From Verrucomicrobiales bacterium (GTDB taxonomy: Bacteria; Verrucomicrobiota; Verrucomicrobiia; Verrucomicrobiales; DEV007), in the NCBI GenBank assembly GCA_016795505.1, contig JAEUHH010000064.1, positions 1 through 64,000 of the forward strand: a stretch of DNA of 64,000 nt. Direction: 5' to 3'. The translations under genes and the position numbers were made by a program. The notes below the pieces were generated by a model. It saw nothing but the letters and a program-made list of their open reading frames with translations. It was not told where the DNA came from and did not search any database. Positions 1 to 64,000 of the stretch are shown piece after piece (positions within the stretch are counted from its first letter, which is position 1; every line of letters starts with the position of its first letter).

Positions 1-192
1 CGAGCCGCAACCCGAGCCGCAACCCGAGCCGCAACCCGAGCCGCAACCCGAGCCGCAACCCGAGCCGCAACCCGAGCCGCAACCCGAGCCGCAACCCGAG
101 CCGCAAGCCGAGCCGCAAGCCGAGCCGCAAGCCGAGCCGCTTCCCGAACCGCTTCCCGAACCGCTTCCCGAACCGCTTCCCGAACCGCTTCC
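1..192 (+). repeat. 12-bp coding tandem repeat, 16 units
   Basis: Sixteen uninterrupted 12-bp units fill the left edge: eight CGAGCCGCAACC, three CGAGCCGCAAGC, one CGAGCCGCTTCC and four CGAACCGCTTCC. The variants sit in blocks, as expected from local unit duplication. In the reading frame of the following gene each unit encodes Glu-Pro-Gln-Pro, Glu-Pro-Gln-Ala or Glu-Pro-Leu-Pro. The array probably continues left of the window. Confidence 0.97.
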
Positions 193-1042
193 TGCGGGAA
201 ATGTCGCCGTTCAGCTGGATGCCGGACCGATCTGGTCGGTCGGGGGTGAGGCTGACGACTTGGCTGAGCCTCTTGCGGCCGCCGGCTTGTCGGAGGTGGT
301 GATCCATGATTGGACCCCAGAGGCCATCGAAGCATGGGCTCTTTCCGATCAGGTCGAGGCGCCAGTGCCCGCGGATATTCCGCCCCCAGTCCCCGCCACG
401 CCTCCGGTCCCTTTGCCAATGGGGCGCAAGCCGCTCGATCTGGGGCGTCCGGAACCCGTTTCCAAAGAGCCGGCGCCTCCGGTCCAGCCGTGGCCCTTGG
501 AGATTGAGACCGCGCCGCCGATTCTGCCGACTCCGGCATCGGCTCCAGAGAAAGAGGAGCAGACTTCGTCACCCGTTCCCCATATGGTGCCGCTGCTGGC
601 GCCGACGATGCACCGCGACCTCGTGTCGATCCGGAAAAAGCCGCGTGTTCTGGTGGTCCATCCGGCGGCGTCCACCGGACGGTTGATCCGTGAGTCGCTG
701 CAAAATTTCACCCAAGCCGAGATCGATCTTTCGCCCGATACCAGTCACGGGTTCGAGATGGCCCTGTCGAGGCGCTATCACCTGTTCATCTTCGCCCTCC
801 ATCTGCCCGACATGGATGGGCCGTTGCTCTACGAGATGATTTCCAAGGCCTATGCCGCCTTCCGCGAGGGCGAGAGCCGCACCGCGCCGGGGGTGATCTT
901 CGTGCGCGAGCCCGAGGAACGCCTGCCGCCGCCGGAGATCAGCCGCGATGCGCGGGTGAAGGGCATTCTTTCCAAACCGCTGAGCATCGAGAGACTCCTC
1001 GATGCCGTGAAGTCCACCCTGCCGATGCGCGATCCGATGTGA
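2..1042 (+). CDS. Pro/Glu-rich repeat protein with C-terminal degenerate receiver domain (5' partial)
   Basis: The frame is open from base 2, so the start lies outside the window; the TTG at 260 is internal. The visible protein begins with an EPQP-type repeat, continues through a Pro-rich linker, and ends in about 125 residues with the layout of a response-regulator receiver domain: a beta strand (RVLVV), a helix, a second strand ([13 protein letters not shown]), and the late SKPLS motif with the conserved Lys. The phosphoacceptor Asp before LHLPDMDG is Ala, and the acidic pair after the first strand is His-Pro. Phosphorylation is therefore unlikely. The repeat linker suggests a spacer or tether. 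Partner and role are unknown. Confidence 0.85.
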
Positions 1043-1048
1043 TGCGCA

Positions 1049-1066
1049 GGCGGCGGCGCCGCCGCC
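1049..1066. other. 18-bp perfect GC palindrome
   Basis: GGCGGCGGCGCCGCCGCC reads the same on both strands and starts six bases after the upstream stop codon. It could fold as a hairpin, but no T-run follows, so a terminator role is uncertain. It produces an artificial poly-Arg extension if the next gene is started at 1039. Confidence 0.6.
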
Positions 1067-1098
1067 GACTACCCAAACCAATAGATTCCTTCAGAAAA

Positions 1099-1905
1099 AT
1101 GCGCTACGCCCTCAATGCCTCCACCATCAAGCCCGTGCCGCTGCTGGAGAAGATCCGCATCGCCGGAGAGACTGGCTACGACGGCATCGAACTGTGGGCG
1201 GTCGAGCTCTATGAGCATGTCGGCCGCGGGGGGGAAATCTCCGAGGTGGAAAAAGCCCTCGCCGACCACGGACTCACCGTCCCCAGCCTGATCGCGGTGC
1301 GGAACTGGGGCGAGTCCTCGGGTTGGGAATACAAACTCGCGCTCGACGAGGTGCGGCGTCGGTTTGAACTCGCCGCCCGCATCGGCTCGCCGCTGGTCGT
1401 CTGCACCCCGCCCATGGAGCGTCCCGGCATCGAGGGCTTGGCGGATCGCTATCGCGACCTGCTCCAGATCGGTCGCGAGTCGGGGGTGCGGGCGGTGCTG
1501 GAGTTCATCAGTTTCTTCGCCAGCCTGAACAACGTGTCCGATGCCGTGGCGGTGCTGGACGAGTGCGGCGATCCCGATGGCTGCCTCATCCTCGACGCCT
1601 TCCACCATTGGAATCAGCGCACCACGCTCGACGATATCCGCGCCCTGCCGCTGGAGCGCATCGCCCACTACCACATCGACGACGCGGCGCCGGGCATTCC
1701 CAGTGGAGCGCAGAAAGATCCCGACCGGGTGATGATCGGCGATGGCGTCATCGACCTCCACGCCGAACTGGCCGTGTTGAAGGCGAAAGGCTACGACCGC
1801 TGGCTCAGTCTGGAGCTGTTCAGCCAGACTTGGTGGGAGCGGGATCCCCGCGAGACGGCTCGGATCGGTCTGGAGCGCATGCGCGCGGTGTGGGAGGCAG
1901 CCTGA
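1099..1905 (+). CDS. sugar phosphate isomerase/epimerase-like TIM barrel protein
   Basis: 268 residues from the ATG at 1099. The ATG at 1039 would add a poly-Arg tail encoded by the palindrome and is rejected. The N-terminus (MRYALNAST, then a helix leading to GYDGIELW) is typical of the xylose-isomerase-like TIM barrel family (AP endonuclease 2 fold). Likely metal ligands are a Glu in LEFIS, Asp-His in LDAFHHW, His in YHIDD and Glu near LSLELFS. These proteins isomerise or epimerise sugars or cyclitols; the substrate cannot be read from sequence. It runs convergently into the lipoprotein gene with a 13-bp gap. Confidence 0.8.
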   Translation: MRYALNASTIKPVPLLEKIRIAGETGYDGIELWAVELYEHVGRGGEISEVEKALADHGLTVPSLIAVRNWGESSGWEYKLALDEVRRRFELAARIGSPLVVCTPPMERPGIEGLADRYRDLLQIGRESGVRAVLEFISFFASLNNVSDAVAVLDECGDPDGCLILDAFHHWNQRTTLDDIRALPLERIAHYHIDDAAPGIPSGAQKDPDRVMIGDGVIDLHAELAVLKAKGYDRWLSLELFSQTWWERDPRETARIGLERMRAVWEAA

Positions 1906-1918
1906 CTTTCCGATCGGG

Positions 1919-2689
1919 TCACGGCGGCAGCTCGCCCAGGTAGAGATCGTCGAAAAAGACATCACCCGACACTTCGCCCTGATCCGGCTGCCATTGGTCG
2001 TAGCGGGCTTCGAAGAGCACCCGCAGGCTGGCGAAGCCCTCGGGGAGAAATCCCCAGCTTTCCTGAAATGCCGCCGGCAGGTCGATGGTGAAATCGACCC
2101 AGCGATCCTGCGGCACCTCCAGCGGGCCGAGGAAAACGAATTTCCGATTCCCAATCTCGAACGGCTGGCGGTCGATCCCCCCGAGCACCCAGGCGACCTG
2201 AAGCGGCGCTTCAGACCCTGTCTCAAAAACCGGAAATCCGCGTCCCGGCGCCGGCGTCAGCGAGACCACGACCTGGAGATACTGGTGTCGGGCGCCCTGT
2301 TTCCATCCCTGCACCCGGTAGGAGCCCGACAGGGTCCGCGGCAGACGATCAGTCGGGAGATCCCGCACCACGCCCCACACCCAGGTGCCCTGATCATTGC
2401 GCTGGCGGCTGTCCAGAGCCAGCTTGGCACTGTGTCGGCCCGACCGGGCCACCGTGTCACTGATGGAAAAATCGCGCCAAAAGGGACTGGTGGACGCCAG
2501 ACTCGTCCACGGCTCCCGACCGGATTCGAAGGAGCCGTTCGCCAGCCAGTTGTCCTGCGATGCCCAGCGCTGGGAGGCCCCCGGCGGCTGCGGCGAGCAA
2601 GCCGGCAGGATCGCGAGCAGGCCCGCGGCCGCCAGCGGGAGATGGACGCGTCTGTGAGGCTGCCTGCCGGGATCGAGAGTGTCGGTCAC
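1919..2689 (-). CDS. lipoprotein with CBM-like beta-sandwich domain
   Basis: 256 residues from a GTG start at 2689. That start sits 7 nt after a good -10 box; an ATG at 2716 in the same frame would lie upstream of the predicted transcript. A short basic N-terminus and a hydrophobic run end in a lipobox (LPAC), so the product should be an envelope lipoprotein. The mature part begins with an N-G-S-F-E motif and ends in FFDDLYLG, both common in carbohydrate-binding beta-sandwich modules that start 'NGSFE' and end near 'DDV'. No catalytic domain is visible. Function unknown; polysaccharide binding is an inference. Confidence 0.7.
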   Translation of the reverse strand: MTDTLDPGRQPHRRVHLPLAAAGLLAILPACSPQPPGASQRWASQDNWLANGSFESGREPWTSLASTSPFWRDFSISDTVARSGRHSAKLALDSRQRNDQGTWVWGVVRDLPTDRLPRTLSGSYRVQGWKQGARHQYLQVVVSLTPAPGRGFPVFETGSEAPLQVAWVLGGIDRQPFEIGNRKFVFLGPLEVPQDRWVDFTIDLPAAFQESWGFLPEGFASLRVLFEARYDQWQPDQGEVSGDVFFDDLYLGELPP

Positions 2690-2696
2690 GATCGCG

Positions 2697-2724
2697 ATGG
2701 TATCGCCCGGCGGCATTTTGGCAA
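2697..2724 (-). promoter_or_regulatory. promoter for the lipoprotein gene, leaderless geometry
   Basis: On the minus strand TTGCCA (2719-2724) is followed after 16 bp by TACCAT (2697-2702), and the GTG start comes 7 nt later. Transcription would begin at or next to the start codon. Confidence 0.5.
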
Positions 2725-2806
2725 TGGCGGCATCGACAGAGCCGAAATGGCGGCTATGGTCTTCGCGCCCGCTCCGGCGGGACCCAAACCCACCAGATCA
2801 CACCCC

Positions 2807-3496
2807 ATGAAATCCCTGAAAACACCCCTGTTTCTCGCCGCCGGCCTCGCCGCCGGCCTCGCCGCTGCCGCCCTCACCGTGTCCGCCCAGCAAGAAGGCG
2901 GCTGGACCAGCCTCTTCGATGGCAAATCCATCGATGGCTGGGCGATCAAGAGCGGCTTTGCCACCTACGAAGTGAAGGACGGCACCATCCACGGCACCAC
3001 CGCCGAGGGCAGCCCGAACACCTTCCTGTGCTCGAAGGAGCAATACGGCGATTTCGAGCTCGAATTCGAGGTCAAAGTCCACGACAAGCTCAACTCCGGC
3101 GTCCAGATCCGCTCCCAGCTCAAGGAAATCGAGAAAGAGAACAGCCACGGCGGCCGCGTCTTCGGTCCCCAGGTGGAGATCGAGTCCAGCCCCGGCCAGG
3201 CCGGCTACATTTATGGCGAAGCCACCGGCCTTGGCTGGCTTTCACCCGAGCCGAATAACAAGGATCACGCCCACAACCACATGAAAAACGGCGAGTGGAA
3301 CCATTTCCGCATCGTCGCCAAGGGCCCGCGGATTCAGACCTGGATCAACGGCCAGGCGGTCGCCGACCTGACCCACGAGGAAATCTACAAAACCCACCCG
3401 AAAGGCTTCATCGGTCTCCAAGTCCACGGCATCGGCAAGCAAACCGGCCCCTACGATGTCGCGTGGCGGAATCTCCGCATCAAGCCGCTCAACTGA
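2807..3496 (+). CDS. secreted DUF1080 (3-keto-disaccharide hydrolase-like) protein
   Basis: 229 residues from the ATG at 2807; longer upstream starts add no signal peptide. Residues 1-27 are a signal peptide (hydrophobic Ala/Leu/Gly run ending VSA). The mature protein opens with WTSLFDGKSIDGW, the hallmark of DUF1080, a concanavalin-like beta-sandwich now linked to 3-keto-glycoside hydrolysis and abundant in Verrucomicrobiota and Planctomycetota. The end (GLQVHG...WRNLRIKPL) is also typical. A possible promoter (TCGACA, 16 bp, TATGGT) lies about 50 bp upstream, and a strong terminator follows. A second DUF1080 gene occurs at 33.4 kb. Confidence 0.88.
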   Translation: MKSLKTPLFLAAGLAAGLAAAALTVSAQQEGGWTSLFDGKSIDGWAIKSGFATYEVKDGTIHGTTAEGSPNTFLCSKEQYGDFELEFEVKVHDKLNSGVQIRSQLKEIEKENSHGGRVFGPQVEIESSPGQAGYIYGEATGLGWLSPEPNNKDHAHNHMKNGEWNHFRIVAKGPRIQTWINGQAVADLTHEEIYKTHPKGFIGLQVHGIGKQTGPYDVAWRNLRIKPLN

Positions 3497-3546
3497 CCGT
3501 CGATTCCCGCGCCAGACCTGGCCGGAATCGACCAACCTCACTTTTT

Positions 3547-3581
3547 AAAAAGGCTGCGGAAGAGATTCCGCAGCCTTTTTT
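3547..3581 (+). terminator. rho-independent terminator after DUF1080 gene
   Basis: A 10-bp stem, GGCTGCGGAA (3552-3561) with TTCCGCAGCC (3566-3575), closes a GAGA loop. It is flanked by A5 and T6, so it may work in both directions. Confidence 0.92.
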
Positions 3582-3648
3582 GCGCGCTCGCTTAAAGGGT
3601 CGAAATTATTGGGGGTTCTGAAATTTTCATATTTTCAAAAAAATTCGC

Positions 3649-3676
3649 TTGCTAAACAAATAATGTTTTTTATAAT
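3649..3676 (+). promoter_or_regulatory. sigma-70-type promoter of the P-loop gene
   Basis: TTGCTA (3649-3654), 16-bp spacer, and a perfect TATAAT (3671-3676) lie in a strikingly AT-rich 100-bp stretch. The expected start site leaves a leader of about 17 nt before the ATG at 3700. Confidence 0.7.
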
Positions 3677-3699
3677 TTTCACACCATATCGAACCCAAC

Positions 3700-4413
3700 A
3701 TGAAAAAGCTCCTCGTCGTCCTCAATGATTTGGAAGGTTCCGGAAAGTCCACCGTGGCCCGGACCTTGTCCCACTACCTCAGCGACCAATCTGTGCGCCA
3801 CTCCCTCATCATCAGCGATGAGAGTGATGCCGAAGCCGGCCTGACCGGAGAATTCTGGGACATCGAGGACGAAATCGAGATGGGCCAGCTGATCCGGAGC
3901 CTCGATCGGAACGACGCCGTGGTCCTCGACATCGCCAGCGGCGCCGCCCGGAACTGGGCGGAATTCTGTGAAGCCGAGGAACTCGACTCCGTGCTCTCCG
4001 AGATGGATGTCGAGATGACCCTGATCATCCCCGAGCACCGCGCCGAGCGTTGCCACGAGGAGATCGTCGACTTGGCCGAGATCTTTTCCGATCAAGCCGA
4101 TTACGTCATCGTCCACCTGCCCATCGAGCCGAAGGGATCGGTGGAGGAAAAATGGAAGGGCGGCTACGCGGCCAAGGCCGTCAACTACCTCGGCGCGCTG
4201 GAACTCACCCTGCCCGGCATTGATGCCGACCTCGAGACCGCGCTTGAGTCCAGCGATCTGTCGCTCGGCCAGGCGCTCGGCCAGCTCGACGAGTTGCCCC
4301 GTTTCCTGGAGGTGCAGGTTACGGAATGGCGTGAAAAAGCAACACTTGCATGTGAGCGCGCTTCGGAATATTTGATTCCCGAGCGCGTCGATGGTCTGGT
4401 CAGCACCCGCTGA
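3700..4413 (+). CDS. acidic P-loop NTPase of unknown role
   Basis: 237 residues. The N-terminus has a hydrophobic strand followed by a Walker A loop ending GSGKST (residues 13-18), although the first Gly of the classic pattern is Asp. A second hydrophobic strand (AVVLDIAS, residues 73-80) fits Walker B. The remainder is strongly acidic and helical. The fold could be ParA/MinD-like or related to the plasmid nucleotide-binding proteins of the StbB/TraL type; nothing in the sequence decides this. The gene stands alone, with its own promoter, an AT-rich upstream region unlike its neighbours, and a strong terminator. It could have been acquired by transfer. Confidence 0.75.
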   Translation: MKKLLVVLNDLEGSGKSTVARTLSHYLSDQSVRHSLIISDESDAEAGLTGEFWDIEDEIEMGQLIRSLDRNDAVVLDIASGAARNWAEFCEAEELDSVLSEMDVEMTLIIPEHRAERCHEEIVDLAEIFSDQADYVIVHLPIEPKGSVEEKWKGGYAAKAVNYLGALELTLPGIDADLETALESSDLSLGQALGQLDELPRFLEVQVTEWREKATLACERASEYLIPERVDGLVSTR

Positions 4414-4498
4414 TCCGTCCGGCGCAAGCCAACCAATTTCTGGAGTATTCGTTTGGAGGACGATACGGAGCGGGTCCTGTAGGCTCGCTCCAAAAAGA

Positions 4499-4533
4499 GC
4501 CCCCGGTCCGAGTGGACCGGGGGCTTCTTTTTT
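4499..4533. terminator. bidirectional terminator between convergent genes
   Basis: An 11-bp perfect stem, GCCCCCGGTCC (4499-4509) with GGACCGGGGGC (4514-4524), closes a GAGT loop. TTCTTTTTT follows, and an A-rich stretch precedes it. It separates the P-loop gene from the leftward operon. Confidence 0.95.
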
Positions 4534-4555
4534 GCCCCATTTTCAGCCAGGTCAC

Positions 4556-4999
4556 TCAGACCGGCAGGATCTTGCGCATCCGACGATGAGGCAGGGTGAC
4601 CTCGACAAAAGGCGGGCCCTCCACCGCATAGCCAAGCGGCTCGTAAAACGGCACCACCGTCGCGCGGGCGTTCAGCACCAGCTCCCGGATGCCCCGCTCG
4701 CGGGCGTACTGCTCGGCAAAGGCCACCAGCATCCGTCCCAGACCCCGACCACGCCACTCCTCGGCCACTGCTACCTGCCGCATTTTGGCGATGCCATCGC
4801 CCAGCACGTTCAGCACCAGACAGCCGGCCAGGATCGACCCGTCATCGCTCCAGATCGCCAGATGCCAGTCGCCATGCTCCGCAGCCAGCTCATCCGGGGA
4901 GAAATCCAGGCCCAGCGGCAGCCGCAACACCGTGCGGCGCAGCGCCACCGCTTGGGCGTAGGCGGGCGAGCCGTGGTCGATGGGAGTCAGGACAGGCAA
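4556..4999 (-). CDS. GNAT family N-acetyltransferase
   Basis: 147 residues from a TTG start at 4999 that overlaps the end of the DoxX-like gene by 13 bp. A longer open frame reaches 5392, but that part is only the shadow of the DoxX-like gene. The acetyl-CoA-binding motif is clear (residues 80-88, E-E-W-R-G-R-G-L-G), as are the following helix (AFAEQYARERG) and the C-terminal FYEPLGY strand-loop. The length matches small single-domain GNATs. The acceptor is unknown. It is the last gene of the leftward operon and ends just before a bidirectional terminator. Confidence 0.88.
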   Translation of the reverse strand: MPVLTPIDHGSPAYAQAVALRRTVLRLPLGLDFSPDELAAEHGDWHLAIWSDDGSILAGCLVLNVLGDGIAKMRQVAVAEEWRGRGLGRMLVAFAEQYARERGIRELVLNARATVVPFYEPLGYAVEGPPFVEVTLPHRRMRKILPV

Positions 5000-5412
5000 G
5001 GTGCGGATGGCGTGGGTTTGCTGGGGACCAGTGGGCTCAGCCTCCACACCACCCAGGCCACCGCATAGAGACAGGCATCCTTGGCGATGCCGCCATGCAT
5101 GTCCTTCAGCGAGTCCGGGTGAAAGCCGACCACCAGAAAGATCAGAATCGTCATCGTGACCGATGCCGTCAACACCGCCGCGCGCTCCAGCCGGCCCAGG
5201 CCGATCGAGATACCTGCCACGATCATCACCAGCCCGAGCCCCACGAGGAAGCGGTCCGGATCGGGCCAGAACAGCCCGGAACGCAGCACGAGATCCCGCT
5301 GCATCGCGGTGGGGCCCAGGATCTTGGGCACCAATCCCTCCCAGATCCAGACAAAAGCCAGCGACCAGCGGCAGATGACCTTCAGTTTCCAAAGTTCGAT
5401 GGCGGATGGCAT
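4987..5412 (-). CDS. DoxX-like small integral membrane protein
   Basis: 141 residues with four predicted membrane segments, near residues 13-30, 55-73, 80-97 and 109-125. The N-terminal pattern (R-W-S-L-A-F-V-W-I-W-E-G-L-V-P-K) resembles DoxX-like proteins. Their biochemical role is poorly defined; some work with thiol or redox systems. It lies 6 bp after the DUF2071 gene and overlaps the GNAT gene, so it is part of the same transcript. Confidence 0.75.
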   Translation of the reverse strand: MPSAIELWKLKVICRWSLAFVWIWEGLVPKILGPTAMQRDLVLRSGLFWPDPDRFLVGLGLVMIVAGISIGLGRLERAAVLTASVTMTILIFLVVGFHPDSLKDMHGGIAKDACLYAVAWVVWRLSPLVPSKPTPSAPCLS

Positions 5413-5418
5413 GGCAGT

Positions 5419-6291
5419 TCAGTTCGGTTGGGATTCAGGACGCGGGTTGATCCAGCCGGGCCGGCCCATCAAGACCTCGCGACAGCCGGGACTGTAATTG
5501 GCAAAGGTGAATCGGGCAGTCGCACCCCAATCGCGGCCGCCGGGAGCCCTCTCCAGCAGCGAGCGGTCGGTGAGTGCCAGGTCGATCCGGCATTGGGGCC
5601 AGGGCCGATGCCAGATCCGGAAAAAGCCGGGTTGCCGTCCGCCCGCCCAGGTCACGTAGGCGGTGTAGCGCTCCAGCAGGAATTCGTCCAGCGATCCACG
5701 GGTGCACGGAGCGAGAGGCTCCGCCAGCCAGTCCGCGTGATACCGCAGCGACGCACCGCCATCGGCCGTCGTCACCCGACCCTCGATGGCCGCGTCCTTT
5801 TCCGGCTCGTGGTGGTAGTCGATCCGGCCCAGTCGATAAGGCAGGCCGAAAGCCACCGGACCAAGAAGGACGGCCAGCCGGTTGGTCAGCCATTCGGCGA
5901 GGAAATGGATGCCCGGCTCACCATTCCGGACGACATAGGTCCGGACATTGAGGAAGGCATGGGTGGCGATCGGGGCAAAAAGTCGACGCCCCACCGATCC
6001 TCCCAGCCGCGGGCGCATGTCCCGCATGGTGAAAGCCACCAGGCTCACCCACGCCGAGCCGTCACGACAGTCCAGCGGAAAGGGCACCCAGGGCTGGAGC
6101 CGCTGCGGCTCGACCGAAAAATGGATGAACACGGCCCGCTCCCAGTCCGCCAGGAAGAGTGGCTCGCCCCGGCGCGAGTGCAGCCGCTGCCAGCCGAGTT
6201 CTCCGGGGGTGGCCGCGGTGGATGGATTCCGATCAAACAGGGTAGGATCGGAGATCGAACCCTGTTTGATCGGAAATCGCGGCGCATTCAT
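5419..6291 (-). CDS. DUF2071 (YqjF-like) protein with repeat-derived N-terminus
   Basis: 290 residues from the ATG at 6291. From about residue 35 the protein shows the DUF2071 pattern: F-L-A-D-W-E-R, a Val-Glu-Pro-Gln-Arg-Leu-Gln-Pro segment, later LVAFTM and MRDMRPR, and a tail ending G-R-P-G-W-I. Acetoacetate-decarboxylase-like folds are known in this family, but its reaction is not established. The first 20 or so codons are supplied by a copy of the dispersed 22-bp repeat, so the native start may have been displaced. No convincing downstream Met is present. It lies in the middle of the GbsR-linked operon. Confidence 0.8.
   Translation of the reverse strand: MNAPRFPIKQGSISDPTLFDRNPSTAATPGELGWQRLHSRRGEPLFLADWERAVFIHFSVEPQRLQPWVPFPLDCRDGSAWVSLVAFTMRDMRPRLGGSVGRRLFAPIATHAFLNVRTYVVRNGEPGIHFLAEWLTNRLAVLLGPVAFGLPYRLGRIDYHHEPEKDAAIEGRVTTADGGASLRYHADWLAEPLAPCTRGSLDEFLLERYTAYVTWAGGRQPGFFRIWHRPWPQCRIDLALTDRSLLERAPGGRDWGATARFTFANYSPGCREVLMGRPGWINPRPESQPN
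6226..6277. repeat. dispersed 22-bp-module repeat, head-to-head copy A
   Basis: Two perfect 17-bp inverted arms, TTCCGATCAAACAGGGT (6227-6243) and its complement (6259-6275), flank a 15-bp centre. The copy lies inside the 5' end of the DUF2071 open frame. Related copies occur near 24.3, 34.9, 43.9 and 51.8 kb. Confidence 0.93.
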
Positions 6292-6313
6292 CGGGGTGGG
6301 GCGGATGGGAGGA

Positions 6314-6715
6314 TCAACGAAAGGCGACGAACCAATAGACGGCGGCGCAGCCGCCGTAGGCAAGCGTGAGGATCCAGTGAATCGCGGTGCGTCCCGGCTG
6401 TCCGCGCCAGTGCGACGAGTCGTAGTAGAGCCATTGGATGGCGGTGCGGATGGCCCAGAATCCTCCGATCCCGGCGGCGAGCCAGCGCGCCATCGGATTG
6501 TCGCCGCCGGCGATTTCCGCCGCGAACCGCAGGGTGATGATGCCAAAGATGAGGAGCGTGATCGTGATGAACCACTTGTGGACGTGGAACACCTCGCGCA
6601 TCAGCAGTGGCAGCGCGGCGAGTTGGCTCTGCCAGCCGAGCAGGCGGTCGAGCCGGAGATTGATCAGGGCGATGGCGATCTGGCCGAGGGCGGCGAAGGT
6701 GAGGAGAGTGGGCAT
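6314..6715 (-). CDS. small four-helix membrane protein, paralogue of the gene at 7668-8075
   Basis: 133 residues with four hydrophobic segments (about 3-22, 47-65, 80-97 and 112-130). It shares with the protein at 7668-8075 a central pattern: a Leu-Pro start, a Phe/Val aromatic segment, A-A-E-I or A-T-E-I-A followed by Gly, then a Trp-x-x-R/G-A helix. The shared layout indicates duplication inside one operon. No catalytic motif is visible. It sits 7 bp after the epimerase gene. Confidence 0.78.
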   Translation of the reverse strand: MPTLLTFAALGQIAIALINLRLDRLLGWQSQLAALPLLMREVFHVHKWFITITLLIFGIITLRFAAEIAGGDNPMARWLAAGIGGFWAIRTAIQWLYYDSSHWRGQPGRTAIHWILTLAYGGCAAVYWFVAFR

Positions 6716-6719
6716 GACG

Positions 6720-6740
6720 TTTTCAGGGTTCAGTTTTCAG
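6720..6740. repeat. three degenerate heptamers at a gene end
   Basis: TTTTCAG, GGTTCAG and TTTTCAG lie in strict 7-bp phase. The middle of the block supplies the stop codon and last residues of the epimerase gene. Similar heptamers occur at 28794, 29809, 33229 and 33351. Confidence 0.65.
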
Positions 6741-7664
6741 GTGGCTGATGGCTTCGGGTAGGGTGGGGTAATGGAAGGTGAATCCTTCATCGAGGAGACG
6801 CCGGGGGATGACGCGGCGGCTTTTCACGATGAGTTCCGTCTCGGTGCGAAGGAGGACGGCGCCGATCTCCAGCATCCATCGGGTGGCGGGTAGTCCGAGG
6901 GGACAGCCGGCGGCCTGGCGGAACAGGCGCATCATCTCGGCGTTGGTGACGGGCTCCGGGGCGCACAGATTGTAGATGCCCTTGGCATCGGGTCTGCCGA
7001 TCAGCCAGTCGATCGCCCGGCAGAAATCAGTGGCGTGCAGCCACGAGACATACTGGCGACCGCCGGCCATCGACCCGCCGAGCCCGAGCCGGGCGAGGCG
7101 GAGGAGCACTTCGTTCACGCCGCCCGGCTCGGGTCCCATCACCATGGCAGTGCGGAGCGCGATCTTCCGGGTGTGCGGCACGGCTTCCGCCTCCAGGGCG
7201 GCCTCCCAGGCGGTGGCCACTTCGACAGAGAACGCGTCGCGGGCGGCAGGAGTGGCTCCGATGGCGCCGGCCTCGTCGTGGGGAGCGCCGAGGGTGTGGC
7301 GGTAGATGGTCGCGGTGCTGGCATTCAGCCAGACCGGCGGGGGAGCGGCTGCCTGACGAATCGCCTCGCCCAGAATGCGGGTGGATCGCAGGCGGGAATT
7401 CAGGATCAGGGAGCGATTGGCGGCGTGGTAGCGGCAGTTCACCGATCGGCCGGCGAGATTGATCACGGCGGCGGCGTTTTCGAGTTCCGCGGCCCACGGG
7501 CCGAGGGTCTCGCCGTCCCAGTGGATGCCGCGGCCGTGGATGACGGCCCCGGGTCGGCGGCTGAGGATGATGGGCTCTTTGCCATGGTCGTGGAGCCATC
7601 GGGCAAGGGTGCGCCCGAGAAAGCCCGAGCCGCCGGCGAGGATGATTTTTGTGTTCGGACTCAT
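6723..7664 (-). CDS. TIGR01777 family NAD(P)-dependent epimerase-like protein
   Basis: 313 residues. An N-terminal Rossmann loop G-G-S-G-F-L-G (residues 11-17) binds NAD(P), a V-I-N-L-A-G-R segment follows, and the last 50 residues match the DUF1731 tail typical of TIGR01777 proteins (R-L-L-D-E-G-F-x-F-x-Y-P). The bacterial relative is YfcH; its substrate is unknown. The final residues (K-T-E-P) come from a heptamer repeat. Gaps of 3 and 7 bp to its neighbours place it in the GbsR-linked operon. Confidence 0.9.
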   Translation of the reverse strand: MSPNTKIILAGGSGFLGRTLARWLHDHGKEPIILSRRPGAVIHGRGIHWDGETLGPWAAELENAAAVINLAGRSVNCRYHAANRSLILNSRLRSTRILGEAIRQAAAPPPVWLNASTATIYRHTLGAPHDEAGAIGATPAARDAFSVEVATAWEAALEAEAVPHTRKIALRTAMVMGPEPGGVNEVLLRLARLGLGGSMAGGRQYVSWLHATDFCRAIDWLIGRPDAKGIYNLCAPEPVTNAEMMRLFRQAAGCPLGLPATRWMLEIGAVLLRTETELIVKSRRVIPRRLLDEGFTFHYPTLPEAISHLKTEP

Positions 7665-7667
7665 GGA

Positions 7668-8075
7668 TCAGGTATTTGGGAAGATGGCAGCCGTCCCGAA
7701 GATCAAGACGAGCGCGACAAAGGCCACGGTGAGGAGGTGGTAGCCGATGCGGTAGAGTGGTGTCGTCAGATAGGGCCGGGCATCGAAGACAAAGAGCTGC
7801 ACGGCGAGGCGTGCGCCCCAGAAGACGGTGATGAATGCCGCCAGGGCCCGTGCGAGTGGCTCGCCGACGGCGATTTCGGTCGCGAAGGCCGCGGAGAGCA
7901 TACCGAAGCCGATGATGACCAGCACGATGAAGGCGCCATAGACCCAGAACAGGCGGCGGAGCATGTCGGGCAGGGGAGCGAGGGCCGACTTCCAGTCAAG
8001 TGCCCGCGGCGTGAGGGCGCTGGCGATGAGGATCGAAAGCTGAATGGCCGAGCCGAGCAGGATGAGTGTTTTCAT
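7668..8075 (-). CDS. small four-helix membrane protein
   Basis: 135 residues with four predicted membrane helices (about 3-20, 46-65, 80-97 and 113-131). It resembles the 133-residue protein at 6314-6715 in order and spacing of helices and in the A-T-E-I / A-A-E-I motif. It lies 4 bp after the DCC-MBOAT gene and 3 bp before the epimerase gene, so translation is probably coupled. Function unknown. Confidence 0.78.
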   Translation of the reverse strand: MKTLILLGSAIQLSILIASALTPRALDWKSALAPLPDMLRRLFWVYGAFIVLVIIGFGMLSAAFATEIAVGEPLARALAAFITVFWGARLAVQLFVFDARPYLTTPLYRIGYHLLTVAFVALVLIFGTAAIFPNT

Positions 8076-8079
8076 GAGG

Positions 8080-9243
8080 TCAGAGAGACGGGGTGAGGAT
8101 TTTCAGAAAGGCCGGATGAAAAAGCAGCGGAGCGGGAGCGAGAAAGACGAGCCAGGTGAAGGCGCGGCCGAAACGCTGCGGCTGATGCCGCTGGATCAGC
8201 ACGGCGAAGCCCTGAATCAGGAAGTAGAGAGTCGGCAGGCCGTAGCCGGCGCGGGCGGGCAGGGAGATGACCAGTTCGTGCGCCAGGCCCGAAGCCAGAA
8301 AGCCGGCGAGCGTGCCTCCGGTCACACCAAGTCGACGTACGAGCGGTCGGAACAGGGCGATGCGGGCCACGTCGCTGAAAGCGCGATTCCACCGGCTGCC
8401 CCACAGCTCGGCGAGCGACGCGGCGCGCCAGGGCTCCCGCATGATCGGGGCGACGGGATGGCCGAGCCTTTGCCAGAAGCCCGCCATCAGATGAAAGAGG
8501 CCGAAATGCAGGCTGGCGACCAGTCCCGCCATGGTGAGAGTGCCGGCGAGGGCTGGCAGGTGGCGAAAGCCAAAAGCGCTGGCAACGAACGCGCTCCCGA
8601 TCGCGAGCCCAACGAAGCCGTGACGGAAGGGTACTGGTCGAATCGGTGATTCTGGTCGCGGGTTCGCGAACGCGCCGGCATCCATGCCCACCCAAAGTGC
8701 GAAAAGCGGCGATATCGGGGTGGGCTCGCGGGTCCACGCGAGGATTTTGAACCCCAGCCACAGCGACCCGGCGAGGAGCCACATCCGGACGCTGTCCGGC
8801 AGGCTGGGAAAGGCCGCTCCGATCAGCCAGGCGGCGGTCGTGAGCAGCGCCGTCGTCAGCCATCCGATCCACAGTGGTGACGGGATCCGGCCATGGTGGG
8901 GCAGTTCGCAGCGCCCGCCGACGCAGTGGCGGTTCGCGGCCAGACGGCGGTAACTGGCTCTCAGGAGCGTCCGGATGCCCGGCAGGTGAGCCAGGGCGAA
9001 CAGCGGCCAACTCCACCAGATGCGTCCAGCGAGGAAGATGGCGGCATCGGCACCGCCAAAGACGCGGCCATCATGCCACCGGAGCCGCATCTCGGACTCG
9101 GCGGCGCCGTTTTCGAACGGGACGGTCACCACGCCGCAGCGACGCAGGAACGGGGTGATCGAGCGGACCGACCGGCAGCACAGCGAACAGGTGCCGTCGT
9201 AAAAGAGTCGGCTTTGGCCTGTGTTGTCAGTTTTATCATTCAT
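8080..9243 (-). CDS. DCC (DUF393) thiol domain fused to MBOAT-like acyltransferase
   Basis: 387 residues from the ATG at 9243. Residues 11-110 form a DCC domain with the motif D-G-T-C-S-L-C (16-22), a thioredoxin-like redox module. From about residue 125 the protein is membrane-embedded. It ends in wax-synthase-type MBOAT features: W-G-S-R-W-N-R-A-F (281-289) and S-G-L-A-H-E (318-323), which holds the probable catalytic His. Separate DCC and MBOAT proteins are common; a fusion suggests that thiol chemistry and acyl transfer to a membrane lipid are linked. First structural gene of the operon, 47 bp after the regulator. Confidence 0.85.
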   Translation of the reverse strand: MNDKTDNTGQSRLFYDGTCSLCCRSVRSITPFLRRCGVVTVPFENGAAESEMRLRWHDGRVFGGADAAIFLAGRIWWSWPLFALAHLPGIRTLLRASYRRLAANRHCVGGRCELPHHGRIPSPLWIGWLTTALLTTAAWLIGAAFPSLPDSVRMWLLAGSLWLGFKILAWTREPTPISPLFALWVGMDAGAFANPRPESPIRPVPFRHGFVGLAIGSAFVASAFGFRHLPALAGTLTMAGLVASLHFGLFHLMAGFWQRLGHPVAPIMREPWRAASLAELWGSRWNRAFSDVARIALFRPLVRRLGVTGGTLAGFLASGLAHELVISLPARAGYGLPTLYFLIQGFAVLIQRHQPQRFGRAFTWLVFLAPAPLLFHPAFLKILTPSL

Positions 9244-9261
9244 TTCTGTAATAAGAGAAAT
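9242..9261. promoter_or_regulatory. candidate operator 2 in front of the DCC-MBOAT gene
   Basis: ATTTCTGTAATAAGAGAAAT has the same 20-bp layout as the site at 9865-9884: 8-bp arms, 4-bp centre, identical left arm, one mismatch in the right arm. It overlaps the start codon, so a bound regulator would block expression directly. Confidence 0.6.
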
Positions 9262-9290
9262 TATGGGCCAAAAAAGAGTCATGGGGTGGC

Positions 9291-9857
9291 TCAGGTGGCC
9301 GAGCCGCCCATGAATTTGATGAGTTTGTCGCCCATGCGGAAGGCCGCCACGGCGGTCTTGGTGGGGAGTCGGTTCATCTGTTCGTAGAACTGGGTGGCCA
9401 GTTCGAAAAAACCGAGCAAGTCTTCGAGTCGCTGCCGGGTGTGGGCTTCTCCGGGTGTCGTAACGGTCCCGGTCGCTGCGGCTTCGCCGTCTGTGGCGGA
9501 TTCGGCGAGGCACTCGCGCAGGATGCTCAGGGTGGGGTCAATTTCGCGCCGTTTTCTCTCCGCGGCGATGGTGCGGAACATCTCGTAAACATCCTGCATC
9601 GACTCGAAGTGGTCTCGACGGTCGCCCGGCAGATGCACCACGCGGACGATGCCCCAGTTTTGCAACTCTTTGAGGCTGTTCGACACATTCGAGCGGGCGA
9701 CGCCGAGCGCCTCGCAGATGTCCTCGGCATTCAACGGGTGGTCCGAGGTGAAAAGGAGGGCGTGGATCTGCGCCACGGTGCGGTTGATGCCCCAGCGCGT
9801 GCCCATCTCTCCCCAGTGGAGGATGAATTTGCGGGTGACTGGCGGCAATTGGTCCAT
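9291..9857 (-). CDS. GbsR/MarR-family transcriptional regulator
   Basis: 188 residues from the ATG at 9857. Codons upstream (to 10022) lack family similarity and contain a palindrome that looks like an operator, so the shorter start is preferred. The sequence is typical of GbsR-like winged-helix repressors: H-W-G-E-M-G-T-R-W-G-I-N-R-T-V-A near residue 14, then A-R-S-N-V-S-N-S-L-K-E-L in the recognition helix, then G-D-R-R-D-H-F in the wing. It is followed by the seven-gene operon, and matching palindromes precede both units, which suggests autoregulation and operon control. Confidence 0.92.
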   Translation of the reverse strand: MDQLPPVTRKFILHWGEMGTRWGINRTVAQIHALLFTSDHPLNAEDICEALGVARSNVSNSLKELQNWGIVRVVHLPGDRRDHFESMQDVYEMFRTIAAERKRREIDPTLSILRECLAESATDGEAAATGTVTTPGEAHTRQRLEDLLGFFELATQFYEQMNRLPTKTAVAAFRMGDKLIKFMGGSAT

Positions 9858-9864
9858 TTCTTCG

Positions 9865-9884
9865 ATTTCTGTTTTGACAGAAAT
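9865..9884. promoter_or_regulatory. candidate operator 1 upstream of the GbsR-like gene
   Basis: ATTTCTGTTTTGACAGAAAT: perfect 8-bp inverted arms with a 4-bp centre, 7 bp upstream of the chosen start codon. Its near copy at 9242-9261 makes it the likely binding site of the regulator. Confidence 0.65.
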
Positions 9885-10037
9885 TCCGAAAACATCGGTT
9901 GGCAAGCGAAAAAAGGTCCCGGGAGGCATTTTGATGAGAAGGGCACCAAAACCCATCGGGTTGGGGAAATTGGCGCATCCGGGTCGCTCTCCGGCAGTCC
10001 TTCCGCAAAAAAGTCGTCCCAAATGAGCGGCTTGGCT

Positions 10038-10066
10038 TTGCTCCGGGCGCGTAGCCTACGTAAAGT
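10038..10066 (+). promoter_or_regulatory. promoter of the NfeD-like gene, leaderless geometry
   Basis: TTGCTC (10038-10043), 17-bp spacer, TAAAGT (10061-10066), then 6 nt to the ATG at 10073. This favours the ATG at 10073 over the in-frame one at 10079. Confidence 0.5.
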
Positions 10067-10072
10067 CTCCCC

Positions 10073-12355
10073 ATGCTCATGACTCCCGTCTCTCTACCCC
10101 GCCTTTTCCGATTTTCGTTGCTGGCCGGGCTTGGACTGGTCGGGCTCGCTCTCGGGCAGGGCCCGAAATCAGCTGAGCCGGAGAGTCCGGGTGCCGCTGG
10201 GGCGGATGCCTCCTGGGCGGGCAAGGGACTCATCGTGCCAGTGACGACGGACGATCTTGATGATGCGCATCGTTTTCGTGACCTGCTCGATTTGCTGGGA
10301 AAGGCGCAGGCCGATGGCGTGAAGGGAGTGGTTTTCGAGATCAACGTGCGTGGCGGTGCTTCTCTGGAGGCCCACCAGCGACTGTTGGAGGAAATGCCGC
10401 GGCTCCCCCTGACTGCCCACAGTTTTGTGAATCCATCGGCCCTCGGAGCCGGCTCGCTGATGGCGTTGGGGACCGGTGCGATTTACATGGCGCCGGCTTC
10501 GATCATCGGTGGTTCGGGCGTGGTGATCGATTCGGAGGAGAGCGAGGAGGCCCAGCGGCGAAAGCTGGCTCAGGAACTGTCAGTGCTGAAGGCGCGCGCG
10601 CGTAGCCTGGCCACCGTGAAGGGACACAACCCGGTGGTGGCCGAGGCCTTCATTGACAGCGATCTGGAGGCCCGGATCGGAGACGAGATCCTGTCTCCCA
10701 AGGGCGAGATCCTCACGCTGACGGCCGACGAGGCGGTGCGCCCGGTGGGTGGGAAGCCCGTGCTGGCAAAGGCGATCGTGGCGACGGCGGAGGATGTCTT
10801 TCGCGCGGAAGGGATCGATGCGCCGATCGTGCGGGTGTCTCCGCGCGACTTTGCCTCGCAGCGCAACCGGGCGAGGCTCAGCCCTTCGGTCAAAGCCGGA
10901 AAAGCCGCCCAGACGGCGCCCGCAGAGCCGGGGGGCGTGGAGGGAGCATCGGGTGAGCGCCGCGCGCTGTTTGGCAAGCGTGACCAGATCAGCTACGCTG
11001 GAAAAATCATCCGCATTCCCATCGGCGAGGAAGATCTGGCCACCGGCCAGGCTCGGTTTGATTTCATGGATCGAACGCTGAAGAAGGCGCAGCTCGAAGG
11101 GGCGGAGGCGGTCATATTCGACATGGATACGCCGGGCGGCTATGCCTGGTACACGAAGGGCCTGCTGCTGAACAGTCTCCAGGGCATCACCGTGCCGACG
11201 ATCACGTTTGTGAACACGCGGGCGGAGTCCGCCGGCGCCATCATCGCGATAGGAACCGATGCCATCTACATGCGGCCTGCCGCGACGATCGGTTCGGCCC
11301 TTGTGGTGGCTGGAGGCGGGGTGGAAATGCCGGAGAGTCTGGAGGACAAAGTGACTCAGATGGCCATCGCCGCGGTCCGGAACATGGCGGAGCTGAAGGG
11401 GCATCATCCCGATGTGGCCGAGGCCTTCGTGACCCAGGAGAAGGAGGTGAAGATCGATGGTGTGGTGGTTCATGAAGCCGGGCATGTGCTGAACCTCAAC
11501 ACCATCGATGCCACCCGCCAGATCGGAGGTCGGCCCGTGTTGGCAAAAGGGGTGGCCGACTCGATCGAGGACATCGTGACGCAGGAGGGGTTGACCGGAG
11601 AGGTGATCGAGGCACAGGCGTATGGGATGGAGGCCTTTGCCCATTGGATTCAGAAGATTTCCTTTGTCCTGATCATTCTGGGTCTCGCCGGTGCCTACAT
11701 GGAGATGCAGTCACCCGGCTTCGGGGTCCCGGGCATCGTGTCGCTGCTCGCGTTTGGCTTGTTCTTTTTTGGTAACTACCTGGCGGGCAATCTCGCCGGC
11801 TACGAACTGGCCGTGATGCTGGTGGTGGGGCTGATCCTGATCGGGATCGAGATATTCCTCCTGCCGGGGACGGTCATACCCGCCCTGGTGGGTGGTGTGA
11901 TGGTGCTGGTGGCGATTGGCATGGCCATGGTGGACCGGGTGGACTTCACCTATGCCTGGAAGGGCCTGCCGGGTGCTGATCGCTGGGGCGAGATCCTGGG
12001 CGAGGCGGCGCTGACGGTGACGCTTGGCTTCTTCGGGTCGATCGTGCTGCTGCTGGCGGCGATGCGTTTCCTGCCCCAGACGCGGGCGGGCGGATGGATG
12101 ATCCTGAAACAGGCGGTGCCGACCGGGGCGTCCATTCCGGTCGAGACGGGTGTCGGCGAAGCGGAGCGTCACAGCTATGTGGGATTGACCGGCGAGGCCG
12201 CGACCGATCTGAGGCCGGCTGGAAAGGGGCGGTTCGGCGGCCTGTGGCTCGACATCATCTCCGACGGCGAATTCATCGACAAAGGCACGCCCCTGCGGGT
12301 GATCAAGCACGAGGGCTCCCGTGTCGTGGTGGTGCGGGCGGGAGAGGGTGGTTGA
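10073..12355 (+). CDS. NfeD-like membrane protease with duplicated ClpP-type domain
   Basis: 760 residues. A signal peptide or first helix (11-28) precedes two ClpP/NfeD-type serine protease copies, near 50-250 and 305-510, and then four or five membrane helices (530-700) and a C-terminal OB-like region typical of long NfeD proteins. The second copy has the Ser-Lys pair: Ser386 in E-S-A-G-A and Lys426. In the first copy the aligned positions are Gly125 and Gln167, so it should be inactive. NfeD proteases are thought to act on membrane proteins. The duplication roughly doubles the usual periplasmic part. Confidence 0.88.
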   Translation: MLMTPVSLPRLFRFSLLAGLGLVGLALGQGPKSAEPESPGAAGADASWAGKGLIVPVTTDDLDDAHRFRDLLDLLGKAQADGVKGVVFEINVRGGASLEAHQRLLEEMPRLPLTAHSFVNPSALGAGSLMALGTGAIYMAPASIIGGSGVVIDSEESEEAQRRKLAQELSVLKARARSLATVKGHNPVVAEAFIDSDLEARIGDEILSPKGEILTLTADEAVRPVGGKPVLAKAIVATAEDVFRAEGIDAPIVRVSPRDFASQRNRARLSPSVKAGKAAQTAPAEPGGVEGASGERRALFGKRDQISYAGKIIRIPIGEEDLATGQARFDFMDRTLKKAQLEGAEAVIFDMDTPGGYAWYTKGLLLNSLQGITVPTITFVNTRAESAGAIIAIGTDAIYMRPAATIGSALVVAGGGVEMPESLEDKVTQMAIAAVRNMAELKGHHPDVAEAFVTQEKEVKIDGVVVHEAGHVLNLNTIDATRQIGGRPVLAKGVADSIEDIVTQEGLTGEVIEAQAYGMEAFAHWIQKISFVLIILGLAGAYMEMQSPGFGVPGIVSLLAFGLFFFGNYLAGNLAGYELAVMLVVGLILIGIEIFLLPGTVIPALVGGVMVLVAIGMAMVDRVDFTYAWKGLPGADRWGEILGEAALTVTLGFFGSIVLLLAAMRFLPQTRAGGWMILKQAVPTGASIPVETGVGEAERHSYVGLTGEAATDLRPAGKGRFGGLWLDIISDGEFIDKGTPLRVIKHEGSRVVVVRAGEGG

Positions 12356-12371
12356 CGACGGCAGTGCGGAC

Positions 12372-12401
12372 TTGTCGGAGAGCTGGGGCGAGCGGTAGAC
12401 T
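12372..12401 (+). promoter_or_regulatory. promoter of the sulfatase gene, leaderless geometry
   Basis: TTGTCG (12372-12377), 18-bp spacer, TAGACT (12396-12401), then 7 nt to the ATG at 12409. Confidence 0.45.
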
Positions 12402-12408
12402 GGTTGGC

Positions 12409-13872
12409 ATGATGAATTTTCGCCCGCGTTTCTTGATTTGGATCTCCGCGACTCTGGCTTTCCTGTCGGCAGTGCCGGGGACTTTTGCCAAGCCGCCGAA
12501 CATCGTGCTGATCTTTGCCGATGATCTCGGCTGGAAGGATGTCGGGTATCAGGGAGCGGTGATGGCCGAGACGCCCCACCTCGATCGGCTGGCTGCCGAG
12601 GGCATGGTTTTCTCCTCCGGCTATGCCGCGGCCGGAAACTGCGCGCCCAGTCGGGCCTGTCTGCTTTCCGGCCACTACACGCCACGCCACGAAGTCTATG
12701 CCGTCGGGAGCACCGACCGCGGACCCCGCGGAAAAATGCGCGTCCAGCCGGTGCCCAATCGAACGGGACTGGCTCCGGCAGTGACGACCGTGGCCGAGGC
12801 TCTGCGGGCCGCCGGCTATGCGACGGGGCATTTCGGCAAGTGGCACCTGGCTGGAAAGCAGGGCGCGCTACCCACTGAGCAGGGATTTGACGTGTCCTTC
12901 GATTCGTTCGGCGAAGGCCCGGTGCCCGAGGGCACCGAGGGCAACCGCGCCGGCCCTCCGCAGGATCCCAAGGGCGTTTACACGCTCACTGACCGGGCCT
13001 GTGCCTTCATGGCGGAGCGTCGGGAGGGGCCGTTCTTTGTCTATCTTGCCCATCATGCCATTCACTCGCCCCTGCAAGGGCGGCCGGAATCGATCGCCCG
13101 TTTTTTGGCCAAAGGAGCCTCGGAACGGGATGCCAAGTATGCCGCCTGCACTCACGATCTTGATGACAGCGTCGGGCGCCTGCTCGCCAAGCTGAAGGAA
13201 CTCAGACTCGATGAGGAAACGCTCGTCGTCTTTACGAGCGACAATGGCGCGGTGCAGGCTTCGTCGCAGGAGCCTCTCCGCGGCAGCAAGGGCGGCTACT
13301 ACGAAGGGGGCATCCGGGTGCCGTTTCTCGTTCGCTGGCCAACCGTGGTGAAGGCCGGAAGCCGGAGCGAGGTGCCGGTGATCAATGTGGATCTGTTTCC
13401 CACTTTCCTTGCCGCGGCCGGTGCCGCGTTGCCCGGCGGTACGCCTCTCGACGGCGAAAGCCTGCTGCCTTTGCTGCGTGGAGAAGGAAGCTTGAATCGT
13501 CAGGCAATCTTCTGGCATTTTCCCGGCTATCTCGACAATCCCGTCAATCGGGGCCGGACCATCGACGTTCGCGACGGGTTTCGCAGTCGTCCGGTGAGCG
13601 TGATTCGAAAGGGGAACTGGAAACTGCACCTCTACCACGAGGAATGGGCGCTCGACGGCGGCCGCGACGGGCTCCCGGCCAGCGGGGCGGTGGAGCTTTA
13701 CGATCTCGCCTCCGACATTGGCGAACACAGCGATCTGTCTGCCGAGCGGGCGGACAAACGCGATGAATTGCTGGCGGATCTGCTGTCGTGGCAGCAACAG
13801 GTCAGCGCCAAATCGGCGCATCAGCCCAACCCGGGATCTGGCGAGAAGGGAAAGAAGGGGCGGAAGAAGTGA
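12409..13872 (+). CDS. secreted type I sulfatase
   Basis: 487 residues from the ATG at 12409 (a second ATG follows directly). A signal peptide covers about residues 1-27. The mature start (P-N-I-V-L-I-F-A-D-D-L-G-W) supplies the metal-binding Asp pair at 38-39. Cys78 in C-A-P-S-R is the site converted to formylglycine, followed by the usual L-L-S-G. Later G-K-W-H-L and T-S-D-N-G-A motifs complete the active site. The family removes sulfate from sulfated glycans and is expanded in PVC bacteria. The C-terminus is Lys/Gly-rich. It is convergent with the thioredoxin fusion gene. Confidence 0.94.
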   Translation: MMNFRPRFLIWISATLAFLSAVPGTFAKPPNIVLIFADDLGWKDVGYQGAVMAETPHLDRLAAEGMVFSSGYAAAGNCAPSRACLLSGHYTPRHEVYAVGSTDRGPRGKMRVQPVPNRTGLAPAVTTVAEALRAAGYATGHFGKWHLAGKQGALPTEQGFDVSFDSFGEGPVPEGTEGNRAGPPQDPKGVYTLTDRACAFMAERREGPFFVYLAHHAIHSPLQGRPESIARFLAKGASERDAKYAACTHDLDDSVGRLLAKLKELRLDEETLVVFTSDNGAVQASSQEPLRGSKGGYYEGGIRVPFLVRWPTVVKAGSRSEVPVINVDLFPTFLAAAGAALPGGTPLDGESLLPLLRGEGSLNRQAIFWHFPGYLDNPVNRGRTIDVRDGFRSRPVSVIRKGNWKLHLYHEEWALDGGRDGLPASGAVELYDLASDIGEHSDLSAERADKRDELLADLLSWQQQVSAKSAHQPNPGSGEKGKKGRKK

Positions 13873-13927
13873 TCCTGGCCGGGGCATCGGTCATTTGGCA
13901 CAGGATGCTGGGAAAGCGCCGGCCCGG

Positions 13928-16900
13928 TCATTTCACGGCTTCGCCGGCGAGGAGCTTTTTCACCAACTCGGCGGTTTCCGCGGCGCCTCCGGGGCGGAAG
14001 CCAGTGGAGACGTGAGCAACCTTGCCATCGGGACCGACAATGACGGTGTGGGGAATGCCTTCGACGCCGTAGGCTTTCCCGGCCGACTGGTCGTGGTCGA
14101 GACCGACTGCGAGGCTTCCCCAGTCGCGGGACTTGAGAAATGCGGTGACGGTTTCCGGAGATTCAGCCTGGTTCACGGCGATGAACTTGACCCGTTTGGA
14201 ATCGAGCGCAGCGAAGGCGTCGATCATCTCGGGAAGGGCGCGAACGCAGGGGCCGCACCAGGTGGCCCAAAAGTCGAGGATCACCACCTGATCGCGCTCC
14301 TTGGCGAGGTCGAATGTGCCGCCGCCGAGCAGGGGCAGTTCCACTCGCGGCGCGACCTTGCCGACCAGTTCGGCGGCTGGACTGCCGGCTGCGGCGCCTT
14401 CGGGTGACGGCTCAGGGGCAGCCACCAGAGTCCAGCCGTTCAGAGAGCCGCCGGAGGGATCGCGGGCGGGTTCGCTGGTGCGGATGAGGTGGACGTGATC
14501 GATGGGAATGCGGCACTGGCCGAGAGTGGGCGAGTGGCCGGTAATGGCATCCGGGCCGAACGATTCCACGGTCAGCCCAAAGCGGGCGCCGCTGCGCAGC
14601 ATGAGCCAGTGGGTGGGCAATGCCGGCAGGCCGAAGGCGTCGGGCAGGGCGTCCTGAATCGGTGCCTCCTTGTCCTTGGCCTCGGTTGTGGTCGGCGGGG
14701 TGAGCCAGACGATGGCGGCGGCGCGGTCGCTGGGCAGGGTATGGCTTTCCAGACCGGTACGGAAGGCGATACGCTCGGCGGTGGCGGACTCGACTGTGCC
14801 ACGCAGGAGGTCGCCGGTGTGGGCGACGAGCAGGTGGCCGGGAGGATCGTTTTTCCGAAAACGCGGCAGGAAGAGGGCCTGGTCACGCGCCTTGGCGGGC
14901 ACCGGTGGCACCCAGGTGTAGCCAGGCGTGGCGCGGAGCTTGAAGCCGGAGATCGTGACGGTGCGCTCGCCATTGCCCCAGAGGTTGGCGGGTTCGAAAA
15001 TGAGTCCACGGCCGGAGCGGGGAGTTTTTTTGGGATCATGATTCACCGTCAGGCCCACGGTGCCGTTGATGCTGATGGTGATCTGCCGATTCGACCAGTT
15101 GATCCGGATCTGGACTGGCTTCCCATGCTCGACCGGGATCTGACGATAGTTGTCGAAATTGCCCTCCTTTTCCTCTATGCCCGCGTAGACCTCGTTGCCA
15201 TAGTGCGCGAGCAGGACGCGAGTGGAGGGACTGTCGCGATAGGTGCCATCCGTGAAGAGGCGCACCCGGGCGGTGCCATAGCCGGATGAGAGCAGGGCGA
15301 ACTGGATCTCGTCGCCTGCCAGCATGGAGGGATGACCGAAGGAACTGGCGGTAGGGAGGGAAACGGATTTCAATGGTTCGCCGGGCTCGGCGAGGTCGAC
15401 CTGTCCGCGAATCATCTGCCAGCCGGGGTCGACGAAATCCACCGTTTTGAGACCAGGGCCGGGGAATTGCATCGCATCTATGGTGTCGCCATTGAAATCC
15501 TGCGTGCCCACCATGTCGCTGCGCAGAGTGACCGCCCCGCCGTCGCGATCGATTGCGACCAGTTGGCCGGGGACGATCTGGCCGTCCTTGAGGAAGAGGA
15601 GGGAGGGCGATGTCGGCCATTTGCCATCGGGCGGCGTGGCGCGGACGATTTCGACGGGAATAGTGTCTTTGGTGAGTGGCACGGCTTGGGTAGCTCCGAT
15701 GGGTTTCCAGTGCGGCCGATTGCCGGTGGCTGGCATCCAGTGGCCGTGCATGACTGGTGCGGAGGCGAGGGAAATGCGGTCGTAAAGGCCCAGCGGATCG
15801 GGCTTCTCGGGCGGATGCTGCCAGCGGATCTCCTGCAGCCCGCCCAGAGGCGAGCGGATGGGGGCGGCGCTGAAGTCGGTCGTTGTTCTGATTTCCTGGC
15901 CTGAGATGGAGACGATGCCGCCTTCCAGCGAGGTGCCGTCGGCAAACTGGAGGCGGGCCTTCCGAGGGTCGGTCATGTCGGCGGGCTTCTCCGATGGGGC
16001 TTTGGCCAGAGACGGAAAGTGTACCGCAATGACTTCGTCGAGGGAGATCTGACGGGTGGGGCCACCCGGGCTGCCGGCGTAGGTGAGCCGGCCGCCTGCC
16101 AGTGCCACGGGATCACCTGCGGTGAGGCCGACTTTGGTCAGGAGTCGCGGGTTGGCGGGATCGACCGGTGTGGGGCCGGCTTTCGGCCACTGGCCATCCC
16201 ACTCTCGGATCAGAAGGGTCTCGATGGTGAGGTCACGTCCGCGGTTGTACCAGGAGATGCCGTCAGGCGGCAGGGCGTTTTTGTCGGAACCCTGGCGGTT
16301 GGGCTTGCTGAGCGGCAGTTGGTGGATTCCGTCGGGGGTGTCGGGAATGACGGGCTTGGTTTGGCCATCGGGCAAGTTTTCCCATCGACCAAGGAGGGTG
16401 CCATCCAGCGTGGCAACTCCGCCGCGTCCGGAATTGGGGTCCCAGAACAGGCGGAGGGTGACCGATCGATCCTCATCGCTCAGTGAGAGCAGAGGGGCGA
16501 AATGGGCGCCGCGTCGGAGCACGATTTCATCGGCCCACGTGGTCACCACTTCCGTGTGGTTCGCGCTGAGCAGACGGAGCTCAAACTCCGGCCGCGAGGA
16601 AGAGCGGATGCGGAAGGCGATCTCGACGGGCTTGTCCAGCTTCCAGGGCAGGGTGATCCGCTGCCGCAAGGCGACGGAGGAAATGGCGCCTCCGGCATCC
16701 TGAAACCAGCGCCGGCCCTCCGGAGGTGGGGCGGTATTGGTGACATTGTAGCGCCAGTCCTGGACCCCGAAGGGTCCGTGAAACAGCACGCCGCCGCCCT
16801 TCAGCCGGAGGATTTCGCTGACCCGGTCTCGGGCGATTCGCAGGTCTCCGTGCCGTGAGCTTCGCAACGTCAGGTGGTCGCGATCGATCGCAGTCAGATC

Positions 16901-17236
16901 ACCGAAGACGCGGCTGCCACCGTGAAGGACCACGGAAAAGGGATCATCCGTTTTCGCTGTGGGTGCGGAGAGGGTGATGAGCCGTAGTCGCGCGGTGTCG
17001 ATGTCGGGTGCGGCGTCGAACAGTGGCGAGGACCACCGCAGGGAGTCGGCATCGGCATCGACGAGCCGGCCGGTGAGAGACTGCCCATTCCACCATTGCA
17101 ACTTTCCGTCGGTCCCGGAGGCCGGGGCCGTTTGCTCCTCGGCCGGGGCCAGGTGGCTTCCCGCGGCGAGAGTCGCAGCGATGCCGAGGGCGAGGCGGAG
17201 GCGCAGAGATGGATTCTGGGACGGTCGGGCGCTCAT
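13928..17236 (-). CDS. giant secreted protein with C-terminal TlpA/ResA thioredoxin domain
   Basis: 1102 residues. The N-terminus is a signal peptide (Arg-rich start, hydrophobic run, cleavage near residue 32). The central ~900 residues are a mosaic of beta-rich segments, some resembling laminin-G/concanavalin folds; several stretches repeat a pattern of a strand, then 'dG.l..G.l..id'. The last 130 residues are a thioredoxin of the TlpA/ResA type with D-F-W-A-T-W-C-G-P-C (active site WCGPC at 993-997) and the cis-Pro motif G-I-P-H-T. Such domains reduce disulfides outside the cytoplasm. It is the last gene of the MoxR cluster, starting directly at the end of the preceding gene. Confidence 0.85.
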   Translation of the reverse strand: MSARPSQNPSLRLRLALGIAATLAAGSHLAPAEEQTAPASGTDGKLQWWNGQSLTGRLVDADADSLRWSSPLFDAAPDIDTARLRLITLSAPTAKTDDPFSVVLHGGSRVFGDLTAIDRDHLTLRSSRHGDLRIARDRVSEILRLKGGGVLFHGPFGVQDWRYNVTNTAPPPEGRRWFQDAGGAISSVALRQRITLPWKLDKPVEIAFRIRSSSRPEFELRLLSANHTEVVTTWADEIVLRRGAHFAPLLSLSDEDRSVTLRLFWDPNSGRGGVATLDGTLLGRWENLPDGQTKPVIPDTPDGIHQLPLSKPNRQGSDKNALPPDGISWYNRGRDLTIETLLIREWDGQWPKAGPTPVDPANPRLLTKVGLTAGDPVALAGGRLTYAGSPGGPTRQISLDEVIAVHFPSLAKAPSEKPADMTDPRKARLQFADGTSLEGGIVSISGQEIRTTTDFSAAPIRSPLGGLQEIRWQHPPEKPDPLGLYDRISLASAPVMHGHWMPATGNRPHWKPIGATQAVPLTKDTIPVEIVRATPPDGKWPTSPSLLFLKDGQIVPGQLVAIDRDGGAVTLRSDMVGTQDFNGDTIDAMQFPGPGLKTVDFVDPGWQMIRGQVDLAEPGEPLKSVSLPTASSFGHPSMLAGDEIQFALLSSGYGTARVRLFTDGTYRDSPSTRVLLAHYGNEVYAGIEEKEGNFDNYRQIPVEHGKPVQIRINWSNRQITISINGTVGLTVNHDPKKTPRSGRGLIFEPANLWGNGERTVTISGFKLRATPGYTWVPPVPAKARDQALFLPRFRKNDPPGHLLVAHTGDLLRGTVESATAERIAFRTGLESHTLPSDRAAAIVWLTPPTTTEAKDKEAPIQDALPDAFGLPALPTHWLMLRSGARFGLTVESFGPDAITGHSPTLGQCRIPIDHVHLIRTSEPARDPSGGSLNGWTLVAAPEPSPEGAAAGSPAAELVGKVAPRVELPLLGGGTFDLAKERDQVVILDFWATWCGPCVRALPEMIDAFAALDSKRVKFIAVNQAESPETVTAFLKSRDWGSLAVGLDHDQSAGKAYGVEGIPHTVIVGPDGKVAHVSTGFRPGGAAETAELVKKLLAGEAVK

Positions 17237-18289
17237 TCAGCGTTCGTAGATGGGGAGGAAGCGGTAGTTGAGCCCCAGCGCGAGCAGGGACATGGCGGTG
17301 CTGTAGGCGCTGCCGTTGAAGGAGCCATCCTCCTGCCGGCTCTGTTCCAGTTGGCGCACCGTGGCGGCATTCCATTTCTGCCAGGAGTCGTAATCCCCCT
17401 GAAAAAGGGCCTGGGCCATGTAGTAGCGGAAATATTCGATGTAATGGCCACTTTCATCGTGCTCGAGCCGGCTGGCGATGTGATCGAGCGTGGCCTTGTA
17501 TTCCCAAGTCTCCTTTTCCTTGGCGACGGCGGCTACCAGAGTCGCGATGGCGGAGCGGTTCATCGACTGGCCCATGCCGCCGAAGCCGCCCGTATAGGCG
17601 ACCGAGCCATCCCGGCCCGTGCTGCGGCGCATGTATTCCAGCGCGGCGTTCACCGTTTCGTCCGGCACGTCCATCCCGGCATTCCGCGCAGCGAGCAGGC
17701 CCATCAGGACTGCTCCGGTGACCGAGGTGTCCGCGTCGCTCGCATCGGGCGTGTAGCGCCATCCGCCCCAGCGGTTCTTCTTCTGGGAGGTGGCCGCGCA
17801 GCGGATGGCGAGGTCGAGCGCTTCGCCGAGGCTGCGGCCCTTCTCGGACTTTTCATTTTCGGAAGGCTGCCACAGCAGGGATTCATCGACCGCGCCATAG
17901 GCCTCGGCCAGGGCGAGCATGGCAAAGCCATGGTGGTACATGCTGTCCGGCAGGTAGCCGGTCTCGGCATCCTGGGACGTGATCATCGCCCGCAGGCCGC
18001 GCCGGATATTGATGGCGTAGCGGCCGAAATTCGGATCCTCGCCCGAGGCAAGGAAAGCCATGACGCAGAGACCGGTGACACCGCTGCCCTGATTGTTGTC
18101 CTGCCAGGAGCCGGCGTTGTCCTGCTTCTGGGCGAGCCAGGCGAGTCCGCTGTCATAGATCGACTCGACTTCCGGGGGGACCCGGCCGCCGAAACGGAGT
18201 TCAGGATCCTGCGCGGTGGAGACGCCGGGATACAAGGCGCCCGCCAGCGCAAGGACGGTGAGGTTTCTCGGGAAAAAGCGGGTGGTCAT
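17237..18289 (-). CDS. secreted prenyltransferase/squalene-cyclase-fold repeat protein
   Basis: 350 residues. A signal peptide (cleavage near residue 26) precedes repeated alpha-alpha units of the terpenoid cyclase/prenyltransferase fold: 'GLAWLAQKQDNAGSW', 'SGVTGLCVMAFLA', 'HGFAMLALAEAYG' and 'EDGSFNGS..STAMSLLAL'. The DXDD motif needed for squalene cyclisation is not visible, so binding or structural use is more likely than catalysis. The start overlaps the stop of the 853-residue gene by 4 bp (ATGA), implying coupled translation in the MoxR cluster. Confidence 0.85.
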   Translation of the reverse strand: MTTRFFPRNLTVLALAGALYPGVSTAQDPELRFGGRVPPEVESIYDSGLAWLAQKQDNAGSWQDNNQGSGVTGLCVMAFLASGEDPNFGRYAINIRRGLRAMITSQDAETGYLPDSMYHHGFAMLALAEAYGAVDESLLWQPSENEKSEKGRSLGEALDLAIRCAATSQKKNRWGGWRYTPDASDADTSVTGAVLMGLLAARNAGMDVPDETVNAALEYMRRSTGRDGSVAYTGGFGGMGQSMNRSAIATLVAAVAKEKETWEYKATLDHIASRLEHDESGHYIEYFRYYMAQALFQGDYDSWQKWNAATVRQLEQSRQEDGSFNGSAYSTAMSLLALGLNYRFLPIYER

Positions 18290-20847
18290 GGGGCTTTCTT
18301 GGCTTTGTCCGGCTGGGCGGCGGCGGATTGTTTTTTCTTCTCCTCGGCCTCCTTCTTCATTCGTTCGTCGTGATAGCGTTTGATGCTATCCCAATAGCCT
18401 GAGACGCGTCCGCGGAACTCGGATTCCCAGGCAGTCCACTGCTTCTCGGTCAGCAGCGCCTTGAAGTCCTTCTCCGGGATACCCTCCAGAATGAGAACGT
18501 TGTAATAGGAGTTCAGCTCCCAGGGCGAGTCCTCGTCGCGATTCCCGAAATAGCGCTCGATATCGGGTCCGTAGGTTTCGAGAGATTTGGACGCGAGTTG
18601 CAGGATCTGGCTGGCTTGCTCGGGTTTCAACCGGGCCGCATTGTCGAACTGCTGGATCAGCAGACCGAGGGTGGCCTCGCGTTGATAGGCCCTCCGGACG
18701 TTGGTTTGCTGTTGCCAGGCCGCCCGTTCGGTATCGGTCAACAGGTGGCTGATGGCAAATGTCCAAATGCCGGTCGCCTCGGCCTTGGTCTGGCGGCCGA
18801 AACTCACCCGACCTATGCCCGCCAGCAGCTTTTCCACGGTGGCGGCGTTCTGGTTCCCCGTGCCGATCTGGTTGCGTACCCACTGCTGGTAACTGTTGTA
18901 CCAGGCGTTCACCTCATCCTCGGCGGCCCCCTTGGCGGCGGTGAGCAGGCGCTTCTGGCGTGGCGGGGGCAGGTTGGCGGCCCGGGTGATGGCGTTGACC
19001 TCGGCCACGAGGCGCGCTTCGATGCGATTGCGTTCCTGAACCATCTGATCGTACAGGAATCCCGAGATCACCCGTTCGGTGGCCACTGGATCGGGGCCGC
19101 CTGCGGGGGTGGGCTTGTTCTCTTCATCTCCTTCGCCCGGCTGGCGAGGCGGCCTCCGGCCCTGCTCGGATGGGTCGGGTTTCTCGACGCGGGCTTCCCA
19201 GATTTTTTTCTGCCAGTCCTCCAGGTGCTTCTTGATCTCGGCATGGTCGGCCTGACGGCACATCGAGGCGATGCTTTGGAAATTCATGCTGCCCCACTGT
19301 TGCTCCAACCGCTTGGCGAGGGTCTCCGCGGCCGCCTTTGCGAGGAACGGCTCGATCTTCTGGCGTTGATCGGCCGTGAAGGCCAGGCGCTCATCGAACA
19401 GGCTCACCAGAATGCGGATGGCAACGCGCCGCCGGTCGTCTGCCCGCCTTTTGGTCGCCTCCTCCCAGCGCTTCTGTTCATCCGCGGACAACAGGGATTC
19501 CAGTGCGTCTTTCCATGCCTTCTGGTTCTCGGCCTGATCTTCCGTTCGCCAGCCGACCGAAATGTAGCCCTGTTGCAGCATCATCTCCCGCTGATTGGGC
19601 GACTCTTCGGCAATCTCCTTGAGGGCGCGCTCCTTCCAGGCCGCGATGGAGTCGTCGACGGCCTTTTTGGCGGCGGCTTCGAGCTTGGCGGTGCGATCGG
19701 CATCGAGATCGACCGCCATCTGGATGTCAGCGACCTTTGGGTCCATCTGGCGGGTAAAAGATTGACGGTAATTCTCCGAATGCGTCTCGATGAGCCTTCC
19801 GAATTGCTCGTCGAAGCGCTTCTTCTCCTCCACCTCATGAGCGGCGAGAGCCTTGGTCCAGTCCGCCTGCTCGTCCTTGGACAGGATTTTCGCCAGGCCG
19901 TCGGTCCAGGCCGATTGGTGAGAGGGGATGGCTTCCTCCAAATTGACGCCACCCAGTTGGAAGTCTTCATTGATCTCGGAAGTGAGCAGGTTCTTCCGGG
20001 TCGATTCGGGAAACTTCGCCAGCGCTTCGGTGATCGATTTGGAACTCGCGGCCAGGGCCTGCTTGACCGCTTCGGCCACGGCGGCATCGAGCGCCTCCGA
20101 GCGCTTCGCGTCGAGGGGGATGGTGTTGCGCAACAGTTCCACCAGCGGGCGGATCTCGGCCTTGAGCCGGCCTTCAGAGGCTTTGAGGATGCGGTCGCGC
20201 AGATCGGCGAGCTGTTTGTCCGCCTCCTTCTTCTCCAGATCGGCATCCTCTTTCAGTTCGGCCAACTGCGCCGGGGTGAGAACTTTTGCGAGCGCGGCTT
20301 TCCAGGCATTTTGATTGCGGGGATGACCCTTTTCGGATACCGGCGCCTCCTCCAGCATTTCTTCGATGTTCGCCTCATCGATCTGGCTCATCGACTCGGC
20401 CAGATCGTTGATCAACTGTTCCACCTGGTCGCTGGATTCCTTCAATTGCTCTTCGTAAAGGCTCCGGATCCAGTCAATGGTGGCCTGCTCCCACGGCTGG
20501 CGGCTTTCCTCGACGGCCAGGGGCAGCGACTCCTCCAGGGTGGTCACGGCGGCTTCGGGGAGCTTGAAACGTTCGGCGAGTTCCTCCACTTCCTTTCCCA
20601 TGCGTTTGGTCACCAGCTTCTGGCGCGGCGCGGTGATGGCCTTGAGCCATTGGTCGAGGGCGTCACGGAGCTTCTTGGCGGATGCCTCCGGCAGGTCGTC
20701 GAAGAGGGCCTTTTTCTCCTCCGCCGGTGGCTTTTCCTGCGCCAAGGCGGAAGATCCCGGAGATCCCCACCCGCCCAGACACAAGCCGGCGAAAATGGCG
20801 CCGGCGGGCAGGGCGTGACGAAGAGTCGGGAAACGTCGGATGCTCAT
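18286..20847 (-). CDS. large secreted coiled-coil protein of unknown function
   Basis: 853 residues. A signal peptide (hydrophobic run near 13-36, ending A-L-A) is followed by an almost entirely helical, Lys/Glu/Gln-rich sequence with several repeats of 'L...QK.W..AL..LL..DEQ..W', each about 200 residues apart. This suggests four or five copies of a helical domain. The C-terminus is Lys-rich. No catalytic motif was found. It sits between the 1130-residue membrane protein (15 bp away) and the cyclase-fold protein, and is probably a periplasmic scaffold of the same machine. Confidence 0.75.
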   Translation of the reverse strand: MSIRRFPTLRHALPAGAIFAGLCLGGWGSPGSSALAQEKPPAEEKKALFDDLPEASAKKLRDALDQWLKAITAPRQKLVTKRMGKEVEELAERFKLPEAAVTTLEESLPLAVEESRQPWEQATIDWIRSLYEEQLKESSDQVEQLINDLAESMSQIDEANIEEMLEEAPVSEKGHPRNQNAWKAALAKVLTPAQLAELKEDADLEKKEADKQLADLRDRILKASEGRLKAEIRPLVELLRNTIPLDAKRSEALDAAVAEAVKQALAASSKSITEALAKFPESTRKNLLTSEINEDFQLGGVNLEEAIPSHQSAWTDGLAKILSKDEQADWTKALAAHEVEEKKRFDEQFGRLIETHSENYRQSFTRQMDPKVADIQMAVDLDADRTAKLEAAAKKAVDDSIAAWKERALKEIAEESPNQREMMLQQGYISVGWRTEDQAENQKAWKDALESLLSADEQKRWEEATKRRADDRRRVAIRILVSLFDERLAFTADQRQKIEPFLAKAAAETLAKRLEQQWGSMNFQSIASMCRQADHAEIKKHLEDWQKKIWEARVEKPDPSEQGRRPPRQPGEGDEENKPTPAGGPDPVATERVISGFLYDQMVQERNRIEARLVAEVNAITRAANLPPPRQKRLLTAAKGAAEDEVNAWYNSYQQWVRNQIGTGNQNAATVEKLLAGIGRVSFGRQTKAEATGIWTFAISHLLTDTERAAWQQQTNVRRAYQREATLGLLIQQFDNAARLKPEQASQILQLASKSLETYGPDIERYFGNRDEDSPWELNSYYNVLILEGIPEKDFKALLTEKQWTAWESEFRGRVSGYWDSIKRYHDERMKKEAEEKKKQSAAAQPDKAKKAP

Positions 20848-20862
20848 CGCTTGGTGCGGGAT

Positions 20863-23800
20863 TCAGTTGGCTCCGCCCGCTTTTTCGAGCGCATTGAAAT
20901 AGGCATCGAGACCGGCGCGGAATTCGTCGGGGAACTCCCGTCCCGCCCGACCGGTGGCCTGGCCGACAGCCCGCGAGGCGACCTGCGCCTCGGCATCGCT
21001 GCCTGCTCCCAGATTGGCCAGCGCGGCTGAGGACGCCTGGGTCGCGGTGCCACCACCGCCGGGATCCGATCCGCCACCGCCGCCGCCGCTGGGCTTCATG
21101 CGCTTCGCCTGCAGGAGCAGCTCGATCGCCTCCGTCTCCGCTCCCACCGCCCGGTCGCCGGTGTCGGGCAGGGCGAGGATGGCCTTGGCCTCGGCCATGA
21201 CTTCGGTGACGGCGGAGAGCAATTGCAGTTCCTTGCCGAACTTCGATTCGCCCTCCGGCAGGGCGAGGATGTCCTCGATCGCGGTGACGAGGTGATCGGC
21301 GATTTTTCCCTGATTGTTGGACAGGCGGGCCGCCTTGCCCCAGAAATCGATCTGCTCCAGCGCCGGCCGGCTCTTCTCCAGCTCCCGAGTCTCGTCGCGC
21401 AGGGCCATCTCGTCGTGGAGGGCCTGCATGACCTTCAGCACGATCTCCGGTGGCAGGCTGTCGGCGCTGCCGCCCTTGCACGAGGAGCACTCCGCGGCCG
21501 AGACGAGATCCTCCGCCCAGCGGTCGAGCGTGTCGGCCCAGTACTCGGTTGCCGAAATGGTCTGTCCGCTGAAATTGCCGCCGATGGTCAACGCCACGGT
21601 TTCCAGCTCCTTGACCACCTGCGTCTTCTTCATCTCGTCGAGCAGACTGGTAAACCGGCGGTCAGGCTTCCGTGTCGCGTAGGCGGCGAGGTCGCTCTGA
21701 AGGGTGAAGACGGTCTGGCTCTCCTTTTTGGCGCGGTCGGCCACTTCATCCGCAGCCACTACGGGGCCACCCGAGAGCGCCTTGCGCTCCAGGCCGAAGG
21801 CTTCGAGCGTGTCCTTCGCGGTGTGCTTTGCCAGTTCCATCTGGGCGCGTGAGGCGGCCTTGAGGCGTTTGACGAAGGTGCTGGCCTCCAGACTCGCGAG
21901 CAGGTCGGAAAGCTGGTCCGACACTTTGGAAAAGGCCGCCAGCAGGTCCGCCTGCTCGGTCACGGCCTGGTCGAGCTGTTGCTGGGCCTCGCTCTCCGGC
22001 GGCGGGGGAGCTTTCTCGCCGGCGATGGCGCCGAGCGTGGTCGAGGGCAGGCCCAGCTTGCCACCACTGGGCTTCTTGGGTTCACCGGGCGGCTGATCGG
22101 GCGCCGGCTTGGGCGGATCGAGGAAACCCTTTTCGTTGTCCGTGAGGCTGGGCGCCGGTTTGGGAGCCGGGGCGTCGGGATCGATCGGCTTGGCGGGACC
22201 GGGTGCACTGGGAAGATCGCCACCCTGCTTGATGGAGGGAGCCTCGGGCGATTTCGGGCCCTCTGAGGCGTCACCTTTGGGGGACGCGCCGTTTTTGGGA
22301 TCGGCGGAGGCCAGGCTCGGATCGCCCGGCTTGGCATCCGGGGCGGGAGCCTCGCCCGGTTTGGCCCCGGCGGCTCCCGAGCTTTGTTTGAGCAGATCCG
22401 CCACGCTGGGCATGCGTTTTTGGGCGATGTCATTGAGATTTTGCAGCAGGGTGGCCCAGGTTTCGAGCCGCTCGGCATCGAACTCGGGATTGCGCGTGCC
22501 CTGCTCGACGAGCCGGCGACCGGCACCGTTCAGGGCCTCAAGCCGGGCGGCATTGGCTTGCTCCTCCGCGGCCTGGCGGGCGACGGCGCGACGATTTTCC
22601 GGCCGGTCGAGTTCAGCGGCGCTCAGAGCGCGCAGCTCCCGGTTCGTCTGGTGCAGTTGCTGCTCGCGCTCATAGGTCTCGCGGGCGGCCTCCAGCCATT
22701 TTCCGAACTGGGTCGTCAGCCAGAGCGCGTGGTCGGTGGCGTCGAGCACGTGGAGCACAAACGAAGCCGAGTAAGCCCGTTCGCGGTCGGGCAGAAAGTC
22801 CTCCGCCCAGGCCCGCACCTCGATGCTCTGCGGGGCGACGCCGTCGCGGGCGGCGCTGAAGGTGGCGCGGGTGTCGAGGGAGCGCAGTTCGGCGTCTCCG
22901 GCCGCGGCGATCTTTTCACCCTTGGCGGGTTCGGCGCCGCCCTTCGGCGTTTGACCCGGCAGGGCGGTCCACTCGAGTCCGGTGCGGCGAATGCCGAAGT
23001 CGTCCTGCACGGTGAGATCGAAAGCCACCACCTCGGTGTCCAGCACCACCTGCTCCTGCGATTCGCGGCGGGCGGCGATGCCGGGCGCCTCGTCCTTCAC
23101 GGCTTCGACCTTGAGACGCAGGGGCTCCTTCGGTCCGAGGCCGAGGGTGTCCCGCCAGTCCAGCGACAGTTCCGCCGCTCCGTCAACCGGGCGGTAGTCG
23201 GCGACCAATCGGCCATCCACGACTGGTTGCGGCTCGTCATCGATGCGGGCTTCGGCGAGGGCGCGGCTGGCTTCGGCGATCCAGGAGACTTCGGCACCCT
23301 CCAGCAGCCTCACCGCGCCGCCGCGCACCTCGATTGCCGGCTCGTGACGGTATTCGAGGTATTTGGGCAGTCGCAACTTCGCGGTCAGGCCGGTCATCTC
23401 GGGTCGCGGACGCGGCTGCAGTTTCACCCGCTCACGGTCGTCGCCGACGGCGATGTCGATGCGGGTGTCGTCCTTTTGTGGGGCGAATCGGAATGGGTAG
23501 GTGGATTCCGCCGCCTCGGCCCGGACCTTTGGCTGGCCGGGAATGCGGGCAGTGCCGCTCGACGGGGTCCACCGGGTCTCCGGCTCCAGCGCCGCGGGCA
23601 GATCGAAGGGCTCTGCCAGCGGCACTACCAAAGTCTCCGGCAGGGAATCTACCCGGGCAAACGTGTAGCGGTCCGTGTCGCGCCAGGGCATCAGCCAGCG
23701 CGCGGCGGCATTGCGGGCGGCCTCGGGCACCAGCACGGCGGCGGCCGTGGCGAGGACAGCCAAGGTGCCGGCGGCCAGCGCCCACCGGCGGCGGCGGGGC

Positions 23801-24255
23801 TGCGGGACGGCGGCGGAGAGATCCTTGTCCTTCACCGCGGCGGCGGCCTGGGCGATCGCGGCCTGGACGAGACGCTCGCTCCGCCCTATGGTCCCGTCGC
23901 CGGATTCCCGCGCCAGTTCCACGATGCCCAGCAACTGGTCGCCGAGCCGGGGAAAGGCGCGCCGCACCAGCCGCGCGATGTCTTCCAGTCGCCGCTGGCG
24001 CCACACCCAACGGTGCCACAGCAGCGGTAATCCCAGTCCTGGCACCGCCGCTCCCGCGACGAGCAGGGCCGTTCGCCACGCCGCCGGCGTTTCGCCGAGC
24101 CGATCGAGGATGAATACCAGCAGCCAGGAAAGCCCAAGGCCGAACAGACCGGCCAGAATGCCTTCGGTGAATTTCACCACCCGCACCCGGCGGCGGAAAT
24201 CGGTGAGCTTGTCCGTCAAAGCCGGCGGCAGGGAGCGATCGGGCGAGGCGTTCAT
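20863..24255 (-). CDS. very large membrane-anchored protein (DUF4175-like) of the MoxR cluster
   Basis: 1130 residues. Two hydrophobic helices (about 33-53 and 62-80) and a third near 155-172 anchor it. The following 300 residues are beta-rich and resemble repeats of Ig-like domains. The second half is helical, with a Pro/Lys/Asp-rich linker (about 640-740) and a late C-S-S-C-K-G-G motif that might bind metal. The end is Gly/Ser-rich. The layout is reminiscent of DUF4175-type proteins encoded with MoxR and vWA genes in other bacteria; this link is inferred from context and layout only. Confidence 0.7.
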   Translation of the reverse strand: MNASPDRSLPPALTDKLTDFRRRVRVVKFTEGILAGLFGLGLSWLLVFILDRLGETPAAWRTALLVAGAAVPGLGLPLLWHRWVWRQRRLEDIARLVRRAFPRLGDQLLGIVELARESGDGTIGRSERLVQAAIAQAAAAVKDKDLSAAVPQPRRRRWALAAGTLAVLATAAAVLVPEAARNAAARWLMPWRDTDRYTFARVDSLPETLVVPLAEPFDLPAALEPETRWTPSSGTARIPGQPKVRAEAAESTYPFRFAPQKDDTRIDIAVGDDRERVKLQPRPRPEMTGLTAKLRLPKYLEYRHEPAIEVRGGAVRLLEGAEVSWIAEASRALAEARIDDEPQPVVDGRLVADYRPVDGAAELSLDWRDTLGLGPKEPLRLKVEAVKDEAPGIAARRESQEQVVLDTEVVAFDLTVQDDFGIRRTGLEWTALPGQTPKGGAEPAKGEKIAAAGDAELRSLDTRATFSAARDGVAPQSIEVRAWAEDFLPDRERAYSASFVLHVLDATDHALWLTTQFGKWLEAARETYEREQQLHQTNRELRALSAAELDRPENRRAVARQAAEEQANAARLEALNGAGRRLVEQGTRNPEFDAERLETWATLLQNLNDIAQKRMPSVADLLKQSSGAAGAKPGEAPAPDAKPGDPSLASADPKNGASPKGDASEGPKSPEAPSIKQGGDLPSAPGPAKPIDPDAPAPKPAPSLTDNEKGFLDPPKPAPDQPPGEPKKPSGGKLGLPSTTLGAIAGEKAPPPPESEAQQQLDQAVTEQADLLAAFSKVSDQLSDLLASLEASTFVKRLKAASRAQMELAKHTAKDTLEAFGLERKALSGGPVVAADEVADRAKKESQTVFTLQSDLAAYATRKPDRRFTSLLDEMKKTQVVKELETVALTIGGNFSGQTISATEYWADTLDRWAEDLVSAAECSSCKGGSADSLPPEIVLKVMQALHDEMALRDETRELEKSRPALEQIDFWGKAARLSNNQGKIADHLVTAIEDILALPEGESKFGKELQLLSAVTEVMAEAKAILALPDTGDRAVGAETEAIELLLQAKRMKPSGGGGGGSDPGGGGTATQASSAALANLGAGSDAEAQVASRAVGQATGRAGREFPDEFRAGLDAYFNALEKAGGAN

Positions 24256-24324
24256 GGCGGCGGTAGCGTATCAGATCGTCAGGCGGGTGACAATGGGCTT
24301 GGTCGGGCGGGGAGGCGGGGCCGG

Positions 24325-24377
24325 ATTTCCGATCGAACAGGGTTGGATCGGAGATGAAACAGGGTTGGATCGGAATC
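24325..24377. repeat. dispersed 22-bp-module repeat, head-to-tail copy B
   Basis: After ATTTCC, two direct 22-bp units (24331-24352 and 24353-24374) share AACAGGGTTGGATCGGA and differ at two bases near their start. The copy lies in the 220-bp gap between two genes of the MoxR cluster, the only long gap in that cluster. The rest of this gap shows nothing recognisable. Confidence 0.92.
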
Positions 24378-24475
24378 GGGCGTTGCTTCTCTATGCGTGT
24401 CGGCATTCCTGCCGGCGGGTTGTTCGAAGTCTGAAATCAGCGATGGGACAGGGGCGGGTGGCGGGGTGGGGAAAC

Positions 24476-26683
24476 CTAAAACTGTCCGGCGAGCTTGCGC
24501 CCCACCCAGAAGATGCCGAGCAGGAGAATGATGGCTCCCACCCAGATCGGATGAGACCAAAGTGGCAGGCGGCGCTGGTCCGGCTCCGGCTCGGGCAGGG
24601 CGGAGACGGCAGCCACGACGGAGGCGACATCGGGATCGGCCAACAGCCGGCCGCGGGTGAGTTGGGCGATTTCCTCCAGCACGTCGAGCCGGGCCGGGCG
24701 GCCCCGCTTTTCCCGGGTGGTGCCCTGGACGGCGATGGTCGTCTCCAGGGGATCGCCGCTTTCGGCACTGGTCAGGCGGACGCGGTGGGGACCGGCTTCG
24801 ACCGGGGTGAACAGGCCGGTGAAAAGCCCCCAGGCTTCCTCCCCGGCCGGAGTGAGCCGCACACTGGCCACCTTGCCCGAGGGAGCGGCGATTTGGGCCA
24901 CCACGGTGCCGTCGCGGAGCGGTTCGCCGGTGGCGCTCATGACGTTGGCATTGAGGCTGAGGGCTTCACCGGTGCGCGGCCGGTCGGGGGTGTGGAACAG
25001 GCGCATCTTGTCGCCGGCGGCCATGTTGCGTTGGTAAGCCATCCAGCGCACCACCTGGCCCCAGTAGCGGTAGTGGTACTTGTCCTCCACTCCCTTGCGC
25101 CAGCGCCAGGCGCCGTCGGCTCCCATGAAGAGAATTTTCCCCGCGCCATAGGTGCGGGTGACGATGAGCGGGACGCGTCCATAGCGGGTGGACTCAGTGC
25201 CATGGATGGCGAGCACCTCGGTGCCGACTTTGGCGCGCAGGGCGGGCGCATACCAGTGAAAGCCGGGCAGGGATGCCCAGGTGGCGGCGCTGGCTTCGTC
25301 GGTGTCCTCCAGCTTGGTCAGGAGGCTGCCGCGACCGGCCTCGGTGAGGACAAATTTGCCCGGCAGGGGCGTGCCCCAGCCACGTGGCTGGGCCTCGTCC
25401 CACACCACGGGCATCAGTTCGCCCAGTGGCGTGCCCAACAAGCTGGCTTGATGCCCGCGCAGGCCGGGCAGGAAGACGAGTCCGCCGGCCTGATCGCGCA
25501 CTAGCAGGCGGAGCGACTCCAATTGTTCGTCATCGAGCTGCCCGTCGCCCAGGCCGACATCGCCGAGGAAAACGACATCGTAGCGGGTCAGATCCTCGCG
25601 CTTGGGAAAGCCGGCGAGGTAGCCGCGGCCGGCGCCCGATTTGCCGAGGTCGGGGTGGAACATGACGCACTGCACCTCGACGCCGGGATCGCGCTCCAGG
25701 GCGTTGCGGAGGTAGCGGTATTCCCAACGGGGATAGGTCTCCACCACCAGCACGCGGAGCTGCTCCTTGCGGATGTCGAGGGTGGCTTCGACGCGGTTGT
25801 TGTCGAGCTGGGTCTCGGCGCCGACGCGGGGCAGGACGAGTTCCAGCCGGGCCTCGCCGGCCTCGCGGGGCCGCCAGGAGAGGCTTTCCTCCAGCCGGCC
25901 CATCGCGGGGACGGTGACGCTTTTGGTGAGAATCTCGCCGCCGGGGGCTTTCAGCTCGATGGTCACGCTCTCCTCGCGCGGCAGGGTGCTGGCGAGGGAA
26001 AAGGGAATGCGCAGCGGCTTGCCCGCGATGGCGAAGACGGGCACCTCGAAGGAGGCGATCTCCACGTCGGGCAGCGCCTCGGCGGACCCGGCCGGCACCG
26101 CGAAGACGGGCACGCCGCGCATGCGCAGCTTGGTCGCGGCGGCGGCGGGCGAGGTGCCGGTGTTCCAGTCGCCGTCGCCGACCAGCACGACGGCGGCGAG
26201 GTGCGGTTGTTGCTCGGCTACGGCGGCGAGGGCGCCATTGAGGTCGGTGGCCTCGGCCGGCGGGTCCTCGGAGGAAGAAAACGGCTGCATGACCACGTCG
26301 AGGCGGTCGGAAAGGCCGGCCCAGGCGGCGGGATCGAGGAGAGGCGCGGCGATCTCGGAGCGGGCCTTGGGCCCGGTTCCGGCGGCGGCGGCGGGGTCGA
26401 TGACATCGCGGGTTTCCATGCTGCCGGACTGGTCGGCCAGCACGGCGACGACGGGACGGTGCTCGGGCTCGTAAATCTCGCGCCATTCCGGCTGCATCAG
26501 GGTGACGGCGATGCTCACCGCGATGAGGATGCGCAGCAGTTCCAGCGCGCCGATGGAGGCTTTCCATCCGCTGCGGCGCCAGCCGATGAAGGCGAGCACC
26601 ATGACCACAAGCACGAAGCCGATGCCCGCGGCCCACGCCATCGGGGTCGGGGAAAATTCGAGGCTCTGGCTGGTGGGAGTCAT
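24476..26683 (-). CDS. vWA-type membrane protein with glutamine-amidotransferase-like middle domain
   Basis: 735 residues. Helices at about 15-34 and 46-62 precede a von Willebrand factor A domain whose metal site reads A-D-Q-S-G-S (near 84-89). A central region (about 310-560) resembles the class I glutamine amidotransferase-like fold often found in these proteins (V-L-V-V-E-T-Y-P-R-W-E-Y-R-Y-L, then V-F-L-G-D-V-G). An Ig-like segment and a final helix (near 710-728) complete it. Its start overlaps the stop of the upstream vWA gene by one base. Typical partner of MoxR ATPases in the envelope. Confidence 0.85.
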   Translation of the reverse strand: MTPTSQSLEFSPTPMAWAAGIGFVLVVMVLAFIGWRRSGWKASIGALELLRILIAVSIAVTLMQPEWREIYEPEHRPVVAVLADQSGSMETRDVIDPAAAAGTGPKARSEIAAPLLDPAAWAGLSDRLDVVMQPFSSSEDPPAEATDLNGALAAVAEQQPHLAAVVLVGDGDWNTGTSPAAAATKLRMRGVPVFAVPAGSAEALPDVEIASFEVPVFAIAGKPLRIPFSLASTLPREESVTIELKAPGGEILTKSVTVPAMGRLEESLSWRPREAGEARLELVLPRVGAETQLDNNRVEATLDIRKEQLRVLVVETYPRWEYRYLRNALERDPGVEVQCVMFHPDLGKSGAGRGYLAGFPKREDLTRYDVVFLGDVGLGDGQLDDEQLESLRLLVRDQAGGLVFLPGLRGHQASLLGTPLGELMPVVWDEAQPRGWGTPLPGKFVLTEAGRGSLLTKLEDTDEASAATWASLPGFHWYAPALRAKVGTEVLAIHGTESTRYGRVPLIVTRTYGAGKILFMGADGAWRWRKGVEDKYHYRYWGQVVRWMAYQRNMAAGDKMRLFHTPDRPRTGEALSLNANVMSATGEPLRDGTVVAQIAAPSGKVASVRLTPAGEEAWGLFTGLFTPVEAGPHRVRLTSAESGDPLETTIAVQGTTREKRGRPARLDVLEEIAQLTRGRLLADPDVASVVAAVSALPEPEPDQRRLPLWSHPIWVGAIILLLGIFWVGRKLAGQF

Positions 26684-28785
26684 CAGGCGGCGGGCGGGGC
26701 GGGGGAGGGAGCGGCTGAGGTGGCTGGGCTGGCCACGCGGCGGGGCGGCATCGACAGCATGGCCTCGAGGATCAGGGCTGCGGCCATGAGGAACAGGAAG
26801 GTGCGCCAGATCTCGCTGGCGAGGCTGTCCTCGTCCTGGATCGCGTCCTCGATGATGCGAAAATCGAGCCCGACGAAAAGTTCGCCGAGCGCGTCGGTGG
26901 ACAGCCGGGCGGGCAGGTCCTCCGAGGCGGGGCGGTTCAGGGCGAGGAGCCGGTCATCACGGGACAGGATGCCAGCCCGCAAAGGCAGCACGGAGGCAGG
27001 CTCGGGAGCGGTCTGGTCGGGCGCGGGAACGGATTCGGCGAGGCGTTTCCACTGCCCCGCGGTGGCCGCGTCGCCGAGCACGCCGGGCGCGGCCTCGCGT
27101 TGCCGGGCCTGGCCGAGACTGCCGATGGCGGCATCGAGGGCGCGGTGGAGCAGGGCGTAGAGCACCACGCCGTCGCGGGCCAGGCTGGAAGTCGCGGTGC
27201 CGGGGAGGGTGGCGAGGAAATAGACCGAACCCGCCGACGCGGAGGCGGCCGCATCGCCTTGAGGAGCAGTGCGGGCGAGCAGTGGCTCGGTGTCGCGGAT
27301 GCGGGCCAGCGGCAGGGGAGGCGCGTGGCCTTCCGCCGGAGCGAGCGAGCGGTAACGCCGGACCTCGACTTCACCCACGGGCAGGGCGGCGCCGTCGCGG
27401 GTGTTGGCGAGCGGGCCGGTGTCATTGCGCCACCAGGAGACGAGGGCCGGCTCGGTGCCGTCGACCGTTTGCCAGTCGCCCCAGGCCAGGCCCTCAAAGG
27501 CCTCCGTCCCGGCCGACTCGGGCGGCAGGAAAAGCAGGGTGCGACCGGCGGCGACGTGATCGGACAGGGACCGCGCCGCGAGATCATCCGGAGCCGGGAT
27601 GGGCGCGTGCCAGACGACGAGGGCGGTGGCTTCCCAGTCGATCTCGGCGACGCGTGACGGGGTGAGCACGGTGACAGCGTAGCGTCGGTCGGGATCGGCG
27701 GGCGCGGCGAGGGCCGCTTCGACCGGTGCGAGGGCGAGGGGATCGTCGGTCACGATGACGCTGGTCGAGACGGCCGGCTCGTCGAAAACGAAATGCCACA
27801 CATTGTCCGGCGCATGGGAGTCGGCGGGCAGCTCGACCCGGCCCCAGCCGCGCTTCAGGCTTTTGTCGATGGGAATGGCATGTCCGGCGATGCTGAGCCG
27901 GTTATCGCGGAATTCGGCCTTCAGGACGCTGGCGGTGCCGTTGATGACGAGGCGCACCGGGAGTTCCGTGGCCGTATCCGAGGCGGGACCGGGGAGCGGC
28001 CGGTTGATGTCGAAATCGAGCACCACTTCGGCCTTGTCGCGGGTCTCGCGGCGGACCACCCGGGTGCCGGTGATGGACAGGTTGTCCGGCGCCTCCTGAG
28101 GATAGCAGAGCAGGTGAAAGCGGATGCCGGTCAGCCCGGCAAATCCCTGTCGGAGCGGCTCCCAACGGCCTCCGGCGGCATCCCAATCGCTTTGTCCCAG
28201 GTCGCTGAGCACCCAGATGTCGGTGCGGCCGGTCTGGTTGGCGGCGATGTAGTCGAGGGCGCCCTGCATCAGGGCCGGGATGTCCGCGGCGGTGTCGGTG
28301 GCCCAGGTCGCCGGTAAATCGGCGAGGGCTTCGGGCTGCTCGATCGTCTGCGGCTCGCCCGAGGCGCTGTCGATCAGGACGATCCGGCTGCGGCCCCGGT
28401 AGGCGTCGCGAATGCCCTCGGTGAGCTTGCTCAAGCCGGCGGCGCGCTTGCTCAGTCCGGTGGCCAGATTCGCCTGCTCCATGGAGGCCGAGCGGTCGAG
28501 CAGCACGATCACCGTGTCGGGCGCGCCGCCTGTCAGGCCCAGCCAGCCGCCTGCCAGCGGACGCGCTGCGGTGAGGAGGATGGCGGCGATGGCGATGACC
28601 CGGAAGGCCAGGATGAGCCAGCGCCGCAGCCGCGAGTAGCCGCGGTTCATTTTCTGCGCCGCCGCCAGGAACATCATCGCCGCCCACGGCACGGTCCGAC
28701 GGCGGTGCAGGTGGATCAGGTGGATGATCACCGGCAGCGCGGCCAGGGGCAGAGCGGCGAGGAGGATGGGTTGGAGGAAGCTCAC
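26683..28785 (-). CDS. BatA-type vWA membrane protein
   Basis: 700 residues. The N-terminus (F-L-x-P-I-L-L-A-A-L-P-L-A-A-L-P-V-I-I-H) is the classic BatA/TIGR02226 membrane segment, followed by R-R-R-T-V-P-W and a second helix pair near 56-78. A vWA domain starts near residue 90 with the metal site D-R-S-A-S (97-101). The long C-terminal part has beta-rich domains and one terminal helix near 660-680. It follows the DUF58 gene by 30 bp. Role inferred from the family: substrate or assembly partner of the MoxR ATPase. Confidence 0.88.
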   Translation of the reverse strand: MSFLQPILLAALPLAALPVIIHLIHLHRRRTVPWAAMMFLAAAQKMNRGYSRLRRWLILAFRVIAIAAILLTAARPLAGGWLGLTGGAPDTVIVLLDRSASMEQANLATGLSKRAAGLSKLTEGIRDAYRGRSRIVLIDSASGEPQTIEQPEALADLPATWATDTAADIPALMQGALDYIAANQTGRTDIWVLSDLGQSDWDAAGGRWEPLRQGFAGLTGIRFHLLCYPQEAPDNLSITGTRVVRRETRDKAEVVLDFDINRPLPGPASDTATELPVRLVINGTASVLKAEFRDNRLSIAGHAIPIDKSLKRGWGRVELPADSHAPDNVWHFVFDEPAVSTSVIVTDDPLALAPVEAALAAPADPDRRYAVTVLTPSRVAEIDWEATALVVWHAPIPAPDDLAARSLSDHVAAGRTLLFLPPESAGTEAFEGLAWGDWQTVDGTEPALVSWWRNDTGPLANTRDGAALPVGEVEVRRYRSLAPAEGHAPPLPLARIRDTEPLLARTAPQGDAAASASAGSVYFLATLPGTATSSLARDGVVLYALLHRALDAAIGSLGQARQREAAPGVLGDAATAGQWKRLAESVPAPDQTAPEPASVLPLRAGILSRDDRLLALNRPASEDLPARLSTDALGELFVGLDFRIIEDAIQDEDSLASEIWRTFLFLMAAALILEAMLSMPPRRVASPATSAAPSPAPPAA

Positions 28786-28815
28786 TTCTTTGGTTTCAGA
28801 CTTCAGTTTGCCTTT

Positions 28816-29730
28816 TCAGCGGCGCTTCGGCGTTCGGCCGAGGAGGTAGCGCGCCAGGATGGCGGCGTAGTCGTCACTCAACTTGATGCGGTGGTAGTCG
28901 ATGCCGGTGGTGCGGACGATCTCGTCGATGCCGACGAGCCACTCCTGCACGGCCTGCCGGTAGGCGCGGGCGACGTCGTCGGGATCGGCCAGGATGGCGT
29001 CGCCGCCCTCGAGGTCGACGAATCGGGCGGGCCGGTCGAACTGAAAGTCCAGCTCCCGCTGGTCGAGCAGGTGAAAGACCGAGACATCGTGCTTGCGGAA
29101 ACGCAGATGTTGGACCGCCGACTTGAGGTCCGCCACCGGGGCGAACAGGTCGGAAAAAATCATGATCTGGGCGCGCTGGGAGACGCGCTCGGCGGCCTCG
29201 TGGAGCGACTCGATCAGCGAAGTGGTGCCGGCGGCTTTCAGGTCGCCGAGGCTGTCGAGGACCAGGCCCAGATGGGTGGGGCCGCGCCGCGCGGGGAGAT
29301 TCACCGGCGGACCGGCCTGACGACGGTGCTCCGATCCCGCCGAGGCCCAGATGCCCACCGCATCGCCCTGCCGGGCCGCCAGCCAGGCCAGGGTGCCGGC
29401 CAGCTTGCGGGCGTAGTCGAGCCGCGTGGCCTTCTCGGGACCGTAAGCCATCGAGCCGCTCACGTCGATCAGCAGCACGAGCCGCAGGTTGGTGTCGGCC
29501 TCGAATTCCTTCAAGTAATAGCGGTCGCTGCGCCCCCAGGCCCGCCAGTCGAGGCGGCGAATGTCGTCGCCAGGGACATACTTGCGATATTGGGCAAACT
29601 CCAGGCTCGATCCCCGCACTGGGCTGCGGTGCATCCCCGTCACATTCCCGAGCATGGCGCTGCGTGCGTGCAGGGGCAGGGCCGTCAGGCGCGAGAGCAC
29701 CTGGGAATCGAGGAAGTCACGGTTCGCCAT
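28816..29730 (-). CDS. DUF58 domain protein (vWA-like)
   Basis: 304 residues. The DUF58 signature is complete: R-x-Y-x-P-G-D-D-I-R-R-L-D-W-R-A-W near 49-66, then Y-Y-L-K-E-F-E, followed by the vWA-like metal site D-V-S-G-S (89-93). DUF58 proteins are almost always encoded beside a MoxR ATPase, as here, with a 102-bp gap. That gap carries degenerate heptamers near 29809. No membrane segments; probably cytoplasmic. Confidence 0.94.
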   Translation of the reverse strand: MANRDFLDSQVLSRLTALPLHARSAMLGNVTGMHRSPVRGSSLEFAQYRKYVPGDDIRRLDWRAWGRSDRYYLKEFEADTNLRLVLLIDVSGSMAYGPEKATRLDYARKLAGTLAWLAARQGDAVGIWASAGSEHRRQAGPPVNLPARRGPTHLGLVLDSLGDLKAAGTTSLIESLHEAAERVSQRAQIMIFSDLFAPVADLKSAVQHLRFRKHDVSVFHLLDQRELDFQFDRPARFVDLEGGDAILADPDDVARAYRQAVQEWLVGIDEIVRTTGIDYHRIKLSDDYAAILARYLLGRTPKRR

Positions 29731-29832
29731 GGGAAGTTTTCCGTTTTCTCAAAGTTCGCTTCTCAGCCCTGTCGGGAAAGGCGGCTCATCGTAGTCAGTC
29801 GCGGAAAACTGAAACCGGAACCCCTGAAAACC

Positions 29833-30846
29833 TCACCCTTCTTTCGCCAATTCGTCCGCCAGTCTGCGGCTCACGGCGCGGCTGCTGATGCCCTCGGATT
29901 CAGCGGTGAAGGTGGTGATGACGCGGTGCCGCAGGACCGGCTCGGCCACTTCCATCACGTCCTCCAGACGCACCATGTAGCTGCCGTGGAGGGCGGCGCG
30001 CGCTTTGGCGCCGAGGATGAGGTACTGCACCGCGCGCGGTCCGGCGCCCCAGCCGACCAGGGGCTTCAGCCACTCGGGCGAGTCGCTTTCCCCCGGACGG
30101 GTGCGCCGCACCAGATCGACGGCGAATTCGTAGATGTGATCCGGCACCGGCACCCGGCGGACCAGTTCCTGGAAAGCCAGCACCTTCGGCCCGTCGATGA
30201 CGTGCTCCAGCGGCGGCGGGGTGGCCCCGGTGGTGGTGCGGGCGATGGCCAGTTCCTCTTCGCGCGACGGGTAGTCCACCCCGATCATGAACATAAAACG
30301 GTCGAGCTGTGCCTCGGGCAGCGGGTAGGTGCCCTCCTGCTCGATGGGGTTCTGCGTCGCCAGCACGAAAAACGGCTCCGGCAGCCGGTAGGTGCGACCG
30401 GCCACGGTCACGCGGTGCTCCTGCATCGCCTCCAGCATGGCGGCCTGGGTTTTGGCCGGGGCGCGGTTGATTTCATCCGCCAGCACGATGTTGGCGAAGA
30501 TCGGCCCCTTGGTGAATTCGAACTCCCGCTTCCCGCCCGGCGTCTCCTGCAAAATGTCAGTGCCGGTGATGTCCATCGGCATCAGGTCCGGCGTGAACTG
30601 GACCCGGCTGAAGCTCAGCGACATCGTCTCGGCCAGACGGCTGACCAGCAGCGTCTTGGCCAGACCGGGCACTCCCATCAGCAGCGAGTGGCCGCGGGCG
30701 AACAGGCAGATGGCGAGTTCCTCGATGACCTGGTGCTGGCCGACGATGATTTTCGCCAACTCGGCGCGGAGCTGGTCATAGACGGTGCGGAGTTCGTCGA
30801 TGGCATCGACATCGTCGGCAGGCAGGGTGGATTGCGGGTCGGACAT
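29833..30846 (-). CDS. MoxR-family AAA+ ATPase
   Basis: 337 residues. Walker A is G-V-P-G-L-A-K-T (58-65), Walker B V-L-A-D-E-I-N-R-A (121-129), and sensor 1 is A-T-Q-N-P. The arginine-finger region A-Q-L-D-R-F and the C-terminal lid helix are present. MoxR ATPases act as chaperones that insert metals or assemble complexes containing vWA proteins. It is the first gene of the leftward cluster, with seven more genes behind it down to 13.9 kb. No clear promoter box was found upstream. Confidence 0.96.
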   Translation of the reverse strand: MSDPQSTLPADDVDAIDELRTVYDQLRAELAKIIVGQHQVIEELAICLFARGHSLLMGVPGLAKTLLVSRLAETMSLSFSRVQFTPDLMPMDITGTDILQETPGGKREFEFTKGPIFANIVLADEINRAPAKTQAAMLEAMQEHRVTVAGRTYRLPEPFFVLATQNPIEQEGTYPLPEAQLDRFMFMIGVDYPSREEELAIARTTTGATPPPLEHVIDGPKVLAFQELVRRVPVPDHIYEFAVDLVRRTRPGESDSPEWLKPLVGWGAGPRAVQYLILGAKARAALHGSYMVRLEDVMEVAEPVLRHRVITTFTAESEGISSRAVSRRLADELAKEG

Positions 30847-31042
30847 GGGGCGGCGGTTGGGGTGCTGGGTGGAAGTGACGCGGGCAGTTGTGACAGATGA
30901 GCCGCCTGGAAATCAAGCCGGAAATTACCGGCGGTGAAATCCGGGTGGAAGACTCAGATGTTACGCCGGAGGGCGGCGAATCCTTAGCGCGAAGTTGTCA
31001 GGAGATCGTCACGGGAAAAAAGCGGGGCAAAAATTTTCAGGA

Positions 31043-31071
31043 TTGTCCCCCGGAGGCAGATTCGATACCAT
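31043..31071 (+). promoter_or_regulatory. promoter of the 173-residue secreted protein gene, leaderless geometry
   Basis: TTGTCC (31043-31048), 17-bp spacer, TACCAT (31066-31071), then 6 nt to the ATG at 31078. TACCAT is also the -10 of the lipoprotein gene at 2.7 kb. Confidence 0.5.
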
Positions 31072-31077
31072 GCCCCC

Positions 31078-31599
31078 ATGAAAACGCGCACCTGGTGGAG
31101 CTGGCTGGCGATGGCGGGGATGGTGGGACTGGGCCTCGGAGCGGTTCAGGCCAATCCCGTCTCCGAAAACCCGATTCTGAAACGGCTGGCCGGCGACTGG
31201 ACCGGCGAAGGCGAACTGGTCGATAGCGACGGCAACAAACAGCCCGTCAAAGAGACCTGGTCGGGCAAATTCACCGAGACCGGCAATTTCATCATGTCGG
31301 GCCAGCGGACCCTCGACCAGCAGACCCATCAGTTTGCCTGGGAGTTCTATCCGAATGGCGAGCTGATCGAGGGGCAGATGAAAATCTCCGAGCCCCAGCT
31401 CGATCTCCGGTTCGAAGTGGCCATCGACGAGACCGCCCGCTCCGTGACCATGAAAATCCCCACCAATTCCTCCGGCGCCCTCATGACCATCGTGAATACC
31501 GTGTCCGAGGACGGCAAAAGCCTCAGTGGCACCGTCGAGATCAAGGACGAGTCCGGCAAAGTCACCTCCACCGGCAAAGTCGAGCACCGAAAGCCCTGA
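31078..31599 (+). CDS. small secreted protein, DUF1579-like
   Basis: 173 residues with a signal peptide (cleavage near residue 25 after V-Q-A). The mature protein begins L-K-R-L-A-G-D-W-T-G-E-G and continues with alternating beta strands ending in V-E-H-R-K-P. This is the pattern of DUF1579 or lipocalin-like small beta-barrels, in which a G-x-W near the first strand is conserved. No enzymatic motif. It is transcribed divergently from the MoxR cluster and precedes rpmE by 166 bp. Confidence 0.75.
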   Translation: MKTRTWWSWLAMAGMVGLGLGAVQANPVSENPILKRLAGDWTGEGELVDSDGNKQPVKETWSGKFTETGNFIMSGQRTLDQQTHQFAWEFYPNGELIEGQMKISEPQLDLRFEVAIDETARSVTMKIPTNSSGALMTIVNTVSEDGKSLSGTVEIKDESGKVTSTGKVEHRKP

Positions 31600-31696
31600 A
31601 GTTGGCGTCCGAGCCCCCCATTTTCCCCGCCAAAGCCAGCCCGCGGGCCGTTCGGACCCGGCGGAAAAGACGGGTCTCACGAATCCGTTTTTCCGG

Positions 31697-31725
31697 TTGC
31701 GGGATTCGCGGGGGGCCGCTAGATT
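31697..31725 (+). promoter_or_regulatory. promoter of rpmE
   Basis: TTGCGG (31697-31702), 17-bp spacer, TAGATT (31720-31725). The predicted leader is about 34 nt. The same -35 hexamer precedes hisB and the small gene at 47575. Confidence 0.45.
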
Positions 31726-31765
31726 CCGCGCTCCCTGCCCCTCGGGGGCGCAACCGTTTTCCGAC

Positions 31766-32044
31766 ATGAAAGCCGACATCCACCCCAATTACCGAGAAGC
31801 CACCATCCAGTGCACCTGCGGCGCGGTCTACAGCACCCGCTCCACGGTCGCGGATATCCGTGTCGGCATTTGCGCGGCCTGCCACCCCTACTACACCGGT
31901 GAGCAGCGTTTCGTCGACACCGCCGGCCGCGTGGACAAATTCGCCAAGCGCTACGGTGGGGGCACCCCGGCCGCTGCCGCTGCGACCTCCGCCGCCGCCC
32001 GCCGCACCAAGGCGCCGAAGCTCTCCGACCTGGCCAAGAAGTAG
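31766..32044 (+). CDS. rpmE: 50S ribosomal protein L31 with C-terminal extension
   Basis: 92 residues from the ATG at 31766; the longer open frame from 31526 has no family similarity. The start M-K-A-D-I-H-P-N-Y and the zinc ligands Cys16, Cys18, Cys36 and Cys39 mark the zinc-binding (C+) form of L31. After residue 70 comes an Ala/Lys-rich extension. A putative terminator follows and then prfA; rpmE-prfA adjacency is common in bacteria. Confidence 0.96.
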   Translation: MKADIHPNYREATIQCTCGAVYSTRSTVADIRVGICAACHPYYTGEQRFVDTAGRVDKFAKRYGGGTPAAAAATSAAARRTKAPKLSDLAKK

Positions 32045-32073
32045 GCCCCGTCGGTTTTTTCGAGAAACGGTGA

Positions 32074-32108
32074 TTGCGTCGCCCCTGGGCGCGCAACGCC
32101 GTTTTTTT
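32074..32108 (+). terminator. putative terminator after rpmE
   Basis: TTGCG (32074-32078) and CGCCC (32080-32084) pair with GGGCG and CGCAA (32087-32096), leaving a one-base bulge and a tight loop. A run of seven T ends at 32108. Partial read-through into prfA is possible. Confidence 0.55.
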
Positions 32109-32148
32109 GTGCCCCGGCCCCGCGCCGCCCGACCCGACTCGCCCTCCC

Positions 32149-33225
32149 ATGGATCTCGCCCCGCTGATCGACCGGAAGCGCCTCCGCCTCACCGAACTGG
32201 AGCAGGAAATGGCGTCCGACGGCTTTTTCGCCGATTCCCGCCGGGCCGCCGACCTGACCCGCGAATACAACCGCACCCGCGACCTCCTCGCCTCGTGGGA
32301 CCGCCTCGGAGCCGCCCGCGCCCAACTCGCTGACAACCGCGGCCTCGCCAAAGGCGACGATTCCGACCTGGCTGCTCTCGCCGAGGAGGAAATCCCCGCC
32401 CTCGAGACTGAGATCGTCGCCCTCGAAGTCAGCGTCCAATATGCCCTGCTGCCCCACGATCCCACCGAGGACCGCGATGCCCTCGTCGAAATCCGCGCCG
32501 GCACCGGTGGCGACGAGGCGTCCCTGTTCGCCATGGATCTCGCCCGCATGTATCAGCGGTATGCCGAGGGCCGCGGCTGGCGCGTCGAGATGATCGATGC
32601 CAGCCTCTCCGAAGTCGGCGGCTACAAGGAAGTCGTCTTCAAAGTCACCGGCGACGAAGTCTTCCGCTTTTTGAAGTACGAGAGCGGCGTCCACCGCGTC
32701 CAGCGCGTGCCCACCACCGAGACCCAGGGCCGCATCCATACCTCCACCGCCACCGTGGCCGTCCTGCCCGAGGCCGAGGAGGTCGACGTCGAGCTGCGGC
32801 CCGAGGATCTCCACATCCAGGCCACCCGCAGCGGCGGCCCCGGCGGCCAGCATGTCAATACCACCGACTCCGCCGTCCAGGTCACCCACCTGCCCACCGG
32901 CATCTTCGTGAAATGCCAGGAAGGCCGCAGCCAGGGCAAAAACAAAGAGCGCGCCCTCGAGATCCTGCGCGCCAAGCTGCTCGAGGCCCGCCTGCGCGAG
33001 GAAGCCGAGAAATACTCCGCCCACCGGCGCAGCCTCATCGGCAGCGGCGGACGCGAGGAGAAGATCCGCACCTACAACTTTCCCCAGAATCGCCTCACCG
33101 ATCACCGGGTCGGCCTGACCCTGTACAATCTCGACCGCGTCATCGAAGGCGACCTCGCCCCCGTCGTCGAGGCCCTCCAGGCATCCGACATGGCCGACCG
33201 CCTCCATGAGGCTGGCATCGCTTGA
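32149..33225 (+). CDS. prfA: peptide chain release factor 1
   Basis: 358 residues from the ATG at 32149. The catalytic G-G-Q motif lies in R-S-G-G-P-G-G-Q-H-V-N, preceded by R-I-H-T-S-T-A. The anticodon-like tripeptide region (V-P-T-T-E-T-Q-G-R) is of the RF1 type (P-x-T rather than S-P-F), so it should read UAA and UAG. The length matches the family. Seven heptamers begin three bases after its stop codon. Confidence 0.97.
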   Translation: MDLAPLIDRKRLRLTELEQEMASDGFFADSRRAADLTREYNRTRDLLASWDRLGAARAQLADNRGLAKGDDSDLAALAEEEIPALETEIVALEVSVQYALLPHDPTEDRDALVEIRAGTGGDEASLFAMDLARMYQRYAEGRGWRVEMIDASLSEVGGYKEVVFKVTGDEVFRFLKYESGVHRVQRVPTTETQGRIHTSTATVAVLPEAEEVDVELRPEDLHIQATRSGGPGGQHVNTTDSAVQVTHLPTGIFVKCQEGRSQGKNKERALEILRAKLLEARLREEAEKYSAHRRSLIGSGGREEKIRTYNFPQNRLTDHRVGLTLYNLDRVIEGDLAPVVEALQASDMADRLHEAGIA

Positions 33226-33228
33226 AGG

Positions 33229-33281
33229 GTTCAAAGTTCAAAGTTCAAAGTTCAAAGTTCAAAGTTCAAAGTTCAAAGTTC
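33229..33281. repeat. heptamer tandem repeat (GTTCAAA)7 plus partial unit
   Basis: Seven perfect GTTCAAA units (33229-33277) and a final GTTC directly follow prfA. Two more degenerate heptamers, CCTGAAG and ACTGAAT, lie at 33351-33364. Perfect unit identity implies recent slippage or gain. Confidence 0.95.
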
Positions 33282-33370
33282 CGGGGCGCCATTTTCCCTT
33301 CGAGGCTGATTCCCTTGTCCCCATTCCCGTGTCTCTTCCCATTCTCGATCCCTGAAGACTGAATGCGCCG

Positions 33371-33399
33371 TTGCCAGAGGCGGGCGTTTCGGTTCCACT
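33371..33399 (+). promoter_or_regulatory. weak promoter candidate for the second DUF1080 gene
   Basis: TTGCCA (33371-33376), 17-bp spacer and a poor -10 (TCCACT), 7 nt before the ATG at 33407. It is kept only because the geometry equals that of the other leaderless candidates. Confidence 0.25.
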
Positions 33400-33406
33400 G
33401 GTCGGC

Positions 33407-34546
33407 ATGCAGACCCCCGTCCGACTCCTCCTCGCGCTCCTCGCCTTCATCCCCGCTGCGGCCCCGGCCCAACAGGCCGATGCCGACGGCTTCCGCCCCC
33501 TGTTCAATGGCCGCGACCTCACCGGCTGGGTCGTCGTCAATACCGCCCCGTCCACCTGGTCTTTCAACGAAGACGGCTACCTCGTCTGCTCCGGCAAGCC
33601 CATCGGCGAGATCCGCACCGAGCGGATGTATCAGAATTTCATCCTCGAGCTGGAGTGGCGTCACCTCAAGCCCCGCGGCAATGCCGGCATCTTCGTCTGG
33701 GCCGATGACATCACCGCCCGCGGTCAGCCCTTTCACCGCGGCATCGAAGTCCAGGTCCTGGAAAATGCCTACGGCCAGAGCCAGGGCCACACCACCCACG
33801 GCGACATCTTCCCCATCCACGGCGCCACCATGACGCCCGAGAATGGCCGCGGCGGCGGACGCGCCTTTCCCACCGAGGAGCGGTCCAAGCCCAGCCCGGA
33901 GTGGAATCACTACCGCATCGAGTGCCGCGACGGCGAGATCTCCCTAGCCGTCAATGGCAAGGTCGTCACCCGCGGCCGCGACTGCCTGCCCCGCAAAGGC
34001 TACCTCTGCATCGAGTCCGAGGGCGGCATCGTCCACTACCGGAATGTCCGCATCAAAGAGCTGCCCGACACGCCCATCGACCCCGCCCACGTCGCCATCG
34101 CCGCCCGCGGCTACCGCAGCCTCTACACCGGCGTCGATCTCAGCGGCTGGAAGACCGCCGGCGAGGGCTGGAAATCCGCCGATTGGGTCCTCGCCAGCCA
34201 GGCCGGCGCCGCGCCGCTGGTCGGCGAGACCGCCCTCGACGGCGACGTCGGCTTTGTCGTCGATTTCAAATTGGCCAAAGAGTCCGGCCAGCCCCGCTAC
34301 GGCATCCGCGGCGCCACCCTGGCCCTGACCCATCCCCGCCTCGCCCCCCTGCTGGAGGAGACCGGGCGGTGGAATCGCCTCGAGGGCACCCTCACCGGCG
34401 ACCGCCTGACCCTGCATCTCAATGGCAAGCCCGTCCCTGATCCCGACGCCCTGCTCACCCCCGGCGCGACCACCGGTCCCGTGACGCTCACGCCCGACGG
34501 CCCCATGGACTGGGCCAATATCTACGTCCGCGACCTCAAACCCTGA
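33407..34546 (+). CDS. secreted DUF1080 protein, two-domain form
   Basis: 379 residues from the ATG at 33407, with a signal peptide to about residue 22 (A-P-A). A first DUF1080 domain begins F-R-P-L-F-N-G-R-D-L-T-G-W and ends near 215 (Y-R-N-V-R-I-K-E-L). A second, shorter copy starts with Y-R-S-L-Y-T-G-V-D-L-S-G-W and ends with I-Y-V-R-D-L-K-P. Two tandem domains distinguish it from the 229-residue protein at 2.8 kb. A 3-keto-glycoside hydrolase or glycan-binding role is inferred from the family. Confidence 0.88.
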   Translation: MQTPVRLLLALLAFIPAAAPAQQADADGFRPLFNGRDLTGWVVVNTAPSTWSFNEDGYLVCSGKPIGEIRTERMYQNFILELEWRHLKPRGNAGIFVWADDITARGQPFHRGIEVQVLENAYGQSQGHTTHGDIFPIHGATMTPENGRGGGRAFPTEERSKPSPEWNHYRIECRDGEISLAVNGKVVTRGRDCLPRKGYLCIESEGGIVHYRNVRIKELPDTPIDPAHVAIAARGYRSLYTGVDLSGWKTAGEGWKSADWVLASQAGAAPLVGETALDGDVGFVVDFKLAKESGQPRYGIRGATLALTHPRLAPLLEETGRWNRLEGTLTGDRLTLHLNGKPVPDPDALLTPGATTGPVTLTPDGPMDWANIYVRDLKP

Positions 34547-34563
34547 TCGCCCGGCCCGCGCCG

Positions 34564-34872
34564 GGAGGTTTTGCGTCGCTGCAAGGTCGTTTTGTGGCAG
34601 AACCAGCTCATTTTGCGCCCCTGCAACCCCGGTCCGCGCCACTCCCAGCGCCCGGAGGAAGCTGCAATCTCGCGTTGTCGGGGTGCAAAATCGTTTTGTC
34701 GCAGCGCAAAATCGTTTTGTCGTGGCGCAGCATCGGTCTGCGACTCTCCCAGGCACCTTGCAGCCCCGCAAAATCCCTTTGTCGCCGCGCAAAATGACCG
34801 GGCAGCGACGCAGAGCCCTCTTGCCGTGCCCCCCGACCTCCCTGCAGGACGACAAAACCTCCCTGCGCCGAC
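34564..34872. repeat. array of 21-bp hairpin units in two opposed arms
   Basis: The right arm (34664-34872) holds about ten units in 21-bp register (one step is 20 bp). The best two share GCAAAATCGTTTTGTCG at 34685 and 34706. Each good unit contains the small inverted repeat CAAAA-TCG-TTTTG. The left arm (34564-34616) holds two full units and one partial unit in the opposite orientation, also 21 bp apart. No gene is supported here. Because 21 is a multiple of 3, every frame shows seven-residue periodicity, so decay from a repeat-coding gene is an alternative. Confidence 0.8.
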
Positions 34873-34918
34873 CTCCCCAGCCGTCAAAACAGACCGTCCC
34901 GCCGCCCTCGCCCGGCAC

Positions 34919-34968
34919 GTTCCGATGCAACAGGGTACCATCTCCGATGCAACAGGGTCTGATCGGAG
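34919..34968. repeat. dispersed 22-bp-module repeat, head-to-tail copy C
   Basis: Two direct 22-bp units (34921-34942 and 34943-34964) begin TCCGATGCAACAGGGT and differ only in their last six bases. A degraded unit with the same GGGTCTGATCGGA end lies near 35181-35205. The remaining bases up to the arsC end at 35221 show nothing recognisable. Confidence 0.9.
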
Positions 34969-35220
34969 TGCCGCGGGATGAAGCGCGTGCATCGGACGAC
35001 CGGACCGGTGAGCGCAACGTCGAGGCGAGGATGAGCAGCGGGCCGCTGAGATTCTGATCCCCACCCGTCGGCTCTCAACCGTTCGGGAGTTTTCATCCAT
35101 CTCCGCGGCCTTCTGCTCCTCCGCGTCTCTGTGGTTAAAAGCACGCGTTGCTCCGCACGCAAGGCGTTCACCTTCCTGAATCCGTGCCGCACGGGTCTGA
35201 TCGGAAGGCCGACTGGCGAC

Positions 35221-35655
35221 TCACCCCCGCCCGTCGAGCCGGCCGGCGGCGTAGGCTTCGAAAACCCGGCGGATCTCGTCGCGGACGCGGCGGAAGACGG
35301 CGAGCTGGGCCGCCTCGTCGCCCTCGGCATGGGCGGGGTCGTCGAAGCCCCAGTGGTGGCGGTTCAGTTGGCCGGGAAACGTAGGACAGGCCTGGTCGGC
35401 ATTCCCGCAGACGGTGATGACGGTCTCGACATCCTGGGTGAGGAATTCGTCGAGGTGCTTCGACCGGTGGCCGGAGAGATCGATGCCGATCTCGTCCATG
35501 ACCCGGATGGCGAGGGGATGCACATAGCCGGCCGGCCGGGATCCGGCACTGGCGACGGTGAGACCGCTGTCGGGACCGAGCGCGGCGCGCAGGATGCCCT
35601 CGGCGAGATGGGAGCGGCAGGAATTGCCGGTGCAGAGGATGAGGATGGTGGACAT
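35221..35655 (-). CDS. arsC: arsenate reductase, thioredoxin-coupled type
   Basis: 144 residues of the low-molecular-weight phosphatase fold. The P-loop is C-T-G-N-S-C-R-S with Cys8 as nucleophile. Cys83 and Cys90 lie 7 residues apart, matching the shuttle pair of the staphylococcal arsenate reductase (Cys82, Cys89). It should reduce arsenate to arsenite using thioredoxin. It is encoded 34 bp after an aquaporin gene and in the same direction, as in aqpS-arsC arsenic systems. No arsR-type repressor gene is present nearby. Confidence 0.92.
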
Positions 35656-35689
35656 GGGTTGACGGGAGTGATCAGCCGCAGCGGCGGCA

Positions 35690-36340
35690 TCAGACGTGGG
35701 GTTCGCGCACGGCGCGGCACAGCGGTACGGCGACGAGGGCGCCGATGACGGGCGCGGTGAGATAGATCCAGAGATGATCGAGATGCCCGGAGACCAGCGC
35801 CGGGGCGAGGGAGCGGGCGGGATTCATCGACGCGCCGCAGATGGGGCCGGCGAAGAGGGCCTCCAGGGCGATGACGGCGCCGATGGCGATGCCGGCGGTG
35901 ATGCCTTTTTCCCGGGCACCGGTGGAGACGCTGAGGATGGTGAGCATGAGCATGGCGGTGAGGATGATCTCCAGCACGAAGCTCTGCAGGGGAGGGCCGG
36001 CCGGCAGGGTGGCGCCGAGGGAGGTGGTATCAGCCGGAAAGAGTAGCCTCAGCGTGCCGCTGGCGGCGATGGCTCCGATGATCTGGGCCAGGATGTAGCC
36101 GGGCACGTCACGCCAGGGCATGCGGCCGGCGACGGCAAAGCCGAGGGTGACGGCGGGATTCAGATGGGCGCCGCTCACATCGCCAAAGGTGTGGATCATG
36201 GCGAGCACCACGAGACCGAAGGTCAGGGCGATGCCGGGATGCCCGATGGCCCCGCCGCTGGCCTGATCGATGACGATGGCGCCCGTGCCCGCAAAGACGA
36301 GGAAGAAGGTGCCGAGGATTTCCGCGAGGAGCTTTTTCAT
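35690..36340 (-). CDS. aquaporin-family channel, probable arsenite exit route
   Basis: 216 residues from the ATG at 36340. Six membrane segments and both half-helix motifs are present: N-P-A at 61-63 ([10 protein letters not shown]) and N-P-A-R at 173-176, the Arg being the selectivity-filter residue. The length fits MIP channels. Beside arsC it most likely releases arsenite down its gradient, as shown for AqpS of Sinorhizobium, instead of an ArsB/Acr3 pump. Water or glycerol transport alone is the alternative. Confidence 0.93.
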
Positions 36341-36623
36341 AATGAAGTGGGAGCGGGGAAAGTGGGTCGGAGAGCCGGGATGCGCCAGTGACTTTTTCAC
36401 CCGATCCGGGACGGGGAGGGATGGGCGCGGGCTGTGAAAAGTGTCTTGGCATCGGGGTTAGCCGGATGGGCGCGGCCACTCTGCAACGAAGTTTTCACAT
36501 GCCAATATCGTCGCTGAAAAGGTCATGATTCGGCGGCGGCGATGCGGGAAAGGGTGAGCGCGCCGGACGGCATGTCGTCATCTGGCTCAATCCAACCAAC
36601 TGTAACCCGATCCAAAAAAGTCG

Positions 36624-38162
36624 ATGAAATCCCAACTGACCATCGCCCTGGGCGCCGCGCTTGCCGCTGCTCCCGCTCTCCAGGCTGGTACTGACACGTG
36701 GTTCACGCCGCTGACTCAGTCCGCCCCCGTCGTTGCTCCCAATGCCCTTGAGGAACTTTCCGCCCCGTGGGTGACCCCCGCTGGCATCCAACAAATCAAC
36801 TGGGTCAGCCTCGCCGAGGTTGAAAACACCGTGCTGAGCCCCGGTCAGTCCATCGTCCGGGTGCCGGGTATGGGTACTAGTGCGTCGATGTTCGACATGC
36901 TGGCGACCAACCCGCATGGCACTCATCTGTTCATTCCCCATGAGACTCCTGTCGGTGCCGGTGTGAGCCGTTACGACATCTACGCCAACAAGACGGAAGT
37001 GCTCTTCAAGGGGGACACCGGTGGTCTGAGCAACAACTGGGCGAATGACTGGGGTGCCTTCGACCCTTGCCGCTGGACACCGCACGGCACGCTGTTCCTC
37101 GCCGAGGAGTGGGCCGGTCGTGGTCGCGTGATCGAGGTGCTGAACCCGATGGCCGACCTGTCCGTGGAATCCATCCAGATCCGTGAGTTGGACCGCATCC
37201 CGAACGTTTCGCACGAGGGGATCAACTTCAGCAACAAGTTCAAGAACACCATCTACTTCATCGACGAGTGGAACTCGGGTTCGATCTACAAGATGGTGCT
37301 GAGCGACCGCAAGGATTTCACGGCGCCGGCTCAGGTGTTCGTCCTCTCTGTGGATGCGTTCCTCTCTACCGGCGGTGTCCCGGCCAACAACTACAATGAA
37401 GGCCCAAATGCCACCGCGACCCGCGAAGGCGCCGCCACCTGGGTGCCGCTGACGGACAAACTCGGTGCACCGCTGCCCGGCATCACCGATCCGTTCCGCA
37501 ACGGTCCGACCAACGATCCCCGCACCAACAGCGATACCATGGGTGGTCGCCCGGCCGCCGATGACGCCGGTGGTACGCCTTACGGCCGTCCGGAAGACAT
37601 GACGGTGAGCCGCCTTGCCAATGGCAATGAAGTGCTCTACATCGCGGTGACTTCGGAAAACAAGGTGCTCTCCGTTGAGATCCTCAACACCAACAAGGGT
37701 GTCCACAAGGCCGGCCAAGCGATGGTTCGCACGCTGTGCTCGAACACCGGCACGCCGAAGAACGTCGGCTTCGCTCCGACCACAGGCACGCTGACCGCTC
37801 CCGACAACGTGGCGATCGATGCGCTTGGAAACGTCTATGTGATCGAAGACAACCCGAACAACAGCTCGGTGGGCGGTGACATCTGGTTTGCCCGCGATGT
37901 CGACAACGACGGTGTGGCCGAATCGCTGGATCATTTCCTGAGCCTGCGTGTCAACGGCTGCGAATCGACCGGGATGATCTTCAATCCGGCTGTGCCCACG
38001 GAATTTCACGTTTGCGTGATGCACCCGACCAGCACCGATCTCTCGGTGGTTCCAAACGGTTTCGGTGACGCGGTGTGGACCTTCAACCTGGCGAACATTC
38101 CGAACCAGGACTTCGTCCGGTCGCTGAAGCGTGGCCGCCTGCGCACCCTCACCAACCAGTGA
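36624..38162 (+). CDS. secreted DUF839/PhoX-like beta-propeller protein
   Basis: 512 residues with a signal peptide (cleavage after A-L-Q-A near residue 21). The body resembles DUF839/PhoX-type proteins: H-E-G-I-N-F, Y-F-I-D-E-W-N-S-G-S-I-Y-K, G-R-P-E-D-M-T-V, and P-D-N-V-A-I-D-A-L-G-N-V-Y-V-I-E-D. The metal-ligand Glu positions of PhoX cannot be assigned confidently. PhoX enzymes are calcium/iron alkaline phosphatases. Codon choice seems to use more T-ending codons than the neighbours. A terminator-like hairpin follows, then a cytochrome gene. Confidence 0.8.
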   Translation: MKSQLTIALGAALAAAPALQAGTDTWFTPLTQSAPVVAPNALEELSAPWVTPAGIQQINWVSLAEVENTVLSPGQSIVRVPGMGTSASMFDMLATNPHGTHLFIPHETPVGAGVSRYDIYANKTEVLFKGDTGGLSNNWANDWGAFDPCRWTPHGTLFLAEEWAGRGRVIEVLNPMADLSVESIQIRELDRIPNVSHEGINFSNKFKNTIYFIDEWNSGSIYKMVLSDRKDFTAPAQVFVLSVDAFLSTGGVPANNYNEGPNATATREGAATWVPLTDKLGAPLPGITDPFRNGPTNDPRTNSDTMGGRPAADDAGGTPYGRPEDMTVSRLANGNEVLYIAVTSENKVLSVEILNTNKGVHKAGQAMVRTLCSNTGTPKNVGFAPTTGTLTAPDNVAIDALGNVYVIEDNPNNSSVGGDIWFARDVDNDGVAESLDHFLSLRVNGCESTGMIFNPAVPTEFHVCVMHPTSTDLSVVPNGFGDAVWTFNLANIPNQDFVRSLKRGRLRTLTNQ

Positions 38163-38238
38163 TGCCCAGTCGCTTTGTCTGCTGCTGCCATGGGGCTTTC
38201 CCTGCCTGTTCATCCAGGTAAGCAAATGCCCTGATCCA

Positions 38239-38270
38239 GAAGGGGCGGTCCTGCGCGGGGCCGCCCCTTT
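38239..38270 (+). terminator. hairpin after the DUF839 gene
   Basis: AAGGGGCGG (38240-38248) pairs with CCGCCCCTT (38261-38269) around a 12-base loop. The T-run is short (three), so termination may be incomplete. Confidence 0.5.
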
Positions 38271-38323
38271 CCAGCAGGCAGGGAGACTGTCGCGCCGAAC
38301 TGCCCAGCCCACTTTTTTCCGAC

Positions 38324-40036
38324 ATGATGACTCGATCCACGTTCGTCCGGGCGATCCTGCTGCCCGGTATGCTGTGTCCCTGGCTCGCGGGGATGCCCGC
38401 CCCGGCCCAGGAGCCGGCCTCCACGGGAGGCAAGCCAGTCTATCAGGAACTGCTCGACCACCTGAAGACGCTGGACGGGGTGCTGCCGATGGTGCCGGAG
38501 GTCCACCCGGTCTATACGGTCGCCAATGCCGAGGCGGTGGTGCCGCCGCAGTGCTACACCCGCACTGAGGCGCGGGCGAATCCCTGCTACGTTTGCCATC
38601 AGGACCACATCCCGGGCCGGGAGAACCAGATGAATGACCGGGATCTCCAGGTCGCCTACAGTTTCAGCGAGGTGGGGATGACGAATCAGTGGAAGAATCT
38701 CTTTGAGGACCGCTCCGCCCGGGTGGCGGCGATCGGAGACGACGAGATCCGCCGCTACATCGCGGAGGACAACTACAGTGAGCTGGCCGGCCGGCTGCGG
38801 GAGGTCGATTTCCAGGGATACATCCCCGATCTGAAAAATCTGCAACTCGGCGCGGCCGCGTTCGACGAGGAAGGATTCGCCCGCGATGGCAGCCAGTGGG
38901 TGGCCTTCAACTACAAGCCGTTTCCCAGCACGTTCTGGCCGACCAACGGGTCGACGGATGACGTGATGATCCGACTGGCCGAGCCCTACCGGACCACGAA
39001 GGATGGGACCGAGTCGCGGGACATTTACAAAGCCAATCTGGCCATCCTCGAGGCGGCGATCAAAGGCGTGGACACGATGGGATGTCTGCCGGTGGATGAG
39101 ACAAAGGTCGGCCGGGACCTCGATGGAGACGGCCAGATGGGCATCGCCCGGGAGATTCGCGGCATCCGGGACTGGGTGGGCGCGGCCGAGGGCCATTTCT
39201 TCGACACCCATCTGTATCCCGAGGGCACCGAATTCCTGCACACGGTGCGCTACATCGGCGTCGGGGAGGACGGCACCATCGGCGTGTCGACCCGGATGAA
39301 GGAGGTGCGCTACATGTGGAAGGTGAAGCCCTACATAAAGCCGATGTACGCCCGCAAGTACGATCTGGAAGCTCAGGAAAAGGAGCTGGGCAACCTGCCC
39401 GGCTACAAGAGCATCGGACACCACGGTCTGGACAACGGAAACGGCTGGGCGATCCAGGGATTCATCGAAGACCGCAAGGGCCGGCTGCGCTTTCTGACTC
39501 ATGAGGAGAATTTCTCCTGCATGGGCTGTCACAACTCGGTCGGCTCCACGATCGACAAGACCTTCAGTTTTCCCCGCAAACTCGACGGAGCGGAAGGCTG
39601 GGGCTACATCGACCTGCGCGGCATGCCGGATGCGCCGAGCCAGGGTGAGACGGTGGGTGAGATCGAGCTTTACCTGACCCGCGCGGAAGGGGGCAGCGAA
39701 TTCCGGAACAATGACGAGATGGCGGCGCGGTGGTTCAAGGCCGACGGCACGGTCGATCCGGAGAAGATCCGCCAGGCCAAGGATGTCTATGACCTGATCA
39801 CCCCGTCGCCGGAGCGGGCCATGGCACTGAACAAGGCCTACCGGACGATCGTGGAGGATCAGGACTACATCCATGGCAAGGATGCGGTGCTGACTCCGCC
39901 AGCCAACGTCTACGACAAGATCGACAACAAGACGGCACCGACGCTGCCGGAGGAGAGGACTTACGACTACAACATCCTGCTCGACTGGATCGCCGCCGGC
40001 GGTGGAGCGAAGCAGGCTGAGACGGCCGGGAAGTGA
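38324..40036 (+). CDS. secreted di-heme c-type cytochrome
   Basis: 570 residues. A signal peptide ends near residue 28 (A-P-A-Q). Two heme-binding C-x-x-C-H motifs are present: C-Y-V-C-H at 88-92 and C-M-G-C-H at 399-403. The spacing suggests two separate heme domains, with an intervening region rich in Asp and Gly, including a calcium-loop-like D-L-D-G-D-G-Q-M. No named family was recognised. It follows the DUF839 gene and probably acts in periplasmic electron transfer. Confidence 0.85.
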   Translation: MMTRSTFVRAILLPGMLCPWLAGMPAPAQEPASTGGKPVYQELLDHLKTLDGVLPMVPEVHPVYTVANAEAVVPPQCYTRTEARANPCYVCHQDHIPGRENQMNDRDLQVAYSFSEVGMTNQWKNLFEDRSARVAAIGDDEIRRYIAEDNYSELAGRLREVDFQGYIPDLKNLQLGAAAFDEEGFARDGSQWVAFNYKPFPSTFWPTNGSTDDVMIRLAEPYRTTKDGTESRDIYKANLAILEAAIKGVDTMGCLPVDETKVGRDLDGDGQMGIAREIRGIRDWVGAAEGHFFDTHLYPEGTEFLHTVRYIGVGEDGTIGVSTRMKEVRYMWKVKPYIKPMYARKYDLEAQEKELGNLPGYKSIGHHGLDNGNGWAIQGFIEDRKGRLRFLTHEENFSCMGCHNSVGSTIDKTFSFPRKLDGAEGWGYIDLRGMPDAPSQGETVGEIELYLTRAEGGSEFRNNDEMAARWFKADGTVDPEKIRQAKDVYDLITPSPERAMALNKAYRTIVEDQDYIHGKDAVLTPPANVYDKIDNKTAPTLPEERTYDYNILLDWIAAGGGAKQAETAGK

Positions 40037-40079
40037 GCCGCGGAACAAGAATCGAGAACTGCTGAACTGCTGAAAGACC

Positions 40080-40727
40080 ATGAAGACCCGTCATTTGTTG
40101 ACTTTTTGTGCTGTGATCGCGATCGCCACGGTCGCGGGATTTGTCGCCTTGAAACAACTGGGCCGACCGGGCGTCGATACCGTCAGGAGCCCACTGGCCG
40201 ATTCCGGCGATGCCTCTCCATCGCCGGTTGGTGGCGGAGCCCCATCGGTGGCTTCCACGCTGCCGACCGCCCCGGCGAAACCGGCGGAGGCGCCGCCCGC
40301 GACCGCGGATGCCGCGCCTGAACCGGAGCCGGCCGCCGCGAGCCAAGCGACTACGGACGAGATCTGGACGGAGCGCCTGTCGAGTCTGCTGAACAACGAC
40401 AGCTACAGCGACCTGGAGTTGGGCAACAAGCTGGCGGCGATCGCGGCCGATGGGAACGTGCCGGAATGGGCCAGAGCCCAGGCGATGGCCAACGCCCTGC
40501 TGTTCACCGACGATGCGAATTACGAGAGGGACATGAAGCTGCTCGCGCTGCGGACGGATCTGCCCGAGACGGTCAACGACGTGGTGCTCGACGATCTGAT
40601 CAACCGCGATCCCGAGGTGATCCTGCCCGTGGCCCGGCAGTTCGTCGCCGCGCCAGGGCATCCGCTGGCCGGGGCGATCGAGGAATTTGTGAAATCGGTC
40701 GAGGAGCAGATCGCCGGAGCGAACTGA
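40080..40727 (+). CDS. small membrane-anchored protein of unknown function
   Basis: 215 residues. One N-terminal hydrophobic helix (about 7-25) anchors it, followed by a 65-residue Ala/Pro/Glu-rich linker and a helical C-terminal domain of about 110 residues containing short helical pairs. It starts 43 bp after the cytochrome gene, probably in the same transcript. No known motif. Confidence 0.75.
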   Translation: MKTRHLLTFCAVIAIATVAGFVALKQLGRPGVDTVRSPLADSGDASPSPVGGGAPSVASTLPTAPAKPAEAPPATADAAPEPEPAAASQATTDEIWTERLSSLLNNDSYSDLELGNKLAAIAADGNVPEWARAQAMANALLFTDDANYERDMKLLALRTDLPETVNDVVLDDLINRDPEVILPVARQFVAAPGHPLAGAIEEFVKSVEEQIAGAN

Positions 40728-40786
40728 GGGCAGCCGGAGCGGACCGCTATCCGGGCGTGGGAAAAGCGGAAAATCGAAAAAAGCTT

Positions 40787-40816
40787 TTGTCCTCGGACGG
40801 CGAAGTCCGTTACAAT
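40787..40816 (+). promoter_or_regulatory. promoter with inverted repeat in the spacer
   Basis: TTGTCC (40787-40792), 18-bp spacer and TACAAT (40811-40816). The spacer holds the inverted repeat CGGAC-GGCGAA-GTCCG, a possible operator. The leader to the ATG at 40893 is about 70 nt. Confidence 0.5.
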
Positions 40817-40892
40817 CGCTTTCCCGCGGTTCCGTGACTGCGGGGCGGCGGCTCTTCCCGCCTTCATTCCCCCTACGCACCGTATCCCACCG

Positions 40893-42551
40893 ATGAAATC
40901 CCACGCTTTTCTCCACCGTCCCATCCTCGCGCTGGCCGCCGCCTTGGTGGCTCTCGCCGTCGTCATCCTCCCCTCGCTGCCGGCCCGGGCCGACACGGTG
41001 AAAATGAAGGACGGCAAGGTCCACGAGGGCAAGATCACCGTCGAGGCGAACGACTTCATCAAATTGGAGGTGCAGGTGTCGGCCACGATCAAAAACACGA
41101 TGACGATCCCGCGGGCCGACATCGCCGAGATCGTGAAGGCCGCGCCGGACGATGTGGCGCTCAATGACCTGCGCAAGCAATTGCCGGCGCCCTCGCTGAT
41201 GACGGCGGAGGCCTATCGCACGATGATTGAAAAGGGGCCGAAGGCTTTCCTGACCCAGTTCCCCGCCAGCCGGCACAAGCCCGAGGTGGAGAAGATGCTG
41301 GCCGACCTGTCGGCCGAGTTGGACAAGGTGGAGCGCGGCGGTTTGAAGATCGATGGCGATTGGATCTCGGCTCAGGATCGCAAGCAGTTCGAGGCGTTGA
41401 CGGAATCGCGCATCCGCCTGGTTTCGTTCCGTCGCAACGCGGCGCAGCGCAGCTTCATTGGGGCGATGCGGGACTTTGAGGTCCTGGAAGAGCAATACTA
41501 TGGCACCCCGGCTTTTGCCACGGCTCTGGGCGAGGCCAAGCAACTGTTGCCGGCTTTCGGCTCGCTGGTGCAGCAGTCCCTGGGCAGTGTGGCGGTCCGC
41601 AATGAGCAGTGGGAGCGCGACAAGGGCGTCCTCGACGAGGTGGCCCGTGCCCAGGTCGAGGCGGCTCGCGCCCAGGAACTGGCCAATTTCAAGGTGGCGA
41701 ATGACCGCGAAAAGGCTGCCGGGGTGAAGTGGATGACGATCAACAACAACGACGCCACCAGCCTGAACGCTGCCCTGACGCTGATCAAGACGGAGCTGGA
41801 TCGAATCGGCAAGTTCAACGTGGAGAGCCTGACCCAAATGGGTGAGCAACTGGTGGCCGCGGACAAACTGATCGCCGAGGGCAAGCTGGTCGAGGCGCGG
41901 GAAGCGATCGCCAAGGCGGCCGCAGCCGATGCCGAGGCCGCCAAGGCTGCCGGATCGAAGGGCGGCGGTAGCAGCAGCAGCAGCAGCCGTTCGAGCAAAA
42001 GTTCCAAAGCCGGATCCAAGCCGGGTTCTTACATCGCGGCGCTGAATGCCAAAATCGCTGAAGCCGAAGCAGCGACCAAGTTGGCGGCGGAGCAGGCGGC
42101 CACGGCGGCGGCCGGCGCCCAGGCGGCGAACACGGTGGCGGGTTCCCAGCCAGCAGTGGCGCTGCAGGCTCCCGGCGAGGCGGCGGAGGTGGCCAAGGAC
42201 GGCGAAGCCGCCGCTCCGAAAGCCGGCGGCCTGGCCGATCTGATGGCGACGGGAGCAAAAGCCGAAGGGGAAAAAGGCAAGGGCGAGCCGACCAAGGATG
42301 GCGATGCCGATGGCAAATCGGGTGCGAAGAAATCCGCCTCATCCTCCAAGAAGAAGGCTCCCGCCAGTGACGACGACGAAGACATGGCTGCCGAGGACGA
42401 TGCCGGTGCCGACGACGCCGAACCGGTCGACGATGGCGAGGGCGGTGGACTTTCCTTCACGCTGATCATGCAGATCGTCGCCGGGGTGATGGTGCTGGTC
42501 CTCGTGGTGCTGAAGGTGGCCGGCATCGGCGGCAAGAAGAAAGAGGAGTGA
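40893..42551 (+). CDS. secreted protein with C-terminal membrane anchor and low-complexity regions
   Basis: 552 residues. A signal peptide (cleavage after A-R-A near residue 33) leads to an N-terminal domain beginning D-T-V-K-M-K-D-G-K-V-H-E-G-K-I-T, a short beta motif seen in verrucomicrobial envelope proteins. Long Ala/Glu helices, a Ser-rich tract near 355-370 and an acidic Asp/Glu-rich tract near 490-515 precede a membrane helix (about 520-543) and a Lys/Glu tail. It may bridge compartments. Function unknown. Confidence 0.8.
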   Translation: MKSHAFLHRPILALAAALVALAVVILPSLPARADTVKMKDGKVHEGKITVEANDFIKLEVQVSATIKNTMTIPRADIAEIVKAAPDDVALNDLRKQLPAPSLMTAEAYRTMIEKGPKAFLTQFPASRHKPEVEKMLADLSAELDKVERGGLKIDGDWISAQDRKQFEALTESRIRLVSFRRNAAQRSFIGAMRDFEVLEEQYYGTPAFATALGEAKQLLPAFGSLVQQSLGSVAVRNEQWERDKGVLDEVARAQVEAARAQELANFKVANDREKAAGVKWMTINNNDATSLNAALTLIKTELDRIGKFNVESLTQMGEQLVAADKLIAEGKLVEAREAIAKAAAADAEAAKAAGSKGGGSSSSSSRSSKSSKAGSKPGSYIAALNAKIAEAEAATKLAAEQAATAAAGAQAANTVAGSQPAVALQAPGEAAEVAKDGEAAAPKAGGLADLMATGAKAEGEKGKGEPTKDGDADGKSGAKKSASSSKKKAPASDDDEDMAAEDDAGADDAEPVDDGEGGGLSFTLIMQIVAGVMVLVLVVLKVAGIGGKKKEE

Positions 42552-42612
42552 GACGGGTTGCCTGTCCGGGCGGGTGGCTGTGGCAAAACGTCGCAGGTAT
42601 CCGGTTCGGAAA

Positions 42613-42640
42613 TTGCGGGGGCGGGATCGGTGGGTATAGT
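42613..42640 (+). promoter_or_regulatory. hisB promoter, leaderless geometry
   Basis: TTGCGG (42613-42618), 16-bp spacer and TATAGT (42635-42640), only 5 nt before the ATG at 42646. No Shine-Dalgarno sequence fits in the gap. Confidence 0.6.
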
Positions 42641-42645
42641 GGCCC

Positions 42646-43245
42646 ATGATTCAGCCCCGCCGCGCCAGCATCCGCCGTACCACCGGCGAGACCGATGTGT
42701 ACCTCTCCATCGATCTCGACGGGACGGGTGTCTCCAAGATCGGCACCGGGGTGCCGTTTCTGGATCACATGCTGAATCTCTTTTCGAAACACAGCCGGAT
42801 CGATCTGGAAGTGGCCGCGAAGGGAGACATCGAGGTGGACTACCACCACACCGTGGAAGACACCGGCATCGTGCTGGGCCAGGCGATCCGCGAGGCCCTC
42901 GGGGAGAAGCGCGGCATCGTGCGCTACGGCTTTTGCCTGCTGCCGATGGACGAGACGCTGGCCCGGGTGGCGCTGGATTTCAGCGGCCGGGCTTTTCTCG
43001 ACTACCGGGCGCCGTCCGGGGTGGACAGCATCGGCGGCAACTTCGCCTTCACCCTGGTGGAGGAATTCATGCGCGCCTTTGCCTTCAATGCCCTGATCAA
43101 TCTCCACATCGAGATCCTGCACGGTCGCGACGGCCACCACATGGCCGAGGCGATGTTCAAAGGGCTGGCCCGCTCCGTGGACACGGCCATCCGCATCGAT
43201 CCCCGCATCGCGGGCGATGTGCCCAGCACCAAGCAGGTGCTTTGA
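42646..43245 (+). CDS. hisB: imidazoleglycerol-phosphate dehydratase
   Basis: 199 residues, the normal length of the monofunctional enzyme. Diagnostic motifs are F-L-D-H-M-L near residue 40, E-V-D-Y-H-H-T-V-E-D-T-G near 64-75 and H-G-R-D-G-H-H-M-A-E-A near 163-173; their His and Glu bind two manganese ions. It dehydrates imidazole glycerol phosphate in histidine synthesis. hisH starts 25 bp downstream; the partner hisF is 18 kb away. Confidence 0.97.
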   Translation: MIQPRRASIRRTTGETDVYLSIDLDGTGVSKIGTGVPFLDHMLNLFSKHSRIDLEVAAKGDIEVDYHHTVEDTGIVLGQAIREALGEKRGIVRYGFCLLPMDETLARVALDFSGRAFLDYRAPSGVDSIGGNFAFTLVEEFMRAFAFNALINLHIEILHGRDGHHMAEAMFKGLARSVDTAIRIDPRIAGDVPSTKQVL

Positions 43246-43270
43246 TCTATCGAACGGAAGGATCCATCTC

Positions 43271-43930
43271 ATGGCGGGAACAATCGGAGTGATCGACTAC
43301 GGCGCGGGCAACCTGCGCAACGTGCTGAACGCCCTCGAAATGATCGGGGCCGCGGAGGTAAAACTGGTGGCCGGGCCGGACGATTTCGAGGGCGTGGGGC
43401 AACTGGTTTTCCCCGGCGTGGGTGCCTTCGGCGACTGTGTCAGCCAGCTCGACCGTCGCGGCCTGCGCGAGCCTCTGGTGGGCTGGCTGGCGGCGGATCG
43501 GCCCTACTTCGGCATCTGCATCGGTTATCAGGTGTTGTTCGAGGGCAGCGAGGAGTGTCCCGGTATCGCGGGGCTCGGCCATTTTCGCGGACAGGTGGGG
43601 CGTTTCCCGACCGGCGACCTGAAGGTGCCCCACATGGGCTGGAATACCGTGGTGCCACAGGACCCGTCGGACGCGGTGTGGGCCGGGCTGCCGGCGAGAC
43701 CGCACCTTTACTTTGTGCACTCCTATTTCCCCCGGCCGGATCAGGCGGAGATCATCGCCGCCACCACGCACTATGGGGTCGAGTTTGCCTCGGCCGTCCG
43801 TCAGGGAGCGATCTTCGCCTCGCAGTTTCACCCCGAGCGTTCCCAGTCGGCCGGTCTGCGCGTGCTGCGCAATTTCCTGGCCGATGCCGGTGCGCAGCTC
43901 GGACCGGTGGGATTGGTCGCGAAGGGGTAA
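43271..43930 (+). CDS. hisH: imidazole glycerol phosphate synthase, glutamine amidotransferase subunit
   Basis: 219 residues from the ATG at 43271, which follows a GGAAGGA ribosome site at a good distance. The start I-G-V-I-D-Y-G-A-G-N-L is diagnostic. The nucleophile is Cys83 in Y-F-G-I-C-I-G-Y-Q (usually G-I-C-L-G-M-Q), and Q-F-H-P-E supplies the His-Glu pair. It makes ammonia from glutamine for HisF. A copy of the 22-bp repeat begins at its stop codon. Confidence 0.96.
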   Translation: MAGTIGVIDYGAGNLRNVLNALEMIGAAEVKLVAGPDDFEGVGQLVFPGVGAFGDCVSQLDRRGLREPLVGWLAADRPYFGICIGYQVLFEGSEECPGIAGLGHFRGQVGRFPTGDLKVPHMGWNTVVPQDPSDAVWAGLPARPHLYFVHSYFPRPDQAEIIAATTHYGVEFASAVRQGAIFASQFHPERSQSAGLRVLRNFLADAGAQLGPVGLVAKG

Positions 43931-44000
43931 ATTCCGATCAGACAGGGTCTGTCCGGCGAGGCAACAGGGTCTGTCCGGAGATCAGACAGGGTCGGATCAG
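43931..44000. repeat. dispersed 22-bp-module repeat, three-unit copy D
   Basis: Three direct units (43936-43957, 43958-43979, 43980-44000) follow ATTCC. All carry ACAGGGTC. The last one supplies the stop codon of dnaN (43997-43999). The element fills the whole gap between convergent hisH and dnaN. Confidence 0.93.
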
Positions 44001-45094
44001 TTCGTCACCCGCATCGGCATGAGCACGTAAATGAACGGCTCGTCGATTTTCAGCACGCCGGGGCTCATCTCGTCGATGAGGTCGAGGAAGACCTCGTCCT
44101 GGGCGAGATTCCGCAGCGGGGCCATGAGGAACTCGGGATTGAACGCGATGGAGAGGACCGGTCCCTTGTAGTTGATGTGGAGGGACTCGTGGGCCTCGCC
44201 GATCTCGGGGGAATTCGCCGAGATCTGGAGCATGTCGGGCTTGAAGGACAGTTTGATCGAATTCGACTTGTCCGAGGTGAGGATGGCGACGCGCTTGACG
44301 GCGTTGAAGAGGACTTCGCGCTCGAGGGTGATGCGCTGCTTGGCTTCGCCGGGGATGACCTGGCGGAAGTTGGGGTAGTTGCCCTCGATGAGCTTGCTGA
44401 CGAGGATGCTGTCATTCAGTTCGAACGAAACCTGGCTGTCGGAGATGCGCACCCGGACTTCGCCCTCGTCGCCGAGGAGGCGCTGGAGCTCGTTGATGGC
44501 CTTGGTGGGGATGATGACGTTGATTTCGTTGCTCTTGGGGAACTCGACATCCTGCTCAACCATGGCAAGGCGGCGGCCGTCGGTGGCGACGAGGGTGAGC
44601 ACGTTGTCTTTGAACGACCAGTAGATGCCGTTGAGGACGTAGCGGGTCTCGTCGGTGGAGATGGCGTAGGCGGTTTTGCGGAGCGCGTCCTTGAGCTTGG
44701 CCTGCTCGATGACGAACTCGCGGGCTTCGTCAAAGGACGCGAGAGGGGGGAACTCCTCCTGGTCGAGGCCGATGATCTTGAAAAAGCTGGGGCCGTTGCG
44801 CACGGAGGCGACGTTGTCGGAATCGACATCGACGCTGACCTCGCCGCTGTTGAGTTCGCGGATGATCATGACCAGCTTGCGGGCGGGCAGGGTGGTGGCG
44901 CCGCCGCGCTCGATCTGGGCTTTGACCTGTCCGCTGATGCCGACGTCGAGGTCGGTGGTGGTGAGCTTCAGGGTGTCGCCGTCGGCTTCGATCAAAACAT
45001 TGGAGAGGATGGGCAGGGTGGTCCGGCTGCTCACGACGTGCTGAACCTGCTGGAGAGCTTCAAGAAAGGCGTCCCTATCGATCAGAAATTTCAT
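43997..45094 (-). CDS. dnaN: DNA polymerase III beta sliding clamp
   Basis: 365 residues, the standard length. The start M-K-F-L-I-D-R-D-A-F-L-E-A-L-Q and the end F-I-Y-V-L-M-P-M-R are diagnostic of the three-domain clamp. It forms a ring on DNA and tethers polymerase III. It is transcribed in the same direction as dnaA, 219 bp further on, an arrangement conserved near replication origins. Its stop codon lies inside a dispersed repeat. Confidence 0.98.
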   Translation of the reverse strand: MKFLIDRDAFLEALQQVQHVVSSRTTLPILSNVLIEADGDTLKLTTTDLDVGISGQVKAQIERGGATTLPARKLVMIIRELNSGEVSVDVDSDNVASVRNGPSFFKIIGLDQEEFPPLASFDEAREFVIEQAKLKDALRKTAYAISTDETRYVLNGIYWSFKDNVLTLVATDGRRLAMVEQDVEFPKSNEINVIIPTKAINELQRLLGDEGEVRVRISDSQVSFELNDSILVSKLIEGNYPNFRQVIPGEAKQRITLEREVLFNAVKRVAILTSDKSNSIKLSFKPDMLQISANSPEIGEAHESLHINYKGPVLSIAFNPEFLMAPLRNLAQDEVFLDLIDEMSPGVLKIDEPFIYVLMPMRVTN

Positions 45095-45313
45095 AAATTT
45101 GACAATGGCTCAAATTTCCCAGCTATTTGGAATATTCTTTCCTCTTTTTTGTGGTCAATTGGAGGGAATATTGAACGCAATTAAGGTACGTGTCTAATCT
45201 AAATATCTCCGGAACGCTGGAGACATTGGAGTGGCTGGGAGCGTCCGCATCCGGCTCGCGGGGAGAGAGGCGATGGCGATGAGACCGGCGTCGGCTGCCG
45301 GCGGCGGAGAGGG
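45095..45313. other. dnaA-dnaN intergenic region, AT-rich
   Basis: The dnaN-proximal 110 bases are AT-rich and contain two GAATATT copies (near 45130 and 45166) and TGTGGTCAA (45150-45158), which matches the DnaA box complement TGTGGATAA at 7 of 9 positions. A weak promoter candidate (TTGACC and TATTCC on the minus strand) overlaps this site. This may be a DnaA-responsive dnaN promoter. Confidence 0.35.
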
Positions 45314-46858
45314 TCACTTTGCCGCCTTCTGGCCTCCCCTCGGGCGGGCGGGAGCCGGGGCGAGGAGGCTGCGGCGGAGGAAATCGAAGGTGCGGCGGGT
45401 CGAGGCGTTGCTCTCGATCTTGCTGGTGACGCGTCGGCAGGCGTTGATCACGGTGCCGTGGTCGCGACCGCCGAATTCCTTGCCGATGTCGGCGAGGGAC
45501 AGGCTGGTCTTTTCCCGGGCGAGGGCCATGGCTACGTGGCGCGCTTCGACGAGGCGGCTGGTGCGGCGCTTTCCGGTGAGGTCGCGGGGGTGGAGATCGA
45601 AGTGGGTGGCGACGAGTTCGATGATCTCCTGCACGCTGATGTGGCGGCTGGTATTGGCATCGTCGAGGTAGTCGGCCAGCAGGTCGCGGAGTTCGTCGGG
45701 GTCGACGGCGAGTTCGCCCTCATGCAGGGAGGACATGGTGGCGGCCCGGAGCATGGCGCCTTCGAGGGCGCGGACGTTGGTGGAGACGTGCTCGGCGATG
45801 AACTCGAGGACGGAATCGGGCAGGTTCGCGCCGCGCTCCTCCCGTTTCCGCCGCAGGATGGCCAGCCGGGTCTCGGCGCCGGGCATGACGATCTCGGCGG
45901 TCATGCCCCATTTGAAGCGGGACACGAGGCGTTCCTCGAGGTCGGCGATCTCGGAGGCGGGCCGGTCGCTGGTCAGCACGATCTGTTTGTGCCGGTCGGT
46001 GAGGCTGTTGAAGGTGTGGAAGAACTCCTCCTGCATGCCACTCTTCCCGGAGAGGAAAGCGATGTCGTCGATCAGGAGCATGTCGGCCTCGCGGAAGCGT
46101 TTGCGAAAGGCGACGAGGCGGTTCTCCTGGAGGGCCTCGACGTAGTCGTTGGCGAAGCGCTCGGCGGTGATGTAGATGACCTTGGATTTGGGCCGCCGGG
46201 TCAGGGAGTCCCAGCCGATGGCATGAAGGAGATGGGTCTTGCCCAGACCGGAGTTGGAATAGATGAAAAGGGGGTGGTAGGTCTTGCCCGGCTTTTCGGC
46301 GACGGCCTTGGCGGCGGCGGCGGCGATGCGGTTGGCGTTGCCGACGACGAAGTTGTCGAAGCGGTAGCCCTCCGAGAGGCCGGCGTCTTCGCCCCGCTGG
46401 CGGATGCGCTTCCGATCGGCCGGGGTGCGCCCGGAGACGGGGGCGGGCTCGGTGTCGGGGATCGACTCGGGATCGAGTTTCTCGTGGCGGAAAGCGGCTG
46501 AATCCGGCTCCTGCTCGACTTTGGGTGCCGGCTCGGCCACATCGGCGGGAGCGGGCAGGGGCATGGTGGGGGCGGCGGCGATCTCGAAACGAACCGGCGG
46601 ATGCGTGGGGAGATGGGCGCAGATGGAGGCCGTCAGCTCGGAGAGGTAGTTTTCCTCGATCCAGAGGGAATAAATGGCGTTCGGCGCTGAAAACCAGAGG
46701 GCATCGGGTTCGAGTCTAACCAGCCGCACCGGGGAGAACCAGCGTTCGAACTCCGCCTCGCCGATGCGCCCCGTCAATTCGGCACAGACATTCATCCAAA
46801 GGGCGGCGAGCGCCGGGCTGAGTGTCTCGGAATCGGACGGGGAGGGCAGGTCTTTCAT
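45314..46858 (-). CDS. dnaA: chromosomal replication initiator protein
   Basis: 514 residues. Domain I is at 10-95, a Pro/Glu-rich linker follows to about 155, and the AAA+ domain contains Y-R-F-D-N-F-V-V-G and a Walker A ending G-L-G-K-T-H, with M-L-L-I-D-D-I-A-F-L as Walker B. Domain IV carries D-H-G-T-V-I-N-A-C-R-R-V, close to the DNA-binding D-H-S-T-V signature. It melts the origin and regulates its own region. Divergent from the small gene and topoisomerase genes on the other side of a 700-bp gap. Confidence 0.98.
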   Translation of the reverse strand: MKDLPSPSDSETLSPALAALWMNVCAELTGRIGEAEFERWFSPVRLVRLEPDALWFSAPNAIYSLWIEENYLSELTASICAHLPTHPPVRFEIAAAPTMPLPAPADVAEPAPKVEQEPDSAAFRHEKLDPESIPDTEPAPVSGRTPADRKRIRQRGEDAGLSEGYRFDNFVVGNANRIAAAAAKAVAEKPGKTYHPLFIYSNSGLGKTHLLHAIGWDSLTRRPKSKVIYITAERFANDYVEALQENRLVAFRKRFREADMLLIDDIAFLSGKSGMQEEFFHTFNSLTDRHKQIVLTSDRPASEIADLEERLVSRFKWGMTAEIVMPGAETRLAILRRKREERGANLPDSVLEFIAEHVSTNVRALEGAMLRAATMSSLHEGELAVDPDELRDLLADYLDDANTSRHISVQEIIELVATHFDLHPRDLTGKRRTSRLVEARHVAMALAREKTSLSLADIGKEFGGRDHGTVINACRRVTSKIESNASTRRTFDFLRRSLLAPAPARPRGGQKAAK

Positions 46859-47540
46859 GTGGCGATGTCTGATGGAGGCGTTCGAATCTGTCGAAGGACC
46901 AACCTGATGAGAAAATGGCGAAGATTTTATAAAAATCTGATAATGAACGAATTAGGTCGAATATCCTTCGAATTTTGGCGCAACGGGGTGCCCTGAAAGG
47001 AACGACGCTGAATGGATCAACGTCTCGAAGGCCGGCTCTTCCGGGGGGCGCGGGGGGAAATGGGGCGCTCATCCCTCGGATCGGCCGGACTCCCCGTTTT
47101 CGAGTGCCCTGCTGCGGCGTTTTGATTTAGCGAAAACGAGGCCGGGGACAATGGAAAGTTTGCGCCTGCGGCTTATTTTTTTCTGAGCCGGTTCAAATTT
47201 CGATGAGAGGGCTCGACTCACCGACAGAAGTTGAAAAAATCATAACAAGTTAGGAAAAGTGGGCAGGATGGGCCATAAAATTTTGGCGTTTGGGTGAAAG
47301 GCTCTCCAAGGGAGGCAGGGAGAGGCAGTTGTGGGTGTGAGGGGCGGCCCGATGGCTGCTGAGAGGAGATTTTGCCTAGCAATTCAGTTATTGGTTCAAC
47401 TGGGCGGAATGGGCCTCGCGCTGGCCTAGGAGCGGGAGAGGGCGGGCGCTCTATCGGGTCAAGTGTTGGCGGGACAAGGCTGGCTTTGAGAGTGGGGACG
47501 GCCGATGACTGGATCGTTGCGCGGCCGGCTTTGCCGCCGA
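46859..47540. other. long non-coding gap upstream of dnaA; possible origin region
   Basis: No gene is supported here. The dnaA-proximal part (46905-46975) is AT-rich and holds the inverted repeat AGATTTT-ATA-AAAATCT (46922-46938) and repeated TCGAA motifs. The middle (47100-47400) has several short AT-rich blocks. No canonical TTATCCACA box was found on either strand, so an origin call rests on context only. Confidence 0.3.
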
Positions 47541-47569
47541 TTGCGGGCCGGCGCAGGCTGGGCTATGAT
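47541..47569 (+). promoter_or_regulatory. promoter of the 87-residue gene, leaderless geometry
   Basis: TTGCGG (47541-47546), 17-bp spacer and TATGAT (47564-47569), then 5 nt to the ATG at 47575. Confidence 0.55.
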
Positions 47570-47574
47570 CGGGG

Positions 47575-47838
47575 ATGCCGGTTCGCCCCACAGCCACGCG
47601 AGACGATTACGCCGCTTTGGCGGCTCTTCTCCGTCGCCGTCTCGAAACGATCGGAGATGCGGCTTGGCGGCAGTCCGATCCGGCCGGGCATCTCGATGCG
47701 CTGAGGGCGGTGTCGGAGGCTCTGACGGCCTGGCACGAGAGCCACCGAGGCGGCTTGCCGGGCAAATTGGAGCACCTTCTGGCCAACTGCAGCTTCGAGA
47801 AGGCTCTTTTCCTGGTCGAAAACGAATTGATTTCTTGA
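47575..47838 (+). CDS. small helical protein of unknown function
   Basis: 87 residues, predicted all-helical, with Leu/Ala-rich amphipathic helices and a conserved-looking C-terminal segment (C-S-F-E-K-A-L-F-L-V-E-N-E-L). The well-placed promoter directly before the ATG supports a real gene. It lies 69 bp before the topoisomerase subunit B gene in the same direction. No family recognised. Confidence 0.6.
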   Translation: MPVRPTATRDDYAALAALLRRRLETIGDAAWRQSDPAGHLDALRAVSEALTAWHESHRGGLPGKLEHLLANCSFEKALFLVENELIS

Positions 47839-47907
47839 AATTAGTTCGAATTTCCGAAATATATGGAAGTTTGAACTGTTTCTCCCGAGATCTGTCCCCT
47901 AGTCCCG

Positions 47908-49803
47908 ATGGCTGCGAATTACACTGAAGACCACATCCGATCGCTGGAGCCCCGTGAACACATTCGGCTCCGTCCGGGAATGTACATCGGTAAACTGGGC
48001 GACGGGACGGCACCTGACGATGGGATCTACGTCTTGCTGAAGGAGGTGATCGACAATGCGATCGACGAGTTCGTGATGGGGAACGGCAAGGTCATCGAGA
48101 TCGAGCTGGACGAGCGCCGCATGAGGGTCCGCGACTACGGGCGGGGTATCCCGCTGGGCAAGCTGATGGATTGCGCGTCCGTGATCAACACCGGTGCCAA
48201 ATATGACAGCGAGGCCTTCAAAAAGTCCGTCGGTCTGAACGGCGTCGGCATCAAGGCGGTGAATTTCCTGTCCGAGTTCTTCGAGGTGCAGAGTTTTCGC
48301 GAGGGCAAGACGAAGGCGATCGAGTTCGCCGAGGGCCTCGTGGTGGCAGAGATGAAGAAGCCCCGTGACAGCGCGGAGTCGGCGGGCACAGTGGTCACCT
48401 TTGAGCCGGACTCGGGCATCTTTGGCGACTATTCGTGGAATCTCGAATACGTGGAGCAGATGCTCCGCAACTACGCCTACCTCAACACGGGGCTGACGCT
48501 CGACTTCAACGGCAAGAAGTTCAAATCCAAGGACGGTCTCCTCGACCTGCTCAACGAAAATCTCCAAGGCTCGGAGCCGCCCATCTACCCGATCGTCCAT
48601 CTGGTGGATCACGACATCGAGGTGGCTTTCACCCACACGGAGCAGAGCGGCGAGGAGTACTACAGCTTCGTCAACGGACAGAACACGACCATGGGCGGCA
48701 CGCACCTGTCGGCCTTCCGCGAGGCGATCGTGAATACGATCCGCACCTATTTCAAAAAGCAGTACGACGCCGGCGACATCCGCTCCGGCATCGTCGCGGC
48801 CATCAGTGTGAAGGTGGAGGAGCCGGTCTTCGAATCGCAGACCAAAACCAAGCTCGGGTCGCTCTACATGGCGCCGAACGGGGAGACCATCCGGACCTTC
48901 ATCGGCAATTTCCTCGGCCGCCATCTCGACAACTGGCTGCACCGCAACCGCGAGGCGGCCGGTATCATGCAGGACAAGATCGTCCGCTCGGAGCGGGAGC
49001 GGAAAGAGCTTAAGGACATCAAGAAGATCGCCCGCGAACGCTCCAAGCAGACCCGGCTCTACAACAAGAAGCTGCGCGACTGCCGCGTCCACTACAACAC
49101 CAAGCACAAGCAGGCCGAGGAGTCGACGATCTTCATCACCGAGGGCGATTCCGCCAGCGGCTCCATCACCAAGGCGCGGAATGTCGACCTCCAGGCCGTG
49201 TTTTCCCTGCGTGGCAAGCCGCTGAACTGCTACGGGTTGACGCGCCAGATCTGCTACCAGAACGAGGAGTTCAACTATCTACAGGCCGCCCTGGACATCG
49301 AAGATGGACTCGAATCCCTCCGCTACAACCGCGTCGTCATCGCCACCGATGCCGATGTCGATGGCATGCACATCCGCCTGCTGTTGATGACCTTTTTCAT
49401 CCAGTTCTTCCCGGACCTGATCCGCGACGGTCACGTCTACATCCTCCAGACGCCGCTGTTCCGGGTGCGGAACAAGAAGACGACCCGTTACTGCTACACC
49501 GACGAGGAGCGCCGCTCCGCCATTGAGGAACTGAAGCCGAACCCCGAGATCACCCGGTTCAAAGGTCTCGGTGAAATATCGCCCGACGAGTTCAAGCACT
49601 TCATCGGCGCCGACATCCGGCTGGACCCGGTCCAGATGCCGCCCAAGCCGAAGATGATCGAGGAACTGCTCGCCTTTTACATGGGCAAGAACACGCCGGA
49701 CCGCCAGGAGTTCATCATCAAGAATCTCCGGGTCGAGGCCGACATCATCGAGGAAGCCATGCCGGTCCGTGAGGCCATGGCGGTGGAGGCCGATGCGGCC
49801 TGA
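47908..49803 (+). CDS. parE: DNA topoisomerase IV subunit B-like (ParE/GyrB family)
   Basis: 631 residues, shorter than the usual GyrB (about 800). GHKL ATPase motifs are [17 protein letters not shown] and [11 protein letters not shown]. The Toprim motifs are T-E-G-D-S-A-S-G and D-A-D-V-D-G-M-H-I. The shortness and the partner encoded 25 bp downstream suggest topoisomerase IV rather than gyrase. It cuts and passes duplex DNA to unlink chromosomes. Confidence 0.92.
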
Positions 49804-49828
49804 GGCGGTCAGTCAATCCTGAATCGTT

Positions 49829-51811
49829 ATGTCCGAGCCCACCACCAACGCCCCGATGCAGGGGATGTACGCCGACTGGTTTCTCGACTACGCCAGCTAC
49901 GTGATCCTTGAGCGGGCCGTGCCGCATATCGACGACGGCCTCAAGCCGGTGCAGCGCCGCATCCTGCACTCGCTGAAGGAAAAGGACGACGGGCGGTTCA
50001 ACAAGGTCGCCAACATCATCGGCCACACCATGCAGTACCATCCCCACGGCGACCAGGCCATCGGGGATGCCCTCGTCAACATGGGGCAGAAGGGGCTGGT
50101 GGTGGATACCCAGGGAAACTGGGGCAACATCCTCACCGGTGACAATGCCGCCGCGCCCCGCTACATCGAGGTGCGGCTGTCGAAATTTGCCAACGAAGTG
50201 CTCTTCAATCCGAAGACCACCGTCTGGGCTGCCAGCTACGACGGGCGCAACAAGGAGCCCGTCACCCTGCCGGTGAAGTTTCCCCTGTTGCTCGCCCACG
50301 GGGCCGAGGGCATCGCGGTCGGTCTCGCCTGCAAGATCCTGCCGCACAATTTCAATGAGCTGATCGATGCGTGCATCGCGGCGCTGAAGAAGGAGGACTT
50401 CGAGATCTATCCCGATTTTCCCCAGGGAGGCACCGCGGACGTGTCGGAATACAACGACGGCCTGCGCGGCGGACGCGTGCGGGTGCGCGCCCGGATCGAA
50501 AAGCTCAAGACCAAGGAACTCGTGATCCGCGAGATTCCCTTCGGCACCACGGCAGGGAGCCTGTGTGACTCGATCCAGAAAGCCAGCGATCAGGGCAAGG
50601 TCAAGATCGTGAAGATCGAGGATTGCACTGCGGAGAACGTCGAGATCCGCGTCCACCTGCCTCCGGGCACCGATCCGGACCAGGCGATCCAGGCACTCTA
50701 TGCCTTCAGCGATTGCGAAGTGTCCATCTCGCCCAATGCCTGCGTGATCGAGGACAATCAGCCGAAATTCCTCGGCGTGTCCGAGATCCTGCGCCGCAGC
50801 GCCCGGCAGACCCGCGAGCTCCTGCGGCAGGAGCTGGAGATCCGCCTCCACGAACTCGACGAGAAATGGCATTTCAGTAGTCTGGAGAAAATCTTCATCG
50901 AAAAGCGGATCTACCGGCGCATCGAAGAGTGCGAAACGTGGCAGGCCGTCCTCGACGAGATCTGGAAGGGCCTGAAACCCTACCTGCGCCTGCTGAGACG
51001 CGAAGTCACCGACGACGACATCGTGCGGCTCACGGAGATCAAGATCAAGCGCATCTCGAAATACGACTCCTTCAAGGCGGATGAGTATCTCCGCGGTCTG
51101 GAGGACCAGATCGCCGAGACCAAGCGCAACCTGAAGCAGCTCACCAAGTACGCCATCAAGTGGTACGAGGGCCTGCGCCAGCGCTATGGCAAGGATTGGC
51201 CGCGGCGGACTGAACTGGCCACCTTCGAGCGCGTCGCCGCCAAGGAGGTCGTGATCGCCAACGACACCCTCTACGTGAATCGCAAGGACGGCTTCGCCGG
51301 CTGGGGGCTGAAACGCGACGAGGCGGTCTGCAAATGCTCGCGGATGGATGACATCATCGCCTTTTCCCGCGACGGCAACATGCGCGTGGTGAAGATCGCC
51401 GACAAGGTTTTCATCGGAAAGGACAACCTGCTCGTCAACGTCTTCCGCAAAGAGGAGCCGAAGGTCTACAACATGATCTACGTCGACGGACGTGGCGGCA
51501 AGGTCATGGCCAAGCGCTTCCAGGTCTCCGGAGTGACTCGTGAGAAGCTCTACGACCTGACCCGGGGCACGCCCGGCACCCGGGTGTTGTGGCTCAGCGA
51601 GCACGACAGCGAGGAAGACGCCAACATCATCGTCCGGGTGCACCTGAAGCCCGCCCTGCGCCTGAGGAACCTCCAGATCGATCTGAATTTCACCGAGATC
51701 GGCCTGAAGGGCCGGTCCACGCAGGGAAACCTGATCACCAAGCACCTCGTCGACCGAGTGTCGCGGATACCCAAAGCCGAGCAGGACGAGATCGTCCGCA
51801 AGCGGAAGTGA
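49829..51811 (+). CDS. parC: DNA topoisomerase IV subunit A-like (ParC/GyrA family)
   Basis: 660 residues, shorter than GyrA (about 850). The catalytic Tyr lies in A-A-P-R-Y-I-E-V-R-L, after D-N-A-A. The N-terminus has D-Y-A-S-Y-V-I-L-E-R-A-V-P and D-G-L-K-P-V-Q-R-R-I-L. The C-terminal beta-propeller is shortened and lacks a canonical GyrA box Q-R-R-G-G-K-G; a related D-G-R-G-G-K is present near 555. It works with the preceding ParE-like subunit. A 22-bp-module repeat follows. Confidence 0.92.
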   Translation: MSEPTTNAPMQGMYADWFLDYASYVILERAVPHIDDGLKPVQRRILHSLKEKDDGRFNKVANIIGHTMQYHPHGDQAIGDALVNMGQKGLVVDTQGNWGNILTGDNAAAPRYIEVRLSKFANEVLFNPKTTVWAASYDGRNKEPVTLPVKFPLLLAHGAEGIAVGLACKILPHNFNELIDACIAALKKEDFEIYPDFPQGGTADVSEYNDGLRGGRVRVRARIEKLKTKELVIREIPFGTTAGSLCDSIQKASDQGKVKIVKIEDCTAENVEIRVHLPPGTDPDQAIQALYAFSDCEVSISPNACVIEDNQPKFLGVSEILRRSARQTRELLRQELEIRLHELDEKWHFSSLEKIFIEKRIYRRIEECETWQAVLDEIWKGLKPYLRLLRREVTDDDIVRLTEIKIKRISKYDSFKADEYLRGLEDQIAETKRNLKQLTKYAIKWYEGLRQRYGKDWPRRTELATFERVAAKEVVIANDTLYVNRKDGFAGWGLKRDEAVCKCSRMDDIIAFSRDGNMRVVKIADKVFIGKDNLLVNVFRKEEPKVYNMIYVDGRGGKVMAKRFQVSGVTREKLYDLTRGTPGTRVLWLSEHDSEEDANIIVRVHLKPALRLRNLQIDLNFTEIGLKGRSTQGNLITKHLVDRVSRIPKAEQDEIVRKRK

Positions 51812-51835
51812 GCGCCGGCCCCCGGGCGGTGCCGG

Positions 51836-51887
51836 TTTCCGATGAGACAGGGTATGATCTCCGATGAGACCCTGTTTGATCGGAAAT
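51836..51887. repeat. dispersed 22-bp-module repeat, head-to-head copy E
   Basis: TTTCCGATGAGACAGGGT (51836-51853) is opposed by ACCCTGTTTGATCGGAAA (51869-51886). The centre contains a further TCCGATGAGA, so the 22-bp register is kept. It lies between convergent parC and the DUF1501 gene. Confidence 0.92.
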
Positions 51888-51902
51888 TGAAGATCCAAAT
51901 AG

Positions 51903-53369
51903 CTAAGCCAAAATCTCGCGGATGACGCGCCCGTGCACGTCGGTGAGCCGGTGGTCGCGGCCGCCGTGGCGGAAGGTGAGTGCCTCGTGGTCGAGGCCGA
52001 GCTGATGCAGCAGGGTGGCGTGGATGTCGTGGATGTCGAGCGGGTTTTCGACGGCGGCATTGCCGAATTCATCAGTCTGGCCGTAGGCGAAGCCACCCCG
52101 GAAGCCGCCGCCGGCGAGGAAGATCGAGTAGCCGTTCACGTGATGGTCGCGCCCGCAGGTGTCCGAGACCTTCGGCGTGTGTGGGGTGCGGCCCATCTCG
52201 CCGGCCCACAGGACGATGGTCTCGTCGAGCAGACCGCGCTGCTCCAGATCGATGATCAGGGCGGCGACAGATTGCTCGGTGATGAGGGCGTTTTTCTCGT
52301 GGTTTTTCTTGATCTGGCCGTGCTGGTCCCACGGCGAATTGTTGCCGTCGAAGCTGGGACACGTGATCTCCACGAAGCGCACTCCGGCCTCGACCAGCCG
52401 GCGTGCCCGCAGGGCCTGGGTCGCGTAGAAACGCTGGTGTTCGTCCGTGGAATCGACGCCGTAGAGTTTTTTGATGTGCTCCGGCTCCCCGCCGATGTCG
52501 GCGATGGCCGGGACGGCGCTCTGCATGCGCCAGGCGGTCTCGTAATTGGCGATGGCGCCCTCGATGGCGGCGGGATCGGAGACGAGGCCGGCGAATTCGC
52601 GGTCCTGCGCGGCGAGCTTTGCCAGGGTGCGTTGCTGCGCGGCGAGACCGGCGGCCGGGGCGAGGTTGTCCACCGGGATGCCCCTGGCGCGGATCTGGGT
52701 GGCCTGGTGCGAGGCGGGGAGGAAGGAACTGCCGAAGTTTTCCAAGCCACCGTTGGGCACCCAGTCGTTGTTCAGCACCACGTAGCCGGGAAGATCGCGG
52801 CTTTCGGTGCCGAGACCGTAGGAGACCCAGGCGCCGAGGCTGGGCGCCTGACCGAGGATGCGGCCGGTGTGGAGCAGGAGATTCTGCTGACCATGCAGGG
52901 GCAGCTCCCCGACCATGGAGCGGACGACGCACAGCTTGTCCGCCACGCCGGCGAGATGGGGAAAGAGGTCACTGACCCAGAGGCCGCTCTGGCCGCGCTG
53001 GCGGAACTCCCACGGACTGCCGAGCCAGACGCGATTGGCGCTGGATTGCGAGCGTTTCGTGACGGCGCTCTCGCCGATCGGTTTGCCCTGGTGGGTTTTG
53101 AGGGCCGGCTTGGGATCGAAGGTATCGACGTGGCTGGGCCCGCCGTCCATGAAGCAGAAGATGATGTTTTTCGCTCGTCCGGGATGGTGATGGCGCGGGA
53201 GCGGCCCTTCCGCGCCGGCGAGGGCCCGGAAGGCAAAGAGGCCAAAGCCGGCGGAAGCGCTGGCGAGGATGCAGCGGCGGGAAAGGGGGGCGGTTTGCCA
53301 TCGTCTGGGAGTGGCAGTTTGCGGAACGTCGCTGCTCCATGGCATGGCATTGGTCCGGTTCTGTTTCAT
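51903..53369 (-). CDS. DUF1501 protein with twin-arginine-like signal
   Basis: 488 residues. An Arg-Arg pair at 31-32 in L-S-R-R-C-I-L-A-S-A-S-A-G precedes a hydrophobic run, as in Tat signals. The mature part has the DUF1501 features K-N-I-I-F-C-F-M-D-G-G-P-S-H-V-D-T-F-D-P-K and G-E-M-G-R-T-P, an alkaline-phosphatase-superfamily fold. DUF1501 genes regularly follow PSD1 cytochrome genes in PVC bacteria, as here (25-bp gap). The reaction is unknown; roles in glycan use have been proposed. Confidence 0.92.
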   Translation of the reverse strand: MKQNRTNAMPWSSDVPQTATPRRWQTAPLSRRCILASASAGFGLFAFRALAGAEGPLPRHHHPGRAKNIIFCFMDGGPSHVDTFDPKPALKTHQGKPIGESAVTKRSQSSANRVWLGSPWEFRQRGQSGLWVSDLFPHLAGVADKLCVVRSMVGELPLHGQQNLLLHTGRILGQAPSLGAWVSYGLGTESRDLPGYVVLNNDWVPNGGLENFGSSFLPASHQATQIRARGIPVDNLAPAAGLAAQQRTLAKLAAQDREFAGLVSDPAAIEGAIANYETAWRMQSAVPAIADIGGEPEHIKKLYGVDSTDEHQRFYATQALRARRLVEAGVRFVEITCPSFDGNNSPWDQHGQIKKNHEKNALITEQSVAALIIDLEQRGLLDETIVLWAGEMGRTPHTPKVSDTCGRDHHVNGYSIFLAGGGFRGGFAYGQTDEFGNAAVENPLDIHDIHATLLHQLGLDHEALTFRHGGRDHRLTDVHGRVIREILA

Positions 53370-53394
53370 TGGCTAAGCTCCAAGGTGGGTGTTG

Positions 53395-56300
53395 TTAACG
53401 AAAATAAATGAATTCCTTGGCATTGAACAAGCCGTGCGCCACTGCCGCCCAGTCTCGTTTGCTGGCGGCGCGGGATGAGGGCTCTTCTCGGTCGAGCCAC
53501 CTCTCCATTTCAGCCTCCGTGGCCTCCCGGCCGAAGGCGCGCAGGATCATTTCGCGCAGTTTCTCCTCGTCACTCCCGGTGCCGGCCGCTACCTCCGCGC
53601 CCCAGTGCTCCGCCATCGCGTTCACAAAGGGATCGTTCATCAGAATCAGGGCCTGGGCCGGCACGTTGGTGACGTCGCGTCGGCCGGTGGGGAGCTTGAG
53701 GTCGGGGAGGTTGAAGCCGACGAGGAACTTCGGGGGCTCCATGATGGACATTTGCAGGTAAAGCGAACGACGCCCATTGCCATCGATGGGACCGGAGAGG
53801 AGCCGCTTTTTGTCGTCCTCGGCGAGCCGGTGGGGCAGGACCGGCCGTCCGTAGAGGCGGAGATCGAGTCGGCCCGAGACGGCGAGGAGGGAATCGCGGA
53901 TGGCTTCAGCCTCCAGGCGGCGGGTGGGATGGTGATGCAGCAGGCGATTGGACGGGTCCTTTTCCCGAGCGGCCGGGGAAACTTGGCCGGACTGCCGGAA
54001 GGTCTGGCTGAGGACGAGCCGGCGGACCAGCGACTTGGTCGACCAACCCTCGCGGACAAACTCCGTGGCCAGCCAGTCGAGCAACTCGGGGTGCGAGGGC
54101 TGGCCGCCGAGTCGGCCGAAGTCGTCCGGGGTGGCGACGAGTCCTGTGCCGAAGATCCACTGCCAGACGCGATTCACATAGACCCGCGCGGTGACCGGGT
54201 GGCCGGGGGCGAGCAGCGACTCGGCCAGGGCTAGGCGGTCGGCCGCATCACGACCCGGCAGCATGCGCAGGGAAGCGGGCGGGATGAGGTCGCCGGTCAC
54301 GTCGACATTGCCGCGGACGTTGAGGGGATACCGGGCCGGCTGAGTCTGCCGCTCGTCCATGCTGTTCGCGGTGCGGGGAAAGGCGATGCTGGCTTCGGTG
54401 TCGCGGTAGTCGGCGACAAGGTCGGCCAGTTGGGTGCCGGGCTCGGCGCGATTTGGCAGCAAGCCGGTGGAAAGCAGCCAGTCGATCACCTCACGGTCGC
54501 CCGGGGCAGGTCTTCCGTCGCACCACCGCGCCACGGCGCCGCTGAACCAGGCGGCGATGCGCTGCCAGGGATCGGTGGTGGAGTGGGTGGAATCGTAGAG
54601 GCCGGTGAACGCGTCGAGTTCGTCCTGTGGCGAGCCCGCGGTGTCGTGGGTGACGATGCCGGTGATGCTGAGCCAGCTCCGTTTGTCATGGCCGAAGTCG
54701 CGATTGTCCAATCCTTTGGCCAGACCGGTGCGTGGAGGGAAATTGGGATTCAGCGGTGCGGTGCAAAACTCGATCGCAACCTGTTGGGCGCCGTTTTTCA
54801 GGACGGCGTCGGCGAAGGATCTCCAGGCGGGCTCGCCATTGGTGTAGAAGGCCACTGTCTCATTCTGAAAGGCATGGTCATCGACGACGAGGTGTCCGCC
54901 GAACTCGCCGCCGGCGACCTGCACGCTGAGATGGCTGCCTGTCATCTGATGCTGCGGAGGTGTGCGCAGGCTGCCCGGCAGTTTGGAGCTCAGGGCGTGG
55001 GAATGCCAGCCGTCCGGGAGCAGGCGGGCGATGATGGCATCTCCCTCGAGGGCGATGAGAGGTGTGCTGTCTTTGGTCTTCCCGTGGGTGAAGCCGTCGC
55101 CTTCGAAGACCCAGCCGTCGAGCGAGGCCGGAGCGAAGGCGGCGTTGGCTTTCTGGGCCGCGGCGCGAAGCCTTTGCCACTTTTCAGCCAGTTTGGGCAG
55201 ATCGTCCGGAGTCGCCAGCGGAGCGCCGATGCCTTTCAAGGCGGGGGCGTTGGCGGCCGCCCATTGTTTTAGTTCGGGCGCTTGAAAAGCGCCCCTCCTT
55301 GTCCATTGAGCGGCCATTTCGCCCCGGATCGCGTCTCTTAGTTCTTTGAGTTTCGCGATCGCCGCATCATTTTTCCCGGGCGCATCGACCACCCGAGCCG
55401 TCCATCGCGGCGTGGTGAACATCGCGGCGAGGGCGTAGTAGTCTCGCTGGGAAACGGCTTCGAGCTTGTGATCGTGACAACGGGCGCAGGCGACGGTGGT
55501 GGCGAGGAAGGCCTTGGAAAAGGCGTCGATCTTGTTGTTCACCATTTCCTGATGAATGCCGTTGAACATGAGACTGCTGCCGTGCCGGTGCTCGCCGAGA
55601 TGGTAGAACATGGGGCCGATCAGGCTTTCATTCGTGGCGGTGACGGGATGGATCCGCGGCTCGGGCAGCAGGTCGCCGGCGAGGTGCTCGCGGAGGAGCT
55701 GGTCGTAGCCGATGTCGTCATTGAAGGCGCGGATCAGGTAGTCGCGGTATTCGTGGGAACCTTTGGCGGGATTATCCCATTCGTATCCGTAGGTGTCGGT
55801 GTAGCGCACCACGTCCATCCAGTGGCGGGCGAAGCGCTCGCCGAAGTGGGGGCTGGCGAGCATTTTTCCGACCAAGGATTCGTAGGACAGGTGGTCATCG
55901 CCATGGAAGGACGGCGGCAAGCCGGTGAGCACATACGACAGCCGGCGGCGCAGTGCGGAGTCGTCCGCCGGTGGGGCGGGGGACAGGCCGGCGTCATCGA
56001 GTGCGGCTTTGATGAAGCGATCCACCGGCTCGCGCGACCACAACGGATCGGCGATCGACGGTGGATCGTTGCGGCGCATCGGCTTGAGGCTCCACCAGTC
56101 GAGCCGCTTGTGGTATTCGGCCTCCCAGGCATCGTCCGTCTGCAAGGGAGCCGCGTCCGGGCTGCCGGTGCGGGGATCGGGCGCGCCGCGCCGCACCCAA
56201 ACGGTGAGCAGGGCGATCTCCGCCGCGGGCAGCATCTTTTTGGGCGGCATGCGGAGGTCTTTCTGCGCGTGGCTGATGGCCTGGATGAGCAGGCTGGCCT

Positions 56301-56517
56301 CCGGTTTGCCGGGAACGATCGCGGGACCGCTCTCGCCGCCGCGTTCCCAGCCGGATTTGGAATCCAGCACCAAGCCGCCCTTGATTTTGCCTGCGTGCGA
56401 GTGGCACTCGTAGCAACGCTGCTTCAGCAGGGGCTCGATCTTTTCGAGAAAAAACTCGTCCGCACCGGCGACGGAAGCCGCCAGCAACCATGCGGCGACG
56501 GCGGACGATCCCTTCAT
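53395..56517 (-). CDS. PSD1 cytochrome-type protein with DUF1549 and DUF1553
   Basis: 1040 residues. A signal peptide (cleavage near residue 19) precedes a planctomycete cytochrome C domain with C-Y-E-C-H at 35-39 and M-P-P-K-K. DUF1549 follows (about 150-370, containing R-x-F-A-R-H-W-M-D-V-V-R-Y), then a roughly 250-residue insertion with a beta-sandwich character, and C-terminal DUF1553 (R-V-Y-V-N-R-V-W-Q-W-I-F-G-T-G-L-V). Its start overlaps the sialidase stop by 4 bp (ATGA). Known to co-occur with DUF1501; electron-transfer role inferred from heme binding. Confidence 0.94.
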   Translation of the reverse strand: MKGSSAVAAWLLAASVAGADEFFLEKIEPLLKQRCYECHSHAGKIKGGLVLDSKSGWERGGESGPAIVPGKPEASLLIQAISHAQKDLRMPPKKMLPAAEIALLTVWVRRGAPDPRTGSPDAAPLQTDDAWEAEYHKRLDWWSLKPMRRNDPPSIADPLWSREPVDRFIKAALDDAGLSPAPPADDSALRRRLSYVLTGLPPSFHGDDHLSYESLVGKMLASPHFGERFARHWMDVVRYTDTYGYEWDNPAKGSHEYRDYLIRAFNDDIGYDQLLREHLAGDLLPEPRIHPVTATNESLIGPMFYHLGEHRHGSSLMFNGIHQEMVNNKIDAFSKAFLATTVACARCHDHKLEAVSQRDYYALAAMFTTPRWTARVVDAPGKNDAAIAKLKELRDAIRGEMAAQWTRRGAFQAPELKQWAAANAPALKGIGAPLATPDDLPKLAEKWQRLRAAAQKANAAFAPASLDGWVFEGDGFTHGKTKDSTPLIALEGDAIIARLLPDGWHSHALSSKLPGSLRTPPQHQMTGSHLSVQVAGGEFGGHLVVDDHAFQNETVAFYTNGEPAWRSFADAVLKNGAQQVAIEFCTAPLNPNFPPRTGLAKGLDNRDFGHDKRSWLSITGIVTHDTAGSPQDELDAFTGLYDSTHSTTDPWQRIAAWFSGAVARWCDGRPAPGDREVIDWLLSTGLLPNRAEPGTQLADLVADYRDTEASIAFPRTANSMDERQTQPARYPLNVRGNVDVTGDLIPPASLRMLPGRDAADRLALAESLLAPGHPVTARVYVNRVWQWIFGTGLVATPDDFGRLGGQPSHPELLDWLATEFVREGWSTKSLVRRLVLSQTFRQSGQVSPAAREKDPSNRLLHHHPTRRLEAEAIRDSLLAVSGRLDLRLYGRPVLPHRLAEDDKKRLLSGPIDGNGRRSLYLQMSIMEPPKFLVGFNLPDLKLPTGRRDVTNVPAQALILMNDPFVNAMAEHWGAEVAAGTGSDEEKLREMILRAFGREATEAEMERWLDREEPSSRAASKRDWAAVAHGLFNAKEFIYFR

Positions 56518-57683
56518 TTACCGGTGACCCATTCGAGATTGAACCGCGCCACGGTGAGCTTCCTGCCGCGTTCGTAGAAGCACAGCGCCGTGCCGTCGGG
56601 CAGCATGGCGAGATCGGAATAGGCGCTGGGGCCGTCCTCCAGCAGGCGGTTGGCCACCCAGGTCGCCCCGTCGTCGTGGCTGAGCTTGATGGAAACCTTT
56701 TCGCGGGCGCCGCGACCGCCGGGCACCTCGCGGCCCGAGTCGTCGAGCTTCAGGCTGTGGGGATTGGAAAACAGGATCGTACCCGGCTGCGAGGGATGCG
56801 CCACGATGCCGCCCATGCAGATCGGCTCGAACAAGGCGGGATCGAATCGCGGTGTCGACCAGCCCGTGGCGCCGTCGGGGCTGACGGTGACGAGGCGGCG
56901 GCTGGCGCGGGACTCGCTGCGGCAGTTGAGCATCACCCGGCCGTCGCTCAACTCGACAACGACGGTTTCGTTGGGGTCTTTGAACTCGCCACCGTTGGGC
57001 AGCGCGATATCTCCGGCTTTCCATGTCGCTCCGTGGTCGTCGCTGTAGATGGTGCCGGTCATGGAGGGGTGATGGGCACCGTCTTTGCCGTAGGCGAGCC
57101 ACACCGGCACCACGAGACGGCCGGTTTTGCTCACTTGGATGCCGTGCCCGGGGCCGGTCGCGAGGACGGTCCAGGGGCATTGTGGTTTGAAAGCTTCGAA
57201 GGCAGCGGTGATCTCAACCGGTGGGGAAAACGTGAGTCCGTCATCGTCGCTGCGCATGTAGAAGCAGCGCGCGTAATTCAGGCAGTAGAGGAAATGCACC
57301 GCGCCGGTCTTCCGGTCCACGATGGCGACGGGATTGTTGACGGTCTGTTCGCCGGACTTGGCGCCTTTCTTGATGAGGTCGACCGACATCCGCTCGCCGA
57401 AGTGGGCGATCTGGCGGGCAGGTTCCCAGGTTTTTCCGCCGTCGATGCTGCGGCGCAGATGGACCTCGATCTCGCCCCAGTCCGCTCCGCTGTTTTTGCG
57501 GGCCTCGCAGTAGGCCAGGACGGTGCCCTTCGCGGTGACGACGATGCCGGGGATGCGGTAGAGGGAGAACCCTCCCGTGCCGCCTTCGAAGAGATCGGTC
57601 TTTTCCAATAGCGGCGCGGAGACAGCGAGACCGGGCAGCGCAGCGAGGGCAAGGAAGGCGGGGAGCAGACGGGGGAGAATCAT
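56514..57683 (-). CDS. secreted exo-alpha-sialidase-like protein
   Basis: 389 residues from the ATG at 57683; upstream extensions lack a signal peptide. A signal peptide ends near residue 23. The six-bladed propeller markers are present: Y-R-I-P-G (the R-I-P motif) and four Asp-boxes (S-I-D-G-G-K-T-W, S-D-D-D-G-L-T-F, S-D-D-H-G-A-T-W, S-H-D-D-G-A-T-W). The active-site Arg triad is plausible but not proven. First gene of a three-gene unit with PSD1 and DUF1501; probable glycan or sialic-acid release. Confidence 0.92.
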   Translation of the reverse strand: MILPRLLPAFLALAALPGLAVSAPLLEKTDLFEGGTGGFSLYRIPGIVVTAKGTVLAYCEARKNSGADWGEIEVHLRRSIDGGKTWEPARQIAHFGERMSVDLIKKGAKSGEQTVNNPVAIVDRKTGAVHFLYCLNYARCFYMRSDDDGLTFSPPVEITAAFEAFKPQCPWTVLATGPGHGIQVSKTGRLVVPVWLAYGKDGAHHPSMTGTIYSDDHGATWKAGDIALPNGGEFKDPNETVVVELSDGRVMLNCRSESRASRRLVTVSPDGATGWSTPRFDPALFEPICMGGIVAHPSQPGTILFSNPHSLKLDDSGREVPGGRGAREKVSIKLSHDDGATWVANRLLEDGPSAYSDLAMLPDGTALCFYERGRKLTVARFNLEWVTGK

Positions 57684-57809
57684 GCGGAAAGGGTCGCGGC
57701 GGAAGCCGGTCCTGCAATGGCCGCCATCGCGCGCGGCGCAGCCACGGGATTTCGCTTCCCCGGCGGCGGGTTGGGTGTAGAAAGGTGGGCGTTTCACGGG
57801 TTTTACCAC

Positions 57810-58982
57810 ATGACCAACGATACAGGCCAATCGATCGTCATCGCCGGCGGCGGGGTGTTCGGCTTCACCGCAGCGCTGGAACTGCGCGCCCGCAGCTGGG
57901 AGGTGACACTGCTGGAGCAGGGGAGCGTGCCGCATCCGGATGCGGCATCGACGGACATCAGCAAGGTGGTGCGGCTCGACTACGGGGCAGATGCGATTTA
58001 CACCGGCATGGCCGAGCAGTCGTTGCCCGGTTGGCTGGCGTGGAATGCGGCCTGGGGGCGGGATTTTTTCCATCAGGATGGCTTCCTCGTGATGACGCGG
58101 GACGAGGAGATGCCGCCGGGCAGTTTTGAGGCCGAAAGCCATCGATTTTTGACCGGGCGGGGGCATCCGGTCGTCCGAACGCGCCGGACCGATCTCGCGG
58201 CGCGGCATCCGGCATGGAATGCCGCTCTTTACGGTGACGGCTACCTGAATCCGGCGGGAGGATGGGCCGAAAGCGGCGCGGTCGTGGGGCAACTCGCCCG
58301 GCTGGCAGGCGAGGCGGGGGTGAAAATCGTCGAAAACTGCCCGGTGGCAGCGGTATTGGATGATCCGGCGGTGCGGACCGCTGATGGTCGGCTCTGGCGG
58401 GCGGATCGGGTGCTGCTGGCGACGGGAGGGTGGACGCCCTTTCTGTTGCCGGAACTGACGGGTTGCCTGCGAACGACCGCCCAGCCGGTGATTCACCTGA
58501 AGCCGGACCGCCCCGGCGACTACCGGCCGCCGCATTTTCCCGTCTGGGGGGCGGACATCGGCCGCACGGGCTGGTACGGCTTTCCCGCCAATGCCGAGGG
58601 CATTGTAAAGGTCGCCAATCACGGTCCGGGTCGCCCCGTGCTCGATCCCATGCAGCCTCGGGGCGTTACGGAGGCGGAACTGGACCGGTTCCGGGCATTT
58701 CTCGGCAACACCTTTCCCGATCTTGCCACGGCGCCCATCGTCGCGACACGGGAATGCTGGTATTGCGACAGCCACGACGGCCATTTCTGGATCGACCATC
58801 ATCCGGATCGGTCCGGAGTGGTGGTGGCAGCCGGCGACAGCGGCCACGCTTTTAAATTCGCCCCGGTGCTCGGTCGGCTGATCGCCGATATCGTGGAAAA
58901 GCGGGAAAATCCCTGGTCGGAGCGCTTCCGCTGGCGGGAATCCGGAGCAGGCAGTGCCGAGGATGCCCGTGCCACAGGTTGA
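57810..58982 (+). CDS. FAD-dependent oxidoreductase, DAO/sarcosine-oxidase-like
   Basis: 390 residues from the ATG at 57810. The N-terminal FAD-binding Rossmann loop reads I-A-G-G-G-V-F-G-F, followed by L-E-L-R-A-R-S-W-E-V-T-L-L-E-Q. The second nucleotide-contact motif is V-L-L-A-T-G-G-W-T. The C-terminal V-V-V-A-A-G-D-S-G-H-A-F-K-F fits the DadA/solA family of amine oxidases. Substrate not predictable. It stands divergent from the sialidase operon. Confidence 0.9.
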   Translation: MTNDTGQSIVIAGGGVFGFTAALELRARSWEVTLLEQGSVPHPDAASTDISKVVRLDYGADAIYTGMAEQSLPGWLAWNAAWGRDFFHQDGFLVMTRDEEMPPGSFEAESHRFLTGRGHPVVRTRRTDLAARHPAWNAALYGDGYLNPAGGWAESGAVVGQLARLAGEAGVKIVENCPVAAVLDDPAVRTADGRLWRADRVLLATGGWTPFLLPELTGCLRTTAQPVIHLKPDRPGDYRPPHFPVWGADIGRTGWYGFPANAEGIVKVANHGPGRPVLDPMQPRGVTEAELDRFRAFLGNTFPDLATAPIVATRECWYCDSHDGHFWIDHHPDRSGVVVAAGDSGHAFKFAPVLGRLIADIVEKRENPWSERFRWRESGAGSAEDARATG

Positions 58983-59085
58983 CCGGCTTCGGTCGGGGCT
59001 GGAGGGCTAGTCGCTTGCACGGAGGGCAATCCGCCGCCACACTGCGGCGGTTCGATCCTCCCAATTTTTCCCAGCCATCCCTTTC

Positions 59086-59856
59086 ATGAGCAACCAAGCC
59101 GACGCCTCCGACCGCGATCTCTGGCATGCCCTCAGCGCTCCGGCGCGGGCTCAACTCGACACCCGCAGCTACGCCAAAGCCGACCTCGCGACCCGGCTCG
59201 GCACCACCGGAGTGGAAGCCGGCGAGATCGCCACCGCGCAGCCGGGGCCGAAGGAAGGACTGGAGTCGGCGTGGATCCCGGGCGTCGAGATTTTTCCCCG
59301 GCGCATCTGGCAGCAGCGCCACCGGGGCTGGTTTGGCGAATTTACCCGGCTCACCGAGGGGCGTTTGCACGAGATCGGCCTGAATCCGCGGCAGTGGGCC
59401 AGCGCCACGATGTTTGCGGGCACGGCGAAGGGATTTCACATTCATCCGCCCGCGATCCCCGAGGACACCACGCCTGAGGCCTTTTTTCAGAAGTTGTATG
59501 TCGATCACCCGACCGACTATGCCGCCCGGCCTTACGACCGGGAGCAGTGGGACAGCATGTTTTTCGTCCAGGGGGTGATCGAGTTCCTGCTTGTCGACGA
59601 GCGCGCCGGGATGCCGCGGCGGGTGATGCGGTTCATCATCGATGGCGACAACATCCCGGGACCGAACAACATCGGCCTCATCATTCCCGCCGGCGTCGCC
59701 CACGCCCTGCGCTGCGGCAGTTCGCAGGATGTCATCATGTGCTACGGCACGAGCACGATTTTCACGCCGCCCTTCGAGGGCCGGATCGCCAGCGGGGTCG
59801 AGCAGTGTCCGCTGCCCGCCGAATGGGAGAGCTATCTCCAGGGAGAGGGCCGGTGA
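59086..59856 (+). CDS. RmlC-like cupin protein
   Basis: 256 residues. The central 130 residues resemble the RmlC (dTDP-4-dehydrorhamnose epimerase) jelly-roll: W-F-G-E-F-T-R-L-T-E-G-R-L-H-E-I-G-L, a strand with G-F-H-I-H-P-P and a later F-I-I-D-G-D-N-I-P-G-P-N-N-I-G-L-I-I-P-A-G-V-A-H-A-L, which is a cupin-type hairpin. The usual catalytic His of RmlC may be His in G-F-H-I-H. An adjacent ABC exporter gene (90 bp later) suggests envelope polysaccharide, but this is only context. Confidence 0.75.
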   Translation: MSNQADASDRDLWHALSAPARAQLDTRSYAKADLATRLGTTGVEAGEIATAQPGPKEGLESAWIPGVEIFPRRIWQQRHRGWFGEFTRLTEGRLHEIGLNPRQWASATMFAGTAKGFHIHPPAIPEDTTPEAFFQKLYVDHPTDYAARPYDREQWDSMFFVQGVIEFLLVDERAGMPRRVMRFIIDGDNIPGPNNIGLIIPAGVAHALRCGSSQDVIMCYGTSTIFTPPFEGRIASGVEQCPLPAEWESYLQGEGR

Positions 59857-59946
59857 CGGTGTCCGGCGAAGGCGCTTCCGCGGGCGTCGTCCGGCGGGGG
59901 GGGCTTTTGACGATCGATTCCACCTTACTTTTCGCGCATTTCACTG

Positions 59947-61881
59947 ATGGCCGAGACTCCGACAGAAGCGAAAAAGCAGAAGCGCTATTCCAGCCGGGAC
60001 ATCTCGCAGATGTCGGCTCAGGAATTCGTCGACGCGGCCCGGGTGCCCTACCGGCGGATCGTCGGCTACATCAAGCCCTACCGGAAGCGGTTCGCCGTGG
60101 GTGTGCTCTTCGGCGTGATCAGCAGCCTGTTCAATGGCGTGCTGCTCCTGGCGATACGCTCGGTGTTTATCGTGGTGCTGCCGCCCGATCCCAACAAGCC
60201 GCTGCCGACGCATTTCGAGCCCTTCAAGGACATCCCCTGGCTGGAGCAGTATGTCTTCCCGCGGCCGCATTTCACTCACAATGGCGAGCTGATCTTCGTG
60301 ATCTGCGTGTGTCTCTCGGTGCCGCTGCTCATCTTCATCCGCGGCCTGTTCGACTACCTGCACAAGTATTGCATCATGTGGGTGGGCAACAAGGTGCTCT
60401 ACCAGATCCGTGACGAGTGCTTCACCAATCTGCTGAATCAAAGCCAGCGCTTTTTCAACAAAGCCAAGCAGGGGGAGCTGATGCAGACGGTCTTCAACCA
60501 GACCCGCATCGTCAGCACCATGGGCACGGAGATCGTCAGTTCGCTGATCAAGCATCCCGTCGCCATCCTCACCATCCTCGGGGTGCTGCTGCATCTGGAG
60601 CCCGTTTACACGGTTGGAGCCCTGATTGTATTCCCGCTGTGCATCCTGCCGGTCGTCTATGTGAGCAAAAAAGTGCGCCGGGCCGGCAGCAAGGAGGAGG
60701 AGGAAGCCGGTGCCATCATGGTGACCATGCAGGAGAGCTTCGCCGGCATCCGGGTGGTGAAAGCCCACGCCCGCGAGGAGTACGAGCGGGAGCGGTTCAA
60801 TGCCGGCAGCCGCAAGATGATGGAGTTCATCATGCGCTGGGGCAAGGCCATGGAAATCGTCGGCCCGCTCGTCGAGACGGTGGCTTCGGTCGGCATGGCC
60901 ATCGGCCTCGTCTATGCGTGGATGATGAAAATCAACGCGGCGGAGTTCCTCGTCCTCAACATGGCCCTGATGTCCATGTATCCCCACGCCAAGCAGCTCA
61001 GTCGCATCCAAGTCATGCTGCAAAAGGCCCTGCTGGCGACTTCCAAGGTGCTCGAAGTGATCGACACCGAGCCGGACGTGAGGGACGCCACCGATGCGGC
61101 GGAGCTGACTGGCGCCCGCGGCGAGATCGAGCTGCGCGACGTGACCTTTGCCTATGCCAAGGGCATTCCCGCCCTCCGGAAAGTCTCTCTCAAGATTGAA
61201 GCCGGCAAAACCTACGCGCTCGTCGGGCAAAGCGGCGCCGGCAAGTCGACCATCATGTCGCTGCTGATGCGCTTCTACGATCCCGACGCCGGAGCCATCC
61301 TGCTCGATGGCCGTGATATCCGGGAATACACCCAGCGATCCCTGCGGGACAACATCGGGCTGGTCAGCCAGGAGACCTTTTTGTTCCACGATACGATTTA
61401 CAACAATATTCGTTACGGCCGGCTCGATGCCTCCCGCAAGGAGATCGAGGCGGCGGCAAAGCTCGCCCACGCCCACGAGTTCATCATCGAGCAGAAGGAC
61501 GGCTACAACACCGAACTCGGCGACAAGGGCTGCACCCTGTCCGGCGGCCAGCAGCAGCGCATTTCGATCGCGCGGGCCATCCTGCGCAATGCTCCGGTGC
61601 TGCTGCTGGACGAGGCCTATTCCGCGCTCGATTCCGAGTCGGAGCGGATGATTCACGAGGCGATGGAGCAACTGGCGAAGGGAAAGACCGTCATCGCCAT
61701 CGCCCACCGTCTGTCCACCATCCTGAACGCCGACCGCATCGTGGTGATGAAGGACGGCCGGGTCGTCGATGTCGGACCGCATGCCGAACTGCTGGGCCGC
61801 TGCGAGGAATATCGCCGGCTCTACGAACTCCAGTTCCACGGACACGACGCCCTGCCGATGGCGGCGGATGCCGTGATTTGA
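59947..61881 (+). CDS. MsbA-type ABC exporter (fused membrane and ATPase domains)
   Basis: 644 residues. Six membrane helices occupy roughly 40-370 with long extracytoplasmic loops near 85-115. The nucleotide-binding domain has Walker A G-Q-S-G-A-G-K-S-T, the signature L-S-G-G-Q-Q-Q-R, Walker B V-L-L-L-D-E-A-Y-S-A-L-D and an H-R-L-S-T switch motif. Such exporters flip lipid A, glycolipids or drugs. Pro/Lys residues near the N-terminus are unusual but short. Confidence 0.93.
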   Translation: MAETPTEAKKQKRYSSRDISQMSAQEFVDAARVPYRRIVGYIKPYRKRFAVGVLFGVISSLFNGVLLLAIRSVFIVVLPPDPNKPLPTHFEPFKDIPWLEQYVFPRPHFTHNGELIFVICVCLSVPLLIFIRGLFDYLHKYCIMWVGNKVLYQIRDECFTNLLNQSQRFFNKAKQGELMQTVFNQTRIVSTMGTEIVSSLIKHPVAILTILGVLLHLEPVYTVGALIVFPLCILPVVYVSKKVRRAGSKEEEEAGAIMVTMQESFAGIRVVKAHAREEYERERFNAGSRKMMEFIMRWGKAMEIVGPLVETVASVGMAIGLVYAWMMKINAAEFLVLNMALMSMYPHAKQLSRIQVMLQKALLATSKVLEVIDTEPDVRDATDAAELTGARGEIELRDVTFAYAKGIPALRKVSLKIEAGKTYALVGQSGAGKSTIMSLLMRFYDPDAGAILLDGRDIREYTQRSLRDNIGLVSQETFLFHDTIYNNIRYGRLDASRKEIEAAAKLAHAHEFIIEQKDGYNTELGDKGCTLSGGQQQRISIARAILRNAPVLLLDEAYSALDSESERMIHEAMEQLAKGKTVIAIAHRLSTILNADRIVVMKDGRVVDVGPHAELLGRCEEYRRLYELQFHGHDALPMAADAVI

Positions 61882-61898
61882 TCCGCGTCGTCGGCGGC

Positions 61899-62681
61899 TC
61901 AGGCCAGCGCGATGGTGTCGTGGGGACGCACCGGCACCCCGTGGGTGGCCAGATAGTCCTTCACGTCGCCCACCGTGTATTCGCCGAAGTGGAATATGCT
62001 CGCCGCCAGCACCGCGTCGGCCTTTCCCGCGTCGAGCACCTCGACCAGGTGGTCCAGCGTGCCCGCCCCGCCGCTGGCAATCACCGGGATGCCCACCGCC
62101 GAGCTGACCGCCGCCGTCAGGCCGATGTCGTAGCCGTCCTTGGTGCCGTCGGCATCCATACTGGTTAGCAAAATCTCGCCCGCCCCCAGCGCCTCGACCC
62201 GCCGCGCCCACTCCACTGCATCGAGACCGGTCGGCGTGCGGCCGCCATGGGTGAACACTTCCCATCCCGTTCCGTCCGCCCGCCGCTTGGCATCGATCGC
62301 CACCACGATGCACTGGCTGCCGAAGGCCTCAGCGCCTTCCGAAATCAACTCGGGCGTCTTCACTGCGGCGGTGTTGATTCCCACCTTGTCCGCGCCGGCC
62401 AGCAGCATCTCGCGCATGTCATCCACCGTGCGGATGCCGCCGCCCACCGTCACGGGCATGAAACAGCGCTCCGCGGTGCGCCGCACCACGTCCACCATCG
62501 TCTTGCGCCCGTCCGAGGAGGCGGTGATGTCGAGAAAGACCAGCTCGTCGGCGCCCTGGTTATTGTATTCCACGGCGCATTCCACCGGATCGCCCGCGTC
62601 GCGGAGATCCACGAAGTTCGTGCCTTTCACGACCCGACCATCGGTCACATCGAGGCAGGGAATGATGCGTTTCGTCAACAT
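61899..62681 (-). CDS. hisF: imidazole glycerol phosphate synthase, cyclase subunit
   Basis: 260 residues from the ATG at 62681, the normal length for HisF. The start [10 protein letters not shown] gives the first catalytic Asp. S-S-D-G-R-K-T-M and [13 protein letters not shown] supply phosphate-binding and second-catalytic elements. It closes the ring of imidazole glycerol phosphate with ammonia from HisH. A TAAACT box lies 7 nt before the start, but its -35 is weak. It is separate from hisB-hisH. Confidence 0.97.
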
Positions 62682-62837
62682 GGACGCCAGTTTAGCCCGT
62701 TTTGCGGGCCGCGCCGGTGCAAAAACGCCCTCAAACTCAGTGAATTCCGAAATAAATTCATTAAGACAATTAAATTTTCTGGAATTTCTGATATTCATGT
62801 GATACAAGGGCGTTGCTGGAGCAAATTTCCCTTTCCC

Positions 62838-63353
62838 ATGAAGACCTTGGCCCACTCTCTCGACGAAATGCTGCCCGAAAGCTACCGCGACGGTTCCTTC
62901 GACTTGGTCGTGAGGGACGCCCACTCCGTGGCGATATACTGGGATCTGGCGCGCACCGCCGAGCCGCCGCACGACGGTTCCCGCCTCTGCCTGCGCTATA
63001 CGAATGCCGCCGGTGAGACCGACACGCTGATCCTCCATCACCAGGCTGGCCATGTCCTGGTGCCGCTCCACGGCGAAGGCCGTTGGTACAAGTTCACACT
63101 TGGCTGGCTCGACGCGGAAAAATTCCTCCGCATCGCCTCCGTCACCGCGGAACTGCCCCCGATCCGCCAATCCGGAGCCAGCCGGCCGGCCCTGCCTGCG
63201 AAGCAGCCGGCACCGTCCGCCGCCGCCGCCAAGCCGCAGAAGGCCGCCCATCACGCGCCCAGCAGCTCGAATTTCAACTACCGCGGCTCCGTTTTTCTCC
63301 CGCTCAGCATGCCGGTCGAGCGCCGGGGCTTCACGCCGCCGCCCTCCTACTGA
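62838..63353 (+). CDS. DUF4912 domain protein
   Basis: 171 residues from the ATG at 62838, which follows the only AT-rich stretch near hisF. Residues 5-110 match the DUF4912 pattern of short beta strands, including [16 protein letters not shown]. The C-terminal 60 residues are Ala/Pro-rich, then S-S-N-F. Function unknown; related proteins carry carbohydrate-binding-like folds. Confidence 0.8.
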
Positions 63354-63387
63354 GCAGCCGGAGGAACGGGCCGCCTTTCCCATTTCC

Positions 63388-64000
63388 ATGGCCGCGACCC
63401 GTTCCGCAGCCCGCGGCGAATCCGCTGCGGAGGCCAAACCACCACTCGACGAGCGGGCCGAAGCCTTTCTCGAATACCTGTCGGTCGAGAAAAACGTCTC
63501 CCACCGGACGCTGGCAAACTACGCCCATGCCCTCGCCACCTGCCGGGCAGCTATGGGCACCGGGCGGGACTGGGCCGACCTCACCGCCGACGATTATCGG
63601 CGCTACCTGTTCGAGTGCATGAAGGCTCGGCGTGCCCGCTCCACGATCCGCCTGCACTTCGCCGCCCTGCGCAGCTTCTACAAATACCTCTGTCATCGCC
63701 AGGGGCTGAAAAACAATCCCCTCCACGACGTCCAGCTACCCAAGGCCGAGAAAAAGCTGCCCGTCGTCCTCACCGTCGCCCAGGTCGATACCCTGCTCGA
63801 ACTGCCGTTCAAGTGCGACCGGGAAAAGCAGGCCCCCGAGTGGATGCCCTATCGCGATGCCGCCATCCTGGAGTTGTTCTACAGCAGCGGCATGCGCCTG
63901 GCCGAGCTGGCCGCGCTCGACGTGAGCGACTTCGATTTTTTCAACGAGACCGTGCGCGTTTTCGGCAAAGGCTCAAAGGAGCGCATCTGTCCCATCGGCC
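63388..64000 (+). CDS. xerC: tyrosine recombinase XerC-like (3' partial)
   Basis: The frame opens at the ATG at 63388 behind GAGGA and runs off the right edge, giving 204 codons. The N-terminal SAM-like core-binding domain is complete ([19 protein letters not shown]). The catalytic domain begins and shows the first active Arg in S-G-M-R-L-A-E-L and V-F-G-K-G-S-K-E-R. XerC with XerD resolves chromosome dimers at dif; the rest of the active site (His, Arg, Tyr) lies outside the window. Confidence 0.93.

Follow-up and report, generated by a model that had tools for sequence, protein, structure and literature searches.

The window, that is, the whole stretch of 64,000 nucleotides from a Verrucomicrobiales genome that we analysed, carries eight genes between positions 4556 and 9857, all of them on the minus strand. 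Listed from the regulator onwards, the genes and the accompanying sites are:

9865..9884, no strand: operator-like site 1, ATTTCTGTTTTGACAGAAAT, just upstream of the regulator start, 16/16 to the consensus
9291..9857, minus: GbsR/MarR-type regulator, 188 aa, MarR_2 at 49.9 bits, best solved relative MJ223 (1ku9)
9242..9261, no strand: operator-like site 2, ATTTCTGTAATAAGAGAAAT, overlapping the DCC-MBOAT start codon, 15/16 to the consensus
8080..9243, minus: DCC-MBOAT fusion (P0002), 387 aa, Pfam DCC1-like (residues 13-110) and MBOAT_2/wax-synthase-like
7668..8075, minus: memA, an unnamed 4-TM protein
6723..7664, minus: TIGR01777/SDR39U1-like atypical short-chain dehydrogenase, TIGR01777 at 220 bits (cut-off 207.35)
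6314..6715, minus: memB, paralogue of memA
5419..6291, minus: DUF2071 protein, 131.9 bits
4987..5412, minus: DoxX_3 membrane protein, 41.0 bits (cut-off 25)
about 4556..4999, minus: GNAT acetyltransferase (Pfam), for which we assumed a TTG start
4497..4526, no strand: bidirectional terminator-like hairpin after the GNAT gene, 13 pairs (10 G-C), then a T-run

MarR_2, DCC1-like, MBOAT_2, Epimerase with DUF1731, DUF2071, DoxX_3 and GNAT were all found above the curated Pfam cut-offs, and the TIGR01777 protein lies above its NCBIfam cut-off. The set of genes with named domains that an earlier note had read after the regulator is thus borne out by the coordinates, Pfam and NCBIfam. The same note gave gaps of 3-22 bp or overlaps. 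This holds for the structural genes (4, 3, 7, 22 and 6 bp in order from DCC-MBOAT to DoxX_3, then a 13-bp overlap of DoxX_3 and GNAT), but the regulator is separated from DCC-MBOAT by 47 bp. The two membrane proteins are indeed paralogous (34% identity over 127 residues), but they are not neighbours: the order is memA, TIGR01777, memB, so that the TIGR01777 gene separates them.

Judging from its sequence, the hairpin at 4497-4526 closes the operon. A sigma-70 scan of positions 4300-10200 gave no promoter. We rejected a defence system, as PADLOC gave only weak helix-turn-helix-type matches, and these to the regulator alone. The arrangement goes beyond chance, as it is met again in many genomes and the GNAT gene is followed by a strong hairpin of terminator-like form; on the sequence evidence the eight-gene stretch is a true, conserved and regulated operon rather than a chance array.

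We searched 84,980 species genomes with an MBOAT profile and took the best 80 of 141 relatives. With duplicate contigs removed, 95 distinct loci in all hold MBOAT. A gene of the memA family adjoins MBOAT on the same strand in 91 of them (the exceptions are L028, L055, L082 and L094), lying downstream in 64, upstream in 26 and on both sides in one. These 91 loci span Verrucomicrobiota, Planctomycetota, Bacteroidota, Cohnella and some other MAG labels, and the cultured genera with the pair are Mucilaginibacter, Cohnella and Verrucomicrobium. The co-occurrence in other genomes on which the earlier note had staked its reading is therefore found. In a phylum-wide set of 194 genomes P0002 has matches in 11, and in the order set of 141 genomes in 37; by their query ranges, 28 of the latter cover the MBOAT part and nine the DCC part only. 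All 28 MBOAT genomes of the order set have a memA-family match (Fisher p 1.7e-21, with counts entered by hand), within 300 bp in 27 genomes and at 8.5 kb in one. Ten genomes of the order have a memA-like protein without an MBOAT match.

The other families are less constant. TIGR01777, memB, DUF2071 and DoxX are present in varying subsets across the loci, and most loci from Planctomycetes, Bacteroidota and Cohnella hold the MBOAT-memA pair without them. By gene content, twelve classes of regulator loci can be told apart. Besides the window there are 35 such loci, 30 with MBOAT and memA and five with DCC and TIGR01777 but without MBOAT. In these five (L147-L150 and L155) the order is MarR, DCC, TIGR01777, followed in two of them by DUF2071. 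Since some regulator loci do without it, MBOAT is not indispensable to the regulon. Thus, while the earlier note was right to see an operon, its seven-gene unit is, by gene content, a modular set with MBOAT and memA as the core and not one fixed seven-gene pathway.

By profile and by fold, the MBOAT protein is an acyltransferase of the DGAT1/wax-synthase type with predicted acyl-CoA activity, which bears out the acyltransferase proposed earlier. P0002 matches MBOAT_2 (PF13813) at 30.2 bits (cut-off 25). All 23 family members compared match MBOAT_2 at E<=0.001, and three of the 23 also match PF03062. Among PDB entries the MBOAT profile has DGAT1 as its sole match (E 1.3e-6), and in a Foldseek search with the MBOAT model DGAT1 takes ranks 1-7, followed by DltB, ACAT/SOAT and HHAT. 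The structure model of the fusion is confident over the MBOAT part only; the DCC part, with pLDDT mostly below 70, was left out of the analysis. N286 and H322 of P0002, which we take to be the catalytic residues of MBOAT enzymes, are invariant in 23/23 members, and the Asn and the His are each kept in 96 of 98 MBOAT sequences. DGAT1 and the jojoba-type wax synthase thus share with the window protein the MBOAT fold, the profile and fold match and both residues; unlike them, it is a short bacterial form, partly fused to DCC and nearly always accompanied by memA. Bacterial WS/DGAT neutral-lipid synthases are a family unrelated to MBOAT; their products would be similar, and none of the operon proteins has a WS/DGAT match in Pfam.

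Neither memA nor memB has a Pfam match, and memA has no sequence relative in the PDB. The AF2 model of memA is a confident four-helix bundle (pLDDT 96.3), for which the best Foldseek match has E 1.1. The best VIA-align match is a designed helical bundle (Z 10.9, rmsd 2.8 over 115 residues), which is in the usual range for helical bundles. In neither search does a match stand out, and TMEM97, NACHO and others among the matches were not counted as relatives.

Elsewhere, memB-like genes travel with DUF2071. Starting from memA-like genes of genomes without an MBOAT match, we reached a second module, in which DUF2071, a membrane methyltransferase and a memB-like protein follow each other. This trio is present in 13 of the 13 loci that hold the methyltransferase (L164-L169, L171, L174-L177, L047 and L087), and two of these, L047 and L087, carry both modules together. 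The methyltransferase is UbiE-like and N-terminally membrane-anchored; the four that were scanned all match Methyltransf_11 above the cut-off. Because of the MBOAT-memA linkage on the one hand and the trio on the other, memA and memB appear to be small membrane partners of two different enzymes, where linkage is not proof of binding.

The fusion of DCC to MBOAT is present in 12 loci besides the window, and in six further MBOAT loci DCC is a separate reading frame. In a Cohnella locus (L092) the order is DCC, memA, MBOAT, and in a locus from the window's own genus (L139) DCC and MBOAT lie in split frames, possibly through a frameshift. In a quick MBOAT tree at least four changes of the fusion label are required, two of them forced by starred branches; on this tree, therefore, gain or loss of the fusion took place repeatedly. 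The supported set around the window's MBOAT consists of nine Verrucomicrobiota rows, of which eight are fused and one, from its own genus, has split frames. The CxxC motif is kept in 26 of 27 DCC domains, and the remaining one is truncated at the end of its contig. With the DCC1-like thiol-disulfide oxidoreductases (PF04134) the window's domain shares this motif and a Pfam match above the cut-off; unlike them, it is fused to MBOAT. The earlier note had taken both DCC and DoxX to suggest redox chemistry. The conserved CxxC agrees with this for DCC, but the case for this putative chemistry now comes from the DCC family only. At the end of the DCC domain there is also a second cysteine pair, HC-x4-C (about residues 107 and 112 of P0002), which by eye is seen in most fused and MBOAT-less relatives and not in generic DCC1-like proteins. 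Is it a metal site or a second redox pair?

The regulator resembles, in sequence, the GbsR-type repressors. Its best relative in the comparison with solved structures is the winged-helix protein MJ223 (1ku9, E 8.6e-15), on which models of GbsR-family proteins are based (PMC6207618). Against the choline-sensing equivalog CudC it scores 46 bits, where the cut-off is 218. The same survey of the GbsR family assigns those gene contexts that it could class to osmolyte, cydAB and transporter loci, and its main text names neither Verrucomicrobia nor Planctomycetes (PMC6207618). GbsR operators are described as inverted repeats with half-sites four bp apart, and the repressors are able to work as a roadblock (PMC7396694); the predicted operator of the window has the same spacing. 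The operon thus has in common with GbsR, OpcR, OpuAR and CydE an MJ223-like regulator and a palindromic operator with a 4-bp centre; unlike in that family, the regulator gene is co-directional with a lipid-enzyme operon.

The operator-like element is a 20-bp inverted repeat, ATTTCTGT-N4-ACAGAAAT, which is found once just upstream of the regulator and once close to where the structural genes start. It was spotted by eye and tested afterwards. In the 64-kb window the core pattern has two perfect matches; when up to two mismatches are allowed there are still only these two, against 0.56 expected, and two or more matches were reached in 10 of 100 shuffles. Over the 6.5 Mb of the genome, sites 1 and 2 are the only perfect occurrences of the searched core, and at three of the five one-mismatch sites elsewhere, which were examined, no operon family was found within a stretch of about 10 kb.

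Among the 36 distinct regulator loci, the position of site 1 holds a site of at least 14/16 in 29, and that of site 2 a site of at least 13/16 in 27, where the best background site per locus scored 10 to 14 of 16. This conservation across regulator loci gives strong support for an operator, to which binding is predicted. Some of the loci with a poor site 1 (L021, L025 and L036) have the region upstream of the regulator masked, or a contig that starts inside or near the gene. There are also genuine exceptions: site 2 is absent in L017 and L085, site 1 is weak in L018 and L019, both are weak in L153, and L143 has no site of at least 12/16 at either place. In L037, L040 and L089 a TTGACA/TTGACG-like hexamer is seen by eye about 17 bp before a TATATT that is situated within or next to the operator-like site. 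The footprint reported for the GbsR-type CydE, TATTTCAGAAATTTCTGAAAGTTCA, is a similar palindrome (PMC6096048), although it agrees with our consensus in only 11 of 16 positions, a score that 1.1% of shuffles reach. The response to a signal suggested in the earlier note is sharpened in this way to control by a regulator of the GbsR type, whose own operon holds two operator-like sites, the signal itself being presumably a small ligand. One carrier, L085, comes from a record titled Klebsiella pneumoniae MAG and has the operon with the first operator site; this contig is probably mis-binned or mislabelled.

Of the remaining genes, the TIGR01777 protein has SDR39U1 as its closest solved structure (4b4o, E 5.6e-37); as it is an atypical SDR, a role in making the alcohol would be a guess. 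DUF2071 is described as having an acetoacetate-decarboxylase-like fold without the Schiff-base lysine (PMC4520260). The 5' end of the DUF2071 frame contains, at 6229-6273, two facing copies of a REP-like element (CCCTGTTTGATC), which translation would turn into part of IKQGSISDPTLFDRN. Exact copies of the element number 105+104 genome-wide, against 0+0 for a control. Because of this overlap the start codon of DUF2071 is uncertain: the protein may have a repeat-derived N-terminus or a later true start. The DUF2071 reading frames of L149 and of L151, an MBOAT-less stretch that has no regulator and stops at the contig's end, start with peptides similar to the window's. GNAT recurs in only one locus besides the window (L023) and is therefore a probable passenger. 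A lipid theme is hinted at by the UbiE-like methyltransferases of the sister module, by a DesA-like desaturase adjoining DUF2071 in L149 (57.8 bits against a cut-off of 400; just below the Pfam cut-off) and by a polyketide-cyclase/lipid-transport-type protein at L019.

Taken together, we favour, with a probability of roughly one half, a self-regulated operon for the modification of membrane lipids, in which a DGAT1/wax-synthase-like acyl-CoA O-acyltransferase, under the control of a GbsR-type repressor, works with memA on a hydrophobic alcohol. The repressor would bind both palindromic sites until a small ligand releases it. MBOAT, docked with memA, would transfer the acyl group from acyl-CoA to the alcohol inside the membrane, and the product would be a neutral or capped lipid. 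TIGR01777, which is NAD(P)-binding, and DUF2071 may prepare or handle the lipid, with memB and DoxX as their small membrane partners, and the fused DCC domain could tune or protect the enzyme through its CxxC thiols. Across the loci we found no recurring pathway gene from which the acyl acceptor could be read.

If one starts from the MBOAT-less regulator loci, which keep DCC and TIGR01777, the operon could instead be a thiol/oxidant response with DCC, DoxX and TIGR01777 at its centre, a regulator sensing an oxidant or sulfur species and MBOAT added later. The near-universal CxxC would fit this, as would the fact that the GbsR-type CydE answers to sulfate (PMC6096048). However, the family-wide linkage is that of MBOAT and memA, most loci are without DCC, and no recurrent neighbour cluster is recognisable as an oxidant-defence enzyme (judged by eye from representative sequences), so that we consider this unlikely. 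It is also conceivable that there is no common pathway and that a shared regulator has brought together genes for membrane proteins that have nothing in common beyond their co-expression. The highly variable content, the evident passenger GNAT and the occurrence of both modules on their own would all be expected then; on the other hand, the same five or six families come back in different phyla and orders and in changing gene order, memA and memB are homologues, each the partner of a different enzyme, and both modules meet in two loci, which makes such a gathering rather improbable.

The presence of DltB and HHAT among the Foldseek matches raises the question whether MBOAT might modify a polymer or a protein rather than a small lipid. 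DltB/PatA-type O-acylation uses dedicated carrier or extracytoplasmic acceptor genes (DltA/C/D, PatB/AlgX-like), and in Pfam none of the eight operon proteins is such a partner. As DGAT1 stands above DltB and HHAT in Foldseek and is the sole profile match, and as only three of the 23 members match PF03062 in addition to MBOAT_2, we regard polymer or protein acylation as very improbable. Going beyond the favoured lipid-modification operon, memA and memB may be a common docking subunit for membrane-lipid enzymes of different chemistry (MBOAT; UbiE-like methyltransferases with DUF2071), in a plug-in operon where the GbsR-type switch, DCC, TIGR01777 and DoxX tailor a lipid class as yet undescribed in these phyla. 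This is a tentative idea, and we would sooner bet against it.

The earlier note knew of no named pathway for this combination, and this stands: in the open-licence PubMed Central literature we found no matching named operon and no published description of the gene set. The families themselves are known; what appears to be undescribed in that literature is their combination, along with the fusion, the partnership of memA/memB and the GbsR context. A link to light or photolyase operons was dropped, as no joint paper was found and there is no photolyase among the scanned proteins. The operon opens to experiment, all at once, five families of which little is understood (DCC, TIGR01777, DUF2071, DoxX_3 and memA/memB): it supplies a defined pair as the core, an operator prediction that expression tests can use, and carrier genera that are in culture. 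Furthermore, that such diverse bacteria carry a wax-synthase-like enzyme together with a small partner that looks obligate points to a lipid which is widespread but has been overlooked.

The core pair itself shows some irregular forms. In one genome of the order (G295, locus L172) 8.5 kb of other sequence, possibly an insertion, lie between MBOAT and memA, the sole separation at the level of the order. In a Deltaproteobacteria MAG (L036:669-2520), two tandem copies of MBOAT precede memA.
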